Shown here: piece after piece, positions 1 through 64,000 of the stretch
Layout: the number at the start of each line of letters is the position of its first letter
How positions within the stretch are numbered: the first letter of the stretch is position 1
Source: Clostridium sp. Marseille-Q2269
GTDB taxonomy: Bacteria; Bacillota; Clostridia; Clostridiales; Clostridiaceae
Assembly (NCBI RefSeq): GCF_943736985.1
Contig: NZ_CALSFS010000001.1
Location: 372,001-436,000, forward strand
Direction of reading: 5' to 3'
DNA length: 64,000 nucleotides
Program-made: the position numbers and the translations under genes
The notes under the pieces: generated by a model
What the model was told of the DNA's origin: nothing
Database searches by the model: none
Seen by the model: only the letters and a program-made list of their open reading frames with translations

Positions 1-9
1 ATCTATCAT
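1..9 (-). CDS. Start of a leftward gene running off the window (partial)
   Basis: An ATG on the minus strand at 9-7 is preceded by an AAGGGAG ribosome binding site at a spacing of about seven bases. Only three codons (M-I-D) lie inside the window, so nothing can be said about the product. The call rests on the ribosome binding site alone. Confidence 0.35.
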
Positions 10-365
10 ATAAAAACTCCCTTAATCTTCTAATACTCAATCAAGTATACTTTACTAAAACCTAGAGAAAATATCAAATGTATGACAATGAAATTTATTA
101 CAAAATATATATTTATATTCATTATAGAGATCTATATACAATATCTAAAGCTTTATATTTAAAACTGATTCTATAACTTTATAAATAGAATAAATATAAA
201 ATTTCATTTATATTTAATTACTTCCATATATTCTCTATATTTTTTCATAAGGCTCATAAAAAAGTGACTAATATTTTAATTTTCATCACTAAGTATTGTA
301 ATAGATCTTGTAAAGTATTACAATGTTGTTATATATTTTTACTATTACATAGAGGAGAATTAATA
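10..365. other. Intergenic region upstream of pncB
   Basis: This AT-rich stretch separates a leftward gene at the window edge from the rightward pncB gene. The only structure I see is an inverted repeat at 295-324, listed separately. The reading frame can be extended upstream of pncB to 264, but that extension has no ribosome binding site and looks non-coding. Confidence 0.5.
295..324. repeat. Inverted repeat in the pncB leader
   Basis: The perfect arms ATTGTAATA and TATTACAAT are separated by 12 bases, and the right arm ends about 41 bases before the pncB start. It could be an operator for a NAD-synthesis regulator or an RNA hairpin. No U-tract follows, so a terminator is unlikely. The function is inferred from position only. 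Confidence 0.4.
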
Positions 366-1847
366 ATGGAATACAGTAAAAACTTCGATGTTAGAAACAA
401 TAGAAATCTTACCATGTTAGTAGATTTTTATGAACTTACTATGGGAAATGGATATTTAAAAAGTGGCATGGCAGACAAAATAGCCTACTATGATATGTTC
501 TTTAGAAGAGTTCCTGATGGTGGGGGCTATTGTATTATGGCAGGAGTTCAACAACTTATTGAATATTTATCCACCTTGAAATTTACGGAAGATGATATAG
601 AATATTTAAGATCTAAAAAACAATTTTCCGAGGAATTTTTAGACTATCTAAAAAACTTCAAATTTTCTTGTGATGTTTGGGCAGTACCGGAAGGATATCC
701 TGTTTTTCCAAATGAACCTTTAGTTACAGTTCGTGGACCGGTTATTCAAGCTCAATTTGTAGAAACTATGATCCTTCTTACTATAAATCATCAAACTCTT
801 ATAGCTACTAAAGCTAATAGAATATGTAGAGCTGCTGAAAATCGTCCTGTTATGGAGTTTGGTTCTAGAAGAGCTCAAGGCTATGATGGTGCTATTTATG
901 GTGCTAGAGCAGCTGTAATTGGCGGTTGTAGTGCAACAGCTTGTACTATAGCTGAAGAAATGTTTGGTATACCAACTGCCGGTACTATGGCTCACAGTTG
1001 GATACAACTTTTTCCTACAGAATATGAGGCATTTAAAACTTGGGCAGAGGTAGATTCAGAGAATTGTGTACTTTTAGTAGACACTTATAATGTACTGAAA
1101 TCTGGTATTCCTAATGCTATAAAAGTATTTAATGAAGTATTAAAACCTAAGGGTATTAGGCCTAAGGGAATTAGAATAGACAGTGGTGATATAACTTACC
1201 TCACAAAAAAATGCAGAAAAATGTTAGATAATGCTGGCTATGAGGATGTAAGCATAGTAGTATCAAATTCTTTAGACGAATTTATAATAAGAGATGTTTT
1301 AAATCAAGGGGCCAAAATTAATAGCTTTGGTGTAGGAGAAAGACTTATAACAGCAAGATCTGAACCTGTTTTTGGTGGAGTATACAAGTTGACTGCAGTG
1401 GAAGCTTTTGACGGAATAATAACACCTAAAATTAAAATAAGTGAAAACGAAGAAAAAATAACTAATCCAGGATTTAAAAAAGTTTACAGAATATATGATA
1501 AAGATTCTCATCAAGCTATTGTCGATCTTATAGCTATTCATGATGAGAAAATAGATGAGACTAAACCACTTGAAATATTTGATCCTTTATTTACATGGAA
1601 AAAGAAAAAAATCAAAAATTACTATGCGGAAGAATTGCTAGTTAAAATATTTGATAAAGGAAATAAAGTTTACGAAAGTCCTAATGTTATGGATATAAAG
1701 CATTTTGCTAAAAAACAAACTGAAAGATTGTGGCCTGAAGTTTTAAGATTTGAAAATCCTCATAATTACTATGTGGACCTTTCTCCAAAACTTTGGAGAA
1801 TTAAACAAGAACTTTTGCATAAATTTTCAGAGATTTATGAAGAGTAA
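366..1847 (+). CDS. pncB: Nicotinate phosphoribosyltransferase
   Basis: This 493-residue cytosolic enzyme converts nicotinate and PRPP into nicotinate mononucleotide, the entry step of the Preiss-Handler NAD salvage route. Family features include the N-terminal LTMLVDFYELTMGNGY segment, MEFGSRRAQG near residue 160, the HSWIQLFPTE segment, and GIRIDSGD for phosphoribosyl binding. I start at the ATG at 366 because GAGGAGAAT sits just upstream. The 34-residue extension to 264 has no ribosome binding site and an atypical Cys/Leu-rich sequence. The gene stands alone and ends at a strong hairpin. The length is normal for the Gram-positive form. Confidence 0.95.
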   Translation: MEYSKNFDVRNNRNLTMLVDFYELTMGNGYLKSGMADKIAYYDMFFRRVPDGGGYCIMAGVQQLIEYLSTLKFTEDDIEYLRSKKQFSEEFLDYLKNFKFSCDVWAVPEGYPVFPNEPLVTVRGPVIQAQFVETMILLTINHQTLIATKANRICRAAENRPVMEFGSRRAQGYDGAIYGARAAVIGGCSATACTIAEEMFGIPTAGTMAHSWIQLFPTEYEAFKTWAEVDSENCVLLVDTYNVLKSGIPNAIKVFNEVLKPKGIRPKGIRIDSGDITYLTKKCRKMLDNAGYEDVSIVVSNSLDEFIIRDVLNQGAKINSFGVGERLITARSEPVFGGVYKLTAVEAFDGIITPKIKISENEEKITNPGFKKVYRIYDKDSHQAIVDLIAIHDEKIDETKPLEIFDPLFTWKKKKIKNYYAEELLVKIFDKGNKVYESPNVMDIKHFAKKQTERLWPEVLRFENPHNYYVDLSPKLWRIKQELLHKFSEIYEE

Positions 1848-1884
1848 CTAAGAACAATTTATATTATAAATTTAAAGTTGAACT

Positions 1885-1924
1885 AAAAAGCTGTTGCTAA
1901 ACATATTTTATCAACAGCTTTTTT
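1885..1924. terminator. Bidirectional terminator between pncB and the YfcC-family gene
   Basis: The stem arms AAAAAGCTGTTG and CAACAGCTTTTTT enclose a loop of about 15 bases. A-runs and T-runs on both sides allow it to end pncB on the plus strand and the convergent carrier gene on the minus strand. Confidence 0.85.
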
Positions 1925-1937
1925 ATTTATTATAAAA

Positions 1938-3449
1938 TTATCCTACAAAACTTTGTATTAGTAACATTATAGCAGATAATGCAGCTATATATCCCATAAG
2001 TGGCATTATAAATTTAAGCCATTTATCATAAGTAACATCTACCATAGCTAAAGTTGCCAGTATAAGTCCTGTTGGAGTTATAAAAGCAATTAGTCCTTGA
2101 CCAAACATATATGCATTTACTATAGCCTCTCTTGGTAACCCCACACTGTCTGCAAGAGGAGCCATAATAGGCATTGAAAGTACTGCAAGTCCTGAAGATG
2201 ATGGTATAAAAAATCCTAGTCCTATAAATACAATAAGCATGACTATTATAAATACACTTGAATTCATTCCTGATACTGCATTTGAAGAATAGTAAAGTAT
2301 TGTATCTGAAATCATACCATTCTCCATTATAAGATTAATAGATCTTGCAACACCAATTACTAATGCAACTCCTACTAAATCAGCTGAACCAGCTACAAAC
2401 TTATCTACAAACTGTTTTTCTCCCATACGAGAAATTATTCCTAAAATTATTCCTACTCCAAGGAATAAGGCTGTCATTTCAGTAAACCACCAGTCTAGCT
2501 TAGACACTCCCAATATCATTATCACAAAAGTGGCAGTAAATATTATTAGCATAAGTTTACGACTTAAAGTAAATTCTGGTACTTCTTTATTATTGTAATC
2601 CTTTAAAAATCTATCTTCAATTTCTTTTTTTTGCTCATATATTATGGATTTACTGGGATCTTTTTTAACCTTTAATCCATATTTTACAATATAAGCAACA
2701 GTTATAGCCACTGCTATAATAAGTCCTATAATTCTAAATATAAATCCTGATGCCATGGATATGCCAGAAGTATTAGAGGCTATAACAACAGAAAAAGGAT
2801 TTACTGTAGCAAACATAGTTCCTATAGATGATCCCATATAAAGAGCTGCAATACAAACCAAAGCATCATAACCTGCAACTACAAAAACTGGAACAAGTAT
2901 TGGATACAAAGCTATGGTCTCTTCTGCAAGTCCAAACGTAGTTCCACCTAAAGCAATTAATGTAGTAATGATAACTATAAGAAGATATTCCTTACCTTTA
3001 GTAGCTACGGATAATCTTGCAATTCCCGCATCAAAAGCCCCGCTACTATTTAATATTCCAATAACTCCTCCTAAAATAAGCACAAACATTATAATATCAA
3101 TAGTATCATATACACCTTTGATAGGTGCTTGAACCACCTCATAAAATCCCTGAGGTTTCTGTTCTACCTTTTCATAAGTATCTGGTATAGCTACAGGTTT
3201 ATTAATACTACCGTCTTTAAATTTTTCTACACTTACTTTAATTTTAAGTTTGTCCAAGGTAGACTGTTTTGCTGGTAACTCACTTGTAGATTCATCAGGC
3301 TTAATTATATTAAAAACATTCTTTTCACTATCATAGCTTAGTTTGGAATAAGCCCCTGCTGGAATCACATAAGTAAGTATAGCAGCAATAATTAATACAA
3401 TAAACAATACCGTAAAAGCCGTGGGAAAACTTCTTTTCTTTTTTTTCAT
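1938..3449 (-). CDS. YfcC/DcuC-family membrane carrier
   Basis: This 503-residue membrane protein has about a dozen hydrophobic segments and belongs to the C4-dicarboxylate anaerobic carrier-like family (YfcC, PF03606). Members are annotated as basic amino acid or dicarboxylate antiporters, and the substrate cannot be read from the sequence. A first membrane segment (about residues 12-32) is followed by a hydrophilic loop of about 85 residues. The conserved core then includes GGVIGILNSSGAFDAG, GTTFGLAEET and FIPSSSGLAVLSMPIMAPL. A strong GGGGAGGAATT ribosome binding site precedes the ATG. The gene is monocistronic and converges on pncB. Confidence 0.85.
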   Translation of the reverse strand: MKKKKRSFPTAFTVLFIVLIIAAILTYVIPAGAYSKLSYDSEKNVFNIIKPDESTSELPAKQSTLDKLKIKVSVEKFKDGSINKPVAIPDTYEKVEQKPQGFYEVVQAPIKGVYDTIDIIMFVLILGGVIGILNSSGAFDAGIARLSVATKGKEYLLIVIITTLIALGGTTFGLAEETIALYPILVPVFVVAGYDALVCIAALYMGSSIGTMFATVNPFSVVIASNTSGISMASGFIFRIIGLIIAVAITVAYIVKYGLKVKKDPSKSIIYEQKKEIEDRFLKDYNNKEVPEFTLSRKLMLIIFTATFVIMILGVSKLDWWFTEMTALFLGVGIILGIISRMGEKQFVDKFVAGSADLVGVALVIGVARSINLIMENGMISDTILYYSSNAVSGMNSSVFIIVMLIVFIGLGFFIPSSSGLAVLSMPIMAPLADSVGLPREAIVNAYMFGQGLIAFITPTGLILATLAMVDVTYDKWLKFIMPLMGYIAALSAIMLLIQSFVG

Positions 3450-3744
3450 TACAATTCCTCCCCTATTTTATTATTATTTCTAAAAATTGATTTTCTCTTT
3501 ATACTTAAATATAATATTTTAATCTTAAAAATATTACTTTTAGTAAAATAGAAATCAATATAAAAATTAATAAAATCATCATCCTATATCTAAAAGTGAT
3601 ATAAACTGAAAGATAATATAGAGGAATATTAATAAACTTAAGAAGTAAACTTAGTTAAATGTTATGTTGTATTAATATATTACTGCTATATATAAATTTA
3701 AAATATATATTAATTTTTTTATTTTTAAATTTAAACATATAATA

Positions 3745-3969
3745 TTATAAATAATGCTCTGTTGTAAGTTTATAATGCTCTCTTATAAAATCTAGGCCTT
3801 CATTTACAACTGCATCATCTATATCATTAAAATCCTTTTCAATACTTACCTTGTTGTCCTCTAGTTCCTTAAAAGGACATACGCCATCATTATTTTTATA
3901 ATCATATAAAGCGCATTCTTTAAAACATTTTATTTCTTCATCAAAAGTAGTTAAAAATGGACAATCCAT
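3745..3969 (-). CDS. Small cysteine-containing protein, unknown function
   Basis: This 74-residue acidic protein is not recognised. Four cysteines lie in the first half in a CPFL...CFKEC...CPF arrangement, which could bind zinc or an Fe-S cluster (inference). The rest is charged and probably helical. I choose the ATG at 3969 because GAAAGGGGAA lies directly upstream. An ATG 15 codons earlier lacks a ribosome binding site. The flanking genes on the same strand are separated by more than 150 bases, so it is probably transcribed alone. Confidence 0.6.
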   Translation of the reverse strand: MDCPFLTTFDEEIKCFKECALYDYKNNDGVCPFKELEDNKVSIEKDFNDIDDAVVNEGLDFIREHYKLTTEHYL

Positions 3970-4176
3970 GAAAATTCCCCTTTCTCCCACTATAATACAC
4001 ATAACATTATACATCAGAAAAAAAGCATTTAAATGGCTTTCTTATAAAATTAACTAAATCTTCATTAAATTCAATCATTTCCTCTGATATCTACAAATTC
4101 CTACATAACTTTATTAACTAAATATTCACTGTTTTAACCCTCTCCTTAACTATCATAATAAAACATTCTTTTAAAA

Positions 4177-5340
4177 TTAAAGAGATAATTTATATATATT
4201 TAAAACATCTTCCCAATTTAAAGGCTTAAATCCTTCTAAATCTCCACCTCTAGTAGCAGCTTTTGCCATCTGTTCTAGTTTTTCTTCCCCTATTCCAACT
4301 TCTTTTAATGTAGATGGGATTCCTAATTCATTAAAATACTGTCTAGTTTTATCTATAGCTTTTTGTGCTACTTCATATTTGCTTTCATCCGGATTGATGT
4401 TCCAAACATTTACCCCATACTCATAGAAATCATTTGCATTTTCATTACTTAAAACATATTTCATCCAATTTGGAGTTAATATAGCTAATCCTACACCATG
4501 AGTTATATCATAAAAAGCACTTAGCTCATGTTCCATAGGATGAACACTCCAAGGTTCTGATTTACCATAACTTAATAATCCATTTATAGCTAAACTAGAT
4601 GCCCACATAAGATTGGCCCTAGCTTCATAATTTTCCGGCTCTTCTATGGCTATTTTACCATATCTTATACAAGTTTTTAAAATAGCCTCTGCCATTCTAT
4701 TTTGAATATACGCTTCTTTTGTCTTACTAAAATAAGCTTCAAATATATGACTCATTATATCTGCAGTTCCTGCAGCTGTCTGATTTTTAGGCACTGTAAA
4801 GGTATACTGTGGATCTAATATAGAAAACTTAGGTGTCATAGCTGGGTGTCCAACTCCTATTTTTTCATTAGTGTCCATATTGCTAATTACTGCACCAGCA
4901 TCCATTTCTGATCCTGTTGCAGCTAATGTAAGTATGCTTCCTATAGGCAATATCCTATTTATCTTAACTTTTTTAGTTACTATATCCCATGGATCTCCTT
5001 TATAATAATATGATGCTGCTATTACTTTTGAGCAATCTATAGTACTTCCACCCCCTACTGCTAATATGAAATCTATATTATTTTCTCTACATATTTTTAC
5101 CCCTTCTCTTACACTAGTTACTCTTGGGTTAGGGGCTATATCTGAAAGCTCGAAAAATTTTATATCATTACTTTTTAAAATTTCTATAACTTTATCATAT
5201 ATTCCGTTCTTCTTTATGCTTCCTCCACCATAGGCAAGTAATACTCTAGAACCATATTTTTTTATTTGTTCTCCTAAAACTTCTATTTGGTTTCTACCAA
5301 AGAAAATTCGTGTGGGTATGGAATAATTAAAATTTAGCAT
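4177..5340 (-). CDS. Iron-containing (butanol-type) alcohol dehydrogenase
   Basis: This 387-residue NAD(P)H-dependent, group III iron alcohol dehydrogenase resembles clostridial butanol dehydrogenases (BdhA/YqdH type). It would reduce aldehydes to alcohols in the cytosol and so dispose of fermentative reductant. The nucleotide-binding GGGSTIDCSK motif is near residue 95. The iron site is shown by GTADIMSHIFEAYF, EHELSAFYDITHG and the conserved histidines between them. A clean AAAGGAGGAAG ribosome binding site precedes the start. It stands alone. The physiological substrate is not determined by the sequence. Confidence 0.92.
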   Translation of the reverse strand: MLNFNYSIPTRIFFGRNQIEVLGEQIKKYGSRVLLAYGGGSIKKNGIYDKVIEILKSNDIKFFELSDIAPNPRVTSVREGVKICRENNIDFILAVGGGSTIDCSKVIAASYYYKGDPWDIVTKKVKINRILPIGSILTLAATGSEMDAGAVISNMDTNEKIGVGHPAMTPKFSILDPQYTFTVPKNQTAAGTADIMSHIFEAYFSKTKEAYIQNRMAEAILKTCIRYGKIAIEEPENYEARANLMWASSLAINGLLSYGKSEPWSVHPMEHELSAFYDITHGVGLAILTPNWMKYVLSNENANDFYEYGVNVWNINPDESKYEVAQKAIDKTRQYFNELGIPSTLKEVGIGEEKLEQMAKAATRGGDLEGFKPLNWEDVLNIYKLSL

Positions 5341-5688
5341 TACACTTCCTCCTTTTATGCCTTTAGTTAAATATAGCTTTTAAAAATGTTTTAAAATTAT
5401 ATTATAAGATAAACATTTATACTTCTATGAGTTAATATAAAATTATTTTAATTTTATTATACTCATTATTGGTTTAGTATAAATAATTCTATACTTACTC
5501 AATAAATCCTTTTTTATTACAAATATGTTATTATTTTTCCAATCATTATTAGTTTGCATTTTTAATAAGTAATAACATTATAAATTGACCTATATTGATT
5601 TTTATATTTTTGGGTATTTTTTCTACATTACTGGTTAAAATAAAAATATGTACAATGAAAACATATTTCCATTTATAGGAGGCGCTTT
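5341..5688. other. Divergent intergenic region
   Basis: This promoter-bearing spacer lies between the leftward alcohol dehydrogenase and a rightward membrane protein gene. It contains a loose inverted repeat, ATGTTATTA at 5525-5533 and TAATAACAT at 5570-5578, with a 36-base gap. No gene is visible. Confidence 0.4.
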
Positions 5689-6039
5689 ATGATGAACGTA
5701 ACTAGTATATCATTATCTTATTTATTCTTAGGTATATGTTTGATATCTTTAAGTTTTTTTGCTTATTTTAAAATATTAACTACTAACTCATCTAGAGAAG
5801 AAGAAAAAAGTAAAGATATAATTGGCCATATGAAAAATCCTAAAACTTGGTTAAATCGTAATAATAAAATGGCCTATATTTCTTTATTTTGGGCTATTGT
5901 ATCATTAGTTCTATTTATATATTTAAAATTTTTTACTATGACTGGAATAATACCTATAATATATGTTATAGGTTATATTATATTAATAGTTATATCAGTT
6001 GCAATAGCTGGTATGGGTGAGAAAGAAAAAAGTATTTAA
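5689..6039 (+). CDS. Small membrane protein, unknown function
   Basis: This 116-residue protein has three predicted membrane spans, at about residues 8-28, 62-82 and 86-108. A charged linker between the first two contains an NPKTWLNRNNKMA segment. It is not recognised. The start is supported by ATAGGAGGCG seven bases before ATGATG, and either ATG is possible. It is followed immediately by a strong terminator, so it forms a single-gene unit divergent from the alcohol dehydrogenase. Confidence 0.75.
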   Translation: MMNVTSISLSYLFLGICLISLSFFAYFKILTTNSSREEEKSKDIIGHMKNPKTWLNRNNKMAYISLFWAIVSLVLFIYLKFFTMTGIIPIIYVIGYIILIVISVAIAGMGEKEKSI

Positions 6040-6077
6040 AAAATTCCGCCAACTTTTAATTAGTTGGTGGAATTTTT
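6037..6077. terminator. Terminator between converging genes
   Basis: The arms AAATTCCGCCAAC and GTTGGTGGAATTT form a 13-bp stem with one G-U pair and a nine-base loop. A-runs and T-runs flank it, so it can serve both the plus-strand membrane protein gene and the minus-strand Nudix gene. Confidence 0.85.
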
Positions 6078-6083
6078 ATTATA

Positions 6084-6707
6084 TTAGTTATTTTCACTTC
6101 TGACTATATCTATAAAATTTTTCACAATAAGTGCTGTAAACCCCCATATGACATTGCCCTTGTATTCATAAAAGTACTCTGGAATAGTTCCTTTACCAAA
6201 TTTATAATTTTTCCCATTTCTTATAAGAGAAAAAGGAAAATCTCCTGTTATATTAGGTACTACCTCTATTTCATAACAAGTAGGCGTGTTTTCCATAAAA
6301 TATCCTATAGGTACTTGAAATACATGATCTACCTCTTGTTTATCAGGTTTTATCTCTGCATTTTCTACTATAGCAACAAAAGGATACATGACAAAATTAT
6401 ATGGACTAATAAAATAATCCATCTGTCCTATTAAATGTATCTTTTCCTTATCTATGTTAAGTTCTTCCATAGTTTCTCTTAAAGCTGCTTCTACAGGTTT
6501 CTCTCCCTTTTCTATTTTCCCACCTGGAAGACAAACATCTCCTGGTTGATTTTTTAAAGTTAATGCCCTTACTTCAAATACTATGTTAATGTTTTGTCCT
6601 ACTTTATTTAATAATATCATTACTGAACTTCTCTTAAAATTCCCTATAGGTTTTGGTTTTCTATATTGAAACTTTTCATATACTTTATCTATAAATTCCT
6701 TTTTCAT
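6084..6707 (-). CDS. Nudix hydrolase, CoA pyrophosphatase type
   Basis: This 207-residue cytosolic hydrolase has a Nudix box near residues 62-85 (GGKIEKGEKPVEAALRET followed by MEEL). The upstream VRALTLKNQPGDVCLPGG element matches the CoA-pyrophosphatase (YeaB/NudL) subfamily, which cleaves CoA to phosphopantetheine and 3',5'-ADP. The Nudix glutamates are intact. The usual terminal Gly of the box is Asn, a common variation. An AGGAGGAAATATG start context is present. The subfamily substrate is an inference from motif similarity. Confidence 0.85.
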   Translation of the reverse strand: MKKEFIDKVYEKFQYRKPKPIGNFKRSSVMILLNKVGQNINIVFEVRALTLKNQPGDVCLPGGKIEKGEKPVEAALRETMEELNIDKEKIHLIGQMDYFISPYNFVMYPFVAIVENAEIKPDKQEVDHVFQVPIGYFMENTPTCYEIEVVPNITGDFPFSLIRNGKNYKFGKGTIPEYFYEYKGNVIWGFTALIVKNFIDIVRSENN

Positions 6708-6931
6708 ATTTCCTCCTAAAAATCACATATTCCACATATTCCTAAGTAAATTCTAACTATTTAATTGTCAATAAGTATTTAATACCTTTTGTTTATAATT
6801 ACAACATATTTTATTTATAATAATTATAAACGAAAATATACAATATAGTAATAAAATTTATTTATTTTACTTTAGTCTATGATAATATCACAAATACTAA
6901 TCATAAAAAAATACATTTCTATTTTTTGTAT

Positions 6932-6960
6932 TTGTAAAATATATGGTGTAATGCTATACT
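6932..6960 (+). promoter_or_regulatory. Likely vegetative promoter for the carboxypeptidase gene
   Basis: TTGTAA at 6932 and TATACT at 6955 are separated by 17 bases. The expected start site is about 55 bases before the gene. The rest of the 317-base gap 6708-7024 shows nothing else. Confidence 0.5.
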
Positions 6961-7024
6961 AGCAAAGTATATAAAGTATATTTTGTTTTTGAAATTAGAA
7001 AAAAAGTAAACGGAGAGATGACCT

Positions 7025-8293
7025 ATGAAAAGAAAAAAATTGTTTTTAATTACACTTTTTATTTTTATTTTTACATTCACATCTACTGCATTTGCTGCAA
7101 TAGATCCACCTGCACCAGTTCCTAATATTCATGGTAAAACAGCTATGACCGTAGATGTTGCAACTGGAGAAATAATATATGCTAAAAATATTGATAAACG
7201 TATGTATCCTGCTAGCACTACAAAATATTTAACAGCACTTTTATTAGCTGAAAATAAATCTAAAACAGATGCTATCCCTTATACAGCTTCGGCTAAAAAT
7301 CAACCTGAATATTCTCTAAACAAAAACCTTCATCCTATAGCTATAGGTGAGACTATGAAGGCAGCGGATGTTATGGACGGGCTATTACTTTTTTCTGGTA
7401 ATGATGCAGCCTACATGATAGGTGACGCATTAGCTGGTAATAGTAAAAATTTTGAAGACATGATGAATAAAAGAATAAAAGAATTAAATTTAAAAAACAC
7501 TCATTTTGTAACTCCTAATGGATTACATGATTCTAATCACTATACTACGGCTTATGATTTGAGCATAATAAGCAGAACTGCTTTAAAAAATCATTGGGTC
7601 TATGAATCTTCTAATAAACAGGAAAGTTCTATAACTACTTCTAAAGGTACTAAAATGGCAGTAAAAAACACTGATAAGCTTTTAGGTAAAGATGGTTGTG
7701 TTGCAGGTAAAACAGGTTACACTGATGCTGCTGGTAGATGTTTAGTAACTTTATTTAATAGAAATGGTAGACAAATACTGGGTGTAGTTATGGGATCTAT
7801 ATATGATGCTAAAGATTCTTTTGTTTTTGAAGATATGAAAAAAATTATAGATTGGAGTTATAATACAAAGCCTTCAACTTTGTATAAGAAAGACTCCAGT
7901 TTAAAAACAGAAACAGTATCTTATAATCCCTTAAAATTCATAGGGCCTTCCGTAACTATAGATGTTCCTGTAATTGTAAAAGAAGATGTTACTTACTATA
8001 AAAATGAAGCAAATGATAAAGAAATTAACAATACAATAAATATAGTTAATACCTCTTATAGTGGACTTTCAGGGAAAAAAAGTATGGGAACATTAACAGT
8101 AAAGGAAAGAGATCATCAGAAAAAATATGAATTATACTCTGGATTAACTAAGGAAGATATAATTAAAAAGAATATACCTTTTTATGTGGTTTCTATAATT
8201 GTAATATTAGCTATAATTGCTGTAATATTCTTTTTATCAAGATTTATTAAAACAAAATCAAATAAAAGAAATAAAAATAAATATTGGTATTAA
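7025..8293 (+). CDS. D-alanyl-D-alanine carboxypeptidase, DacF/PBP5 type
   Basis: This 422-residue serine peptidase trims the terminal D-Ala from peptidoglycan stem peptides. It has a signal peptide (residues 1-25, cleavage near AFA-A). The catalytic motifs are STTK at 64-67, SGN at 124-126 and KTG at 229-231. A C-terminal membrane anchor lies at about 383-405, followed by a Lys/Arg-rich tail. It is therefore exported and tethered to the outer membrane face. The S11 domain is followed by a beta-rich C-terminal domain, as in the PBP5 family. The ribosome binding site is GGAGAG. Whether it acts in vegetative or spore wall synthesis cannot be decided here. Confidence 0.93.
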   Translation: MKRKKLFLITLFIFIFTFTSTAFAAIDPPAPVPNIHGKTAMTVDVATGEIIYAKNIDKRMYPASTTKYLTALLLAENKSKTDAIPYTASAKNQPEYSLNKNLHPIAIGETMKAADVMDGLLLFSGNDAAYMIGDALAGNSKNFEDMMNKRIKELNLKNTHFVTPNGLHDSNHYTTAYDLSIISRTALKNHWVYESSNKQESSITTSKGTKMAVKNTDKLLGKDGCVAGKTGYTDAAGRCLVTLFNRNGRQILGVVMGSIYDAKDSFVFEDMKKIIDWSYNTKPSTLYKKDSSLKTETVSYNPLKFIGPSVTIDVPVIVKEDVTYYKNEANDKEINNTINIVNTSYSGLSGKKSMGTLTVKERDHQKKYELYSGLTKEDIIKKNIPFYVVSIIVILAIIAVIFFLSRFIKTKSNKRNKNKYWY

Positions 8294-8342
8294 GGCATTA
8301 ATATTATATATAAAACTCTCTTAATTATGTTCTTACATAATT

Positions 8343-8382
8343 AAAAGCACTATCAAGATTAGAAAATTGATAGTGCTTTTGT
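8343..8382 (+). terminator. Terminator after the carboxypeptidase gene
   Basis: A perfect 14-bp stem (AAAAGCACTATCAA and TTGATAGTGCTTTT) with a ten-base loop lies about 50 bases downstream of the stop. It could also act in reverse. Confidence 0.85.
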
Positions 8383-8494
8383 TATATTAAATTGTAATCA
8401 CCTATGTTTTTAAATATTTTATAGTTTGGTTCTTTTTATTATTTTTCTCTGATTTCATATAAAAATTAATTTTATAATTTTAGTATCAAATGCT

Positions 8495-8713
8495 TTACCT
8501 ACTGACTAAATCATCTAATTTACACATCAACACTTGAGATAAAACTACTACTTTCTCAAAACTTGGATTTTTTTTATCCCCTCTTTCTAATTCTTCTAGA
8601 TAAGATTTTGAAATAGCTGTTGTAAACTTAGGATCATGAGTAAGATTTTCAATGTCCCGAGCAGTATAACCTAACTTAATTCTAGCTTCTCGGATTTTTT
8701 TTCCATTCAACAT
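8495..8713 (-). CDS. Small XRE-family helix-turn-helix regulator
   Basis: This 72-residue protein is essentially one HTH domain, with KKIREARIKLGYTARDIE at the start, a recognition region around ISKSYLEELERG, and a C-terminal PSFEKVVVLSQVL helix typical of Cro/C1 regulators. No sensing or dimerisation domain is present. I start at the ATG at 8713, which follows AAGGGGG. A ten-residue upstream extension lacks a ribosome binding site. It stands alone, so no target can be assigned. Confidence 0.8.
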   Translation of the reverse strand: MLNGKKIREARIKLGYTARDIENLTHDPKFTTAISKSYLEELERGDKKNPSFEKVVVLSQVLMCKLDDLVSR

Positions 8714-8918
8714 ATAAATCCCCCTTATGAATTGGTAAAGCAATGTTTAATTTTCAACTTAATTATACAATAAAAATCAAAAAATTTATACATATTTTTA
8801 TTGTATTCTCTGTAAAGTTAGGGTAATTTATTAAAATAAAAAACTGATATACTTAATTCTATAAGGGGCCTTAGCTTTTTATTACTATTAATTTAAAATA
8901 AATCGTTTTTTAATTTTA

Positions 8919-9656
8919 TTATTTGTTTTCAACTTTGTTTAAAAACTTTATTGTTCGTTCATTCTTAGGATTACTAAATATATCCTTTGGTGTACCCTCT
9001 TCTACTATATTTCCATCATCCATAAATATTACTCTATCTGCTGCATTCTTTGCAAATTTCATCTCGTGAGTGACTATAATCATAGTAATATCTTGATCTG
9101 CTAACTTTTTAATAACTTCTAAAACTTCTCCTACTAGTTCAGGATCTAATGCAGAAGTAGGTTCATCAAACAACATTATTTTAGAGTCTACTGCCATAGC
9201 CCTACCTATCCCTATCCTTTGTTGTTGTCCACCAGATAATTTAGAAGGATGATAGTCCTTCTTTTCCTCTAATCCTACCTGTTTAAGTATATTAATAGCT
9301 ATTTCTCTGGCCTTATGTTTATCCATTTTTTTCACCATTAATAATGGTTCCATTATATTTTCTAAAGCAGTTTTATTTTTAAATAAGTTGTAATTTTGAA
9401 AAACCATGGATGTATTCATTCTTAATTGATGTATTTGTTCTTTTGTTGCCTTCTCTACATCCACCTTTAGATTCTCTATTTCTATAGATCCTTTATCTGC
9501 TTTCTCTAAGAAATTCATACATCTTAAAAAAGTAGATTTACCAGTTCCTGATGGCCCTATAACTGCAACCACTTCTCCTTTTTTTATATCTAAGTTTAGT
9601 CCCTTTAATATTTCTACACCATTAAAAGATTTATGCAAGTTACTTATTTTTATCAT
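8919..9656 (-). CDS. Polar amino acid ABC transporter ATPase (GlnQ/TcyC type)
   Basis: This 245-residue ATP-binding subunit has Walker [10 protein letters not shown] near residues 33-41, signature [15 protein letters not shown] near 134, Walker [13 protein letters not shown] and an H-loop at VTHEM. It matches the polar amino acid uptake family, which energises a membrane permease from the cytosol. No permease or binding-protein gene lies beside it. It follows the C-S lyase gene by 83 bases on the same strand with its own AGGAGAT ribosome binding site. A link to sulfur amino acid uptake is plausible but inferred. The partner subunits must be encoded elsewhere. Confidence 0.88.
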
Positions 9657-9739
9657 ATGATATCTCCTATCTTATTAATAGACATTATTCATTTTTCTTT
9701 TATTTTAAAATTTATTACTTAATAACATCTTTTACTGCT

Positions 9740-10918
9740 TCATATTTTATTGTTTATAGCTTTTTCCATTCTATTTAAAGCTTCTTTTAACACACTTCTA
9801 GGACAAGCTATATTCATTCTTTCAAAACCTATAGCTTCCTCTCCAAATATATACCCTTCATCAAAAGCTACACCTGCTTCTTTTAGCATAAATTCTTCAA
9901 GCTTTTCTTTTGACATTTTTAATTGTCTACAATCTATCCATAAAAGATAGGTTCCCTCTGGTTCTATTACTTTTAGCATAGGTATTTTTTCTTCAATGAA
10001 TTTTTTTGCAAATTCTATATTTCCTTCTAAGTAATTTACTAATTCTTCCAGCCACTGTTCTCCATATTTATAAGCTGCCTCACAGGCTATATATGCAAAA
10101 ATGTTTAATCTTGATATTCCTATATTCTCCATGGTTATTTTAAATTCACTAATCAACTTCTCATTAGGTATTATGATATTTGATCCTTGAAGTCCTGCTA
10201 TATTAAAGGTTTTACTTGGGGCAGTACAAGTTATAGTTATATCTGCAAATTCCTTTGATATAGAAGCAAAAGGTATATGTTTATTAGGTTTGTATATTAA
10301 ATCCGAATGTATCTCATCTGAAATTACTAATACATTATGCTTTAAACAAAGATCTCCTACTTTTATAAGTTCTTCCTTTGTCCAAACTCTTCCTGTAGGA
10401 TTATGTGGACTACACAATACCATTATCTTTACTCTAGGATCTGAAAGCTTATTATCTAAATCATCAAAATCCATCTCATATTTTTCCCCATTAAATTTTA
10501 ATGGATTATTTACTATATGGCATCCATTATTGTTTATAGCTTTAAAAAATGGATAATATATAGGCCTTTGAAGCAATACTTTATCTCCTGAATGAGTAAA
10601 TGTTCTAATTATAGTGTTTGTAGCCATAACTATACCTGGTGTATTTGTTATCCATTCCTTTTTAATATTCCATCCATGCCTCTTTTTCATCCAATTTACA
10701 ACTTCTTCAAAATAACTTTCTGTGGTAGCTGTATAACCATAAATACCATGTTGAGCTCTTTTTATTATTTCTTCTTTTACTTCTGGAACTGTTTCAAAAT
10801 CCATATCAGCTATCCACATAGATATTACATCCTCATAACCAAAGGTTTCTTTATTAAAATTCCATTTACTGCAATTAGTGTTGTCCCTATTTATTATTTT
10901 ATCAAAATTATATTTCAT
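9740..10918 (-). CDS. MalY/PatB-family C-S beta-lyase (PLP aminotransferase fold)
   Basis: This 392-residue fold-type I PLP enzyme resembles MalY and PatB, which cleave cystathionine or cysteine to pyruvate, ammonia and a thiol. Visible features are SMWIADMDFETVPEV at the N terminus, CSPHNPTGRVW near residue 170, ISDEIHSDLIY, and the Schiff-base lysine in APSKTFNIAGLQGSN. The start is the ATG at 10918 after GGGGTG. The GTG three codons earlier overlaps that ribosome binding site. It is probably cotranscribed with the downstream ABC ATPase. An aminotransferase activity cannot be excluded from sequence alone. Confidence 0.88.
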   Translation of the reverse strand: MKYNFDKIINRDNTNCSKWNFNKETFGYEDVISMWIADMDFETVPEVKEEIIKRAQHGIYGYTATTESYFEEVVNWMKKRHGWNIKKEWITNTPGIVMATNTIIRTFTHSGDKVLLQRPIYYPFFKAINNNGCHIVNNPLKFNGEKYEMDFDDLDNKLSDPRVKIMVLCSPHNPTGRVWTKEELIKVGDLCLKHNVLVISDEIHSDLIYKPNKHIPFASISKEFADITITCTAPSKTFNIAGLQGSNIIIPNEKLISEFKITMENIGISRLNIFAYIACEAAYKYGEQWLEELVNYLEGNIEFAKKFIEEKIPMLKVIEPEGTYLLWIDCRQLKMSKEKLEEFMLKEAGVAFDEGYIFGEEAIGFERMNIACPRSVLKEALNRMEKAINNKI

Positions 10919-11256
10919 AACTATCACCCCATATAAAATTATTTTAAATATTTATATTTTAAAATTATTTTTAATGCTATAAAAATTTACTTAATTATAT
11001 TAAATTAATACCTTAATTACAAATATATTTTTTGTAACTACCGAAAGTATTATGATATTTCTGTTATTCTCATATATTTTTCATAATATCATAGTACATA
11101 AAATTAGTTAAATATAATTTATTTATAATAAATATTATATCTATTAATATTTATTATTTCATAGTTTACAATTGAATGCTACTAAATAATCTATATTACA
11201 GCCTTCTTTGTTTTTTAATAAAGTGTTTTTTAACACAATTAAAGCTTTTTATTAAT
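10919..11256. other. Intergenic region with two AT-rich hairpins
   Basis: This spacer upstream of the C-S lyase gene holds two inverted repeats. One spans 11047-11097 with 13-base arms, one mismatch and a 25-base loop. The other spans 11127-11155 with perfect 11-base arms and a seven-base loop. No gene is seen. The repeats may be operators or a structured leader, but base composition makes chance pairing common. Confidence 0.4.
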
Positions 11257-11299
11257 AGATAAAGCCTATAAGGTTTTAAATTCCTTATAGGCTTTATCT
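11257..11299 (-). terminator. Terminator after the DUF2804 gene
   Basis: A perfect 17-bp stem (AGATAAAGCCTATAAGG paired with its complement) with a nine-base loop lies 17 bases past the stop on the minus strand. Confidence 0.85.
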
Positions 11300-11315
11300 A
11301 AATTTATTATATTCT

Positions 11316-12350
11316 TTACCATTTAGCATAATGTTCTTCTACGGAGCCCTTTAAGGCTTCTATATTAATAATATTCCCCTCATTGTCTTTTATTTTACCA
11401 TAAAATTCACCTATTATTTGATGTACTGTAGATTTTAAAAATACTGCATCAGTCTTAGCAAGCCTATTATATATAGGCTTAAATTCAAGATATACTTTAT
11501 CAGATATTTCTGTCTTTAAGATCCAGGATTTCATAAGATTATTCTTATCATAATTATAAACTATACATTCATTTAATTTTAAAATCTTCCCATCTATAAA
11601 TAGACCATTTTCTGTGATTCCCGTTCCATCAGTCCACTTAGCACCTAAATTAAATCCTATAATTCTTCCATGCTGCTTTCCTGCGGCAGTAGCCCAATTC
11701 CACATAATTTTAAAAGGCCATATCCCTCTTCCAAAATCTAATCCAGCAAAACTATCTTTTTTATTAAATATATAAGTTTTATTATTTATCATAACTCTTC
11801 CTTCAACGGGTAAACAATTTTGCTTTGATGTAAATTGAAACTTATTTCTGCTCCAAGGTATTAATACATTTATAGTTTCCAGCTCCTGAAAACAAAGAAC
11901 ATTAAATTTAGCTGTAAGATTTCTCCCCATAAAATCTTTACAATGTATCAATATATTCATAGTTTCTAAGTATTTATTCCATTTAAAAAGTACCTGCAAT
12001 TTATCATTAGAAAACTCTACATTGTCAAAAACATTTTTTCCTATAGTACAACCTTTCCCCAAAGGCGTGATAACAGTTTTTTCAGCAAACTCTTTCGTAT
12101 TAAAATCATAAAAATATACAAAACTCATTGCTATATAGTCTAAATGTGCTATAGTGACAGAAAATAAGCAATCCTGGTTTATCATATACCAATAATTCCA
12201 CTTTTTCTTTCTAAAATTCTTCCCTCTAATATTACAATTAAATATAGGTTTCCTACTCCATCCTATACTTTCTTCATTTAATGTACCATTACTCTTACAT
12301 ATGTTCACTGGACTTATTATTTCTTTTTCACAGAAAAAATTCTTCCCCAT
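11316..12350 (-). CDS. DUF2804-family protein
   Basis: This 344-residue protein matches the DUF2804 family, whose function is unknown. Marks are the N-terminal NGTLNEESIGWSRKP segment, a central SFAGLDFGRGIWPFK segment, and a C-terminal GEFYGKIKDNEG region. It is tryptophan-rich and probably all-beta, with no signal peptide or membrane span. I favour the ATG at 12350 because GGTGGGGAATT precedes it and the family motif then begins at once. An ATG 14 codons upstream (12392) has a weaker context. It is followed by a strong terminator and has its own promoter region, so it is monocistronic. Confidence 0.75.
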   Translation of the reverse strand: MGKNFFCEKEIISPVNICKSNGTLNEESIGWSRKPIFNCNIRGKNFRKKKWNYWYMINQDCLFSVTIAHLDYIAMSFVYFYDFNTKEFAEKTVITPLGKGCTIGKNVFDNVEFSNDKLQVLFKWNKYLETMNILIHCKDFMGRNLTAKFNVLCFQELETINVLIPWSRNKFQFTSKQNCLPVEGRVMINNKTYIFNKKDSFAGLDFGRGIWPFKIMWNWATAAGKQHGRIIGFNLGAKWTDGTGITENGLFIDGKILKLNECIVYNYDKNNLMKSWILKTEISDKVYLEFKPIYNRLAKTDAVFLKSTVHQIIGEFYGKIKDNEGNIINIEALKGSVEEHYAKW

Positions 12351-12677
12351 TTTTAATAATTCCCCACCACCAATAAATTTTATAATATTCATACTAGTAA
12401 ATACCCACTGATTTTTTATTAGTCATATCTATACTAATTTATATAATATACAAAAATAAACTCTAATATAAAATTAATTAAACTCACAAAATGATTGTAA
12501 CACATAATACTTATATTTAAAAGATATTATGTTATACTTTTTTATAAATAAGCTATAGTACTTTCTTATTTTAACTTAATATAACTCATATTGGTTTCAT
12601 GTTAAGCTATAAATAAATATATTGCATTATTAATGATGATTAATATATTCATATTTCTTATACTATTAATTATTTTA
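12351..12677. other. Intergenic region with one imperfect hairpin
   Basis: An inverted repeat at 12497-12536 pairs 13-base arms with two mismatches around a 14-base loop and is followed on the plus strand by a T-run. No plus-strand gene ends here, so it may be a weak terminator for the DUF3298-type gene or a chance repeat. No coding sequence is seen. Confidence 0.35.
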
Positions 12678-13400
12678 TTATCTAAGTAATCTTTGTATAG
12701 GACTTACTGGTCCTAATAAATTTAATATATCTTTATATGGTATAGGTATCTGAAATAGGCCATATGCATATGGAGTATACTGATACACTGGATAATACAA
12801 TACTAATGAATCAGGAGTAAGATAAAATTGTTGATTAGGATCTAACCCCTTATATTCTTCTAGCATAGGAACATTATTTACCTTTATATATCCCCTAACT
12901 TTTTCTTCTAAAATAGGTTTGTAGTTTATTTTACTGGTAAAAAGATCACTTAACTTATAAATTTTCCCTGTGTCTAAATCAATATTTAAAGATGAGTATA
13001 ATGTAGATCCATGAGCTGCATTTGTATAATAGGTATACATACCAAATAGTATACTTAATATACATTTGTTATTTAATTTAACATCATAAAAACCTATAAC
13101 TTCTTCCACATTTATTTTACTAGGTATCAAAGCTTGCTGTTTAAATAAATTACTTACCTCATTAGCTATAGCTTCATTTACTAATTTTGATATAGGTTCG
13201 TCAGCCACCTCTTGTATAAAAGGATATGTTATTTTAAAATTTTTAGGTTGTAAATTTTGTTCACTTAAAGAAATAGCACCCATATTGCATTGTCTATGAT
13301 AGCCATTATATCCTCTACACATATTTCTCATAACTTGGTTATATCTATTCAAGTAACAAAATCTACACATACTATAACTATCAAAAGGTATAAAGTTCAT
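12678..13400 (-). CDS. DUF3298/DUF4163-type protein with Cys-rich N terminus
   Basis: This 240-residue protein has a cysteine-rich start (MCRFCYLNRYN, MCRGYNGYHRQC) and then a region like the paired DUF4163 and DUF3298 domains found in RsiV and PdaC. It contains TYYTNAAHGSTLYSSLNIDLDTGK and a C-terminal YYPVYQYTPYAYGLFQIPIPY segment. Most relatives are exported, but this copy has no signal peptide, so it is probably cytosolic or a spore component. That placement is inference. A TAGGAAAG ribosome binding site precedes the ATG. It forms its own transcription unit. Confidence 0.72.
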   Translation of the reverse strand: MNFIPFDSYSMCRFCYLNRYNQVMRNMCRGYNGYHRQCNMGAISLSEQNLQPKNFKITYPFIQEVADEPISKLVNEAIANEVSNLFKQQALIPSKINVEEVIGFYDVKLNNKCILSILFGMYTYYTNAAHGSTLYSSLNIDLDTGKIYKLSDLFTSKINYKPILEEKVRGYIKVNNVPMLEEYKGLDPNQQFYLTPDSLVLYYPVYQYTPYAYGLFQIPIPYKDILNLLGPVSPIQRLLR

Positions 13401-13908
13401 ATTATATCTTTCCTATATAATTAATTCTGTACCATTATATGTAATTACACATAATGTTGATACCTTATTTAAAAACTTATGTTATAATGTGTATTTTCTA
13501 ATGATAAATAAAATAATACATATATATAAAATAAAAGTAAGGAGATAAGTATTATACTTCTCTCCTTACTTTTATTCACTATTATTGGGGGTATATTTTA
13601 GAGGGATTGTTTTAATTATTAAATATATATACTATAATCATATTTTATTAAATATATCTTTTTAAATTAGTGAAGTTTTCTTCACAAAATTTAACTTATC
13701 ACTGATTATTTTCCAAATATGATATAATATATTTTAATTAATAATTATTATTTTTATTCATTATAATATTATTTTCAATAGTTTGCAATAATTTTTTTAT
13801 TTATTTTTTATATTTTAAATTTCATTTTTTATAATTACAATGTTTTATAATTGTAGAAAAAAATATAATGAAAAATTTATTTTTATATGAGATAGTTTTA
13901 TATGCTTC
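13401..13908. other. Long non-coding spacer between pyridoxal kinase and the DUF3298-type gene
   Basis: No open frame with a ribosome binding site is visible in these 508 bases. The region holds a strong hairpin at 13532-13574 (listed separately) and a short palindrome, GTGAAG-TTTT-CTTCAC, at 13670-13685. The strong hairpin is more than 330 bases from the kinase stop, so a small transcript ending there is possible but unproven. Confidence 0.4.
13532..13574. terminator. Hairpin/terminator far downstream of pyridoxal kinase
   Basis: The arms AAAAGTAAGGAGA and TCTCCTTACTTTT form a 13-bp stem with a loop of about 15 bases. Either strand could terminate. On the minus strand the nearest upstream gene is the kinase, about 335 bases away. 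Confidence 0.7.
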
Positions 13909-14745
13909 TTATATTAATCTTTTTAAGGCTTTTTCTAACATTATGCCATCTCTTTCATCATAATCATATTCCATACTAACTCTTATTCCATAATTTATAA
14001 AATCTACAGCTTTATCTACAGCATCTTTTATGTCTTCTTTGTTTAATAAGCTTCCTACAATTACACTAGTAAAAGCATCTCCTGTACCAGGATAGTTAGC
14101 ATTTAATTTATCAGCCTTTGCTATATAAAATTCTTTTTTTGTTTTATTATATGAGGCCGTAGCTATTATATTATCATATAATGGAACACTGGTTATTATA
14201 ACATTTTCTGGGCCCATATGGCTTAAACTTACAAGCATTTCTTTCACTTCTTTTTCAGAAACTTTATAGTGAGAACAATCCATATCTAAAAGATAGCAGG
14301 CTTCAGTATAATTAGGACTTATAACATGAGCCAATTTTATAAACTCTCTCATCTTATGAACCATATTATAATCTATAGCCGAATACAACTCACAATTATC
14401 TCCCATTACTGGATCTATAACCACCAGTGTATCTTCATTTTTAAAATATTTTATAAAATCTGATATTATATTTATTTGATCTACGGAACCTAAATACCCA
14501 CTATATATACAATCAAAACATAAATGTAATTGTTCCCAATGTTTTATATAATTTTGTAAATTACCAGTTAAATCTATTATTTCAGGATTACCAAATCCTC
14601 CTGTATGTGTAGATAAAACTGCTGTAGGAATGGGGCATACCTGAGATCCCATAAGAGATATTATAGGTATTACTGTAGTTAATGATGCTCTTCCATAACC
14701 TGATATATCTTGTATAGCTGCTACTTTTTTTGTATCTACTTTCAT
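13909..14745 (-). CDS. pdxK: Pyridoxal/pyridoxamine kinase (PdxK/PdxY type)
   Basis: This 278-residue ribokinase-family enzyme phosphorylates B6 vitamers to supply pyridoxal 5'-phosphate. Motifs are AIQDISGYGRASLTT at the start, LSTHTGGFGNP near residue 45, the VIDPVMGD segment near 115, and the NYPGTGDAFTS active-site motif near 230 with its catalytic aspartate. An AGGAGATGG ribosome binding site precedes the ATG. The gene stands alone. B6 salvage fits the several PLP-dependent amino acid reactions expected in this organism. An alternative hydroxymethylpyrimidine kinase role is less likely given the N-terminal motif. Confidence 0.88.
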   Translation of the reverse strand: MKVDTKKVAAIQDISGYGRASLTTVIPIISLMGSQVCPIPTAVLSTHTGGFGNPEIIDLTGNLQNYIKHWEQLHLCFDCIYSGYLGSVDQINIISDFIKYFKNEDTLVVIDPVMGDNCELYSAIDYNMVHKMREFIKLAHVISPNYTEACYLLDMDCSHYKVSEKEVKEMLVSLSHMGPENVIITSVPLYDNIIATASYNKTKKEFYIAKADKLNANYPGTGDAFTSVIVGSLLNKEDIKDAVDKAVDFINYGIRVSMEYDYDERDGIMLEKALKRLI

Positions 14746-15032
14746 ACATCCATCTCCTAAATCATCTCAATTAATATAATTTATATTTAAGTTATACTAA
14801 AATTAATATTTTTTCAACTGTACCCATACAATTTAAAAATTTTGTTGCTATATATCTTATAGTTTCACACTACGTATAATAATTTTACTTATCAACTATC
14901 ATGAACTTCAATGTCCGTATACTTATGTAATTATTTATTTATTTTCTATTTATTACATTCATTGTTATTTTTCTTTTTATTTTATGCTATAATTTTACTA
15001 GAATTAATACTAATTGAAAGGGGACTAACATA

Positions 15033-16826
15033 ATGAAAGTATCTGAAAGAATTACAAAATTAAGGGGTTTAATGGCAGAAAAAAATATTGATATGTACAT
15101 CGTACCTACTGCTGATTTTCATCAGAGTGAATACGTAGGGGAACATTTCAAAGCTAGAAAGTATATTACTGGTTTTTCTGGTTCTGCAGGAACTGCAGTT
15201 ATAACCCAAAATCATGCAGGTCTTTGGACAGATGGCAGGTATTTTATACAAGCTGAAAATCAATTAAAAGGAACTACTGTAGAATTATTTAAAATGGGAG
15301 AACCTGGAGTTCCAACAGTAGAAGAATATATAACAAACACACTTCCTGATAAAGGAACTCTTGGATTTGATGGTCGGGTTATTTCTATGGTAGATGGACA
15401 AACTTATGAAAAAATATTATCAAGAAAAAATGCCAATATCAACTATGACTGTGATCTAATTAATGATATATGGGAACATCGCTCACCACTTTCTGAGGAG
15501 CCAGCATTTGAACTTGATATAAAATACACTGGAGAATCTACTTCTTCTAAATTAAAACGTGTTAGAGAAGCAATGATGGCTGCAGGTACAAACGCACATG
15601 TTATTACATCTCTAGATGATATTGCTTGGATTCTTAATATTCGTGGAAACGATATCGAATTTTTCCCACTAATTTTGAGCTACCTTATTATTACAATGGA
15701 TGAAGTTCATCTATTTATAAATGAAGATAAATTAAGTGATAATATCAAATCAACTCTTAAGAAAAATGGTGTGTCATTTATACATCCATATAATGAAATA
15801 TATGAAGCAGTAAAAAAACTTAAAACTTCTGATATTGTTTTAGTTGATCCAGCTAGAATGAATTATGCATTATATAATAATATTCCAAAAGATGTGAAAA
15901 AAGTAGAAAAACGAAATCCATCTGTTCTATTTAAAGCTATTAAGAATCCAATTGAAATTAAGAATATTAAAAAAGCTCAAATAAAAGACGGAGTAGCTCA
16001 TACTAAATTTATGTACTGGCTTAAACATAGTATAGGTAAAGAAGTTATCACAGAAATAAGTGCTTCTAATAAACTAGATGAATTCCGAGCACAACAAGGA
16101 GGATTTATTCGCCCAAGTTTTGAACCTATTTCTTCATTTGGTGAGCATGCAGCTATAGTACACTATGCCCCAACTCCTGAAACAGATATAGAACTAAAAG
16201 AAGGTTCTTTATTCTTAACAGATACAGGTGCTGGTTTTTATGAAGGTTCTACAGATATTACAAGAACTTATGCATTAGGAGAAGTACCACAGATAATGAA
16301 GGATCATTTTACTATGACTGTTAATAGTAATCTTCACCTTGCTCATGCCAGATTCCTTTATGGCTGTAATGGAATGAACTTGGATATCCTTGCACGTGCT
16401 CCATTCTGGAATAGAGACTTAAACTTTAATCATGGTACAGGCCATGGTGTAGGATATTTAATGAACATCCATGAAGCACCAACTGGATTTAGATGGCAAT
16501 ACCGAGCAAACGAAACTCATCCTTTTGAAGAAGGAATGATTATTACTGACGAACCTGGTATATATATTGAAGGCTCACATGGAATTCGTATTGAAAATGA
16601 ACTTCTTGTATGTAAAGGCACAAAAAATGAATACGGCCAATTCATGTACTTTGAACCAATTAGCTATGTGCCTATAGATTTAGACGCAATAAATCCTGAT
16701 CTTATGACTATAGAAGAAAAACAATGGTTAGATGAATATCATACATCTGTATATGACACTATATCACCATATCTAGATGAGAATGAAAAAGAATGGTTAA
16801 AAGAGTATACTAGAAATATTTCTTAG
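15033..16826 (+). CDS. Xaa-Pro aminopeptidase (M24B aminopeptidase P)
   Basis: This 597-residue cytosolic metallopeptidase removes N-terminal residues that precede proline. It has the long three-domain form, with two creatinase-like N-terminal domains (about 1-310) and a C-terminal pita-bread domain. Dinuclear metal ligands are visible in DTGAGFYEGSTDIT (two Asp), NHGTGHGVGY (His), ITDEPG (Glu) and IRIENEL (Glu). The start follows AAAGGGGAC. The peptide transporter gene begins 59 bases downstream, so the pair imports and then digests proline-containing peptides, as expected in a proteolytic fermenter. Confidence 0.95.
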   Translation: MKVSERITKLRGLMAEKNIDMYIVPTADFHQSEYVGEHFKARKYITGFSGSAGTAVITQNHAGLWTDGRYFIQAENQLKGTTVELFKMGEPGVPTVEEYITNTLPDKGTLGFDGRVISMVDGQTYEKILSRKNANINYDCDLINDIWEHRSPLSEEPAFELDIKYTGESTSSKLKRVREAMMAAGTNAHVITSLDDIAWILNIRGNDIEFFPLILSYLIITMDEVHLFINEDKLSDNIKSTLKKNGVSFIHPYNEIYEAVKKLKTSDIVLVDPARMNYALYNNIPKDVKKVEKRNPSVLFKAIKNPIEIKNIKKAQIKDGVAHTKFMYWLKHSIGKEVITEISASNKLDEFRAQQGGFIRPSFEPISSFGEHAAIVHYAPTPETDIELKEGSLFLTDTGAGFYEGSTDITRTYALGEVPQIMKDHFTMTVNSNLHLAHARFLYGCNGMNLDILARAPFWNRDLNFNHGTGHGVGYLMNIHEAPTGFRWQYRANETHPFEEGMIITDEPGIYIEGSHGIRIENELLVCKGTKNEYGQFMYFEPISYVPIDLDAINPDLMTIEEKQWLDEYHTSVYDTISPYLDENEKEWLKEYTRNIS

Positions 16827-16885
16827 CCCTAGGTTGTAAAAATACTTTATAACCCTAACCAATAATAGAAAGAAGGTATTCAATA

Positions 16886-18283
16886 ATGGTAGAAAAAAGG
16901 CAAAAACATCCTATTGGTTTATCATTATTAAACATATCTATAGCTCTACAGAGCTATGCAGGTTATGCGGTGTCCTCCATATTAATACTATTCTTCACAT
17001 CAGACATTAGTAAGAATGGTTTAGGCTTAAGCGTTACAAAAGCAGCTTCTATAATCGGCCTATATCAAGGAGTTAATTATATGGGCTCTCTTGTTGGAGG
17101 ATATATTACTGATAAATGGCTAGGAATTCAGAAATCACTAGCTCTAGGTTCTTTTTTAACTGCCTGCGGATATTTAGTTCTGTTTTTTGCAAAACCTAAC
17201 ATTGGAAGTATATGGTTGGGACTTATAGTCTTGATTATAGCAGGAGCATTTTTTAAAGGTCAAATTAGTACCCTTGTTGGTTCACTTTATGGCAAAAATG
17301 AGTTATCAAAAAAAGATGCTGCTTATAGCATATTCTATATGTTCATAAATATTGGTTCTTTCTTTGGACCTATAATTGCAGGATTTATCTCTGATAAATG
17401 GTTTGCTAAAGTAGCCGCTAACGGGGAAGTTGCAGCATATGGTTATAAATATATTTTTCTTATGTGTGCTATTGTAATGATATTTGTATGTGGTTTAATC
17501 CTAATCTTATCTCCAAAATGGCTAGGAGATATCGGGAAATATCCAGTATCAAAAACTGAAACTAAGATAGATTCTTCAGAATCTGAAAAAGAAGCCACAA
17601 ACCTTCCTTTAACACGTATAGAAAAAAATCGTATCAAGGCTATGATTGTTATGTTCCTATTTGTAATCATATTCTGGTCAGCTTGGTATCAAACTGCCAC
17701 CTCCTTTTCTTTATTGGCAGATAAACTAGTAAACAGAAAATTTGGTGGATTTACAATGCCAGTACCTTGGCTTACTTCTGTTAATGCAATCTTTTGCGTG
17801 GTATTCTCTCCAATACTTGCAAATATATGGGTAAAACTTTCAAATACTAAAAAGGGAGACTTATCTGTTCCTACTAAGATGGGCTTTGGGCTGATCTTAG
17901 CTGGAGCTTCCTTTATTACCTTGATCCTAGGTATATCTACTCTTGGAGGTGTCACAGACGGAAGCAAGCAAATGAATATACTATTTATTATTGTAGCTTA
18001 CTTCTTATTGACATTAGGTGAACTTTTCCTATCCCCAATCGGAATGGCAATGTTCAATAAACTAGCTCCTGCAAAATATGGTTCCTTTGCAATGGGCGCA
18101 TGGTATCTAAGTTTCTTCTTTTCAAATTTAATTTCTGGCAGACTTGCAGGGTTCACAGATACCATGGGATACACAGAAATCTTCGGCTTCATAGCCGGTG
18201 TTGTAATTGTATTTGGTGTAATACTTATTTTGTTACGAAATGGTTTATTAAGACTTATGTCTTTAGACGAGTTTGAGAAGTAA
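16886..18283 (+). CDS. POT/PTR2-family proton-coupled peptide transporter
   Basis: This 465-residue major-facilitator membrane protein has about 12-14 hydrophobic segments. It would import di- and tripeptides with protons (DtpT type). Family marks are GGYITDKWLGIQKSLALGS near residue 70, a FYMFINIGSFFGPIIAG segment near 150 and a C-terminal GELFLSPIGMAMFNKLAP segment. An AGAAGG ribosome binding site precedes the ATG. It is the second gene of a two-gene operon with the Xaa-Pro aminopeptidase and is followed by a strong terminator. Confidence 0.93.
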   Translation: MVEKRQKHPIGLSLLNISIALQSYAGYAVSSILILFFTSDISKNGLGLSVTKAASIIGLYQGVNYMGSLVGGYITDKWLGIQKSLALGSFLTACGYLVLFFAKPNIGSIWLGLIVLIIAGAFFKGQISTLVGSLYGKNELSKKDAAYSIFYMFINIGSFFGPIIAGFISDKWFAKVAANGEVAAYGYKYIFLMCAIVMIFVCGLILILSPKWLGDIGKYPVSKTETKIDSSESEKEATNLPLTRIEKNRIKAMIVMFLFVIIFWSAWYQTATSFSLLADKLVNRKFGGFTMPVPWLTSVNAIFCVVFSPILANIWVKLSNTKKGDLSVPTKMGFGLILAGASFITLILGISTLGGVTDGSKQMNILFIIVAYFLLTLGELFLSPIGMAMFNKLAPAKYGSFAMGAWYLSFFFSNLISGRLAGFTDTMGYTEIFGFIAGVVIVFGVILILLRNGLLRLMSLDEFEK

Positions 18284-18320
18284 TTCTCTTTAATAAATAT
18301 ATTTAATATTATAAATAAAC

Positions 18321-18356
18321 AACAGACTATAGTTATTGCTAACTGCTATAGTCTGT
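18321..18356 (+). terminator. Terminator of the aminopeptidase/peptide transporter operon
   Basis: A perfect 12-bp stem (AACAGACTATAG and CTATAGTCTGTT) lies about 38 bases after the stop and is followed by ATTTT. Confidence 0.85.
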
Positions 18357-18469
18357 TATTTTATATATAAAGTTACTAAAAGTAGCATTATATATTAGTA
18401 ATTTTAGGTCACATATATGTGTTATAATAAAGATTAAAATATTTTTGTACATAAACATAATATTTATGT

Positions 18470-18498
18470 TTGTTTATTTCTTAATAATATGTTATAAT
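18470..18498 (+). promoter_or_regulatory. Promoter of the cold shock gene
   Basis: TTGTTT at 18470 and TATAAT at 18493 are spaced by 17 bases. The predicted leader is about 50 bases. Just upstream, at 18410-18421, lies the perfect palindrome CACATATATGTG. Confidence 0.5.
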
Positions 18499-18553
18499 AA
18501 TAGAATAAAATTTAATTAGTAAAGCATAATGTTTTACACTAGGAGGTCAATCA

Positions 18554-18757
18554 ATGAAAACTGGAACAGTAAAATGGTTTAACTCAGAAAAAGGATTTGG
18601 ATTTATCGAAGTAGAAGGTGAAAAAGATGTGTTCGTTCACTTCTCAGCAATCCAAGGAGATGAACCAAGAAAAAACCTTGAAGAAGGACAAAAGGTTGAA
18701 TTCGAAGTAGAAGAAGGTCAAAAAGGTCCTCAAGCTGCTAATGTTATAAAGCTATAA
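18554..18757 (+). CDS. Cold shock protein (CspA family)
   Basis: This 67-residue single OB-fold RNA chaperone binds single-stranded RNA and DNA in the cytosol. It carries RNP1 (KGFGFIEV, residues 15-22) and RNP2 (VFVHFSAI, about residues 27-34), plus the [18 protein letters not shown] terminus found in nearly all family members. An ATAGGAGG-like site (CTAGGAGGTCA) precedes the ATG. Codon use is that of a highly expressed gene. It is monocistronic and ends at a short GC-rich terminator. Which paralog it is cannot be told. Confidence 0.97.
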
Positions 18758-18792
18758 TATAACTTTGTAATATATAAATAGCAAATACCACG

Positions 18793-18816
18793 CCACCTTT
18801 ATTAAGGTGGTTTTTA
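18793..18816 (+). terminator. Terminator after the cold shock gene
   Basis: CCACCTT and AAGGTGG form a seven-bp stem with a four-base loop, followed by TTTTTAT. Confidence 0.9.
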
Positions 18817-18900
18817 TATTATATACAATTTTTATTAAACTTTTATAAAGCTCACCAAATCTTTGCTTAAAAATAGTTTAGTATAAGGAGAGTAGTATTA

Positions 18901-19395
18901 ATGAAAAAAAATTATAACATGAAAAAGACCATAGCTATGAAAGGCTTTATCTCTGAATTTGGAGAAATTTTTTCTGAAAAAGCAAAAGAAAGATTGTTAG
19001 AATTAGAAATAAGAACTGTTTTAACAAGAAATGAACACAGAAACAAACTGGATATAAAACATGTGGAGCACACTAAGTATCCTTGTAATGATCTAAATGG
19101 CAAAAATCTTGAAAAAGAATATTCTTATGGACAATTTGTAATTGAAGATAATAATTTATATTTTAGTGATAGTTGTATAGAAAATGAACGAGTTATGCAA
19201 TCACCAGTAGTAGATAAAATATATAAATCTCTAGATGATATAGATATGCTTATAAATGAAGATACAACAGCAAAGAAAATAGATGATACTAACATTGATT
19301 ATGTAATAGATTCTCTATTAGAAGCCTGTCCAGAAGTATCTCAAAGATATTTAAAAATTGTCCATGAAATGTTAGCTAATGAAAAAAATAATTAA
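18901..19395 (+). CDS. Hypothetical protein, unknown function
   Basis: This 164-residue soluble, charged protein is not recognised. It has no signal peptide, membrane span or obvious motif. The N-terminal region is lysine-rich and helical. A stretch of mixed composition in the middle (KHVEHTKYPCNDLNG) may be a beta segment, and the C-terminal third is acidic. A good AAGGAGAG ribosome binding site precedes the ATG. It lies between the cold shock gene terminator and its own terminator, so it is a separate unit. It may be clostridium-specific. Confidence 0.75.
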   Translation: MKKNYNMKKTIAMKGFISEFGEIFSEKAKERLLELEIRTVLTRNEHRNKLDIKHVEHTKYPCNDLNGKNLEKEYSYGQFVIEDNNLYFSDSCIENERVMQSPVVDKIYKSLDDIDMLINEDTTAKKIDDTNIDYVIDSLLEACPEVSQRYLKIVHEMLANEKNN

Positions 19396-19861
19396 TTCTT
19401 AAAATAAGAGCATGTATTGTCACATATATGTCCTTATATTAGTAAAAACTATTTTAAAAGTTTTTACTAATATAAGCTCTTTTGTACATATTTAATATAA
19501 AAATTATTTATTGTATTTTTACATGATATGATTTTACAACAATTTCATATTATAGACTTCTAATACTCCCCAACTTTACCTTAAACTTTATTAAATAGAT
19601 ACATACTTATTATTTATATTTTAAATATATAAGTGCATACTAATTATATATTTGTTTTTATATAGTTTTTTATTCATGTAATGAAAATTCATATTAATTT
19701 ATGTTACAATTAATGTAAATTATATTAATTTGTACTTTATTAACTCTTTATATTGTTTTTTATTACTTTTGTTTAACTGAATATTTTATTTTAACCTATT
19801 ATTTGATTAAAATAAAATATAACTATAATTAAATAAATTCATTTTGTTAAGGAGGATTTAT
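19396..19861. other. Intergenic region upstream of the nitroreductase
   Basis: This 466-base spacer contains the terminator at 19433-19476 and otherwise only AT-rich promoter-like sequence. No gene is visible. A 13-base match, GTCACATATATGT, at 19419-19431 repeats the one upstream of the cold shock gene. Confidence 0.4.
19433..19476 (+). terminator. Terminator after the hypothetical gene
   Basis: A perfect 17-bp stem (CTTATATTAGTAAAAAC and its complement) with a ten-base loop is followed by CTCTTTTG. Confidence 0.85.
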
Positions 19862-20413
19862 ATGAACACTGTATTAGAAACTATAAAAAACAGAAGAAGC
19901 ACCAGAGGTTATAAGTCTGAACAAATAAAAGAAGAAGAACTTCAATGCATATTAGAAGCTGGTATCTACGCTCCTTCTGGTTGTAATAATCAATCTTGGA
20001 ACTTTACTGTTATCCAAAACAGAGAGCTAATTACAACTATGAGCAACATTGCTAAAGAAAAACTTAAAGATTCTCCAAATGAAAACTTTAGAAATATGGG
20101 CAACAATGAGAAACTTGATTTAACTCATGGCGCACCTACTTTAATCGTAGTATCTGGACAAGAAGGAAATTATTCTCCTCTAGTTGATTGTTCTGCTGCT
20201 ATAGAAAATATGTTAATTGCTGCTGAAAGCTTAAACATAGGTTCTTTATGGATAGGTCTTATTTCATTAGCTTTCGAAAATAAAGAAATCCTTGAAAAAC
20301 TAAATATACCTAATGGATATAAACCTTATTTTGGAGTAGCCTTTGGTTATAAAAATGTAAGTGATGCTAGAGCCCCAAAGAGAAAGGGAAACGTTATAAC
20401 TTACATAAGATAA
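19862..20413 (+). CDS. Nitroreductase-family flavoprotein
   Basis: This 183-residue FMN-dependent oxidoreductase has the family's N-terminal IKNRRSTRGYKSEQI motif, an APSGCNNQSWNF FMN-binding segment near residue 40, and LIAAESLNIGSLWIG in the second half. It would reduce nitro compounds, quinones or other acceptors with NAD(P)H in the cytosol. The substrate is not deducible. The start is the ATG at 19862, directly after AAGGAGG. The upstream six-codon extension overlaps the ribosome binding site. It is monocistronic. Confidence 0.9.
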   Translation: MNTVLETIKNRRSTRGYKSEQIKEEELQCILEAGIYAPSGCNNQSWNFTVIQNRELITTMSNIAKEKLKDSPNENFRNMGNNEKLDLTHGAPTLIVVSGQEGNYSPLVDCSAAIENMLIAAESLNIGSLWIGLISLAFENKEILEKLNIPNGYKPYFGVAFGYKNVSDARAPKRKGNVITYIR

Positions 20414-20476
20414 GGAAATTAGGACGTAACAGAAAATTAAAGGATAAAAATTAAAACAAGAAATATTTATTAAACA

Positions 20477-20527
20477 GGGACAGTCTATTAAATTCAGTTA
20501 AAAAACTAATTTATAATAAACTGTCCC
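20477..20527 (+). terminator. Terminator after the nitroreductase gene
   Basis: GGGACAGT and ACTGTCCC form an eight-bp GC-rich stem around a 35-base AT loop and are followed by ATTTTCTTTTT. Confidence 0.7.
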
Positions 20528-20623
20528 ATTTTCTTTTTAAATATAAACATTTGTATATACGAATAAATTTATTTAAACTGTATTCTTATTTCAATTTTAA
20601 AATACTTCTTAACAATTTATATA

Positions 20624-21001
20624 TTATTTTAAAACATAGTTAGCCAGTACACTTTGAAGCTCATATATATTTAAGCTACTATTAAATTGCTTTTCTATTG
20701 GTAGTTGAGTTCCTGAAATCCATATTTTAAGTTCTGCATCTAAATCAAAGTTTCCTGCAGTTTCTATACTAAAATGTGTTATAGATTTATATGGTATAGA
20801 ATGATATTCTATTTTCTTACCTGTCATTCCCTGCTTATCTACTAAAACTAATCTTTTATTTGTAAAAATAAACATATCTCTAATTAGCTTGTAAGCTCTT
20901 TCTACTTTTTCATTATCAGCTAATATATCTTCATAATCTTTCTCTATGTCTGCTACATTAACCTCTGAGGCATTTCCCATTAACCCGTTAAATAATCCCA
21001 T
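20624..21001 (-). CDS. Bacterial PH-domain protein (PF08000 type)
   Basis: This 125-residue protein matches the single bacterial pleckstrin-homology domain family. Marks are a helical start, RDMFIFTNKRLVLVDKQGMTGKKIEYHSIPYKSITHFSIETAG, and an LKIWISG strand. Members assemble into rings, but their function is unknown. No signal peptide or membrane segment is present, so it is probably cytosolic. An AGGAGGACAG ribosome binding site precedes the start. It stands alone. Confidence 0.85.
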   Translation of the reverse strand: MGLFNGLMGNASEVNVADIEKDYEDILADNEKVERAYKLIRDMFIFTNKRLVLVDKQGMTGKKIEYHSIPYKSITHFSIETAGNFDLDAELKIWISGTQLPIEKQFNSSLNIYELQSVLANYVLK

Positions 21002-21210
21002 TTCTGTCCTCCTAAATCTAATTTAAATCATATTTTATAAAAGAATCTAAATTAATGATACTATTTTTTTTTATCTTGCACAACTATTTCCTATATTATA
21101 ACATAGCGAAAAACTAAAATATAATTATATATTATTTTACATTTTTATAAAATATATTGATTATAAATATCCCATCTACTATTTAAAACAATGATTGAAA
21201 AAATATTATA

Positions 21211-22578
21211 TTATGATACTTCATCATGATTATTTAGTGTAGACTTCAATGAATTAGATACTTTTAAATTTTTCTTTTTCATATAGTTATATATTGGTAT
21301 TCCTATTAAAGTTATTACTATGCCGCAAATAGCATATAATGTATTTGTTATTAGCGTACTTATTATTATATAAACACTACCTATTATACCTATAAGAGGT
21401 ATTATTGGATACAGTGGTACCTTATAAGGTCTTTCTAAATGCTTAAATTTAGTTCTCAAAACAAATATACCTACTACTGTCATGGTAAAGAATAGCCATA
21501 ATACGAACATCACTAAATCTGTTAATATATTAAAAGATCCTGATAGTACATATAAACAAGCTAATACTGCTTCAAATATAAATGCATTTACTGGAGTTCC
21601 TGATTTTTTATGAACTCTACTAAAAAAGTTGCTAAAAGGTATAATGTTGTCTTGAGACATAGCTAAGGGTATCCTGACTCCTGTCATCAAGTAACCATTT
21701 AAAGCTCCAAATATAGCAATTAATATACCTGCTGAAATAATTTTTGCTCCTGTACTTCCTAGTAGCACTACTGCTGCATCTGAAGCTGGCTTTTCAGAGG
21801 CTATTATTGCATCCATAGGTATTATCTTAATTAGAGCTAAATTTATAAGCACATATACTATTATAGTAGTACCTAATCCTATTATTATAGATCTTGGTAA
21901 ATCTTCTTTTGGATTTTTAAGTTCTCCTGCCATATTGCCTACACTTATCCATCCATCATAAGCCCATAAGGTTCCTAAAAGAGCTGCTCCAAATCCAGAT
22001 ATAGTACTTGAGGAACTAATATCTAATGTAATTCCTTTTGCTGTCCCCTTTATAAATCCTAAAGCTATTATAGCAATTATAGGTATTAATTTAGCAATGG
22101 TCATTATACCTTGCATTTTACTTACTAATTTAGTGGATATAATATTTAAAATCATAATAAATACTATAAAAGCTATGGCTAAAATCTTTTGCTCTGTGGC
22201 TGTTAAAGGTATAAAACTAGTAATCTGTGTAGAAAGTATTATAGCTAGAGCTGCTGCTGATCCTGGCACATAAATAATTGATTGAACCCAGCCTAATAAG
22301 AATGCAGCTTTTTCTCCATATAATTCTTTAATATAAACAAATATTCCTCCTGTTTTAGGAATAGCTGCTGCAATTTCTGCCACTGTAAGGCCAGAAGCTA
22401 AAGTAATTATTCCACCAACTAGCCAAGCTACTACACCTAAGGTAGGTGAACCAGCATTTTTAAAGACAATAGCTGGTTTAAAAAATATACCTGATCCTAT
22501 AACCATCCCTATAACTATAGCTATGGCATCAAATAATCCTAAGTTTTTTTGTAGTTTTTCTTCTTTTGCATTTGTCAT
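21211..22578 (-). CDS. APC-family amino acid permease under glycine riboswitch control
   Basis: This 455-residue integral membrane amino acid/polyamine/organocation transporter has 12 hydrophobic segments. Segment 1 contains the signature GMVIGSGIFFKPA (residues 21-33), and YIKELYGEKAAFLLGW lies near residue 90. It resembles the SteT/YfnA branch, which exchanges small neutral amino acids. An AGAGGGGGAAAA ribosome binding site precedes the ATG. The tandem glycine riboswitch in its leader (22770-22958) indicates that glycine controls its expression. This supports glycine or a related small amino acid as substrate, though direction of transport is not shown. Confidence 0.9.
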   Translation of the reverse strand: MTNAKEEKLQKNLGLFDAIAIVIGMVIGSGIFFKPAIVFKNAGSPTLGVVAWLVGGIITLASGLTVAEIAAAIPKTGGIFVYIKELYGEKAAFLLGWVQSIIYVPGSAAALAIILSTQITSFIPLTATEQKILAIAFIVFIMILNIISTKLVSKMQGIMTIAKLIPIIAIIALGFIKGTAKGITLDISSSSTISGFGAALLGTLWAYDGWISVGNMAGELKNPKEDLPRSIIIGLGTTIIVYVLINLALIKIIPMDAIIASEKPASDAAVVLLGSTGAKIISAGILIAIFGALNGYLMTGVRIPLAMSQDNIIPFSNFFSRVHKKSGTPVNAFIFEAVLACLYVLSGSFNILTDLVMFVLWLFFTMTVVGIFVLRTKFKHLERPYKVPLYPIIPLIGIIGSVYIIISTLITNTLYAICGIVITLIGIPIYNYMKKKNLKVSNSLKSTLNNHDEVS

Positions 22579-22769
22579 ATGATTTTCCCCCTCTTCAACA
22601 CTTGCTTAATAATATGTGGTAACCCTTTAACAGGTCATTATATAAGTTGAATTTTTAAGTAGGCTATATATTAATTAAGATCTCATAGATTTTGTATTAT
22701 ATTTATCCATAAAAGCACAAAAGAACAGTGATAAATTCTATTTATTTGCATAGCAAACAAAGCTAAATT

Positions 22770-22958
22770 TACCTTCTGTCCTTTTATCTGAAAGCTACCC
22801 TATTGAACAAAACATAGGTTTCTTCTTTGATGCTGTATTTAAACAATCTCTCCAGAGTAGTGTCCGATTATTATATTGAACCTGAAAGCTTCAGAATAGG
22901 ATTTTAGCATTTCCCACTCCTTTCTTCTTCGGTTATTATAAAAATATCTCCAATAATC
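22770..22958 (-). ncRNA. Tandem glycine riboswitch (gcvT type)
   Basis: On the minus strand two aptamers follow one another. Aptamer 1 (22958-22866) is closed by GATTATT pairing with AATAATC. It contains GGAGA, ACCGAAGAAG and GAAGCTTTCAGG, and ends in GGACAC. Aptamer 2 (about 22857-22774) contains CTCTGGAGAGA, a GAAGAAA junction, AGCTTTCAG, ATAAAAGGACAGA and a TCTG/CAGA closing pair. These conserved blocks and the short linker match the two-aptamer glycine riboswitch class. It lies about 190 bases before the permease start. An expression platform is not obvious. Confidence 0.9.
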
Positions 22959-23037
22959 TTCATTCACATATAATTAAATTTTTAATTATATTAACAAAAA
23001 CATTTTATCATGTAATACATCATGTTTCAACATAAAT

Positions 23038-24078
23038 CTACTCTATAAAAGATAATGTTTTCATAAATCTGTCTTTTCCTATTATAGTATTAGGGAAAAT
23101 GTTTATAGCATTTTCCTTAAAATTCTCTGGATCCATTAAAGCTGGACTAAAATGTGTTAGAATAAGTTCTTTTACTCCAGCTCTAACAGCTAAATCAGCA
23201 CTTTCTATAAAAGTCATATGTTTATTTTTTATAGCTTTATGTAAGTCTTCATTATGACCATAAGTTCCTTCACATATAAACAAATCGCTATCTTCTATAA
23301 AATTTATTATGGATTCTACAGGTCTTGTATCTGTGATATAGCTTAATTTTATCCCTCTACGATTTCTTCCCATAACCATATCAGAAGTATATTTTACCCC
23401 CTCATAAATTAAATTTTCTCCTTTTTGCAGTTTACTCCATAGAAATTTAGGCACGTTATTCTTTTCTGCTTTTTCTAAATTAAATTTGGCTTTTCTATTA
23501 ATATAAAAACTATATCCTATGCAAGGACAAGAATGTTCTAGTTCTAATGTAGAGATTTTTATATCATAATCTAATGTATCTTCATTCTTTTTATACTCAT
23601 TACTAAAGGTATTTTCATTTTCTATAGTTTTATTAAAATCATGGTTATTTATAAAATTATCAATATTTTGTGTTTTAAATACTTCCATACTGTCATTAAT
23701 CCATTTTATTTTTAATGAATTTTTAGGATTCTCTATTATATTTATATCATAGGGTAAATAGGGCACTATAATTCTAAGAGAACTTATTACTTCTTTTATA
23801 CCTTCTGGCCCTATAATGGTTAAAGTCTCTCTTCTACCACTATTGCCAATAGTAGCTAAAAGACCAGGTAATCCAATTATATGGTCTCCATGTACATGAG
23901 TTATACATATAATATCTATAGTTTTAAATCCCCATCCTACCATTTTCATAGATACCTGAGTTCCCTCACCACAATCTATAAGCAACTTTCTTCCTCTATA
24001 ATTTATAAGAAGAGAAGACAAAAACCTATCTGGAGTTGGCATACCACCTCCACAGCCTAACAAAACTAAATCTAACAT
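23038..24078 (-). CDS. rnz: Ribonuclease Z (tRNA 3' endonuclease)
   Basis: This 346-residue metallo-beta-lactamase-fold enzyme cleaves 3' trailers of tRNA precursors. The zinc motif HVHGDH is at 61-66, with LLGCGGGMPTP at the start, EGTYGHNEDLHKA and KELILTHFSPA in the C-terminal half. It is about 35-40 residues longer than typical bacterial RNase Z. The extra length lies around residues 130-180, a charged Asn/Glu-rich insertion. An AGGAGGAATAG ribosome binding site precedes the ATG. It is monocistronic. Confidence 0.93.
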   Translation of the reverse strand: MLDLVLLGCGGGMPTPDRFLSSLLINYRGRKLLIDCGEGTQVSMKMVGWGFKTIDIICITHVHGDHIIGLPGLLATIGNSGRRETLTIIGPEGIKEVISSLRIIVPYLPYDINIIENPKNSLKIKWINDSMEVFKTQNIDNFINNHDFNKTIENENTFSNEYKKNEDTLDYDIKISTLELEHSCPCIGYSFYINRKAKFNLEKAEKNNVPKFLWSKLQKGENLIYEGVKYTSDMVMGRNRRGIKLSYITDTRPVESIINFIEDSDLFICEGTYGHNEDLHKAIKNKHMTFIESADLAVRAGVKELILTHFSPALMDPENFKENAINIFPNTIIGKDRFMKTLSFIE

Positions 24079-24237
24079 GCTATTCCTCCTAGTTCTTGAT
24101 TGTAAAATATATTTTTATAATCTTTAATATTTCCTTCATTTTATTTTTAATAATCATAATTATTAGTATTTTATATTATCTTTACCTACTTATATTTTAA
24201 TCTATATTCCTTATAATTATTTTTAAAATAAAACATA

Positions 24238-24281
24238 AGGAATAGATAATTATAAAAAACTATATAATAATATCTATTCCT
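24238..24281 (-). terminator. Terminator after the M14 peptidase gene
   Basis: The arms AGGAATAGATA and TATCTATTCCT form a perfect 11-bp stem with a 22-base AT loop. On the minus strand TATGTTTTATTTT follows. Confidence 0.75.
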
Positions 24282-24305
24282 CTATAGTGCTCATATTAAT
24301 GACTG

Positions 24306-25577
24306 CTAAACAATAGGCGCTAATAAAAGTATTTCTATATTGTCTTTATATATTTCATCAAATTGGCTTATAGGCAATTGATTCTCTCCTTTTCCTACCT
24401 CTATAGTATAGCCAGGTCTTATATAATGGGATATGAACCAATCTTTATATCCTGCATATGATGCTATTCCAGTAGTTTCTTCCAATTCATATCCACTTAC
24501 TTTTGAAAATAATTCACCTATTTCTCTTGCATCTTTTGGAACTATGTCTCTATATGTCCAATATATCACTTCTCCTTGACTGTGGTACGCTAATACTAAT
24601 CTAAAATTATGCTTCCTTGTAAAATCAGCTACAGCTCTACTTTCAGGTTCTGATTGCGGATAAGGGCCCCCATATCTAGTAGGCCCTGGACCATAAACTC
24701 CATAAGATTCTTCTGCCATTTTAGATTCATACCAAGAAGCATTGTAATTATGATTTAAGTCTACGCCTCTTATATTTGCTTCCCAATCCTGTGAAAAATT
24801 TGTACTTCCATTATTCCATTTTATTAAATCATTATAATAAGGGTTATTCCTTTGAAGCCCATTTATAACTAAATCTACTCCATCTGGATTTACCATTGGC
24901 ATTATATAAATACTACTTTTATTCCATATATCTTCTATGTTGTACCCTTTTATTTCTCCATTTTCACTATAAGCTCTAGAAAAATCTTCAATAAATTTCA
25001 TAAGCAATGGTGTGGTTATCCATTCTAATGCGTGGTGGGATCCATTATAAAACACCTCATTAGGACCACTGCCTAATTTTATATAATATAAATTTTTCCC
25101 TAGAACACTTCTACCTGCTACTCCTACCTCTATAAAAGGATATCTTGCTTTCAAGGCTCTTATATCATTTTCCATAATTTCATAAGTATAATCAATATTA
25201 GTATCTACTATATTAATACCTATTGGAACTACAATTTTATTACCTATTATAAGATTATTAGGATTTATATTAGGATTAGCAGTAATTATTTTATTTGCAG
25301 TTGTATAGTATCTTCTAGCTATATTATATAAAGTATCTCCAGGCTTTATAGTATAAGTATTATATCCTAACATAAACTTGTTCAACACCTCATAAGTTTT
25401 AGGTCCCACAATTCCATCTACAATTAATCTATTGTTTTGTTGAAATCTTTTAACTGCATCTTCTGTTATATTTCCAAATATTCCATCTATTACTCCTAGA
25501 TTATAGCCTATTTTTTTAAGTACTGCTTGAATTTTTTTTACATCTGATCCCCTATCACCTTTTTTTAAAACTGTCAT
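24306..25577 (-). CDS. M14 peptidase with PG-binding and LysM domains
   Basis: This 423-residue protein has three modules. A peptidoglycan-binding domain type 1 (about 4-65) comes first, then a LysM domain (about 74-120, YTIKPGDTLYNIARRYY), then an M14 zinc carboxypeptidase domain (about 135-423). Zinc and catalytic residues appear in GSHHALEW (His, Glu), VLAYHSQGE (His) and YTIEVGKGE (catalytic Glu). The layout resembles gamma-D-glutamyl-L-diamino acid endopeptidase I of endospore formers, which cleaves peptidoglycan stem peptides. No signal peptide is seen, which fits an enzyme acting within the sporulating or germinating cell (inference). The start follows GAGGTGA. Confidence 0.92.
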   Translation of the reverse strand: MTVLKKGDRGSDVKKIQAVLKKIGYNLGVIDGIFGNITEDAVKRFQQNNRLIVDGIVGPKTYEVLNKFMLGYNTYTIKPGDTLYNIARRYYTTANKIITANPNINPNNLIIGNKIVVPIGINIVDTNIDYTYEIMENDIRALKARYPFIEVGVAGRSVLGKNLYYIKLGSGPNEVFYNGSHHALEWITTPLLMKFIEDFSRAYSENGEIKGYNIEDIWNKSSIYIMPMVNPDGVDLVINGLQRNNPYYNDLIKWNNGSTNFSQDWEANIRGVDLNHNYNASWYESKMAEESYGVYGPGPTRYGGPYPQSEPESRAVADFTRKHNFRLVLAYHSQGEVIYWTYRDIVPKDAREIGELFSKVSGYELEETTGIASYAGYKDWFISHYIRPGYTIEVGKGENQLPISQFDEIYKDNIEILLLAPIV

Positions 25578-25636
25578 AAAATCACCTCATAGCATTATAT
25601 GATTTTATAAGCTTACAAGTGAAATATATAAATAAT

Positions 25637-25670
25637 AAGGATTAACACTAACTTATAAATGCTAATCCTT
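25637..25670 (-). terminator. Terminator after the DUF134 gene
   Basis: AAGGATTA and TAATCCTT form an eight-bp stem with an 18-base loop between the DUF134 gene and the M14 peptidase gene. The T-tract is short. Confidence 0.55.
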
Positions 25671-25687
25671 GCTTTTCAAATTATTAT

Positions 25688-26161
25688 TTACTTATTATTA
25701 GTTTTCTCGTATTGATCTTCTCTATTTTGACCCTTACACCATCTTCTACAAAAATGTGCTTTCTTGTTACATATTACTTTTTCTGAACCACACTTAGGAC
25801 ATAAATGTCTATCTTGTTCATAATTTATTTCATAAATTTCTCCACAGTCCATACATTTTAATTTACATATCTTAGTGGTATAATGCCCTCCACTTATTTT
25901 TATAGCTTTTCCATTAGTTAAAGCTATAGCCACTTTTTTTCTAGCACTATCTATTATATTTTGAAAAGTTTGACGAGAGATTTGCATTCTTTCTGCACAT
26001 TGTTCTTGATTTAATTCCTCTATGTCTTTAAGCCTCATGGCTTCCAATTCTTCAACTTTTAATACTACTTCATGTATTTCACATTTAGGTATTCCCCAAG
26101 GCACAAAATAATTATTTTCCGGGAAAAATTCTACTCTTCTAAACTTTGTTGGTCTTGGCAT
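25688..26161 (-). CDS. DUF134/UPF0251 DNA-binding-like protein with zinc ribbon
   Basis: This 157-residue protein starts MPRPTKFRRVEFFPENNYF, the hallmark of the DUF134 family. It then has a sigma-factor-like helix-turn-helix (RLKDIEELNQEQCAERMQISRQTFQNII) and a C-terminal cysteine-rich zinc ribbon (KCMDCGEIYE, LCPKCGSEKV). It is presumably a transcription factor of unknown target. I start at the ATG at 26161 because AAGGAGGAAG precedes it. That ribosome binding site lies inside the end of the Fur-like reading frame, so the two genes overlap by 31 bases and were probably translationally coupled. Confidence 0.85.
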   Translation of the reverse strand: MPRPTKFRRVEFFPENNYFVPWGIPKCEIHEVVLKVEELEAMRLKDIEELNQEQCAERMQISRQTFQNIIDSARKKVAIALTNGKAIKISGGHYTTKICKLKCMDCGEIYEINYEQDRHLCPKCGSEKVICNKKAHFCRRWCKGQNREDQYEKTNNK

Positions 26162-26538
26162 TTGTCTTCCTCCTTGCATTTACTACATAACCCTAAAAAT
26201 AATATATTAATATCATAAATTTGTAAGTTTTCTCTATGTTCTATATTTCTATCTAAGTTCAGATATTGTAAATTCAAATTAATATTATTAATATCTATTA
26301 TACTATTACATTTTAAACATTTAAAATGTATATGCAAGGGTTTTTCACTAAATATTTTTATTTCGTAATAACTAATAGAGTTAATATTAAATTCCTTAAC
26401 TATACCTAGTATTTTAAAAAGTTTTACATTTTTATAAACTGTAGCAATTCCTATACTATATTCTTTAATTTCATCATATATTTCCTGGGCATTTAATTGA
26501 GTACAGCTTTCTAATAATAATCTTGATATTATCTTCTT
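26131..26538 (-). pseudogene. Broken Fur-family metalloregulator
   Basis: An open frame of 135 codons on the minus strand encodes most of a Fur-family protein. The order is LLLESCTQLNAQEIYDEIKE, IGIATVYKNVKLFKILGIV (winged helix), then HIHFKCLKCNSIID and a C-terminal CSKC zinc pair. No ATG, GTG or TTG with a ribosome binding site begins it. The frame is closed by a TAA where the first helix should be. An adjacent frame reads LKEDNIKI, like a normal Fur N terminus, so the gene seems to have lost part of its first helix and shifted frame. The sole TTG in frame would give only 68 residues without the DNA-binding domain. Confidence 0.7.
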
Positions 26539-26607
26539 TTAAGGATTTTACTAATACCTATAAAATTAAATCTAAAAAACAATGTAGCTTATAAAATTAA
26601 TTTATAA

Positions 26608-27234
26608 TTATAATGTATTATATTCCTCTAAAAAGCAAACATTATGAGCTATGCTATGAGCTTCCTTTGTATCATGGGTTACTATTATAGTTGTTGTTTT
26701 GTTTTTTTTCCAGATCTTTAAAAATTCACATATGATTTCGTGTTTAAGATTTAAATCTAGCCCCTTAAAAGGTTCATCCATAATGATAATTTCACTGTTA
26801 TAAGCAAAGGCTCTAGCTAAAGCTACTCTTCTTTTCATGCCTCCACTTAATTTTTCCAAAGTATAGTATTTATATTCCTTCAACTTAACTAAATCTAAAT
26901 ACTTGTCTATAATTTTTCCTATACATTTTGGAGTTGTATTTGACTTTAACACAAAAGCTATATTTTCATATACTGTAGCCCAAGGCAATAGTCTATCTTC
27001 TTGAAACATATAAGATATTTTCTGTTTTTTCATCATAATCTCACCACTATCTAAAGGTTCCAGCCCTGCCATAATATTTAATAACGTAGTCTTACCATAA
27101 CCAGAAGGAGCTAGAATAGCTGTTATCTTATTTTTTTCAATTTTTAAATTTAAATTTTTAAAAATTGTGTTATCTTTATAAGATTTACAAGCATTTATAA
27201 ACTGAATCTCATATATTGCATCATGTTTTTTCAT
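26608..27234 (-). CDS. ABC transporter ATPase, SsuB/TauB type
   Basis: This 208-residue ATP-binding subunit has Walker A APSGYGKTT (about 37-45), signature LSGGMKRRVALARA near 124, Walker B IIIMDEPFKGLD and H-loop VTHD. The family energises uptake of sulfonates, nitrate, thiamine precursors and similar compounds. It is shorter than most SsuB proteins because the C-terminal tail is brief. It is the third gene of a binding protein-permease-ATPase operon and starts 125 bases after the permease stop. The Fur-like remnant follows it. Confidence 0.88.
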   Translation of the reverse strand: MKKHDAIYEIQFINACKSYKDNTIFKNLNLKIEKNKITAILAPSGYGKTTLLNIMAGLEPLDSGEIMMKKQKISYMFQEDRLLPWATVYENIAFVLKSNTTPKCIGKIIDKYLDLVKLKEYKYYTLEKLSGGMKRRVALARAFAYNSEIIIMDEPFKGLDLNLKHEIICEFLKIWKKNKTTTIIVTHDTKEAHSIAHNVCFLEEYNTL

Positions 27235-27359
27235 AATTTTATCTCCATACTAAATAATTCTAGATTTAAATCAATCCAACTGAAAATTATAATATGTAAC
27301 ATTTCACTGTAAAATATATACATAATAATTAATATTACAAAGCTATACTATGTTTTAAT

Positions 27360-28082
27360 TTAAAACACTTTTCTAGCATAATATTTAAATATTTTTTCAA
27401 ATATAAGACTAAGCAAAACCACCACTATAGTCCAAGCAAACAATTGTTCTGTGGCTAAAGTTGCTTTTGCATTTAATAAATTTAGTCCTATAGAATACCT
27501 AGGAGTACTTAAAACTTCTGATGCTACACAAACTTTCCACCCTATTCCTAAACACATAAGTATTCCTGATATAATATAAGATTTTATAGAAGGAAAATAA
27601 ATTTCCGTTAATATATATCTATTTTTAACATTATATAAATTAGCCATGTGAATTAATTTTATATCTACAGACTTTATTCCTGATAAAATATTAGTATATA
27701 TTATAGGAAAACACATAAGTATGCTAGTAAATATGGCTACATTAGATGATTTAAACCACACTAAAGCTATTATTATAATAGACATCACTGGAGTTGCTTT
27801 TATAGTTGTTACTAGTGGCTCTAAGAATTCTTCCGCAAAATCATTTAATCCTGCCATTGAACCTAAGATAATACCTAATATTATAGATATCATAATGCCT
27901 ATAATTACCCTTGATATGCTTTTAAACACACTTATCCAGAAATATCTTTTTAATACAAGAATAATTAGTGTATTAAGTACATCTTTAGGATATGGAAGCA
28001 ATATTTCATTATTTATAAAAAGGGAGCTAAGCTCCCATACAAATATCCAAAATATTATTATTAAAACTTTTCTAATTAACAT
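27360..28082 (-). CDS. ABC transporter permease, SsuC/TauC type
   Basis: This 240-residue membrane protein has about six spans and the inner-membrane permease EAA-type loop around residues 160-185 (MANLYNVKNRYILTEIYFPSI). I start at the ATG at 28082, ten bases after the binding-protein stop and after AAGG. A longer frame extends to 28154, but it overlaps the binding-protein gene by 62 bases. It would form the channel for the lipoprotein and ATPase encoded on either side. The substrate is unknown. Confidence 0.87.
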   Translation of the reverse strand: MLIRKVLIIIFWIFVWELSSLFINNEILLPYPKDVLNTLIILVLKRYFWISVFKSISRVIIGIMISIILGIILGSMAGLNDFAEEFLEPLVTTIKATPVMSIIIIALVWFKSSNVAIFTSILMCFPIIYTNILSGIKSVDIKLIHMANLYNVKNRYILTEIYFPSIKSYIISGILMCLGIGWKVCVASEVLSTPRYSIGLNLLNAKATLATEQLFAWTIVVVLLSLIFEKIFKYYARKVF

Positions 28083-28092
28083 TAAAACAACC

Positions 28093-29103
28093 TTATTTTC
28101 CCTTATAATAGAAGTTTTCATCTGGTAGCTTTCCTCCAATGGATTTTGGATCATTTTCTTTTAAAATATTATAGAATTTTTCTAAAGAATTCTTTGAATT
28201 CTTAGCATCTATAAATACTATATTACATTTAGGTATAGCAATTTCTGCTATTTTAGCATTTGGAATTATACCATTCTTCTCTATAAGTTTTCCAGCTTCT
28301 TTATTATTATCATTTACAAACTGTACAGATTTTTTGTAATTATTTATAAAAGTTTCTACATCTTTATCTCTTTTATCTATGAAATCCTTTCTGAAGATTA
28401 ACGCTCCCATTGTTAATTTCCCCTCTCCATTAGATAGCTTTTTCCACTCTTTTGTCAAATCTAATTGAACTTTTAAATCCTTATTTTTGGTTTTTACTAT
28501 TGTTACAAAAGGCTCTGGAAGTACTGCTATTTTAGCTTTTTTTGAAGCCACTAAAGTTGCTAAATCATTATGTTGAGCTTTATATTCTATTTTTACATCT
28601 TTTTCTGGATCTAACCCATTTTTCTTTAATATATAGTTTAGAATAAATTCTGGTGTAGCTCCTTTTCCTGTGGCATAAATGGTTTGTCCTTTTAAATCCT
28701 TTATACTCTTTATAGTATTTCCATTCTCTACAATTGATAAAACACCTAAAGTGTTTACTCCAACCAATTGAACTTTACCTTTTGTTTTATTATATAAAAC
28801 AGATGCTAAATTAGATGGAACAGCTGCCCCATCAACTTCACCACTTACTATTTTTGAAACCAATTGATCTGGAGCATCAAATAAAGAAATATCATAATCA
28901 TCTTTATTTTCTTCAATTAATTTAACCATTCCCATACCAGTAGGTCCCTTTAAAGTAGCTATTTTAATCTTTTCTTTTTTACTACTACTTTCTACGGTAT
29001 TTGTTTCCTCTTTTTTTTCAGTGTTATTTGAGCAACCTGTCACCAATAGTACTGAAAAAACTAAAAGAAATGCTATTAATAATGTACCAATTCTTTTTTT
29101 CAT
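28093..29103 (-). CDS. ABC substrate-binding lipoprotein, SsuA/NMT1-like
   Basis: This 336-residue exported lipoprotein has a signal peptide with lipobox LVTGC (Cys24), a Glu/Lys/Ser linker, and a periplasmic-binding fold of the NMT1/SsuA class (LKGQTIYATGKGATPEFILNY, VLPEPFVTIV). It would capture an organic substrate such as a sulfonate, thiamine precursor or related compound. No TPP-type leader is seen, so the substrate stays open. It is the first gene of a three-gene ABC operon, with an AGAGGTTATAT ribosome binding site. Confidence 0.88.
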   Translation of the reverse strand: MKKRIGTLLIAFLLVFSVLLVTGCSNNTEKKEETNTVESSSKKEKIKIATLKGPTGMGMVKLIEENKDDYDISLFDAPDQLVSKIVSGEVDGAAVPSNLASVLYNKTKGKVQLVGVNTLGVLSIVENGNTIKSIKDLKGQTIYATGKGATPEFILNYILKKNGLDPEKDVKIEYKAQHNDLATLVASKKAKIAVLPEPFVTIVKTKNKDLKVQLDLTKEWKKLSNGEGKLTMGALIFRKDFIDKRDKDVETFINNYKKSVQFVNDNNKEAGKLIEKNGIIPNAKIAEIAIPKCNIVFIDAKNSKNSLEKFYNILKENDPKSIGGKLPDENFYYKGK

Positions 29104-29426
29104 ATATATAACCTCTTTCTATAAATATTGATAAACTTTTGTTTTTGAAAGCTTATAAAGATCATACCTGGTTTTATTTATAAACAATCCTTACATATAA
29201 TATTTTTTCTTAATGTAATCTATACATATCATAATTAATATATAATTCCAAAATATTCATTATAATTTATTATTATTGTACTACAAGTTATTAAAATTAT
29301 CATGCAATAAATTTAAACATTATTTCACATTTTGCTAATTTAATCTTTGAACCAATCTTGCTATCAGTTGATTTAGGGTTAATTTAATGTATAAAATATT
29401 CTCTCTTATATTTTACATTGAATATT
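29104..29426. other. Intergenic leader of the SsuABC-type operon
   Basis: This stretch holds the promoter side of the ABC operon. I find no recognised riboswitch block, open frame or strong hairpin in it. Confidence 0.35.
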
Positions 29427-29456
29427 AAAAAAGAGTCTATACTAAGACTCTTTTTT
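29427..29456 (-). terminator. Terminator overlapping the end of the 45-residue gene
   Basis: AAAAAAGAGTCT and AGACTCTTTTTT make a near-perfect stem with a five- to six-base loop and T-runs on both sides. The stop codon of the small gene lies within the stem. Confidence 0.9.
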
Positions 29457-29579
29457 AACTGATTTATATTTTGACTTATTTTTATCATTTGAATTTATAT
29501 ATTCAAAATCTCCATTTGAATTTTTTCTTATTCCCAATCTTGCATATTCCTTATCTTTTACTTTAAGTTTATTAGCCAT
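29442..29579 (-). CDS. Small basic protein of 45 residues, unknown function
   Basis: A short gene begins at an ATG preceded by an excellent GGAGGTGG ribosome binding site. It encodes a lysine- and asparagine-rich peptide starting MANKLKVKDKEYARLGIRKN and ending SVKKES. The stop codon falls inside a strong terminator, the usual arrangement for a real small gene. No cysteine, signal peptide or membrane span is present. I do not recognise it. It may be a small nucleic-acid-binding or spore protein (inference). Confidence 0.7.
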   Translation of the reverse strand: MANKLKVKDKEYARLGIRKNSNGDFEYINSNDKNKSKYKSVKKES

Positions 29580-29696
29580 TATTACCACCTCCAAATAGTA
29601 TTATTTCCTCGGAAGTATTAAATTATTTCACCCCATTAACTACTCTACCTTTATATCTTCTATAACTATAATACTTCATTAATGACTTATACTAGC

Positions 29697-29730
29697 AAAA
29701 GAGACACTTAAAGATTAAGCATCTCTTTTT
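29697..29730 (-). terminator. Terminator after the twin-repeat membrane protein gene
   Basis: AAAGAGA-CACTTAA and TTAAGCA-TCTCTTT arms pair with small mismatches and are flanked by A- and T-runs, seven bases beyond the stop. Confidence 0.75.
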
Positions 29731-29736
29731 CATTAT

Positions 29737-30333
29737 TTATTTTAATCCAAGCTGAGTTCTTGCAATTGATTTACCATTTTCAAATGTTACATTCATATTT
29801 GTTCCATCTGGATTAATCCATAAATACACTGATCTGGTAATTCCATTAACTTCAGATATGGATATTAATTGTCCATCATCCAATATTTCTTTGACTTTAT
29901 TATAGTCCATTCCTTTTTTTATTTTTGTGTATTTTATCATATTTACTTCTGCTTTTTTACTTGAAAGCCCAGCTTGACCCTTACCTATAACTTTATTATT
30001 TTTAATAGTAATATTCATATTGCTACCATCTTCATTGTACCAAGTGTATATAACTTCCTTTATTTTGCCAACTTCTGAAGATTTTGACTCTTTACCTTCT
30101 CCCAATATATTCTTTACTTCCTCATAAGTTGAACCTATCTTTATTTTAGAAAACTTATCATATGTGACTTTTCTATTATCATCTTTTTTAACTTCTGTTG
30201 TTATTGAACTTTTAATAGATGGAATGCTTATATTCTTATTACCACCATATCCAGCTACTCCACATATAATTATTATAATAATAACCCAAAACCAATTTTT
30301 TTTATAAAATGGTTCTTTTATCTTTCCTGTCAT
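29737..30333 (-). CDS. Membrane-anchored protein with two DUF3862/BLIP-like repeats
   Basis: This 198-residue protein has one N-terminal membrane span (about residues 12-30) and an extracellular part made of two similar repeats of about 65 residues. Each has a K-IK-G--Y-EVK-IL-G element followed by a YTWYNEDGSNMNITI or YLWINPDGTNMNVTF strand pair. This pattern matches DUF3862, related to the SmpA/OmlA and beta-lactamase-inhibitor fold. The function is unknown. A protein-binding role at the cell surface is plausible. A GAAGGAGAT ribosome binding site precedes the ATG. Confidence 0.8.
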   Translation of the reverse strand: MTGKIKEPFYKKNWFWVIIIIIICGVAGYGGNKNISIPSIKSSITTEVKKDDNRKVTYDKFSKIKIGSTYEEVKNILGEGKESKSSEVGKIKEVIYTWYNEDGSNMNITIKNNKVIGKGQAGLSSKKAEVNMIKYTKIKKGMDYNKVKEILDDGQLISISEVNGITRSVYLWINPDGTNMNVTFENGKSIARTQLGLK

Positions 30334-30471
30334 TTTATCTCCTTCTTTCTCCTAAATAATTCAGGTATCATTATATGAAAGTAGTGTTTTATGTGACACT
30401 ATTTATAAATATATCCTTATTTAACCACATTTATAATTAACTTAAACAATTAGAAACTAATTAACGCCAAC

Positions 30472-30499
30472 AAAAAAAGAACCCAATAGTGATTCTTTT
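30472..30499 (-). terminator. Terminator after the diguanylate cyclase gene
   Basis: On the minus strand AAAAGAATC pairs with GGTTCTTTT around a seven-base loop, and seven T follow. It lies about 127 bases past the cyclase stop. Confidence 0.8.
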
Positions 30500-30625
30500 A
30501 TCTTAGTACTTTTTATATTTTTATTATATTAATTATATTATGATTTTTCTGTCAAATTTTATTTAATGCTTTTTTCAAAACAACCCCTCCTTATATAATA
30601 TTATAACATACTAAAAATTTTAGTT

Positions 30626-31174
30626 CTATCCGATTTTACTTTTACTTTCATACATTCTATAATCTGCCATTTTAATTAGTTCTTTAAGAGATTTATTATA
30701 GAATTCATTGTATTCTACGAAACCACAGCTCATACCTACTTCATATTTAAATTCTTTACTCATCTCATCTATTTTATGATTTATCCTATTCCATACCATA
30801 TTACTCTGTTCTATATTTGTATTAGGCAATACTATTATAAATTCATCCCCACCATATCTAAATATAAAATCATGCTTTCTTATATTATCCTTTATTATAT
30901 TACATAAAGTTATCAATACATAATCTCCTGTAATATGTCCATAATTGTCGTTTACATATTTTAAATTATTCACATCGGCAAACCCTACAGTTAGCTTATC
31001 TTTGTTAATTTTAGCCAATTCTATTTCCTTGTATAAATATTCTAATCCTCTTTTTCTATTAAGAACTGATGTTAGACAATCTGTATTAGCGCATTTTGCA
31101 ATATTCTTAATAATTTTATCTTTCTTTTCTAACTCAACTATTAGCTCTTCTCTGGTCATGGACTCATAACTCAT
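30626..31174 (-). CDS. GGDEF-domain diguanylate cyclase
   Basis: This 182-residue protein has a short coiled-coil N terminus (about residues 5-28) and then one GGDEF domain. GGDEF at 108-112 is intact. RKHD at 99-102, five residues upstream, is an inhibitory I-site. FADVNNLKYVND supplies the metal-binding aspartate. It should make cyclic di-GMP and be subject to product inhibition. No sensor or membrane domain is present, so the input is unclear. The start has only a distant AAGGAG (about 15 bases away) and a weak GGGTG closer in, suggesting modest translation. Confidence 0.92.
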   Translation of the reverse strand: MSYESMTREELIVELEKKDKIIKNIAKCANTDCLTSVLNRKRGLEYLYKEIELAKINKDKLTVGFADVNNLKYVNDNYGHITGDYVLITLCNIIKDNIRKHDFIFRYGGDEFIIVLPNTNIEQSNMVWNRINHKIDEMSKEFKYEVGMSCGFVEYNEFYNKSLKELIKMADYRMYESKSKIG

Positions 31175-31293
31175 AAATAAACACCCGTACTCCTTAAAAT
31201 TAATTTATAACATCTTACAAATTTATTTTTACAAATAACTGTATATTTATATTCAACTTCTTAAAAAATATGATTATTTACATAAGATTTCTT

Positions 31294-33066
31294 TTAAATT
31301 GAAAAATTAAATCTTTTTCTAAGCACTTTATTTATTTCTGCACTTAGCTTAATTCTCTCATTATATACCCAACTTTCATCAAAATCTAAGTTAAAATTTT
31401 TTGATAAAGAATAATATAAATTTATTTTTTTATAATATAACTCCAAATCATACAAATCATTAGAGTTAAGTTTCGGTTTAGATATACTTTTAAAATTACC
31501 TATAAATATTTCATCTACATAGTTTAAAAAAGTATTCATTACATTTATATTAGTGACATCAAAAGGTACCTTTAATAGTTCCCACTGAAACTTTTCTGGC
31601 AATTTATAATTTTTTATGTTGTCTAACACTAAAATTTTTTCTCCTATATCCATCTTCCTATATAATAAACTTTTCTCTTCTCTTGTAGTCCAAAGAGCTA
31701 ATTTTTCTCTTAAGGAAAGATTTTTCACCTTTAATATAGCTTCACTTGGTTCTATTACACCCGCATATATTTTTCTATCGTATACTTCCATCATTTCCTT
31801 TACAAAATTTTGATTGTTTTTATAAGATGATACATAACCTATATCATATATACCATATCTTCCTGCTCTACCACCTATTTGTTTAACCTCTTGAGAAGTT
31901 AAATATCTTACATCATTTCCATCAAACTTCCTAATATCCATAAATACTATTCTTCTTATTGGAAGGTTTACTCCCATGCCTATAGCATCAGTAGTTATTA
32001 ATATATTCGTTCCTCCTTTTATAAACTCTTCATATTGTTTTTTTCTAACTTCTGGTGGAAGATTACCATATATTACACTACTTTTCACTCCTAAATTTCC
32101 ATAGTAATCTGCTAATTCAAGAACCCTTTTTTTAGAAAAAGTAACTAATGCATCTCCTTTTTGTATATCTTTCATTTTAAATGGTTCATCTTCAATTTTA
32201 AGAGGTATTTTTCTAATGTACTCTTTTAATTTATATTCATCTCCACAATCTTCTATAATATTTATTATTAATTCTTTTGTATTTAGTGCTCCACAAACAT
32301 GTATCTCCTTGCACTTTAATGCTAATATAGCTCTAGTCCAAGCACTTCCCCTTTGGTCATCATCTATCATTTGTATTTCATCTATAATAGCTACATCGTA
32401 TTCTTTATCAATATTTAATTTTTCTATAGTACAACATAAATGTGATGCTCCTTCTTTTTTTATTTCTTCTTCTCCAGTTAAAAGATTACACAATATCCCT
32501 TCCTTGTTTAATTTCTCAAAATTCTCTAAAGCAAGTATTCTTAAAGGCGATAAGTATACACCTTTCTTACTTTTTTTCAGCCTTTCCATGGCATTATAAG
32601 TTTTTCCCGTATTAGTCTCTCCTAAATGAAGATAAAATTTCCTATTCATATGTCTAACGTTTTTATATTCATCTTTAGGATTTTTAGGGAATATTCTATC
32701 AAATTCTTTAAATATCATAGAAGGAATATGATTAGTTATAAGAACACTTATTATGCCAGATTTTAAATAATTCTTTCTATTATTTTTTATGATTTCTCCA
32801 AAATCAAAATTAGTATTGTGCTTTTTATTATAATATTCTACTAATCTTTTAGATATATTATCTAGTAGCTCCAAATAATTATTATAAACTTCATTAAAAT
32901 CTTTTATATTTTCATCCTTCATTGATTCTAAAATCTTAATTTTTTTTCTAATAGAGGATTCTTGCTCCCATAAACTATTAAGTTTTGAATGCCTTACTAC
33001 ATCTTCTATATGAGTATAAGAATTTTTTATTTTCCTAAAATTTCTCTCTATAGAGCCTCTCTTCAT
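31294..33066 (-). CDS. Suv3-like DExH RNA/DNA helicase
   Basis: This 590-residue superfamily 2 helicase resembles mitochondrial Suv3. Walker A is HLGETNTGKT (about 147-156), motif II is IIDEIQMID, motif V is TDAIGMGVNLP, and motif VI is QIGGRAGRYG. The first 140 residues are charged and helical. The C-terminal portion (about 430-590) resembles the Suv3 C-terminal helical region. It would unwind RNA or hybrid duplexes with ATP, perhaps in RNA turnover. No ribonuclease gene adjoins it. Its AGGTATTCTT context gives a moderate ribosome binding site. It is monocistronic. Confidence 0.87.
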   Translation of the reverse strand: MKRGSIERNFRKIKNSYTHIEDVVRHSKLNSLWEQESSIRKKIKILESMKDENIKDFNEVYNNYLELLDNISKRLVEYYNKKHNTNFDFGEIIKNNRKNYLKSGIISVLITNHIPSMIFKEFDRIFPKNPKDEYKNVRHMNRKFYLHLGETNTGKTYNAMERLKKSKKGVYLSPLRILALENFEKLNKEGILCNLLTGEEEIKKEGASHLCCTIEKLNIDKEYDVAIIDEIQMIDDDQRGSAWTRAILALKCKEIHVCGALNTKELIINIIEDCGDEYKLKEYIRKIPLKIEDEPFKMKDIQKGDALVTFSKKRVLELADYYGNLGVKSSVIYGNLPPEVRKKQYEEFIKGGTNILITTDAIGMGVNLPIRRIVFMDIRKFDGNDVRYLTSQEVKQIGGRAGRYGIYDIGYVSSYKNNQNFVKEMMEVYDRKIYAGVIEPSEAILKVKNLSLREKLALWTTREEKSLLYRKMDIGEKILVLDNIKNYKLPEKFQWELLKVPFDVTNINVMNTFLNYVDEIFIGNFKSISKPKLNSNDLYDLELYYKKINLYYSLSKNFNLDFDESWVYNERIKLSAEINKVLRKRFNFSI

Positions 33067-33293
33067 AAGAATACCTCCAATTTATCTTGTAATTTATATA
33101 TACATGTTATATTTTGCCTCATAAAATAATGTTTATTAATTTCTTTAAATTAATTTAATTCCTTATATTTTATTGCTTTTTCTATTGATAACCTATACAT
33201 TTATATATTATAATTTATATAAGTTATTTAAAACCACTTTACTATTTTCATAAATTATTAAAAAATTTGATTATTAAGGATGTTGATATAATA

Positions 33294-33785
33294 GTGAAAA
33301 AATCTAATAATATTAAATTAAAAAATTTAAAATCTAAGATAGTATCATATGTTATGTATTTGGAAACCTTACTAGCTATATTTATGGTTATTTCTGTGTT
33401 ACTAAGTTCTAAAGATCTCATAAGCTTTATAGTACAAATTTTCACCTTAGATGCAGTACTATCTTACGATATGTTTCAAAAATTTTTATCTCATCTTTTA
33501 CTATTAGTAATAGCATTAGAATTAGCACTGATGTTAGTAAGACATACTCCAAATAGTGTAGTAGAAGTAATGCTTTATGCAGTAGCTAGAAAAATGTTAG
33601 TTTATGGCTCTACTGCCATGGAGATATTTTTAGGAGTTCTATCTTTAGCTGGCATATTCTTTATAAAAAAATACTTATTTTCAGCTCGTGACAAAAGATT
33701 AGAAGAGGAAGATTCTTTTGCAGAGGAATTATCTATTGATGCTATTGAAAAGAATACTACGATATCAAAAGAAAATATTAAATAA
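33294..33785 (+). CDS. PsiE-like small membrane protein
   Basis: This protein of about 163 residues has four hydrophobic segments and the motif LELALMLVRHTPNSVVEVMLYAVARKML, which resembles PsiE-family (phosphate-starvation-inducible E) proteins of unknown function. The C terminus is acidic and soluble. I prefer the GTG at 33294, preceded by TTAAGGATG, although the spacing is long. A TTG at 33267 is the alternative and would add nine residues. It ends at a large hairpin shared with znuA. Confidence 0.72.
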   Translation: MKKSNNIKLKNLKSKIVSYVMYLETLLAIFMVISVLLSSKDLISFIVQIFTLDAVLSYDMFQKFLSHLLLLVIALELALMLVRHTPNSVVEVMLYAVARKMLVYGSTAMEIFLGVLSLAGIFFIKKYLFSARDKRLEEEDSFAEELSIDAIEKNTTISKENIK

Positions 33786-33786
33786 A

Positions 33787-33866
33787 TAAAAAAGTCATTC
33801 TTGTTAAATCATCTTATCCTTAAGGTAATAGATGTTAAAATATTTTTACAAGAAAGACTTTTTTAT
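33787..33866. terminator. Bidirectional terminator between the PsiE-like gene and znuA
   Basis: AAAAAAGTC-ATTCTTGT pairs with ACAAGAA-AGACTTTTTT across a long AT loop. Two converging genes end on either side. Confidence 0.8.
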
Positions 33867-33888
33867 TTATTTGCCAATATATATTATG

Positions 33889-34797
33889 TTATTTTAAACT
33901 TTCATATATTTTTTCTAGATTATATTTCACTGCTTCTATGTATCCTTTATTTCCAGTTGAACTTGTTAAAGTATATATTTTTTCTACTTTAGCTCCTACT
34001 TCCTTTGCTAAAGTTTTTGAAACTTCTTCACTAACATTTTCTTCTAAAAATACTGTTTTTATTTTATTTTTTTTGCAATAATCTATTAGTTCCTTCATCT
34101 TTTTAGTAGTTGGTTCGCCTTCTGCAAAAACATTTTCTACACTATTTTGTTCCAAGTTGAAATCTCTACATAAATAACCAAAAGCTGCATGACCTGTTAC
34201 AAAATGATTAGATTTTACACTTTGAAACTTATTTTTATATTCACTATATAATTTTTCTAAATTATCTTTAAAATCCTTATAATTAGTTTCATAATAATTT
34301 TTGTTTTTAGGATCTACCTTAATCAAAGCGTCTTTTATAACTTCTGATTGTTTTACAGCAGACTTTACGCTCAACCAAGTATGAGGATCATATTGACCAT
34401 GCTCTTTTATTTCTTCATCATCCTTGTTTTTTATAGGTTCAACATTCTTAGAAGATTCTACTACAACTAAATCTTTATTGTCTATATTCTTCAAAGTCTT
34501 ATCTACCCAAGACTCCATACCCATACCATTGTATACGAATATATTGGCATTACTTAAAGCTTCCATATCTTTTATTTTAGGCTCAAAATCGTGTGGTTCT
34601 GCCCCTTCAGGTATTATGGATTTTATTTCTACTTTATCTTTTCCTATGGCCTTCACATATTCTTTAAGTGGATTAAAAGAAACTACAACTTTAAGTTTTT
34701 TATCTTTTGATGAAAAACTTTCTTTATTTTGAGTTGAACAAGCAGTAAAAAATATTAAATTGGATAGAATTAAAACAAAGCTTAAAATTTTTTTCAC
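33889..34797 (-). CDS. znuA: Zinc/manganese ABC transporter binding lipoprotein (ZnuA/AdcA type)
   Basis: This 302-residue lipoprotein has lipobox FFTAC (Cys20) and the cluster A-I metal-binding fold. Metal-ligand histidines appear in AEPHDFEPK, DPHTWLS and VTGHAAFGY, with a late acidic ligand expected. The His-rich loop typical of many zinc-specific proteins is replaced by a short KNKDDEEIKEHGQ stretch. Zinc versus manganese is therefore undecided. It is transcribed divergently from its ATPase and permease genes. The 219-base shared spacer carries likely operators. Confidence 0.88.
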   Translation of the reverse strand: MKKILSFVLILSNLIFFTACSTQNKESFSSKDKKLKVVVSFNPLKEYVKAIGKDKVEIKSIIPEGAEPHDFEPKIKDMEALSNANIFVYNGMGMESWVDKTLKNIDNKDLVVVESSKNVEPIKNKDDEEIKEHGQYDPHTWLSVKSAVKQSEVIKDALIKVDPKNKNYYETNYKDFKDNLEKLYSEYKNKFQSVKSNHFVTGHAAFGYLCRDFNLEQNSVENVFAEGEPTTKKMKELIDYCKKNKIKTVFLEENVSEEVSKTLAKEVGAKVEKIYTLTSSTGNKGYIEAVKYNLEKIYESLK

Positions 34798-34831
34798 ATT
34801 ATCACTCCTTATTTTAAATAATTATCTTTAC

Positions 34832-34892
34832 ATAATTATTATTAATATTTTTCTTGAAGTTGTTGCAAAGCATTTGCATTTATATGTATAAT
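34832..34892. promoter_or_regulatory. Divergent znuA-znuCB control region
   Basis: ATAATTATTAT at 34832-34842 is a Fur-superfamily core lying 35 bases upstream of znuA. The inverted repeat TGCAAA-GCA-TTTGCA at 34864-34878 overlaps a candidate -35 (TTGCAA, 34863), with TATAAT at 34887 facing znuCB. A metal-responsive repressor site is likely, but which regulator is unknown. Confidence 0.5.
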
Positions 34893-35016
34893 ATAAACGT
34901 ATATTATTAAACTGTCAATATTAATTGAAAACGAAAATTAAATTCATTTACTAATATAACATAAATAATTGTTAAAATAAATATGTTATTTATTAAAAAC
35001 ATTCAGGAGGTAAAAC

Positions 35017-35670
35017 ATGATAGAAATAAATAATTTGTGTTTTTCTTATACTAAGAAAAAACCTTACATATTACAAGATATAAATCTTAATATAGAAAGA
35101 GGTCAATATGTTTCCATTCTAGGTTCTAATGGTTCTGGTAAAAGCACATTGTTAAAATTGATACTTGGTTTTTTAACCCCTACTTCAGGAAGCATAAATT
35201 TAAAAAATAGTAAAATAGGATATGTACCTCAAAAATATGAAAACTTTAATTCTGATTTTCCTATAACTGTAGAAGAGGTGCTTAAATGTCATAAAAAAGT
35301 ATTAAAAATACAAGATTCTAATTCTATAAATAGATCCTTAAATATCGTAAAAATGAATGATTATAAACATTGTCTTATAGGTAATCTATCTGGAGGTGAA
35401 AGGCAAAAAATATTTATTGCTAGAGCTTTAATGGGAGAACCAGAACTTTTAATATTAGATGAACCTTCTACTGGCATAGATGTAAATAGTCAAAGTGAAA
35501 TATATAAAATAATAAGCCATCTAAATAATTGCCATAATCTAACTGTTTTATCCGTGGAACATAATATTTCTGCAGCGCTTTCTAATTCTAGTCATTTATT
35601 TAAAATTACAGATGGCATTGGAAAACTTTATACTAAAGATCAATACATACAACTAAAAGAGGTGATGTAA
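35017..35670 (+). CDS. znuC: Zinc/manganese ABC transporter ATPase (ZnuC type)
   Basis: This 217-residue ATPase has Walker A GSNGSGKST (about 35-43), Q-loop YVPQK, signature LSGGERQKIFIARALMG and Walker B LLILDEPSTGID. The closest family is the metal-chelate/zinc ATPases. It overlaps the downstream permease gene by one base (TAATG), so the pair is translationally coupled. The ribosome binding site is CAGGAGGTAAA. Divergent znuA would supply the binding protein. Confidence 0.93.
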   Translation: MIEINNLCFSYTKKKPYILQDINLNIERGQYVSILGSNGSGKSTLLKLILGFLTPTSGSINLKNSKIGYVPQKYENFNSDFPITVEEVLKCHKKVLKIQDSNSINRSLNIVKMNDYKHCLIGNLSGGERQKIFIARALMGEPELLILDEPSTGIDVNSQSEIYKIISHLNNCHNLTVLSVEHNISAALSNSSHLFKITDGIGKLYTKDQYIQLKEVM

Positions 35671-36458
35671 TGTTAAATTACACTTTCATGCAAACAGCTT
35701 TAATTATTTCTATATTTATATCCATACTATGTCCTAGTATAGGCATATATTTAGTTCTTAGAAGATATTCAATGATTGGAGATACCTTAGCTCATAGTTC
35801 ACTGGCAGGTATAGCTATAGGATTATCTCTAGGTCAAAATCCTATATTAAGTTCCTTTATATTTACTTCTGTAGCAGGAGTTTTTATAGAATTTTTAAGA
35901 AATTATTATAAAAAATATGCAGAACTTATTTTATCTATAGTGCTTTCTTTAAGTGTAGGTATTGCTATAACTTTAGTAAGTTCAGGTAGGGCTTCTGGTA
36001 ATATAAATTCTTTTCTATTTGGAAGTATTCTTACAGTATCAAAATATGAACTTTTAACTGTATTTATATTAAGCATAATATCTTGCCTTACTTTAATTTT
36101 ATTACATAATGAACTTTTATATATAGCTTTTGATGAAGAAGGAGCTAAAGTAGCTAATATAAAAGTCAAACTTATAAATTACATTTTTTCTATTTTAGTA
36201 GCCGCTACCATATCTGTATCTATTAGAATAGTTGGAGTTTTAGTATTAAGTTCTTTAATAGCTCTCCCAGTAGCTACTGCTCTACAATTAAAAAAAGGAT
36301 TTAAAAGCACATTATTTTTATCCATATTAATAAGCATACTTGATGTAGTATCAGCCTTATTTTTATCCTATTATCTAGATTGCGCTCCTGGAGGAATAAC
36401 TGCTCTTATTTCTGTTCTTACTTTACTTATAGTTATGATATTAAAAAAAATTAAATAA
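35670..36458 (+). CDS. znuB: Zinc/manganese ABC transporter permease (ZnuB type)
   Basis: This 262-residue protein has seven to nine membrane spans and belongs to the ABC-3 permease family. Marks are GDTLAHSSLAGIAIGL near residue 38, a DEEGAKVANIKVK cytosolic loop near 155 and SIRIVGVLVLSSLIALPVATA near 185. It forms the channel of the ZnuABC system. Its start overlaps the ATPase stop. A consensus promoter for a separate non-coding unit begins 17 bases after its stop. Confidence 0.92.
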   Translation: MLNYTFMQTALIISIFISILCPSIGIYLVLRRYSMIGDTLAHSSLAGIAIGLSLGQNPILSSFIFTSVAGVFIEFLRNYYKKYAELILSIVLSLSVGIAITLVSSGRASGNINSFLFGSILTVSKYELLTVFILSIISCLTLILLHNELLYIAFDEEGAKVANIKVKLINYIFSILVAATISVSIRIVGVLVLSSLIALPVATALQLKKGFKSTLFLSILISILDVVSALFLSYYLDCAPGGITALISVLTLLIVMILKKIK

Positions 36459-36474
36459 AGTTAGTTTTAATTTA

Positions 36475-36503
36475 TTGACATTTTGAGTTGCTCAGTATAT
36501 AAT
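36475..36503 (+). promoter_or_regulatory. Near-consensus promoter of a candidate small RNA
   Basis: TTGACA at 36475-36480 and TATAAT at 36498-36503 are separated by exactly 17 bases, the consensus sigma-A arrangement. The 43-bp palindrome at 36496-36538 covers the -10 and the expected start site. No open frame follows on this strand. Confidence 0.75.
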
Positions 36504-36538
36504 ATTAATAAATAATAATTATTTATTAATATTATATA
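36496..36538. repeat. 43-bp perfect palindrome overlapping a promoter
   Basis: Two 21-base arms flank a central A. The middle reads AAATAAT-A-ATTATTT and contains ATAAT-A-ATTAT, the core shared by Fur and PerR boxes. Its position over the -10 and start site would suit repression. A second possibility is that it forms a hairpin at the 5' end of the RNA. Confidence 0.8.
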
Positions 36539-36711
36539 TCACTCTTGTATACTCCCCCAAAAGATACAAGACAATATAATCTTATAATTTTAAGATCCCC
36601 TTTATAAAAGGAGCTGTCGCATTAAGAACAAATTCTACAATATATTGTGTTAACTTTAAACTTGTAAAACAATATATTGTGCTTAAATTCTTTGATGCGA
36701 TAGCCTCTTTT
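36510..36711 (+). ncRNA. Candidate regulated small RNA with C-rich loop
   Basis: This predicted transcript of about 200 bases has no open frame. After the palindrome comes an eight-bp hairpin, TCTTGTAT and ATACAAGA (36543-36571), with loop ACTCCCCCAAAAG. A small AT hairpin at 36579-36596 and a second C-rich run (ATCCCC, 36595-36600) follow. The palindromic repeat at 36606-36711 would form the 3' end, with TCTTTT as a U-tract. C-rich single-stranded loops are how several Gram-positive sRNAs contact Shine-Dalgarno sequences, and the promoter's Fur-like palindrome recalls FsrA of Bacillus. That parallel is inference. Confidence 0.5.
36606..36711. repeat. Dispersed palindromic repeat, copy 1
   Basis: This unit of about 100 bases has inverted ends (GGAGCTGTCGCATTAA and TTTGATGCGATAGCCTC) and two internal ACAATATATTGT palindromes around a TAACTTTAAACTTG centre. 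Related copies are at 42973-43068 (inverted) and 50216-50319 (same orientation). It may be a MITE-like element or a mobile terminator. Confidence 0.8.
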
Positions 36712-36800
36712 CTATAAATTAATAATATTATACATATATAATCTTTATAATATTATTTGATATTCTTAATAATTTATTTAATAGTAATTAATGGTTAGAT

Positions 36801-37313
36801 CTATTTTTCTAAAATAATATTCTCTAGGTTAAACTGTCTATCCTTTAAAACTTTCCATTTAAATCTAATTTTTTTTAGGGTTATTTTACCATTTATTTTT
36901 TTTTCTTTATGGTTTTTGTTTAAATAAGAAAATATTTTTAACTGAACGTTATAATCATAAGTAGCTGTTCCATCATTATTTTTACGATAATTATTCACAT
37001 TTATCTTATTTACATTTACACAATAGTCGTTTGTATTAACTATAAGTGACAATACTAATGGAATCTGATCTTTCCATAAATTATGATAAGCACTTTCCGT
37101 CATCAGATTTCCAAAAACATCTTTGGTATATACTTGTTCTAAAGTCATATTTCTATTAGTTTTTTTCTTAGGCTTAACTGTGTATAGTAGGTTTATATAG
37201 TCTCTAACCACTTTCTCCGACTCTTTTCTATCGTCAACAATGTTATAGGTACAAGAAAATACTATCATACTTACTAATATAAAAACTATTAGAATCCTTA
37301 TACCTTTAGTCAT
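36801..37313 (-). CDS. Putative lipoprotein, unknown function
   Basis: This 170-residue protein has an N-terminal hydrophobic segment ending in VFSC, which fits a lipobox with the cysteine near residue 21. The mature part is lysine- and asparagine-rich with beta-strand-like segments and a C-terminal KITLKKIRFKWKVLKDRQ stretch. It is probably surface anchored. The fold may resemble NTF2-like proteins, but that is a guess. I start at the ATG at 37313 after GGGAGGAG. It is monocistronic. Confidence 0.65.
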   Translation of the reverse strand: MTKGIRILIVFILVSMIVFSCTYNIVDDRKESEKVVRDYINLLYTVKPKKKTNRNMTLEQVYTKDVFGNLMTESAYHNLWKDQIPLVLSLIVNTNDYCVNVNKINVNNYRKNNDGTATYDYNVQLKIFSYLNKNHKEKKINGKITLKKIRFKWKVLKDRQFNLENIILEK

Positions 37314-37765
37314 ACAAACTCCTCCCAAATATTTATGAATCCAATAATGAAATTAAACACTGTATTATTAGATTTATATATTATATATGAATTATTTAAT
37401 CAATTAATATATAAATCTAATTTTTATTGTATACTTTTTTTGTTAGTATATTATATATAAAATTTTAATTTATGGTAAACATTATAATAAAATAATAATG
37501 AAACTTTTTGTATAAATATAAAAAGACTGCTGATAAAGTATGTTTATCAACAGCCTGGAGTTGAATATAAATCTATATTCAACTATTTAAATATGACTAT
37601 TTAATATTAGATATTTGCTTTCTATTTAACAATATTAATCAACAAATTATGGGGTAAAACAATCAATACTCTAATTAAAATATTGATACACTTATTCTTA
37701 CTTAAAGCAAACTCTAATTAAATTTAAAATTCTGTATTAAATGGCCATATTATTAACATGATTAT
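37314..37765. other. Intergenic region with the opp terminator
   Basis: Apart from the hairpin at 37520-37556 this 452-base spacer is AT-rich, with no coding frame or repeat that I recognise. The hairpin is more than 200 bases past the oppF stop. Confidence 0.4.
37520..37556 (-). terminator. Terminator of the opp-type operon
   Basis: On the minus strand CTGTTGATAAA and TTTATCAGCAG pair around a short loop and are followed by TCTTTTTATA. Confidence 0.75.
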
Positions 37766-38581
37766 TTATTTTAAAATAGTTTTTGCTCTTTTTGATGGAT
37801 GATTTATAGGTACTGAAGATATAAGTGTTTCAGTATAATCTTTCTTATATGAATATAATCCTAATTTTTTATTTTCTATGATTTCTATTATCCTTCCAGA
37901 TTCCATTACAATAATCTTATCGCAAAGATAATCCACAGCACTTATATCATGCGATATAAACAATATACCTGTATTACTTTTTTCTCTAAGTTCTTTTATC
38001 ATAGACATTATAAATGCTTGAGTACACACGTCTAAACTAGATATTATCTCATCACAAATTAAAAGCTTAGGCTCTAAAAGTAATGCTCTACATATGTTTA
38101 TTCTTTGTCTTTCTCCCCCACTTATAGATGAAGAATATTTTTCTAATATACCTCTACTTAACCTAGCAAATCCTATAATATTTTCTATTTTAGCTATTTT
38201 ATTTTCTTTACACATATTGGGGAAATAATTATATAATGGTTCCATAAGTGAATCCATTATTTTAATATTAGGATTTAATGAACAATATGTATCTTGAAAT
38301 ATTATTTGACATTCATGCCTGAAACTTTTTAAATCTTTCCCTTTAAAACTCCATATGTCTTTCCCCTTATATTTTATTGAGCCTTCTGTAACATTTTCAA
38401 GTCTTAAAATAAGTCTCCCTAGAGTACTTTTACCACACCCTGATTCTCCCACAAGTCCTATAATTTCTCCTTCTTTTAAGGTAAATGATACATTGTCTAC
38501 AGCCTTAAAATCTAATTTATTTTTTTTAAATAAACTTAATTTCCTATTATAACTTTTTACTACATTAGAAACTTCTAACAT
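37766..38581 (-). CDS. oppF: Oligopeptide-type ABC transporter ATPase, OppF/DppF
   Basis: This 271-residue ATPase has Walker A GESGCGKST (about 44-52), signature SISGGERQRINICRALLL, Walker B LLICDEIISSLD and H-loop SHD. The aspartate-to-isoleucine change after DE is within the range seen in OppF. The start overlaps the oppD stop by seven bases. It is the last gene of the A-B-C-D-F operon and pairs with OppD as the nucleotide-binding heterodimer. It lacks the usual long C-terminal oligopeptide extension, ending at about 271 residues. Confidence 0.9.
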   Translation of the reverse strand: MLEVSNVVKSYNRKLSLFKKNKLDFKAVDNVSFTLKEGEIIGLVGESGCGKSTLGRLILRLENVTEGSIKYKGKDIWSFKGKDLKSFRHECQIIFQDTYCSLNPNIKIMDSLMEPLYNYFPNMCKENKIAKIENIIGFARLSRGILEKYSSSISGGERQRINICRALLLEPKLLICDEIISSLDVCTQAFIMSMIKELREKSNTGILFISHDISAVDYLCDKIIVMESGRIIEIIENKKLGLYSYKKDYTETLISSVPINHPSKRAKTILK

Positions 38582-39369
38582 ATAGAAATTACCTCTCTTT
38601 TAAAAGTAGCATTTATCAAAGTTTTAGTATACTGTTGTTTTGGATTGTCAAATACATCATATACATTGCCTTTTTCTATGATCTTTCCATTATGCATAAT
38701 TACCACATTATCTGCAATTTCTGCTACTACTCCAAAATCATGAGTTATCATTAATATAGTAGTATTTAATTCTCGTTTTATTATTTTTAATTGATTTAAT
38801 ATATCCTTTTGCGATGTTAAATCTAAGGCAGTAGTTGGTTCATCAGCTATTATCATATCTGACTCCATAATTATAGCTGCTGCAATCATCATTCTTTGAA
38901 GCATGCCTCCACTTAGCTGAAAAGGGTATTGCTTTAATATAACTTCAGGATTCTTTAAATTAATATGATGCATTATATTAATAAGTTTATCTCTAAAAAT
39001 TTCCTTATCTATTTTATAATGGCTAGATACCATATTATATATTTGTTTCTCCATAATTATAGAAGGATTAAAACAATTTATAGAATTCTGAAATATAGAA
39101 AAAACTTTCTTTCCTCTAAAAGCTCTTAATTTATCCTTAGAAAAGTGAAAAATATTTTCCCCATTAAATAAAATCTCTCCTGTTTTTACTCTAACTCCTT
39201 TTGGAAGCATTCTTATTATAGACATAGCTGTCATGGTTTTTCCACTTCCACTTTCTCCTACTATACAAGTAATCTTTCCCTTTTCCACTTCCAAATTAGC
39301 CTTCTCAACTAAATTTATTTTACCATTTTCTGTTTCTATTGTAACATCATCCATTTCTAAAATATTCAA
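38575..39369 (-). CDS. oppD: Oligopeptide-type ABC transporter ATPase, OppD/DppD
   Basis: This 264-residue ATPase has Walker A GESGSGKT, signature LSGGMLQRMMIAAAIIM, Walker B MIIADEPTTALD and H-loop THDF. I favour a TTG start at 39369, seven bases after GAGGGGGG. The ATG at 39384 lies upstream of and partly within that ribosome binding site and has none of its own. It sits 76 bases after oppC. The family imports peptides, or nickel in NikD relatives. Confidence 0.9.
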   Translation of the reverse strand: MNILEMDDVTIETENGKINLVEKANLEVEKGKITCIVGESGSGKTMTAMSIIRMLPKGVRVKTGEILFNGENIFHFSKDKLRAFRGKKVFSIFQNSINCFNPSIIMEKQIYNMVSSHYKIDKEIFRDKLINIMHHINLKNPEVILKQYPFQLSGGMLQRMMIAAAIIMESDMIIADEPTTALDLTSQKDILNQLKIIKRELNTTILMITHDFGVVAEIADNVVIMHNGKIIEKGNVYDVFDNPKQQYTKTLINATFKREVISIC

Positions 39370-39445
39370 ACTATCCCCCCTCATATAACACTTCTAATAA
39401 CCTTAGAGTTTTACCATTAATTTAATAGTTATACAAAAATTCATA

Positions 39446-40246
39446 TTAATAACTAGCTAATTTTTCCTTTATACTTTCTCCTATGAAATTTATACTAAGC
39501 ATTGATATTATAGTAAATATTCCTGGATAAAACGCTATCCACCAAGCTCCTGATAATATATCATTTTGAGCAGAGTTTAGCATACTTCCCCAAGACGGCA
39601 TACCTTGTGGTACTCCTATACCTAGAAAGCTCATAGCAACCTCAGTAAAAACAGCCTGCGAACAGTTTAAAACAAATATGACTAATATAGCAGGCAAACT
39701 ATTTCTCAGCAGGTGATTTATCATAATTTTATAAATGGGAGTTCCTAATACTCTAGCTGCTTTAATATAATTTTTATTTTTTATACTCATTACTTGAGAT
39801 CTGACTATTCTTGCAGTTTGAAGCCATCCCGTAACACCCATTATTATAATCATGCTTGTTATTCCCCCCCTTATAATAGATTGAAACGCAAGCATTATTA
39901 CTAATACAGGAATGGCTAAAAATGTATCTAATATTCTCATCATAATATTATCTACTACACCGCCCATATATCCACTTACACTCCCATATAAAGTTCCTAT
40001 AGTAGTTGATATAACTACAGATATCAACGCCACACTTAAAGAAACTCTCCCCCCATATAGTATTCTAGAAAAAACGTCTCTTCCCATATTATCTGTACCC
40101 ATTATATGTATTACATTAGGTTTAATAAGTGTTTTTGTAAGTTCTACTTCATAAGGATTAAATTTAGTTAATAAAGGAGCAAAAACAGAACTTAATATTA
40201 TTATTAAAAAAATAGCAATCCATACTATGTAATATTTTTTTCTCAT
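39446..40246 (-). CDS. oppC: Oligopeptide-type ABC transporter permease, OppC
   Basis: This 266-residue membrane protein has six spans, with the N-terminal HIMGTDNMGRDVFSRILYGGRVSL block typical of OppC/DppC/NikC and an EAA loop near residue 160 (YIKAARVLGTPIYKIMINHLLRN). A GTAGGTGG ribosome binding site precedes the start. It follows oppB by seven bases and forms the translocation channel with it. Confidence 0.93.
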   Translation of the reverse strand: MRKKYYIVWIAIFLIIILSSVFAPLLTKFNPYEVELTKTLIKPNVIHIMGTDNMGRDVFSRILYGGRVSLSVALISVVISTTIGTLYGSVSGYMGGVVDNIMMRILDTFLAIPVLVIMLAFQSIIRGGITSMIIIMGVTGWLQTARIVRSQVMSIKNKNYIKAARVLGTPIYKIMINHLLRNSLPAILVIFVLNCSQAVFTEVAMSFLGIGVPQGMPSWGSMLNSAQNDILSGAWWIAFYPGIFTIISMLSINFIGESIKEKLASY

Positions 40247-40253
40247 ATTCCAC

Positions 40254-41210
40254 CTACTTCCTAAGATGTGGATTAAGTATTATTTCTATTATATCTGTTA
40301 CTATCATACATAAGACTACTAAAACTCCAGTTATAAATATAGCTCCCATAAGTAAAGGATAATCTCTTGAATTAGCAGCTTTTACTGTAAGCATTCCAAG
40401 GCCTGGCCACGAGAATACAGTTTCTATCATTACAGATCCACTAAAAAAAGTAGGAATAGTTATTCCTAAATAATTTATAAATGGTATCAAAGCATTTTTT
40501 GTTATTCCTCTTCTTATATTATTTTCTAAAGAACCATTTGCTCTAGCTACCATAGCATAATAGCTTCTATTCTCCTCTTTAACCTTTTCTTGTATAAATC
40601 TTGAATAAGCTCCTACATGAGTAATTACTATAACAGATATGGGTAGTATAGCATGTTTTGCTACATCTAAAAAGCTACCATCTCCATCTACGCTCATATT
40701 TCCTGAAGATGGCAACAACCCTCCATATACAGAAAATACCAATATAAAAATAAGAGCTAACCAAAAAGGTGGAATAGAATAAAATACTATACTTAAAACA
40801 CTAAGAAGCTTATCCCATATGGAGCCTTCATTAAACCCTGCTTTTAGTCCTAGTATTATTGAAATTAAGCTTATTAAAAATATAGAATTTATAAAAAGCA
40901 CCATAGTATTAGGAACTTTTTCTTTTAATATTTCTGATACTGGTCTTCCTTCTATGTAGGATATACCCATATCACCTTTTATCATTTCACCAGTCCATTT
41001 TATGTATCTTTCTATTAGGGGTCTGTCCAAACCATAATTTTTTATTATTCTACTTCTTTCTACGTTGTTTAGTCTATCCGCTTTTCCTCCATAAATAGCT
41101 ACCGCCGGATCCCCCGGCGCAGCATTTATTATAAGAAATGATATTATACTTAAGAAAAATATAATTAATATACCTTGTCCCAATCTTTTAAATATATATC
41201 TTAGGGTCAT
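40254..41210 (-). CDS. oppB: Oligopeptide-type ABC transporter permease, OppB
   Basis: This 318-residue membrane protein opens with [18 protein letters not shown] and carries the [14 protein letters not shown] block of OppB/DppB/NikB proteins. Six membrane spans are visible, and the EAA loop has [12 protein letters not shown] start at the ATG at 41210, which overlaps the oppA stop codon in an ATGA arrangement. The longer frame to 41237 lies inside oppA. Confidence 0.93.
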
Positions 41211-42796
41211 TGGATCTTCCACTCCTCTGCATTCCATATGAATCCAGCTCCGTGATGACCTAATATCTTTTCTTTTATTCCTGTAATTTTCTTGTTTACA
41301 GCATATATAGCGTTCACATAAATCTCAAAATTATATGGTGGATCTTTTGCCAATTCTTCTTGAATCTCACCATATATTTCTTTTCTTTTTTCTTTATTTT
41401 CAGTAGTTCTTCCTTGTTCCAATAATTTATCTACTTTAGGATTAGAATAGCCGCCAAAATTGTTACCATTTTTTATTTGACTTGAATGGAATAATTTATA
41501 TGTATGATCGTCTGCATCATAAGGACTTCCCCATCCTAATACAAAAGCTTCACATTGGTCTATTTTTATAGCATTCCAATCCAATGCAGCAACTTTAACA
41601 GTAACTCCTATCTTCTTAAATTGAGAAGATAAATAATTAGCTATTTTTACTCTAACTTCATCAGTACTTGGAGCAGTTAAAGTAAATTCAAATTTTTTAC
41701 CATGTTTTTCTCTTATTCCATCTTTTCCTTTTTTCCAACCTGCTTTATCTAATAATTCATTAGCTTTATTTAAATCATAAGTATATTTTTCTATATTAGG
41801 ATTATTAAATTCATTCTTTTGAAGTGGCGAATATGCCTCTACTCCGAAACCTTTTATTATGCCATCTACCATACCTTTTCTATCTACTGCATAGTTAAAA
41901 GCTTTACGAATATTAACATCTTTCCACAATTCTTTTCTCATATTAAACATAAAGCATCTATAATCTGCTGTGTTTTCATTATATATTTTTATCTTATCTA
42001 ATTTTTTTAATTTATCAACTTGACTTGGTTCTACATAAGCTAGGTCAATTTCTCCTGTTTCAAGCTGCATAGCACGCACATTATAATCTGGTATAAATTT
42101 AAATATAAATTTATCTACATTCCCTGTTTTATTTTTATCATAATAATCTTGGAATTTTGATAATGTTATATTATTACCTTTTTCCCACTTTACAAATTTA
42201 AAAGGGCCTGCTCCTATTGGTTTTTGATTAAACTCAGCATTATTTATATCTTTTCCTTGTAACACATGTTTAGGTACTATTCCAATTGTAAGCTTATCTA
42301 AAAGGGCTGGAAATGCTTTAGCTAATGTAACCGTAACCTTATAATCTCCTCTAGCTTTTATATCTTTTACTTCTTCAAATTCTGGTTTCATTTCTGTATT
42401 GGTCTTTGGATCCTGTATTGATTTTATTGTAAATACAACATCTTCTGCCTTAAGTTCTTTCCCATCATGGAATTTAACACCTTTTTTAATATTAAAATCA
42501 TAAGTTAGTCCATCTTTAGATTTATTATAAGATTCTGCAATATCACATTGTGGCTTATTATCCTTGTCAAATCTCATGAGGCCTCTAAATATTAAATCAT
42601 TTGCATAGGCTGGTCCTAATATAGGGTTTAATTTTTCATCTTCAAATTCAGCCCCATATACCACTGTCTTACCTTTTTCATTATTCTTTACCCATTGATT
42701 ATCCTTAGTAGAACAACCAGTAAATACTATTGGCAATGTAAATAAGGCAAGCAACAATATAGTGGTAACTTTTTTAATTATTTTTTTTGTTTTCAT
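41207..42796 (-). CDS. oppA: Oligopeptide-type ABC substrate-binding lipoprotein, OppA/NikA family
   Basis: This 529-residue family 5 binding lipoprotein has a signal peptide with lipobox VFTGC (Cys28). It contains [13 protein letters not shown]-like opening residues, the [15 protein letters not shown] block near residue 110, and the [13 protein letters not shown] block. It would bind peptides at the cell surface. Nickel-type or metallophore-type ligands are alternatives, because the family is broad. The start is the ATG at 42796 after GTGGAGGGC. It leads an A-B-C-D-F operon whose promoter region holds direct repeats and a palindromic element. Confidence 0.9.
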
Positions 42797-42904
42797 GTTG
42801 CCCTCCACTCTCCTAAAATTATTATATTTTATGCACATACATATTAATTAGCAAAATACATGCCAATGTTCTAAGCAGGAAATTCTGTTAAAATTTAAAT
42901 TTTC

Positions 42905-42939
42905 GTGTCATTTTGAGAAGAAACACTGTGTCATTTTGA
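42905..42939. repeat. Direct repeat upstream of oppA
   Basis: GTGTCATTTTGA occurs at 42905-42916 and again at 42928-42939, a 23-base period. It lies about 110 bases before the oppA start, in the position expected of a regulator binding site. Confidence 0.55.
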
Positions 42940-42972
42940 TAATATAGTGGTTTTTTCTCAACATGAGAAAAT

Positions 42973-43068
42973 GGGGCTGTCTCATTAAAGAATTTAATCA
43001 CAATATATTGTTTTACAGTTTAAAATAACACAATATATTGTAGGATTTATTCTTAGTGCCACAGCCCT
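42973..43068. repeat. Dispersed palindromic repeat, copy 2 (inverted)
   Basis: The ends GGGGCTGTCTCATTAAAG and GTGCCACAGCCC and the two internal CAATATATTG palindromes match, in reverse orientation, the copies at 36606 and 50216. It ends five bases before the stop of the chemoreceptor gene and could serve as its terminator. Confidence 0.8.
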
Positions 43069-43073
43069 ATACT

Positions 43074-44765
43074 TTAATTAATTTTAAATTTTTCTGCAAA
43101 TTTGGTTAGTCTATCCGAACTTTCATTTAAATTTTTAGTATCCTTTAACATTATTTCTGCAAAATTAGCTACTTCTTCTGAGTTTTCTGCTATATTGTTT
43201 ATACCTTGAACTCCTTCATTAGTTGCCTTAGTTACGTTATTTATGACTTCTTCAAAGTTTTTTACAGATTTAGATAGTTGTTCAGTGGTACTTCTTAAAG
43301 TATTGCAAAATTCTCTATAATAATCTGAATCATTTTTATATTCGTCACTTAAATTTTCCATTTCATCATAAGTCTTCTTTAAATATTCATCCACAAAGTT
43401 CATTAACTCTTCAGAATTTATTTTTAAATTTTCAACCGCTTCTACAACAATTTTAGTTACATCTTGAATTTCTATAGTAGCTTTATTAGATTCTTCTGCT
43501 AACTTTTTAATTTCATCTGCTACCACAGCAAATCCTTTTCCAGCTTCTCCTGCTCTAGCTGCCTCAATGGCTGCATTTAATGCTAAAAGATTAGTTTGTG
43601 ATGTTATTTCTAATATAGTTTCTGATAAAACTCCTATTTGTTCTATAACTCTAGATTTTTCTATAGCTTTTTTCATATTCTCATTTATATCTATTTTCAT
43701 ATCTCTTACTTCTTCTCTAGATTTTATTGAATCTTCCTTTAATTTCTCAGATTTCCTTACTATTTTTTCTGAATTTTTATCTATTGATGATGCTTCAGTT
43801 GATATTCTCTCAATCTCTACTCCTATTTCTTCTGAAGTAGCATTCATTTCTTCTGTAGAAGCACCAGTTTCCTCCATGGATGCTGATAATTGTTCTGTAG
43901 CAGCAAACGTATTTTGAATCTTAAAATTTAAATCTTTGAGACTATTAGTGATATTTTCTATAATTTTTATGGAGTTGTCCATTTCTTTAAATGTGTTGCT
44001 TTGCACTTCCATAAATGTTTTATAAACATCATCTAATCCATTAGATATTTGCCCTATTTCATCTTTTCTATCTAAAAGTTCCTCTGGAACGGCCTCTGTA
44101 AAATCTCCTTCAGATAGTTTATTCAAATACTCCGTTAATTCTTCTAAGTCTGCTTGTAATTTTCTTGATATCAATGCTACTAAAACTATACCTACAACAA
44201 TACTAAATATGATTATAAAGATTATAATTATCATAGTTTTCTTCATAAATACACCATTTTGTTCCATAAACTGAGAAGCTTGATTTTTGTTATGCTGTAT
44301 CAATTCTAAAATGTTTTTTTGATAGTCATTAATAGCTGGTGTTATATTGTTTAATTTTTTAATTGCCTCTTGCTGTTTTCCTTCTTGAGCTAGTTTTATT
44401 ACATCATTTCTATCCTGTCTAAGATCTAATATCTTTTTTTCAATAGAACTTATCAATTCTTTTTCTTTTGGATCTAGTTCCATAGATTTATACATTTTAA
44501 TATTCTTATTAAATATATTTTCTACTTCATATATTTCTTTTTTTAGTTGTTCTATAATCCTAGCATCCCTACTCTCTAGTACTATTTTAGCTGTATCTAA
44601 TTCTATAACTCTTGATTGGGTTCTACTATCATTTAATAAGTCTGAAGTAACTAAATTATTTTTATAAAGGTTTTTAATGTTTGTATTAGCTTTTCTATTA
44701 AAGTATGCTCCTGTAAATCCAGAAAAAGAAACAAACACTATAAAAATAATAGTTATCATCATCAT
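43074..44765 (-). CDS. Methyl-accepting chemotaxis protein, probably frameshifted at its N terminus
   Basis: This transmembrane chemoreceptor has a four-helix-bundle sensor (about 30-180), membrane span 2 (about 180-200), a HAMP domain and a signalling domain with the hairpin tip [22 protein letters not shown]. The open frame starts at MMMITIIF without a ribosome binding site. Twenty-six bases upstream, at 44791, an ATG with AGAGGGGAAAA opens MDNQ and hits a stop after one more codon. Inserting one A in the run at 44779-44781 would join the two as [17 protein letters not shown], which aligns with [15 protein letters not shown] of the neighbouring receptor. A single-base lesion or sequencing error is likely. 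Confidence 0.85.
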
Positions 44766-44965
44766 TTTATACTTTATCTTTGGTTGTCCATATTTTTCCC
44801 CTCTTTTTCTTAAGAAATTAAATTCTGAGTCATAAAATTCTATTATATTATTATCTTATACAGAAGGGCTCAATTTGTTGCTAACTATTTACTTGTACTT
44901 ATTTTAATCTATATAATTGGAATTAAAAAATTGTAAAAATAAATTTTACAATTTTTTATAATCAT

Positions 44966-46684
44966 TTAAATTTTAAATTGTGCAACAGAATTCATTAATT
45001 CTTTAGAACTATTTTTTAATAAATCCGTATACTTGACTATGTCTTTACTAGCTAAAACTATCTTATCATTATTTCCAGCTATATTACTAGTATCTTTAGC
45101 TCCTTCATTGGCAGCAGCCGCTACATTCCCAATTACTTCTACTATATTTTTTATAGATGCTAATAATTCTTCTGATGTAGCACTTAAATCATTAGATATA
45201 TCATTGTAATAAGTAGCATTATTACTATATGATTTAAATACTTCCACTTTACTTTTATGAGATTCAGATATATAACTATCTATAAAACTTAATGCATTAC
45301 TTGAACTTTCTTTAAGATTTTCAACAGCCCCTAGCACTTCTTTCGTAGTTTCTTGTATTCTCACCACAGTCTCACTTGATTGTTCTGCTAACTTTCTTAT
45401 TTCTTCAGCTACAACTGCAAATCCTCTACCTGATTCTCCTGCTCTTGCTGCTTCAATAGCTGCATTTAATGCTAATAAATTTGTTTGAGAAGTTATTTGA
45501 AGTATAGCATCAGATAATATATTTATTTCTTCTATAGTTTTAGATTTCTCTATAGCATCCTTAGTAGCATCATATATATTATTCTTAACTTTATTGGCAT
45601 TTTTTTCAGACTCTATAGCATTAGCCTTTAACTTTTCCACCTTAGCTAATATTTCACCTGCGCTGTTAGCGCCTTCTTCTGCCTTTAAAGCTATATTTTC
45701 CACAGCTTTTTCTAGTTCCTCTGAAGTTGCACTCATTTCCTCTGATGAGGCTCCTGTTTCCTCCATACTAGCTGATAACTCTTCTGTAGCTATTGAACTT
45801 TCTCGTATTCTTCTATCCAAATTATTTATATTGTCATATATGTTGCCCACCACGCTAGTTGAATTATTCATTTCATTTACAACATTATTAATTATGTTTC
45901 TTATAGATTCATACATTTTATTAACAGAATTAGTTAATTGTCCAATTTCATCTTTACGTTTTAAAAGTTTAAGAGAAACTTTTTCTGTAAAATCTCCTGT
46001 AGATAATTTATTTAAATATTCCACTGATTCATTTAATGGTGTAACTATTGATCTAGCTATTATAGTAGTTGTAAGTATAGCTATAACAATACTTAAAATT
46101 AAAACTATTGTTATAAATTTATTTGAAAAATCATTAGATTTATCATTTTCAATTTTAAACTGCTCTGCCTCTTTAACATTAAAATCTGATAATTCTATAA
46201 GAGTTTTTTGATAATTTTCATTTATCTCATTTAGATCTCTAAATTTTATAGCTGCCAGTTCCGTCTTTCCTTCTTTAGCTAATTTAAATACCTCTTCTCT
46301 TCCTTTTCTAAATTCATTTAAATTCTTCTCCATATAATTTAGAAGTTCTTTTTCTTTTTCACTACTAACACCTATTCTTTTAAATTCTTCAATATCTTTA
46401 TCAAATTTTTCTATTCTAGCACCAATATCCTCCTTCAGTTTTTCTTGAGCTACTCCATCCTTAGACAAAAGAACTATTCTAGCAATATCTGCTTCTGTAG
46501 CTCTTGCTTGAGCTCTACTATCGTTTAATACTTTTACACTAATGAGATTCTCTTCATATAATCTTTTAATAGCTTTATCAGATTTAGAATTAAAATAATA
46601 CCCTGTTACTCCTACAATTATTGTAAAGATTAACATAATTGAACTCATAAAAAGTATTTTATTTTTTACTTTTAGATTTTCCAT
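44966..46684 (-). CDS. Methyl-accepting chemotaxis protein
   Basis: This 572-residue chemoreceptor has membrane span 1 (about 10-30), a 4HB-type extracellular sensor (about 31-185), span 2 (about 187-207), HAMP, and a cytoplasmic signalling domain with [12 protein letters not shown]-like tip ([21 protein letters not shown]). The start is the ATG at 46684 after AGGAGGATT. It sits directly upstream of a close paralog of the same layout on the same strand, so the two arose by tandem duplication. The ligand is unknown. It would signal to CheA at the membrane. Confidence 0.93.
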
Positions 46685-47109
46685 AAACAATCCTCCTAAA
46701 ATAACTGCTAATTTATTGACAAATCAATAAATTATTCCATACATTATTATGTATTTGATATATTAATTATTAACAAATAATAATTATCCCATATATCATA
46801 TGAAAATATTATCATATTTATATGCAAATTTCAATAAATTCATAAAAAAAACATTTAACTTATTTTATACTAAATGTTCTTTCTATAGCTACTATTACTT
46901 ATTAAATCGTTTATTTTTAATAAAACTCAATGAAATAATTCATACACATCATTTCATTTTAACTGTACTATATCTCATTTTCCCTACTAATTCTATTGTT
47001 ATTTTGAAGGTAATAAAAGGGGATGATATTAATTCATAGTGTTGTATATTACACATAAATAGAGAATCGGAAAAATTTTATAATCCGATTCTTCATTATT
47101 AACTCTAGG
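46685..47109. other. Intergenic region upstream of the chemoreceptor
   Basis: An open frame at 46800-47039 (79 codons, plus strand) has no ribosome binding site and an atypical Tyr/Phe/Leu-rich sequence, so I do not call it. ATAATAATTAT at 46777-46787 is a Fur-family core sequence upstream of the chemoreceptor. Confidence 0.45.
47063..47092 (-). terminator. Terminator after the Dabb-domain gene
   Basis: AGAATCGGA and TCCGATTCT make a perfect nine-bp stem about 18 bases past the stop. The T-tract on the minus strand is broken. Confidence 0.65.
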
Positions 47110-47409
47110 CTATTTATAATCCACCACTGATCTTTCTTTCACAATTTTTTTTATAAAATCTGCAACCTTAACATGTTCAGGATGTATCTGATATGCCTGT
47201 AAAGCTTCATTTGATTCAAATACAGAATTTAAAACTATATCAAATGCTTGATCTGATTTTTCAAAATTAATACCAACTTCTAATGATATTATCCCATCTA
47301 TCTTTTCCTTTAAAGATTCAATTAATTCCTTTACTTTTAAACAATTTTCTTTCTTGTTTTTCCCTTCAAACTCCTCTTTAAATCTCCACATAACAATATG
47401 CTTAACCAT
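47110..47409 (-). CDS. Stress-responsive A/B barrel (Dabb) domain protein
   Basis: This 99-residue protein is a single dimeric alpha/beta barrel domain starting MVKHIVMWRFKEEFEG, with LEVGINFEKSDQAFDIVLNSVFES in the middle and YQIHPEHVKVADFI near the end. This matches the Dabb family, whose members are ferredoxin-like dimers of mostly unknown substrate. The ribosome binding site is GAGGGGTT. It forms a single-gene unit. Confidence 0.9.
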   Translation of the reverse strand: MVKHIVMWRFKEEFEGKNKKENCLKVKELIESLKEKIDGIISLEVGINFEKSDQAFDIVLNSVFESNEALQAYQIHPEHVKVADFIKKIVKERSVVDYK

Positions 47410-47637
47410 ATGTAACCCCTCTTTTCTAACTATATTTTAAAATTTATTAATATTGTTATAATTTATTAATTAATTTTATTATAGCATCAAATTATATAAT
47501 TATTAATTAAAACCTTATAGATTATTGCATTGATTACTGATATATGTAATTATATAATTAATAATCATATATAGTTTAAAATAATATAACCTATTATATT
47601 AAAAGTTAATATATAAAACAGAAATGAGGTTTTATCA

Positions 47638-47961
47638 TTGATAAAAATAGAAGATATTTTATCTGAAAACTTTTCAGCATATCCAAAGGAAGCACAAATT
47701 TATATGAAAAATTACTCTGAAACACTTAAAAATCATATAAAAATAGAACTAGTAAATGATAAAGCTGATAAAATGCTTAAAGATATAGATAAAAGCAAAG
47801 ATTATTTTATACATCAATTAACTGAGATTTTGGGAAATGGCTGGAAAGGTTATAATAGCATGTCTACTAAATCTTTATTAAATATATATTTAAATGTTAA
47901 AACAGAGGAAGATTTTATAAATTTAATAGAACGGGTTTCTAACGAAATGTCACCTTTATAA
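47638..47961 (+). CDS. Hypothetical protein, unknown function
   Basis: This 107-residue soluble, mostly helical protein is not recognised. It is acidic and lysine-rich, without cysteine, signal peptide or membrane span. It carries a GNGWKGYNSMS segment near residue 66. Translation probably starts at a TTG (47638), seven bases after GAGGT, since no better ATG lies nearby. A hairpin follows. The rare start codon suggests low expression. Confidence 0.6.
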   Translation: MIKIEDILSENFSAYPKEAQIYMKNYSETLKNHIKIELVNDKADKMLKDIDKSKDYFIHQLTEILGNGWKGYNSMSTKSLLNIYLNVKTEEDFINLIERVSNEMSPL

Positions 47962-48015
47962 ATCCACTTAATTACTCTTAATAGTATTATTTAAGATTCA
48001 TAAATTAATCACACA

Positions 48016-48064
48016 AAAGATGTAGATAAGTTTATTCTTATGCAAGTCTACCTACATTTTCTTA
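48016..48064 (+). terminator. Terminator after the hypothetical gene
   Basis: GATGTAG pairs with CTACATT, with an inner ATAAG/CTTAT stem and a following TTTT run, 55 bases beyond the stop. Confidence 0.6.
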
Positions 48065-48115
48065 TTAACATAGCTATTTTATATAATTTAATATTTTCAA
48101 TAATGAAAATAAGTT

Positions 48116-48155
48116 GTGATTCATGTTGAGAATTTTTATTCTCAACATGAATCAC
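48116..48155 (-). terminator. Long perfect hairpin downstream of lipA
   Basis: An 18-bp perfect stem (GTGATTCATGTTGAGAAT and its complement) has a four-base loop. On the minus strand it is followed by AACTTATTTT and lies about 70 bases past the lipA stop. Confidence 0.7.
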
Positions 48156-48226
48156 TACCAAAATTAAAGTACTCCTTAATCTTTTCAATTGTGAATTATA
48201 AATTTTTCTTATGAGAAAAATTGGTT

Positions 48227-49075
48227 TTATTTTAAAGCTTCTGCTGCATTGTAAGAACTTCTGACTAATGGTGATGAAGCAATATATTTAAATCCCATGT
48301 CAAGTCCTATCTTTTTATATTTATCAAATATATGTGGGTGTACATATTCTACAAGTTCAACATGTTCTTTAGAAGGTTGCAGATATTGACCTATAGTGAC
48401 TATATCACACTGATATTCTCTTAAATCTTTTAGCAACCTTACAACTTCTTCTTCTTTTTCTCCAAGACCTACCATAAATCCTGATTTACTAAGTATACTT
48501 TTATCTATTTCTTTTACTTTCCTTAAAAGTTTTAAAGAACGAGTGTATATAGCTTGCGGTCTTACTTTTTTATACAATCCGTTTATGGTCTCTATATTAT
48601 GATTCAATATTTCTGGTTTCTCATCTAAAATAACCTTTAATGCATCCCAATTACCTTTTAAATCTGGAATAAGTACCTCAATGGTTGTATTTGGTGTCAA
48701 ATTTCTAATTTGTCTTATTACTTCTGCAAATTGACTTGCACCCCCATCTTCCAAATCATCTCTGGTAACAGAAGTTATAACTGCATGCTTTAATCCTAAT
48801 TCCTTTACAGCTTGTGCTACATGTAGTGGTTCTTCTTTATCTATACACTGCGGGCTACCTGTTTTTACATTGCAAAATTTACAATTTCTTGTACACACAC
48901 TACCTAATATCATAAAAGTTGCAGTTCCTTTATTATAACACTCTAATCTATTAGGACAATTACCTTCATCACAAACTGTATTTAATTCTAATGATCTTTT
49001 AATTGCATTAATTTTCTTTGTGCTGTCACTAAATTCAAGCTTTACTTTTAACCATTCCGGTTTTCTTTTATACAT
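48227..49075 (-). CDS. lipA: Lipoyl synthase
   Basis: This 282-residue radical SAM enzyme inserts two sulfur atoms into octanoyl groups on lipoyl domains. The auxiliary cluster cysteines are in CDEGNCPNRLEC (about 34-45). The radical SAM motif is CTRNCKFC (about 60-67). The C-terminal RSSY motif follows SSPLV. I start at the ATG at 49075 after GGGGTGG. The three-residue longer GTG option overlaps that site. It follows lplA by 47 bases, forming a lipoate operon. No lipoylated substrate genes (gcvH, pyruvate dehydrogenase) lie in the window. Confidence 0.96.
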   Translation of the reverse strand: MYKRKPEWLKVKLEFSDSTKKINAIKRSLELNTVCDEGNCPNRLECYNKGTATFMILGSVCTRNCKFCNVKTGSPQCIDKEEPLHVAQAVKELGLKHAVITSVTRDDLEDGGASQFAEVIRQIRNLTPNTTIEVLIPDLKGNWDALKVILDEKPEILNHNIETINGLYKKVRPQAIYTRSLKLLRKVKEIDKSILSKSGFMVGLGEKEEEVVRLLKDLREYQCDIVTIGQYLQPSKEHVELVEYVHPHIFDKYKKIGLDMGFKYIASSPLVRSSYNAAEALK

Positions 49076-49122
49076 ACTTTCCACCCCAAAATCAATTATT
49101 TTTTTAACTCTATAAATGCATC

Positions 49123-50100
49123 CTAAAACATGAGTTCTAAGATTTCTTCATTTTTTACACCATCTATATATTGATTAATATTAATAGTATCTATTACTTG
49201 TTTTACATGTGTTTCTTCATGTTTTATTTCTTTAAATTTATATTCCAGTTTTTTTATATCTTTTTTAAAAAAGAAATCTCCATAAAACTTCATTTCCTTT
49301 ATATAACCATTTTCAACATTTAAATTAATTTGAATAGTATTTTCACCACATCTTCCTTCTTTTGAATAACTGTATTTAGGTGAGTTCCCTAAATTCCACT
49401 GCCAAGTTGAAAATCTTTTTTTTACTATTTCATCTATTTGTGCCAATTCATTTTGTGAAAACTCATATAATTTTGTTTCATTAAAGTACTTCATCACATA
49501 ATTTACCATATAATTTTTGAATTCTATAACATCCATATTATTTAAATATTCATTTATATTAATTACTCTAGCTTCCACAGATTTAACAGCTTTATCCTTA
49601 AACTTCAATGGGTTTACTGTAAGGGCTTTAAATAGTTCCCCCATAGAAGTTGAAAAAAGCAATGTTCCATGATGTAAAACCTTATCTTTATAATAATATT
49701 GGGCATTACCTGAAATCTTTTTTCCTTCTATAATTAAATCATTTTTACCTGAAAACTCAACTTTCACTCCTAAAGAATTTAGTGCTCCTATTATGGGCTT
49801 TGTAAACTTTCTAAAGTTTTCCTCCACATTCTCTGAAGCTTTTCTTATAAATGTAAAATTTATATTACCTAAGTCATTAAAAACAGTTCCACCACCTGTA
49901 AGTCTTCTCACTATTTTCATACCTTTTTCTTTTACATAATCCCAATTTACTTCTGCCATAATATTTTGATTTCTACCTACTAATATGCAGGGCTCGTTTC
50001 TCCATACCATAAAGCATTCATGGTTAATATTTTCTAATACATATTGCTCTGCAGCATGATTAAAATAAGGATTAGTATTGTTATGATTAATAAATATCAT
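49123..50100 (-). CDS. lplA: Lipoate-protein ligase A
   Basis: This 325-residue enzyme attaches free lipoate (or octanoate) to lipoyl domains using ATP. The active-site segment RRLTGGGTVFNDLGNINFTF lies near residue 70, and GKKISGNAQYY with the catalytic lysine region near 128. A C-terminal accessory domain of about 80 residues is present, as in the two-domain form. The start is the ATG at 50100 after AGGAGGTT. It precedes lipA on the same strand, so scavenged and de novo routes are coexpressed. If LipB is absent from the genome, LplA may supply octanoylated substrate to LipA. Confidence 0.94.
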   Translation of the reverse strand: MIFINHNNTNPYFNHAAEQYVLENINHECFMVWRNEPCILVGRNQNIMAEVNWDYVKEKGMKIVRRLTGGGTVFNDLGNINFTFIRKASENVEENFRKFTKPIIGALNSLGVKVEFSGKNDLIIEGKKISGNAQYYYKDKVLHHGTLLFSTSMGELFKALTVNPLKFKDKAVKSVEARVININEYLNNMDVIEFKNYMVNYVMKYFNETKLYEFSQNELAQIDEIVKKRFSTWQWNLGNSPKYSYSKEGRCGENTIQINLNVENGYIKEMKFYGDFFFKKDIKKLEYKFKEIKHEETHVKQVIDTININQYIDGVKNEEILELMF

Positions 50101-50215
50101 AATTAACCTCCTAATAATTTTAAAAAAATACATATATTTCATACAAAGTTAATTATAACAAATATCATACTAGTTTTCTCTTTTTTCTAGTTTTTTATTT
50201 TAATATATAAAAATT

Positions 50216-50319
50216 AAAAGAGGCTGTGGCACTAAGAATAAATCCTACAATATATTTGTTAACTTTAAACTTGTAAAACAATATATTGTGGTTGAATTCT
50301 TTAATGAGACAGTCTCTTT
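50216..50319. repeat. Dispersed palindromic repeat, copy 3
   Basis: The ends GAGGCTGTGGCACTAAG and TTTAATGAGACAGTCTC, and an internal ACAATATATT pair around TTAACTTTAAACTTG, match copies at 36606 and 42973. One internal palindrome has lost a base. It lies between the FecCD-type ATPase stop and lplA. Confidence 0.8.
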
Positions 50320-50371
50320 ATGTTGAAATTTAAATCACAATTTTTATTACAGAAAAAAATATAACAATAGC

Positions 50372-51133
50372 TTAATAAATTATAAAAGATTTATTATTTT
50401 TCTTAATGATTTCACTTTCTACACCATAAACTTGTTTTATTGTTTTAGGTGTTATTACATCCTCTATTTTGCCTTTAGAAAATATACTGCCCTTACTAAG
50501 AATAATTCCATAATCAGCATAATTTAAGGCAAAATTCAAATCATGTAATACAGTAATAATAGTTTTTCCTTGTTGTCTTAATTTTTTTAAATATTCCATA
50601 ACTAATATTTGATGTTTTATATCTAAATTGGAAATGGGTTCATCTAATAATATTAAATTGGTATCTTGAGCAATTGCCCTAGCCAATATAAGCCTTTGCC
50701 GTTCTCCTCCGCTTATTTGTGTTATAGGTTTATCTTTAAGATGTAATACTTCCATCTTATCCATTACATTTAAAACTATATTCTTATCTTCTTTGCTTTC
50801 CCATTGAAAAGCTTTAAGCTTATGACTTCTTCCCATCATAACTAAATCATAGCAAGTAAACTCAAGTTCTATGGATATATCTTGTGGAACATAGCTAATT
50901 TTACTAGCTAATTGGTTTGCCTTTATATTTTTTAAATTCTCTTCCTCTAATTCTATATTTCCAATTGAAGGTGTTATATTTTTTATTATAGTTTTTAATA
51001 AAGTAGTTTTCCCGCTGCCATTAGGTCCTACAATTACATAAAACTGCCCTTTTTCAAATTCTATATTTAATTCTTTTAATATTTCATTATTTCCTTTTTT
51101 ATAAGAGACATTTTTAAAATTTAAAAAATTCAT
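50372..51133 (-). CDS. Iron-siderophore/cobalamin ABC transporter ATPase (FepC/BtuD type)
   Basis: This 253-residue ATPase has Walker A GPNGSGKTT (about 37-45), signature ISGGERQRLILARAIAQ, Walker B LILLDEPISNLD and H-loop LHDLN. It is the last gene of a three-gene operon, starting two bases after the permease stop with its AGAGGAT ribosome binding site inside the permease end. The longer frame to 51157 overlaps the permease gene and is less likely. The ligand may be a siderophore, heme or corrinoid. Confidence 0.92.
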   Translation of the reverse strand: MNFLNFKNVSYKKGNNEILKELNIEFEKGQFYVIVGPNGSGKTTLLKTIIKNITPSIGNIELEEENLKNIKANQLASKISYVPQDISIELEFTCYDLVMMGRSHKLKAFQWESKEDKNIVLNVMDKMEVLHLKDKPITQISGGERQRLILARAIAQDTNLILLDEPISNLDIKHQILVMEYLKKLRQQGKTIITVLHDLNFALNYADYGIILSKGSIFSKGKIEDVITPKTIKQVYGVESEIIKKNNKSFIIY

Positions 51134-51135
51134 TT

Positions 51136-52134
51136 TTATCCTCTTTTCTTTTTCCAAAGCAAATATATGAAGTAAGGTGCTCCAAAAAGACTAGTAACAG
51201 CACCCACTGGCAGTTCTGTAGGAGGCATCATGCCTCTTGCTAGGGCATCGCATACTATTAAAAATAAAGCTCCTAAAATAATTGAAAATGGTATTACTTC
51301 TCTATTATTAGCTCCCACTATAAGCCTTGCCATATGGGGAATAATTAATCCTACAAATCCTATTATTCCACTAACAGATACTATAGTTGCTACCATTATA
51401 GAACTTAAGAATATGATCTTCTTTTTAAAATTTTCACCCTCCACTCCTAATATATATGCACTTTCCTCTCCTGTTGCCATTATATTTAAGGATCTATGAT
51501 TATAATAAAATATAAAAGTTATTACTATAATTATTGGTGCTAAAAAACAAATTTGTTTATAAGAAGCATTTCCTAAACTTCCCATTGTCCAATAAATAAT
51601 ACTATCTATAGATTCTCTATGGAGTATCATTGACATGGAAATTAAAGAGGACATAAAAAAATTTAAAGCTATTCCTGATAATAATAATGTATTGGTTGGG
51701 ACTTTATTTCCCACTCTAGCTACATTGTAAACTATAAGAATGGTTATCATAGCACCTATAAATGCAAATATAGTTGTTATTAACACACCCTTTGACTCTA
51801 ATTTATAAACTATAGAAATAGTTGCTCCTAATGCCGCTCCTGATGATATTCCAAGAACATATGGGTCTGCCATAGGGTTCTTAAATATCCCTTGAAAAAC
51901 TGTTCCTGTAACAGATAATCCCATTCCAACTAAGGCTGCCAGTATTATTCGAGGCATTCTTATGTTCCATATTATTTTTCCAATGATATCATCGTTTATA
52001 TTATTTGTAAACCTGTTAAATATAGCTTCTAATACCTTAATAAAAGTAATATTTGCAGCTCCAATAGTAATGGAAATTATAGAAGCTACTATAGTTATTA
52101 ATATTAAAGCAATGAATACACTCTTTTTTTTCAT
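51136..52134 (-). CDS. FecCD-family ABC transporter permease
   Basis: This 332-residue membrane protein has nine to ten spans and family marks RMPRIILAALVGMGLSVTGTVFQGIFKNPMADP (abbreviated here by its ends, about residues 52-85), LGISSGAALGA and VSGIIGFVGLIIPHMARL. It forms the homodimeric channel of a siderophore- or cobalamin-type importer with the flanking binding protein and ATPase. Its spacing to the neighbours (21 and 2 bases) indicates one operon. Confidence 0.92.
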   Translation of the reverse strand: MKKKSVFIALILITIVASIISITIGAANITFIKVLEAIFNRFTNNINDDIIGKIIWNIRMPRIILAALVGMGLSVTGTVFQGIFKNPMADPYVLGISSGAALGATISIVYKLESKGVLITTIFAFIGAMITILIVYNVARVGNKVPTNTLLLSGIALNFFMSSLISMSMILHRESIDSIIYWTMGSLGNASYKQICFLAPIIIVITFIFYYNHRSLNIMATGEESAYILGVEGENFKKKIIFLSSIMVATIVSVSGIIGFVGLIIPHMARLIVGANNREVIPFSIILGALFLIVCDALARGMMPPTELPVGAVTSLFGAPYFIYLLWKKKRG

Positions 52135-52155
52135 TTGATGTCCCCTTGTTATTAA

Positions 52156-53070
52156 TTATTTAAATGCTTCAGGATGAATTATTTTAGCTAATGCTTCCAG
52201 TCCATCTGCCTGTCTTGGCCCTTGTCTTAATAGCATATTATCATCAATTTCATATATTTTATTATTCTTTGCTACAGAGAGTTCCTTATATTTATTAATA
52301 GATAAGAAATTCTTTTTAGTATTAAATTTATCAGACAATATTATCATTTCCGGTTTGTTTTCTACTATTTTTTCAAAAGAATAATTCCATCCCTTTGTAT
52401 CTTTTGCAATATTATATCCACCAGCTTTTACAATCATTTTGCCTATAAAAGTATCTCCTCCAGCAGTAAAATCTGATTTTCCAAAATCCACCACATAATA
52501 AACTTTAGGTTTATTTAATGATTTAACTCTTTTCTCAATATTATCAACTTTCTTTTTCATAGAATTAACTATATCTTGCCCTTTTTCAGTAACTCCTAAT
52601 ATAGCAGAAATACCCATTATGTTTTTATAAGCTCCATCTAAATCATCCTCACCATAAAGTACAGCTACTTTTATTCCTAAATCTTCAAGCTTTTTTATAT
52701 TATCCTTTGAAAAATGAGCTCCACCTATAACTAAATCTGGTTTTAATTCTGTTATTTTCTCTATGCTTGGATCTTTTACTCCACCAACTGATTTTATTTT
52801 ACTAACATCCTTTGGGTAATCATCATAGTCTGATCTCCCAACTAATACACTTTCTTTTTTTAAAGCATATATAGTTTCTGTTGCTCCAGGGGAAAGGCTA
52901 ACTATTCTTTTAGGTGACTTTTCAAAGATCAATTCTTTTCCGTAAGAATCTGTTATTTTTATATTCTTTTGTGTTTGTTTATTTGTATCCTTTTTTAAAT
53001 TACATGATACTAGTACAAAAGTTAACATAATACACATAATTAATAATATTTTTCTTTTAAAATTTTTCAT
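52156..53070 (-). CDS. Iron/cobalamin-type ABC binding lipoprotein (BtuF/FepB family)
   Basis: This 304-residue lipoprotein has lipobox LVSC (Cys23) and the class III binding fold. Marks are KRIVSLSPGATETIYALKKE near residue 55, LKPDLVIGG near 108 and a C-terminal QGPRQADGLEALAKIIHP segment. The operon contains no visible cobalamin riboswitch, which weighs slightly toward an iron-chelate ligand, but this is not decisive. It leads a three-gene operon. Confidence 0.9.
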   Translation of the reverse strand: MKNFKRKILLIMCIMLTFVLVSCNLKKDTNKQTQKNIKITDSYGKELIFEKSPKRIVSLSPGATETIYALKKESVLVGRSDYDDYPKDVSKIKSVGGVKDPSIEKITELKPDLVIGGAHFSKDNIKKLEDLGIKVAVLYGEDDLDGAYKNIMGISAILGVTEKGQDIVNSMKKKVDNIEKRVKSLNKPKVYYVVDFGKSDFTAGGDTFIGKMIVKAGGYNIAKDTKGWNYSFEKIVENKPEMIILSDKFNTKKNFLSINKYKELSVAKNNKIYEIDDNMLLRQGPRQADGLEALAKIIHPEAFK

Positions 53071-53276
53071 AATTTACATCCTTTCTATTGCATACTAACT
53101 AGTCAATTTTCAACTACGCATTAGATCTATTTTTTGTATTTATATGTAGCAAGACTTCAATATTATATTATTGAAATAATTTACCGTCAAGAATAGTAAT
53201 GGAATTTAGCTGTTTCTCATTTTTAATACACAAAATATTATAATAACATAAATAAAATGCTATAATGATATTGCTA

Positions 53277-53328
53277 TTATTGAATTAACTAAAATTATTA
53301 AATCTAATAATTTGGGTTAATTCAATAA
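53277..53328. repeat. Nested inverted repeat in the divergent region before the EamA gene
   Basis: The outer arms TTATTGAATTAAC and GTTAATTCAATAA pair perfectly (13 bp), and the inner AAATTATTA/TAATAATTT (9 bp) extends the stem. It lies 80 bases before the EamA start and about 200 before the binding lipoprotein. It could be an operator or a structured leader. The rest of the gap 53071-53408 shows nothing else. Confidence 0.6.
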
Positions 53329-53408
53329 ATCTAATCTATATATCCACTTAACTTTTAGATATTATAAGTACACAATATAAATATTTGACTATACTATGGG
53401 GTGATAAA

Positions 53409-54347
53409 ATGCTAAGAAAAACAGATGATAAAAAAATTGGATTTATATTAGTACTTTCAGCAGCTATATTCTGGGGATATGTAGGAGTTCCTACTAAAAA
53501 CCTAGCAGATTTAGGCTTTGATAATTATACTATTTCCTTTTTTAGAACAAGTCTACCAGCACTATTTTATTTAATATATACATTTAGAAAAGATCCTTAT
53601 TTATTCAAAGTAGATAAAAAAGGTATTTTATTTTTTATATTTTATGGCATAGTAGTTATAGCAGGTTGTCTTATTGCTTTTAATATAGCTATAAATTCAC
53701 TCTCCTTAGCCCTTGGTACTATGTTTTTATATACTTCTCAAATTGGGGTAGTAATCCTATCTTACTTTATGTTTAAAGAAAAATTTACATTACAAAAAGC
53801 ATTAGCTATTATATTTATATTAATAGGCTGTTTTATGATGTGCGAATTATATAAATTAGGTGATATTAACTTAAGCACCAAAGGTGTCTTTTGGGGACTT
53901 ATATCTGGATTTACCTTTGCACTTCAAATAATTTTAGCTAAAATAAGTAATAAAAAATATCACTATAATTCTCTATTAACTTATTCTTTTTTATTTGGAA
54001 CTATATTTTTATTTCCATTTATGGACATGAAAAATAATATACATATATTTAAAAATTCTAATAACTTATTTTTTATATTTCAAAATATATTTTGGGGAGT
54101 TGTAAGTACAATTATTGCTAATACTGCTTATGTAAAATCTGTACAATATATAGAAGCTAGTATAGCCAGTATGATATCTTCTTTTGAACTAATTATCTCT
54201 TCTTTTCTAGGATTTATAATATTTAAACAAAGATTAAATTATGTACAAATGATGGGAATGACATTAATACTTTTTTCTATAATGTTATTGGAACTGAAAA
54301 AATCAGATTTATTAAAATTATTTAAAAAGCCAAATAAAAACTTCTAA
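53409..54347 (+). CDS. EamA-family (DMT) transporter
   Basis: This 312-residue membrane protein has ten spans arranged as two EamA repeats (about 8-145 and 158-295). Relatives export amino acids or other metabolites. The GVPTKNLADLGFDNYTISFFR start of repeat 1 is family-typical. The start is the ATG at 53409 after GGGGTGATA. An eight-codon extension overlaps that site. It is monocistronic and ends in a long hairpin. The substrate is unknown. Confidence 0.9.
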   Translation: MLRKTDDKKIGFILVLSAAIFWGYVGVPTKNLADLGFDNYTISFFRTSLPALFYLIYTFRKDPYLFKVDKKGILFFIFYGIVVIAGCLIAFNIAINSLSLALGTMFLYTSQIGVVILSYFMFKEKFTLQKALAIIFILIGCFMMCELYKLGDINLSTKGVFWGLISGFTFALQIILAKISNKKYHYNSLLTYSFLFGTIFLFPFMDMKNNIHIFKNSNNLFFIFQNIFWGVVSTIIANTAYVKSVQYIEASIASMISSFELIISSFLGFIIFKQRLNYVQMMGMTLILFSIMLLELKKSDLLKLFKKPNKNF

Positions 54348-54360
54348 ATATATTAAATGA

Positions 54361-54442
54361 AAAATACTTTTGGTCAATAGATATTTATAAAAATAAAGTA
54401 GTTTAACTATTTTTTAATATCTATTTTCACAAAAGTATTTTT
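54361..54442 (+). terminator. Terminator after the EamA gene
   Basis: AAAATACTTTTG and CAAAAGTATTTTT form the base, with an inner AATAGATATT/AATATCTATT stem and an AT loop. A U-run follows. It may also end the convergent FAD oxidoreductase transcript. Confidence 0.8.
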
Positions 54443-54488
54443 ATTATAATTATAATATTAAAGATTTTATCATATTGTAATTTTATTA

Positions 54489-55712
54489 TTATTTATAGCT
54501 AAATTCCCCATTTTCTTTTATATGATAAAAATCTGCAAAACTTATATCAAATATATCTTTATTTATTTTTGATATATCTATTTTATTTTTTATAAGTTCT
54601 GTTAAAACTCCAGCATAAGCTATATCACCTTGAAGTATAGCTCCATATATTATTCCATCTTTGTGTATTATTTTTTTATACACTCCATTTTTATCTATTA
54701 TATCTACTTTATAACTTTCATCTTTAGGCTCTACTATTCCTAAAGATATAGTATATACACCTAAAAAGTTCATAGAATTTCTTGCTCCAAAATTATCCTC
54801 TAAAGCCATCTTTTGTCCTGCCATATTGGATGCAGCTGTTCTACCTTGTTTCATAGCTATTGGCCATATTGGCGCTCTAAAGGTTACATCTCCAGCCGCA
54901 TATATATCCTTACCTGTGGTTTCACAATTATCATTTATTACTATGCCTCTTTCTATCTTTATCCTGTCATCTTTTATAAAATCCACATTAGGTCTAACTC
55001 CTGCAGCTACAACTACAATATCGCACTCCACTACTTTTCCATTGTTTAATTTTATTCCACAAACATTACCCTTATTATCTAATAATGCTTCTTCTGCACC
55101 TACACTAGTTTTTATATTAACATTATGCTGTTTAAATAAATCTTCATAGGATTTTGAAGCTCTTTCATCTAATTGTAATGGAAGCATCCTATTTCCCATT
55201 TCTATAACAGTTACCTCTACATTGTTCTCTACTAATCCCATAGTGGCATCTATGCCCACAAGACCTGCCCCTATTACTGCTGCTTTTTTAATTTTTTTAG
55301 CTTCCTCTTTTATAACTATTGCATCATCTAAATTTCTTAGAGTATATACTCTTTTTGCCTCTCTTAAATTTTTAATTGGTGGTATAGATGCATATGACCC
55401 TGATGCTATAAGAAGTTTATCATATTTTTCTTCAATTCCACTTTCTACTTTTACTACCTTTTTGTCTATATCTATGTTTTGTACTTTATTACCTTTTATC
55501 CATTTCACATTATACTTCTCAAAAAAATCCTTTTCTACGAAAGATAATCTTTCTACATCTCTACTTCCACCTATAAAATGATGGAGTAAACATCTTGAAT
55601 ATACCTTATCATCTTTAGAAATAATAACTATTTCAGCATCTTTATCCAATGTTCTTAATGTTTTTACTGCTGAAATTCCCCCAGCACTGGAACCTATTAT
55701 CACATATTTCAT
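54489..55712 (-). CDS. NAD(P)/FAD-dependent oxidoreductase of the CODH operon
   Basis: This 407-residue flavoprotein belongs to the rubredoxin reductase/NirB-like pyridine nucleotide oxidoreductase class. FAD-binding IIGSSAGGISAVKTL is at residues 5-19. NAD(P)-binding AVIGAGLVGIDATMGL is near 145. The second FAD motif GKDIYAAGDVTF is near 270. It lies third in an operon after cooS and the CooF-like ferredoxin, a known CODH-CooF-FNOR arrangement. It probably passes electrons from CO via the ferredoxin to NAD(P)+. The start is the ATG at 55712 after AGGAGGTAA. Confidence 0.9.
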   Translation of the reverse strand: MKYVIIGSSAGGISAVKTLRTLDKDAEIVIISKDDKVYSRCLLHHFIGGSRDVERLSFVEKDFFEKYNVKWIKGNKVQNIDIDKKVVKVESGIEEKYDKLLIASGSYASIPPIKNLREAKRVYTLRNLDDAIVIKEEAKKIKKAAVIGAGLVGIDATMGLVENNVEVTVIEMGNRMLPLQLDERASKSYEDLFKQHNVNIKTSVGAEEALLDNKGNVCGIKLNNGKVVECDIVVVAAGVRPNVDFIKDDRIKIERGIVINDNCETTGKDIYAAGDVTFRAPIWPIAMKQGRTAASNMAGQKMALEDNFGARNSMNFLGVYTISLGIVEPKDESYKVDIIDKNGVYKKIIHKDGIIYGAILQGDIAYAGVLTELIKNKIDISKINKDIFDISFADFYHIKENGEFSYK

Positions 55713-55797
55713 GCTAATTACCTCCTGCATTTTAATATTCCTAATAATATTATAACACCTATATTATTAATCAAAAGTATTATATTAAAGCTAATAT

Positions 55798-56241
55798 TTA
55801 AATTTCTTCTACATAAATAGCTCCTGTAGGACAGTTTTCTACACATCTAGGTATCTCTCTTTCACTACATAAGTCGCATTTTATTATAACTTTACTATTT
55901 TTTTCATCTGATTTTAATACACCATAAGGACAATTCATTACACACATAAAACATGATGCACACTTATCCTCATTATAAGATACAATACCAGTTTTAGGAT
56001 TCTTAGTCATAGCTCCAGTTGTACAAGTATTTACGCATTCTGGATTGTCACAATGTCTACAAAATATAGGGGTTTTATTTCCTAGCATATCTAATTCTAT
56101 GTGATTTCTACTTTCATTAGCTTCATCTTCTAAATCTAATTCATATATGGATTTACCTTTTCCATTATGTTCTGCCATGCAAGCTAAAACACAGTTCATA
56201 CAGCCTTCACATAAATTCTTTTTTATCATAATCCTTCTCAT
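55798..56241 (-). CDS. cooF: CooF-like ferredoxin with four [4Fe-4S] motifs
   Basis: This 147-residue electron carrier has four cysteine groups: CEGCMNCVLAC, CRHCDNPECVNTC, CASCFMCVMNC and CDLC...CVENC. These fit four [4Fe-4S] clusters, as in CooF/HycB-type proteins. It would accept electrons from CODH and hand them to the adjacent FAD oxidoreductase. The start at MRRIMIKKN follows GGGGGTAAT. An ATG four codons later has a closer AGAAGG site. It lies 43 bases after cooS. Confidence 0.93.
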   Translation of the reverse strand: MRRIMIKKNLCEGCMNCVLACMAEHNGKGKSIYELDLEDEANESRNHIELDMLGNKTPIFCRHCDNPECVNTCTTGAMTKNPKTGIVSYNEDKCASCFMCVMNCPYGVLKSDEKNSKVIIKCDLCSEREIPRCVENCPTGAIYVEEI

Positions 56242-56284
56242 TAAAGATTACCCCCTTACCCTATTATAGGAATTAACCTAAAAT

Positions 56285-58216
56285 TTATAGTGTATTACCT
56301 TTTTTAAGTTCTGAAACTATCTTAGCAAAATACTTAAGTCCTAAATTTTCTCTTTTATCTATAATTATTGCCTCTAATTTATCTGCAGCTTTTTTAACAT
56401 CATCTTCTATTATTAGTTGTCCACCAGTTAAGGTTTTAAGATCTTCTGTTAAAACTTTAGATACTACTTTGCTCCCACCTATAAATGGTGACTTAGCAAG
56501 ATGTAGTGGTAATCCTAATGCTAATCCAAAAGCTCCATCTGCTAAAGCTTGTTCCTCTAACCATTGTGGAGCTGAAAGCACTAATGGAAGCTCTGGCAAA
56601 TCTATTTTTAAATCTTTAGCTAGTTCTGTAGCTACAATTTCAAGTCTTCCTATAGCAAGGCATGGTCCAAAATTAAGTACTGGTGGAATCTTTAAGCTTT
56701 CACATACCTCTCTTAAATTATCCCCTGCAAGTGAAGCTGATGATGGTGACATCAATCCTACATTTTCAAGTCCCCCACTTGAACATCCTGCTGAAAGAAC
56801 TATTATATCTCTTTTTATAAGCTCTTTTGTTAATTCTACTGTAAATACATCATGTCCCATAGCTGTTAAATTAGAACATCCTACAACTCCAGCTATTCCT
56901 TTTATTTTTCCTTTTGATATTAAATCTAATAATGGCTTCCAAGTTCCACCTAAAAATTCTTTAAGAGAAACTTCACTTACTCCAGTTATAACATCATCAA
57001 AACCATGATTTTCCGGTATGTTTATTTTTATATTTGATCTTCTTTCTTTATAAGCATGTGCTGCTTTTTTTATAATATGTTCACTTATTTTTTCTTTTTC
57101 TTCATAAGAATATTCTACATACTCAGCATTAGCCTTTTTAGCTACATCATCTAAACAAATCATTTCTACTTTTAATTTTTCTGTAATAGGTTCTATACCT
57201 GGTAGTGTACAATTAAACTCTGATACTATAGCATCTACAGCTCCTGTAGCAATCATAGCTTCACTAGTAAAATTATTTCCACCATGTCCTGAAAATACTT
57301 CTTTATAGTGTTCTCCTCTCAATTGTAAGTCTTGTCCCACGCAAGTACATCCAACTAATCTGAATCCTTTAGCTCCAACTTTTTTTGCTAATTCTACTAC
57401 ATCCTTTTCTATTAATCTATCTTGAAGATGAGCGATAGTAGAGTGTTGATGTCCCGTTATCATGATATTTATATAATCTTTATCTATAACTTTAAATCCA
57501 ACTTTAGCAGGTCTTATAACCGGTTCTCCAAGCATTACATCATTTAAAAGATTTGTTAAAGTTAATCCATAAAGACCTGTTGATATTCCAAGATTTAAAC
57601 AATGTAATAACATTTCTACAGGATCACTGCTTAAATTTGTAGAAGTTTTTACTACAGCATCAAAAACTTCTGATTTAGCACCACCAGGTAATATATTAAG
57701 TTTTTGCCAATTCTCGTATCTTGGTTTATAGGCCATATTTTCTACTATTTCCATCTTTTCATATCTTGGTTTATATAAATCTTTTAAAACCATATCAGCT
57801 ACTTTAACTGCTTTTTTGTATGTATCTCTTTCTTTTATTTCAAACATTTCTGCTAATCTGTCTAAGGCTTTTTCACCTTTTATTTTGCCCTTATTTTCTC
57901 CTGTTGATTTTAAGTTTCTTGCAGTATTTTCTACTATATGAAGATAACATCCTGCTCCTGCTGCTACTGCTCTTAAAAAATTTCTTGCAACTATAGTATC
58001 TGCACTGGCACCGCATACTCCTTTTGGTGCTTTAGGTGTTATTCTACAAGGGCCATTAGCACAAAGTCTACAGCAAACTCCTTGAAGACCAAAACCACAT
58101 TTTATTTTCTGATCTTCCACCCTATGATGAGAAGTTTCCATATCCATATTAGATATAAATCCTTCAAGAACTTTATCTGCTGATTTACATGTTTTACAAT
58201 TTCCATACATTGACAT
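56285..58216 (-). CDS. cooS: Anaerobic carbon monoxide dehydrogenase catalytic subunit
   Basis: This 643-residue Ni-Fe enzyme interconverts CO and CO2. The N terminus carries cluster D and B cysteines (Cys40, Cys48, Cys49, Cys52, Cys57, Cys68). C-cluster ligands are visible in ITGHQHST (His), GCTCVGQ, SEFNCTLPG, VVGCSNL, SAGCSSGG and FGPCLAIG. All key residues are present, so it should be active after nickel insertion. No acetyl-CoA synthase, CooC or CooJ gene lies nearby, so this is a stand-alone CODH coupled to CooF and an FAD oxidoreductase. The ribosome binding site is AAGGAGGATG. Confidence 0.97.
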   Translation of the reverse strand: MSMYGNCKTCKSADKVLEGFISNMDMETSHHRVEDQKIKCGFGLQGVCCRLCANGPCRITPKAPKGVCGASADTIVARNFLRAVAAGAGCYLHIVENTARNLKSTGENKGKIKGEKALDRLAEMFEIKERDTYKKAVKVADMVLKDLYKPRYEKMEIVENMAYKPRYENWQKLNILPGGAKSEVFDAVVKTSTNLSSDPVEMLLHCLNLGISTGLYGLTLTNLLNDVMLGEPVIRPAKVGFKVIDKDYINIMITGHQHSTIAHLQDRLIEKDVVELAKKVGAKGFRLVGCTCVGQDLQLRGEHYKEVFSGHGGNNFTSEAMIATGAVDAIVSEFNCTLPGIEPITEKLKVEMICLDDVAKKANAEYVEYSYEEKEKISEHIIKKAAHAYKERRSNIKINIPENHGFDDVITGVSEVSLKEFLGGTWKPLLDLISKGKIKGIAGVVGCSNLTAMGHDVFTVELTKELIKRDIIVLSAGCSSGGLENVGLMSPSSASLAGDNLREVCESLKIPPVLNFGPCLAIGRLEIVATELAKDLKIDLPELPLVLSAPQWLEEQALADGAFGLALGLPLHLAKSPFIGGSKVVSKVLTEDLKTLTGGQLIIEDDVKKAADKLEAIIIDKRENLGLKYFAKIVSELKKGNTL

Positions 58217-58233
58217 AACCCATCCTCCTTATA

Positions 58234-58256
58234 ATATCTACCTTTTTGGTATAGTT
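58234..58256. promoter_or_regulatory. Candidate Rrf2 operator in the cooS promoter
   Basis: Read on the minus strand, AACTATACC-AAAAA-GGTAGATAT has the same half-sites and five-base gap as the perfect repeat before the Rrf2 gene. It lies about 20 bases before the cooS start and so could block transcription or overlap the start site. Confidence 0.6.
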
Positions 58257-58333
58257 TTATTTATTAATAAAAGGAATATTTTTAATTCCCTTAACTTTTA
58301 TATTTATTACTACTTATAAAATTTTAGATCTAC

Positions 58334-58366
58334 ATGCAAAAGTATACCTTTTAAGTATACTTTTGC
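58334..58366 (-). terminator. Hairpin after the Rrf2 gene
   Basis: GCAAAAGTATAC and GTATACTTTTGC pair perfectly around seven bases, 32 bases past the Rrf2 stop. On the minus strand the following T-tract is poor. Its GTATAC core also resembles the candidate operator half-site, so a regulatory role is possible. Confidence 0.55.
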
Positions 58367-58397
58367 ACAAATAAAATGTTTTTATACATTTTATTTA

Positions 58398-58835
58398 TTA
58401 TTTGATTTCTTGAATAATTGTTCCTTTGTTTTCATCTAAAATATTTTGAAAATTCACAGCCTCTAATTCATTGGCAAGCTTTTTTTGTATTTTACATAAA
58501 GATCTATGTATTTCACAATTGCCATTCTTACCTGCATTACAATACTCAGGATTATATATACATCTATTTATACAAATTGGACCATCTATAACTTCTATTA
58601 CATCCTTTAGATTTATGTCTTTTGGTTCCTTATTTAGTGCATATCCACCTTTAACCCCTCTGTATGATATCACTATTCTTGCCTTGGTAAGTTTTCTTAA
58701 AAGCTTTAATAAAAATCTTAAAGGTAATTCTTCGTTTTCTGATATAGCTCTAGCCTCCACTTTTTCTCCATAACCTAATTTGGATAAATGGAGTATTACT
58801 CTTAGAGCATAATCTGCCTCTTGTGTAATTTTCAT
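58398..58835 (-). CDS. Rrf2-family Fe-S transcription regulator
   Basis: This 145-residue protein has an N-terminal winged helix-turn-helix (MKITQEADYALRVILHLSKLG) and a C-terminal cysteine group (CINRCIYNPEYC, NGNCEIHRSLC) able to hold an iron-sulfur cluster, as in IscR, NsrR and RsrR. It is located directly upstream of the CODH operon on the same strand. Inverted repeats in both promoters indicate autoregulation and control of cooS. The signal (redox, iron, NO or CO) is unknown. The start is an ATG after AGGAGAGTAA. Confidence 0.9.
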   Translation of the reverse strand: MKITQEADYALRVILHLSKLGYGEKVEARAISENEELPLRFLLKLLRKLTKARIVISYRGVKGGYALNKEPKDINLKDVIEVIDGPICINRCIYNPEYCNAGKNGNCEIHRSLCKIQKKLANELEAVNFQNILDENKGTIIQEIK

Positions 58836-58850
58836 ATTTACTCTCCTAAA

Positions 58851-58875
58851 AAACTATACTCAATAAGTATAGTTT
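58851..58875. promoter_or_regulatory. Candidate Rrf2 operator (autoregulatory)
   Basis: The perfect inverted repeat AAACTATACT-CAATA-AGTATAGTTT has ten-base arms. It sits immediately downstream of the -10 box, covering the start site, where a repressor would act. A partly matching site precedes cooS. Confidence 0.75.
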
Positions 58876-58876
58876 C

Positions 58877-58905
58877 AATATACTACTTTGTTATAAAACT
58901 GTCAA
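58877..58905 (-). promoter_or_regulatory. Promoter of the Rrf2 gene
   Basis: On the minus strand TTGACA (58905-58900) and TATATT (58882-58877) are separated by 17 bases, a consensus vegetative promoter. The operator begins one base after the -10. Confidence 0.75.
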
Positions 58906-59140
58906 TGATTTTAAGGAAACTTTTAATAAATATTTTAGTTTTAAATTTGTATTTTAAGGCACATAAATATATACTATTAAGATATATTAAAATCAAAAAC
59001 ATAATTATGTTTAAATTATTATTTATATATAATTTCAAAAGTAAAATTTACTTATGATTAAACATCTTAATAGTATATATTATCTTATGTACCTTTACAC
59101 TTTTTTATTTTGATAAAAACATATGCTTACTATAATAACG

Positions 59141-59521
59141 CTATTCCATATCTATATAATCTTCATTCATTACCATAGTATTCATATCTTCCATTGGATC
59201 CATCATTGCCATAGTACTCATATCTCTATCCATCCCCTTTGACATCATAGGATTATTCATTCCCATCATAGGATTATTCATTCCCATCATAGGATTATTC
59301 ATTCCCATCATGTAACAAGGCATCATTACAAAGCACATACATTGCATTGGATTCATCATTCCATCCATAGGCATTTGATGCATTGGCATCATGTGGCACA
59401 TTGGCATCATATTACACATTCCCATCATATCCATTGGATACATCATATGTTTCATGTCTTTTTTATCCATTGATTTTTCTTTCATCTTGGCCGGCATCTT
59501 ACTCATTTTACAATCTTTCAT
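59141..59521 (-). CDS. Methionine-rich protein with tandem GMNNPMM repeats
   Basis: In this 126-residue protein about 47 residues are methionine. It also has cysteines (CNMMPMC, QCMC, MPCYMM), histidines and three tandem copies of GMNNPMM near residues 73-93, encoded by 21-base DNA repeats. The start follows GAGGTGT. Met/Cys/His clusters bind copper(I) in many proteins, so metal sequestration or an oxidant-scavenging role is possible. Some spore coat and inner spore proteins are also low-complexity. I do not recognise a family, and no signal peptide is present. Confidence 0.75.
   Translation of the reverse strand: MKDCKMSKMPAKMKEKSMDKKDMKHMMYPMDMMGMCNMMPMCHMMPMHQMPMDGMMNPMQCMCFVMMPCYMMGMNNPMMGMNNPMMGMNNPMMSKGMDRDMSTMAMMDPMEDMNTMVMNEDYIDME
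59243..59309. repeat. 21-base tandem repeat inside the Met-rich gene
   Basis: Three near-identical 21-base units (CATCATAGGATTATTCATTCC) encode the GMNNPMM repeats. The copies are almost perfect, suggesting recent expansion by slippage. The repeat number may vary between strains. Confidence 0.8.
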
Positions 59522-59878
59522 AAATACACCTCATTAAATAATTTAAATTACAGTATTATGCTATGCTTTATACTTGTTTTTGTTTCCATATTTTTATATA
59601 ACAATATACTATTGGTACTATCTTAGGATTATTTATATGTTCTATATTTTGCATATATACAATTATTTTTACATTTAATGAGTTGTATTTAACATGCGCT
59701 TATGTCTAATTCTATATTTTATCTCTTATTTAAAATGAAAAAACTATATTTCTAGCATATTTATTTGAAATTTACAATAATTTCTTTTTAATTTTACATT
59801 TTAATAATATTATTTTAGTACTATATCCAAATGACAGTTATAATAATAAGTTTAAAAGATTATAATTTGTAGATGTGC
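59522..59878. other. AT-rich intergenic region
   Basis: I see no gene, strong hairpin or repeat in this 357-base spacer. It carries the promoter side of the Met-rich gene and the 3' side of the UppS-like gene. Confidence 0.35.
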
Positions 59879-60526
59879 TTAGCCACCTAAAGTTATATCC
59901 TGCTCTTCATACCATTTTAATGCTTTATAAAAATGTTCTGGTTTAAAATCTGGCCAATAATCTTCTATTATATAAAAATCAGAATATACTGATTGTATAG
60001 GTAAAAATCCACTTAACCTTCTCCTGCCTCCCCATCTTATTATTAAGTCTACTCTAGATATATCCGTAGATCTTATATTTTCATTTATTTTAGTTCTACT
60101 ACTTAATTTATTATTTTCTAAAGCTTTAATATCCCATTCCCAACCATAGTTAACCAAAAAATTTACCTTTATTGTCCCTTTATTAAACACTTTTCTTTTC
60201 TTAGTATAACAAAGAAGCTCTTTAGGAAACATTGGTGATTGGGTATTTCCTACCACAAGTAATGAAACATCTTCATTACACAACATATTTACTGCATCAA
60301 TACAGGCCTTAGTAAAGGCTTCTCTTTGAACTCTAGGTCTTTTAGTATTATCTGTAGTAAATCCATAATATGTAATCTCATTTATTCCTGCAGCTTTACA
60401 AAGCCTAAATAGCATAAGTCCAGGGTTTAAACCAAAATCGTATCCACACTGTTTTTCTATCCCTTTATTATTAGCCCATCTTCTATTTCCATCCGGAATT
60501 ATACCTACATGCTTTGGTAATCTCAT
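59879..60526 (-). CDS. Cis-prenyltransferase (undecaprenyl diphosphate synthase-like paralog)
   Basis: This 215-residue soluble enzyme has the UPPS motifs GIIPDGNRRWA at the N terminus (with the catalytic Asp) and RWGGRRRLSGFLPIQSVYSD near residue 168, followed by WPDF. It would condense isopentenyl diphosphate onto an allylic primer. It is shorter than typical UppS (about 245 residues). The diagnostic RTGGE element reads RWGGR, and AxGD-type features are altered. It may therefore make a different chain length or act on a special substrate. An AAGGAGGATAA ribosome binding site precedes it. It stands alone, away from cell-wall or rseP clusters. Confidence 0.85.
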   Translation of the reverse strand: MRLPKHVGIIPDGNRRWANNKGIEKQCGYDFGLNPGLMLFRLCKAAGINEITYYGFTTDNTKRPRVQREAFTKACIDAVNMLCNEDVSLLVVGNTQSPMFPKELLCYTKKRKVFNKGTIKVNFLVNYGWEWDIKALENNKLSSRTKINENIRSTDISRVDLIIRWGGRRRLSGFLPIQSVYSDFYIIEDYWPDFKPEHFYKALKWYEEQDITLGG

Positions 60527-60710
60527 AAATTATCCTCCTTTAAATTGCTTTTTTTAGTTACCATTAGTATTTACAATAATGTAAATTTTAAACATATTAT
60601 CACTTTCTTGCATCTAAAATTAGATATTTCATTACAAATTTCAATCTTTAATATTGCATAAAAATAAGAATAAAATTTAAATACATTTTAAATTTTTTTT
60701 AAAATTCATA

Positions 60711-60739
60711 TTGATAATAAAAAAACTATATGATATACT
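60711..60739 (+). promoter_or_regulatory. Promoter of the PTS gene
   Basis: TTGATA at 60711 and TATACT at 60734 are separated by 17 bases. The predicted start near 60746 gives a leader of about 180 bases containing the antiterminator and terminator. Confidence 0.65.
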
Positions 60740-60765
60740 ATGATAGTTAAATTTAATAGTTAAGT

Positions 60766-60798
60766 TTACGTGTTACTGATTCGATCAGGCATGAGTAA
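60766..60798 (+). promoter_or_regulatory. Ribonucleic antiterminator (RAT) for a GlcT/LicT-type protein
   Basis: TACGTGTTACTGATTCGATC followed by AGGCATGAG matches the RAT hairpin bound by BglG/SacY/GlcT-family antiterminators. Its 3' half overlaps the 5' arm of the terminator at 60788-60870, so the two are mutually exclusive. Confidence 0.85.
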
Positions 60799-60870
60799 AG
60801 CTTTAAGGTTACTATAGGTATATTTTATACTTTTTAATCTTATTTAAAGTTTTGCTCATGCCTTTTGTAT
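60788..60870 (+). terminator. Conditional leader terminator of the PTS gene
   Basis: GGCATGAGTAAAGCTTT pairs with AAAGTTTTGCTCATGCC (17 bp with G-U pairs) across a 41-base loop, followed by TTTTGTATTTT. It lies 56 bases before the start codon and overlaps the RAT. Confidence 0.85.
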
Positions 60871-60925
60871 TTTAGTAAACAATATTATTAATAAAATAAT
60901 TTAATATATGGAAGGAGAAATATAA

Positions 60926-62956
60926 ATGTTTAAAAAATCATTTGGTACCTTACAAAAAGTAGGTAAATCCCTTATGCTTCCAGTTGCTTTATTACCTGCA
61001 GCAGGAATATTATTAGCATTTGGTAACATGTTCCAAAACCCTGACTTTTTAAAACTTGCTCCAGCCTTTGGTTCAACTGGATTTCAAGCTTTTGCAAAAG
61101 TTATGGAACAATCAGGTAATATCATTTTCGCTAACTTAGCTTTAATCTTTGCAGTAGGTGTTGCTGTGGGATTAGCAGCAGGTGAAGGCGTTGCAGGACT
61201 TGCAGCCATAGTTGGTTTCTTAATAATGAATACTACTATGGGACTTGTAGCAGGAGTAACTCCTGAATTAATAGGAAGAGCTCATCCTGAGTTTGCAAAT
61301 GTTTTAGGTATTCCTACACTACAAACTGGAGTGTTTGGCGGTATTATAATTGGTATTATTGCGGCATCATTATATAATAAATTTCATAGTATAGAATTAC
61401 CTTCATATTTAGGATTCTTTGCAGGTAAAAGATTTGTTCCTATAATAACTGCAGCAGTTGCTATAATTGTTGGTTTAATAATGGTAGTTATTTGGCCTCC
61501 AATTCAACATGGATTAAATTCATTCTCACATAATATGATAGATGCAAATAGAACAGTGGCAGCTTTCTTATTCGGTGTTATTGAAAGAGCATTAATCCCA
61601 TTTGGATTACATCATATTTGGTATAACCCATTCTGGTTCCAATTTGGTGAATATATAAATAAAGCAGGTCAAGTTATAAACGGAGATCAAGCTATATTCT
61701 TTCAACAAATTAAAGATCACGCTCCTCTTACAGCAGGTACATTTATGACTGGTAAATTCCCATTCATGATGTTTGGTCTTCCAGCAGCAGCTTTAGCTAT
61801 ATATCAAGAAGCTAAACCTGAAAAGAAAGCTCTTGTTGGTGGTATAATGGCATCTGCAGCTTTAACTTCATTCTTAACAGGTATAACAGAACCAATTGAA
61901 TTTTCATTCTTATTTGTTGCACCAGTATTATTCGGAATTCACTGTGTATTTGCAGGATTATCCTTCATGGTTATGCAAATGTTAAACATCAAAATTGGTA
62001 TGACATTCTCTGGTGGTATAATTGATTTCTTAATATTTGGTGTTGTTCCAAATAGAACTAAATGGTGGCTTGTAATTCCTATAGGTTTATGTTTCTCAGT
62101 AATCTACTACTTTGGATTTAGATTTGCCATTAGAAAATGGAATTTAAAAACTCCAGGCCGTGAAGATGACTCTGAAGCGGGAGCTGTAACTAATGTTAAA
62201 GGTGGTAAATTAGCAGCAGCAGTATTAAAAGCTTTAGGTGGAAAAGAAAATCTAGCAAACCTAGATGCTTGTATAACTCGTTTGCGTGTAGATGTAAATG
62301 ATGCTGCAAAAGTAGATAAAGCTGAACTTAAAAACTTAGGTGCATCTGGTGTTATGCAAGTAGGTAACAGTTTCCAAGCTATCTTCGGACCTAAATCTGA
62401 TAATTTAAAAGAACAAATTAAAGACGTTATAGCAGGAAAAGTTATTGTTGATGACATAGATATAGAAGAACCAAAAAAAGAAACTGTAAAAGTTTCTTCT
62501 AATGATAAATTTATAGCTCCATTAGAAGGTAAAATAATCCCTATAACAGATGTTCCTGACGAAGTATTTTCTCAAAAAATGATGGGTGATGGATTTGCTA
62601 TAGAACCTAAAAATGGAACTGTAGTATCCCCTGTAGATGGTGTAATAACTACATTATTCCCAACTAAACATGCTATAGGTATAACAGCAGATAACGGACT
62701 TGAACTTTTAATCCACTTCGGAATAGATACAGTTAATCTTAAAGGTGAAGGCTTAGAAGCATTAATAGAACAAGATGCTAAAGTTAAAGCTGGAGATCCA
62801 ATATTAAAGGTAGATATTGACAAGATTAAAGATAAAGTTCCTTCAATAATAACTCCAATAATATTTACTAATTTAGCTGAAGATCAAAAGCTAGAAATTG
62901 TTAAACTTGGTAAAGATGTAAAAGCTAAAGAAGAAAATATAGTTAAAATAAAATAA
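60926..62956 (+). CDS. ptsG: PTS glucose-type EIICBA transporter
   Basis: This 676-residue membrane protein combines IIC (about 1-400, eight to ten spans, with the [12 protein letters not shown] motif), IIB (about 425-505, phosphorylated Cys449 in [11 protein letters not shown]) and IIA (about 530-676, phosphorylated His597 in [16 protein letters not shown]). It imports and phosphorylates a sugar with phosphoenolpyruvate-derived phosphate. Glucose is likely given the RAT of the GlcT type, while N-acetylglucosamine is a close alternative. Expression needs an antiterminator protein encoded elsewhere. The ribosome binding site is GAAGGAGAAA. Confidence 0.95.
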
Positions 62957-62973
62957 TAATAAGCATTGAAAAG

Positions 62974-63010
62974 TAGGCTTAAATCTAATGTTTAATGGGA
63001 TTTAAGCCTA
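62974..63010 (+). terminator. Terminator after the PTS gene
   Basis: TAGGCTTAAATC and GATTTAAGCCTA form a perfect 12-bp stem with a 13-base loop, followed by TTATTTTAAT. Confidence 0.85.
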
Positions 63011-63064
63011 TTATTTTAATAATATTTTATACTATTACTCTTAATTATGACTGCATTATAAGAT

Positions 63065-63110
63065 AAAAGCTATGAAACAAGGTATTGACCTGATATTTCA
63101 TAGCTTTTTA
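63065..63110. terminator. Terminator, shared with the rubrerythrin gene
   Basis: AAAAGCTATGAAA and TTTCATAGCTTTT form a perfect 13-bp stem with an 18-base loop and T-runs on both ends. It ends the rubrerythrin transcript on the minus strand. Confidence 0.8.
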
Positions 63111-63188
63111 TATTCAACATAATATTTAATATTTTTAAGATCTTACAGATTGAAGTTTTAATATATCTACATTATTACAATCTATATA

Positions 63189-63774
63189 TTAATAATTTTC
63201 ACATGCTAATTCAAAATAAGATTTTGGATGTAAACATGCTGGACATTTTTCTGGTGCTGCAGTTCCTTCATAGATAAATCCACAGTTGCTACACTTCCAA
63301 AGCACTTTTTCATCCTTTTTAAATACTTTATCATTTTCAACATTTTCTAATAATTTAAGATATCTTTTTTCATGTTCTTTTTCTACTTTTGATATCATAT
63401 CATAAGCTACTGCAACTTCTGTAAATCCTTCTTCTCTTGCTACTTTTGCAAAAGTTGGATATAATTCTGACCATTCTTCATTTTCTCCAGAAGCAGCTGC
63501 TTTTAGATTGTCTGCAGTATTATCATATAATGCTACTGGATAAGAAGCAGTTATTTCAATAGCGTCTCCTTGAAGATCTTCTTTTAAAAATTTATAAAAT
63601 CTCTTAGCATGTTCTTTTCTTGTTCTGCTGTTTCTATAAAAATTTTTGAAATTTGTAAGAATCCTTCTTTTTAGCTACACTAGCATAATAAGTATATCTT
63701 CCTCTTGCTTGAGATTCTCCTGCAAAAGATTTTAATAAATTCTCTGCTGTTTTTGTTCCTCTTAATGATTTCAT
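63189..63774 (-). pseudogene. rbr: Rubrerythrin with two single-base frameshifts
   Basis: The 586-base region encodes a complete rubrerythrin if one A is restored at each of two sites. It would be 195 residues. GESQARGRY and ETAEQEKEH supply the di-iron ligands, with EEW and EVAVAYDMISKVEKEHEKRY in the second half-site. A C-terminal rubredoxin domain has CSNCG and CPACL. The first shift is in the T-run at 63668-63672, the second at 63615-63618. The start ATG at 63774 follows GGAGGG. Intact, it would reduce hydrogen peroxide using NADH-linked electrons. The sequence as given yields only a 45-residue N-terminal peptide. Confidence 0.88.
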
Positions 63775-63894
63775 AAAAAACCCTCCTATTATATATTTGT
63801 ATATTATTTTATATTGTCATATAGTTAATGTTCTTTAATGAACAATTCAATAACTTAATTTAACTTTTCACCATAATTATATTATATATTAGCA

Positions 63895-63936
63895 ATAATT
63901 ATTTGTCAATATTAATTACTAATAAATAATAATTAT
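63895..63936 (-). promoter_or_regulatory. Candidate PerR/Fur-type sites upstream of rubrerythrin
   Basis: ATAAT-A-ATTAT at 63926-63936 fits the shared core of PerR and Fur boxes. A partial copy, ATAAT-T-ATTTG, lies at 63895-63905. They are 120-160 bases before the rubrerythrin start. Rubrerythrin genes are known PerR targets in clostridia, which makes this plausible, but AT content raises the chance rate. Confidence 0.5.
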
Positions 63937-64000
63937 CCATTATGTTTATATATGAATTCTATTTTTATTACAAATTAATAATGTAAAAGATTCCAATACT

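What the first reader, a model, noticed from the sequence alone, without database searches (positions are those of the whole stretch)
36475..36711. Candidate small RNA behind a palindrome-gated consensus promoter
TTGACA-17-TATAAT is followed by no gene. A 43-bp perfect palindrome with an ATAAT-A-ATTAT core covers the -10 and start site. The predicted RNA has an eight-bp hairpin with a CCCCC loop and ends at a palindromic repeat with a U-tract. This layout is what one expects of a Fur-family-repressed regulatory RNA similar in logic to FsrA, but no homology was tested.
Basis: partly seen in the sequence, partly recalled or inferred. Interest (0 to 1): 0.75.

Follow-up and report, generated by a model that had tools for sequence, protein, structure and literature searches.

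The report
Peroxide-type promoter without a gene

Summary
The features are real. TTGACA-17-TATAAT (36475-36503) is one of two perfect promoters in the window; the 43-bp palindrome (36496-36538) is its longest perfect inverted repeat. The 8-bp C-loop hairpin exists, and 36539-36604 folds better than 200 of 200 shuffles (z -4.3).

The "3' end with U-tract" (about 36606-36711) is one copy of a dispersed ~105-bp inverted-repeat element: three copies in the window, strong matches in 29 of 206 family genomes. It is not specific to an sRNA gene.

The palindrome scores as neither a Zur nor a Fur box. Its core matches a site in front of rubrerythrin here (21/23) and in a relative (21/23); a shared 18-mer lies before thioredoxin, glutaredoxin and peroxiredoxin genes elsewhere. 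That points to PerR, a Fur-family repressor (inferred). In seven relatives perR itself follows znuB; here it does not.

Best reading: a PerR-type gated promoter driving a short non-coding transcript that runs into the repeat. Functional sRNA or leftover of a lost gene is undecided: the hairpin pattern occurs in 0 of 206 family genomes, and no close relative was available. The Fur-family idea is partly right; FsrA-like function is unproven.

The parts
35670..36458 (+). znuB-type zinc ABC permease, the gene upstream
   Evidence: Pfam ABC-3 210 bits; below every NCBIfam equivalog cut-off, so the zinc specificity is inferred from the neighbouring znuA- and znuC-like genes and the Zur-like box
36475..36503 (+). 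consensus sigma-A promoter TTGACA-17-TATAAT, 16 nt after the znuB stop codon
36496..36538 (.). perfect 43-bp A/T palindrome over the -10 and the expected start site
36510..36524 (.). 7-1-7 box AAATAAT-A-ATTATTT, PerR-type operator (inferred)
   Evidence: rank 1 of the window with a matrix from sites in relatives (partly circular); 23-nt core 36506-36528 recurs 21/23 at the rubrerythrin promoter; rank only 25 with a matrix from perR promoters
36510..36604 (+). predicted 5' part of the non-coding transcript (start inferred as 7 nt after the -10)
   Evidence: z -4.30 for 36510-36604 and for 36539-36604; no transcript data
36543..36571 (+). 8-bp hairpin with 13-nt C-rich loop
   Evidence: no homolog
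36579..36596 (+). second small hairpin (6 bp)
36606..36711 (.). copy of a dispersed ~105-bp terminal-inverted-repeat (MITE-like) element with A/T-rich ends; plausible bidirectional terminator
36801..37328 (-). convergent ORF of 175 aa (lipoprotein-like by eye), no family match

Best explanation
A sigma-A promoter that is switched by a PerR-type (Fur-family, peroxide-sensing) repressor. Shown: a consensus promoter, a palindrome over its -10 and start site, and near-identity of the palindrome core to sites at rubrerythrin promoters. Inferred: the repressor is PerR; it sits on the box and blocks RNA polymerase; peroxide or metal loss releases it. The released promoter makes a non-coding RNA of about 95-200 nt that begins within the palindrome, carries the C-rich hairpin and stops at, or runs through, the dispersed repeat element. 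Whether that RNA has a job of its own is left open; the two answers are given as rivals.
For: Palindrome and promoter exceed chance. Outside itself, the best match in the window to the 23-nt core is 63920-63942 (21/23), just upstream of the -35 of a rubrerythrin gene that has the only other perfect promoter (2 of 200 whole-window and 6 of 500 intergenic shuffles reach 21). The upstream region of the closest rubrerythrin relative (G006) also holds a 21/23 match; 4 of 30 rubrerythrin upstreams reach 19/23, against 2.3% of 299 other upstreams. The 18-mer AATAATTATTATTTRTTA, contained in the palindrome, occurs once in each of 7 of 14 genomes (reversed control: one); 5 of 7 lie before rubrerythrin, thioredoxin, glutaredoxin (two similar loci) and peroxiredoxin genes. 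perR promoters have a related box TAATAAT-T-TTTATTA in their spacer (30 of 31 sequences fit the promoter pattern). perR lies directly after znuB on the same strand in 7 of 30 PerR loci. Clostridial PerR controls rubrerythrin and its own operon in C. difficile, and oxidative-stress genes in C. acetobutylicum (passages of PMC8546684 and PMC3828012).
Against: A matrix built from perR promoters ranks the site only 25th (9.0 bits; 11 of 15 training boxes 11.9-15.6). 7 of 30 perR upstreams reach 18/23 but none 19. In perR promoters the box lies between -35 and -10; here it lies over the -10 and downstream. The matrix that ranks it first is partly circular: the thioredoxin, glutaredoxin and peroxiredoxin sites were found with an 18-mer that the candidate contains. 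Two of the 7 genome hits (G019, G177) are not before a recognisable stress gene. A/T-only motifs are treacherous at 27% G+C. No binding or expression data. Whether the window's organism has perR could not be tested.
Confidence: 0.58

Rival explanations
1. Functional peroxide-induced small RNA: the hairpin and its C-rich loop pair with ribosome-binding sites, a clostridial counterpart in logic to OxyS or FsrA.
For: Perfect promoter and operator kept without a gene; 36539-36604 structured beyond 200 of 200 shuffles; C-rich loop could pair with G-rich ribosome-binding sites (inference).
Against: No homolog: 0 of 206 genomes carry the hairpin pattern, and the listed matches of 36459-36604 (capped list) lie mostly in the A/T palindrome; Rfam empty at gathering level, one chance miRNA match inside the repeat at E 1.8. 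The 3' half is a mobile-type repeat. The loop complement has no match longer than 9 nt elsewhere in the window.
Confidence: 0.33
2. Orphaned promoter: perR (or another peroxide-regulon gene) once followed znuB here, the coding part was lost, and promoter and operator remain, giving a by-product RNA.
For: perR follows znuB on the same strand in 7 of 30 PerR loci, with TTGAC-17-TATAAT 20 nt after znuB in G107 and G108 (16 nt here). Among 58 znuB rows (window and overlapping loci included) that promoter pattern turned up within 400 nt only in the window and in L164, L183 and L038, all three with a same-strand Fur-family gene next. The window shows other decay: a frame-shifted rubrerythrin and a Fur-family remnant.
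Against: No perR remnant in 36456-36805: best tblastn E 0.21 with very short matches. The box is placed differently from perR promoters. A decaying promoter need not stay 12/12 with a perfect 43-bp palindrome.
Confidence: 0.4
3. The A/T palindrome and consensus promoter are fortuitous in A/T-rich DNA, and the region is only a 3' spacer between convergent genes.
For: Long A/T palindromes occur in other clostridia; perfect promoters appeared in 5 of 15 shuffles; 13 of 37 copies of the repeat lie between convergent ORFs.
Against: Arm 21 against a maximum of 13 in 15 shuffles; the same core at the rubrerythrin promoter.
Confidence: 0.2

Closest known systems
PerR-controlled promoters of clostridia (rubrerythrin operon of C. 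difficile, PMC8546684; regulon of C. acetobutylicum, PMC3828012; passages read)
   Same: consensus promoter with an A/T-rich palindromic box of the same half-site
   Different: no protein gene follows; box lies over the start site; regulator not shown
FsrA of Bacillus subtilis, Fur-repressed sRNA (papers seen as search listing only; C-rich pairing recalled)
   Same: metalloregulator-gated, C-rich single-stranded loop (layout only)
   Different: no sequence homology found in Rfam; box is not a Fur box; target pairing untested
OxyS of Escherichia coli (recalled)
   Same: would be a peroxide-induced small RNA
   Different: OxyS is activated by OxyR; here a repressor is proposed; no homology
RsaC of Staphylococcus aureus (search listing and start of abstract only, PMC12421985; origin in the mntABC 3' region recalled)
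   Same: RNA beside a metal ABC transporter operon
   Different: RsaC is recalled as released from the operon's 3' region; here an own promoter
Miniature inverted-repeat elements (MITEs)
   Same: ~105 bp, terminal inverted repeats, many dispersed copies, no coding capacity
   Different: no target-site duplication found, no autonomous parent seen

Membership tests
PerR regulon promoter | palindromic box of the clade's type overlapping the promoter | tested here: inconclusive
   rank 1 with a matrix from stress-gene sites (partly circular), rank 25 with a matrix from perR promoters; 21/23 at the rubrerythrin promoter
PerR regulon promoter | PerR binding and peroxide induction | not testable with these tools
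   needs binding or expression data
PerR regulon promoter | perR gene in the same genome | not testable with these tools
   no genome held for the window; 195 of 206 family genomes have a match at E <= 1e-30
Fur-regulated sRNA (FsrA type) | Fur box at the promoter | tested here: not met
   -1.4 bits, rank 346
Fur-regulated sRNA (FsrA type) | sequence and structure homology to a known RNA family | tested here: not met
   no Rfam match here at gathering level; one chance match at E 1.8
Zur-regulated promoter | TGCAAAT-N-ATTTGCA box | tested here: not met
   6 of 14
small regulatory RNA | transcript detected | not testable with these tools
   no RNA data
small regulatory RNA | conservation in relatives | tested here: not met
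   hairpin pattern in 0 of 206 genomes; relatives held are distant
MITE | short element with terminal inverted repeats in many dispersed copies | tested here: met
   3 copies in window; E <= 1e-10 in 29 of 206 genomes
MITE | target-site duplication | tested here: not met
   24 of 37 copies with both ends called; one of 64 offset/length settings exceeded chance, with 2 cases; a weak test
MITE | autonomous parent transposon with the same ends | tested here: inconclusive
   end pattern in 16 of 20 genomes, inverted pairs only about 96 nt apart (read by eye)

The most novel reading that the evidence does not exclude
A peroxide-sensing PerR repressor directly controls a small regulatory RNA in a clostridium, encoded beside the zinc uptake operon where relatives keep perR itself, so that peroxide sensing acts on mRNAs through an RNA, with a dispersed repeat captured as its terminator.
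Probability: 0.25. Interest if true: 0.7.

Novelty: new member of a known kind. Interest (0 to 1): 0.42.

Why it matters
Regulatory RNAs under Fur-family control are known in other Firmicutes, but in two searches of an open-access library I found none reported as PerR-controlled in clostridia, which face peroxide without catalase in many species (recalled). If the RNA is real, a strict anaerobe would have an OxyS-like branch of its oxygen response. If it is a leftover, it shows how perR moved or was lost beside znuCB. The PerR-type box described here gives a testable regulon including an MCP gene. The repeat also warns that low folding energy at a 3' end can come from a mobile-type element.

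Tried and rejected
Rfam at gathering and relaxed thresholds: nothing for the candidate. Plasmid and phage records by distant blastn: no match; helicase gene against plasmids: no match. Hairpin pattern in 206 genomes: none; in viral contigs five matches, none with promoter or box upstream. PerR coding remnant: none (an earlier try, ran with empty protein queries through my offset error and is void). Fur and Zur boxes rejected. Small ORF: none of 40 aa or more; a 20-codon TTG-started frame seen by eye has no ribosome-binding site. Intrinsic terminator from the 43-bp palindrome: no U-tract follows. Target-site duplication and parent transposon of the repeat: not found. Papers on clostridial MITEs: one search gave five papers, none about clostridia judging by title; one search gave none. 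Target search for the C-rich loop: nothing longer than 9 nt in the window.

Full report
What is there. Between znuB (35670-36458) and a convergent ORF (36801-37328, minus strand) no ORF of 40 aa or more is found. The promoter TTGACA-17-TATAAT at 36475-36503 matches 12 of 12. It is one of two perfect promoters in the window (5 of 15 shuffles had one, none two), and the 43-bp palindrome 36496-36538 is the longest perfect inverted repeat (arm 21; next 18; shuffles at most 13). The first hairpin and a second smaller one give 36539-36604 a z-score of -4.30, with 0 of 200 shuffles as stable.

The 3' end is a repeat. blastn of 36590-36724 against 206 genomes of the family gives matches at E <= 1e-10 in 29 genomes (recounted by hand from its table; four candidates scored per genome, so copy numbers are lower bounds). 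The window has three copies: about 36606-36711, 50215-50319 and 42966-43065. An alignment of 31 copies shows conserved ends close to GGGGCTGTCGCA / TGCGACAGCCCC, and A and T runs outside them in many copies. Of 37 copies (three in the window), none lies inside an ORF, 13 lie between convergent, 23 between tandem and 1 between divergent ORFs; 100 background gaps of 60 nt or more in the same sequences gave 20, 64 and 16. No target-site duplication (24 copies tested) and no long paired ends were seen. It may act as a bidirectional terminator (inferred); it explains the very low folding energy.

Which regulator? The znuA/znuC region carries a Zur-like box, TGCAAAGCATTTGCA at 34864-34878 (13 of 14 to the box read from two relatives); the palindrome has 6 of 14. 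A Fur matrix from 24 boxes near feoB genes (30 loci looked at; boxes chosen by at least 12 of 14 matches to a recalled consensus) scores the palindrome -1.4 bits, rank 346. Its 23-nt core 36506-36528 finds its best match outside itself, 21/23, at 63920-63942, next to the -35 of a rubrerythrin gene; 2 of 200 shuffled windows and 6 of 500 shuffled intergenic sets reach 21. The closest rubrerythrin relative, G006, has a 21/23 match upstream, and of 30 rubrerythrin upstreams 8 reach 18 and 4 reach 19, against 9% and 2.3% of 299 other upstreams.

The 18-mer AATAATTATTATTTRTTA, present on the minus strand of the palindrome, was sought in 14 genomes that I chose, some because earlier calls had shown similar sites there. 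It occurs once in 7 of them; the reversed control gave one. The G006 rubrerythrin hit was known before. Of the other six, four lie before thioredoxin (G125), glutaredoxin (G166, G167, nearly the same locus) and peroxiredoxin (G005) genes, confirmed by Pfam for L281, L282 and L284; L283 (G167) was read from its translation only. G019 and G177 have no recognisable stress gene behind the site. A related 18/23 site lies upstream of an MCP gene (46771). A matrix from six sites in relatives ranks the candidate first in the window, with 1 of 200 shuffles reaching it; part of these sites were found by an 18-mer the candidate contains, so this is partly circular. Against it, a matrix from perR promoters, whose box TAATAAT-T-TTTATTA sits in the spacer, ranks the candidate only 25th. 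PerR is therefore the best lead, not a proof.

What sits here in relatives. In G107 and G108 a Fur-family gene follows znuB on the same strand, with TTGAC-17-TATAAT 20 nt after the znuB stop; the G108 protein scores 248 bits against a cut-off of 180 for a PerR equivalog model. Of 30 PerR loci, 7 have znuB directly upstream on the same strand (G108, G107, G097, G096, G098, G125, G114). In 58 znuB rows (window and overlapping loci included) the promoter pattern occurred within 400 nt in the window, L164, L183 and L038 only; the three relatives have a same-strand Fur-family gene next. The window has no perR and no remnant of it here.

Interpretation. Best supported is a PerR-type gated promoter that makes a short non-coding transcript. 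Two answers remain for its purpose. A functional sRNA is favoured by an intact promoter, an intact operator and a structured RNA. A leftover of a lost or moved perR is favoured by the position, the absence of homologs (0 of 206 for the hairpin) and other decay nearby, but the box position differs from that of perR promoters. I give the leftover reading slightly more weight. The confidences of the rivals are not exclusive of the best explanation.

Literature. Passages of PMC8546684, PMC7567364, PMC11980386, PMC3828012 and PMC3879012 were seen. PMC3828012 states that deletion of perR in C. acetobutylicum raises zinc two-fold, which fits a link between perR and zinc uptake. PMC7567364 reports ncRNAs changed in a perR mutant of Leptospira, so RNAs downstream of PerR have precedent outside clostridia. 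PMC11980386 says the C. difficile PerR regulon does not include several peroxidase genes, a reminder that not every stress gene is PerR-controlled, and names another regulator, OseR. FsrA, RsaC and IsrR papers were seen as search listings only. A PerR-controlled clostridial sRNA was not found in searches; the library is partial.

Limits. No genome, strain or RNA data of the window's species were available; A/T-only motifs are weak evidence alone; the operator, start site and terminator are predictions.

Noticed in passing
63189-63774 (-): Rubrerythrin gene with a shifted reading frame near 63640; has the only other perfect promoter (63909, -) and a palindrome-like site at 63920-63942.
   Followed up: partly
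26164-26544 (-): Fur-family-like stretch (tblastn 25% identity to a PerR, E 3.6e-6) with no ORF spanning it, between a DUF134-like ORF and an ABC transporter ORF; looks like a remnant.
   Followed up: partly
42966-43065 (-) and 50215-50319 (+): Two further copies of the ~105-bp dispersed inverted-repeat element.
   Followed up: yes
34864-34878: Zur-like box TGCAAAGCATTTGCA between divergent znuA and znuC.
   Followed up: yes
46771-46793: Site similar to the palindrome core (18/23) upstream of an MCP gene (44966-46690, -); unnamed relatives L093 and L094 have a similar site at the promoter of an MCP-type gene.
   Followed up: partly
13738-13754: Second-best PerR-type box of the window (TTAATAATTATTATTTT), upstream of 12678-13400 (-) and downstream of 13909-14745 (-).
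   Followed up: no
22766-22865 (-): Glycine riboswitch aptamer (Rfam RF00504, 43.2 bits).
   Followed up: no
36574-36589 and 36735-36752: Similar ATATAATCTT-TATAAT stretches on both sides of the repeat element, seen by eye; not tested as a duplication.
   Followed up: no
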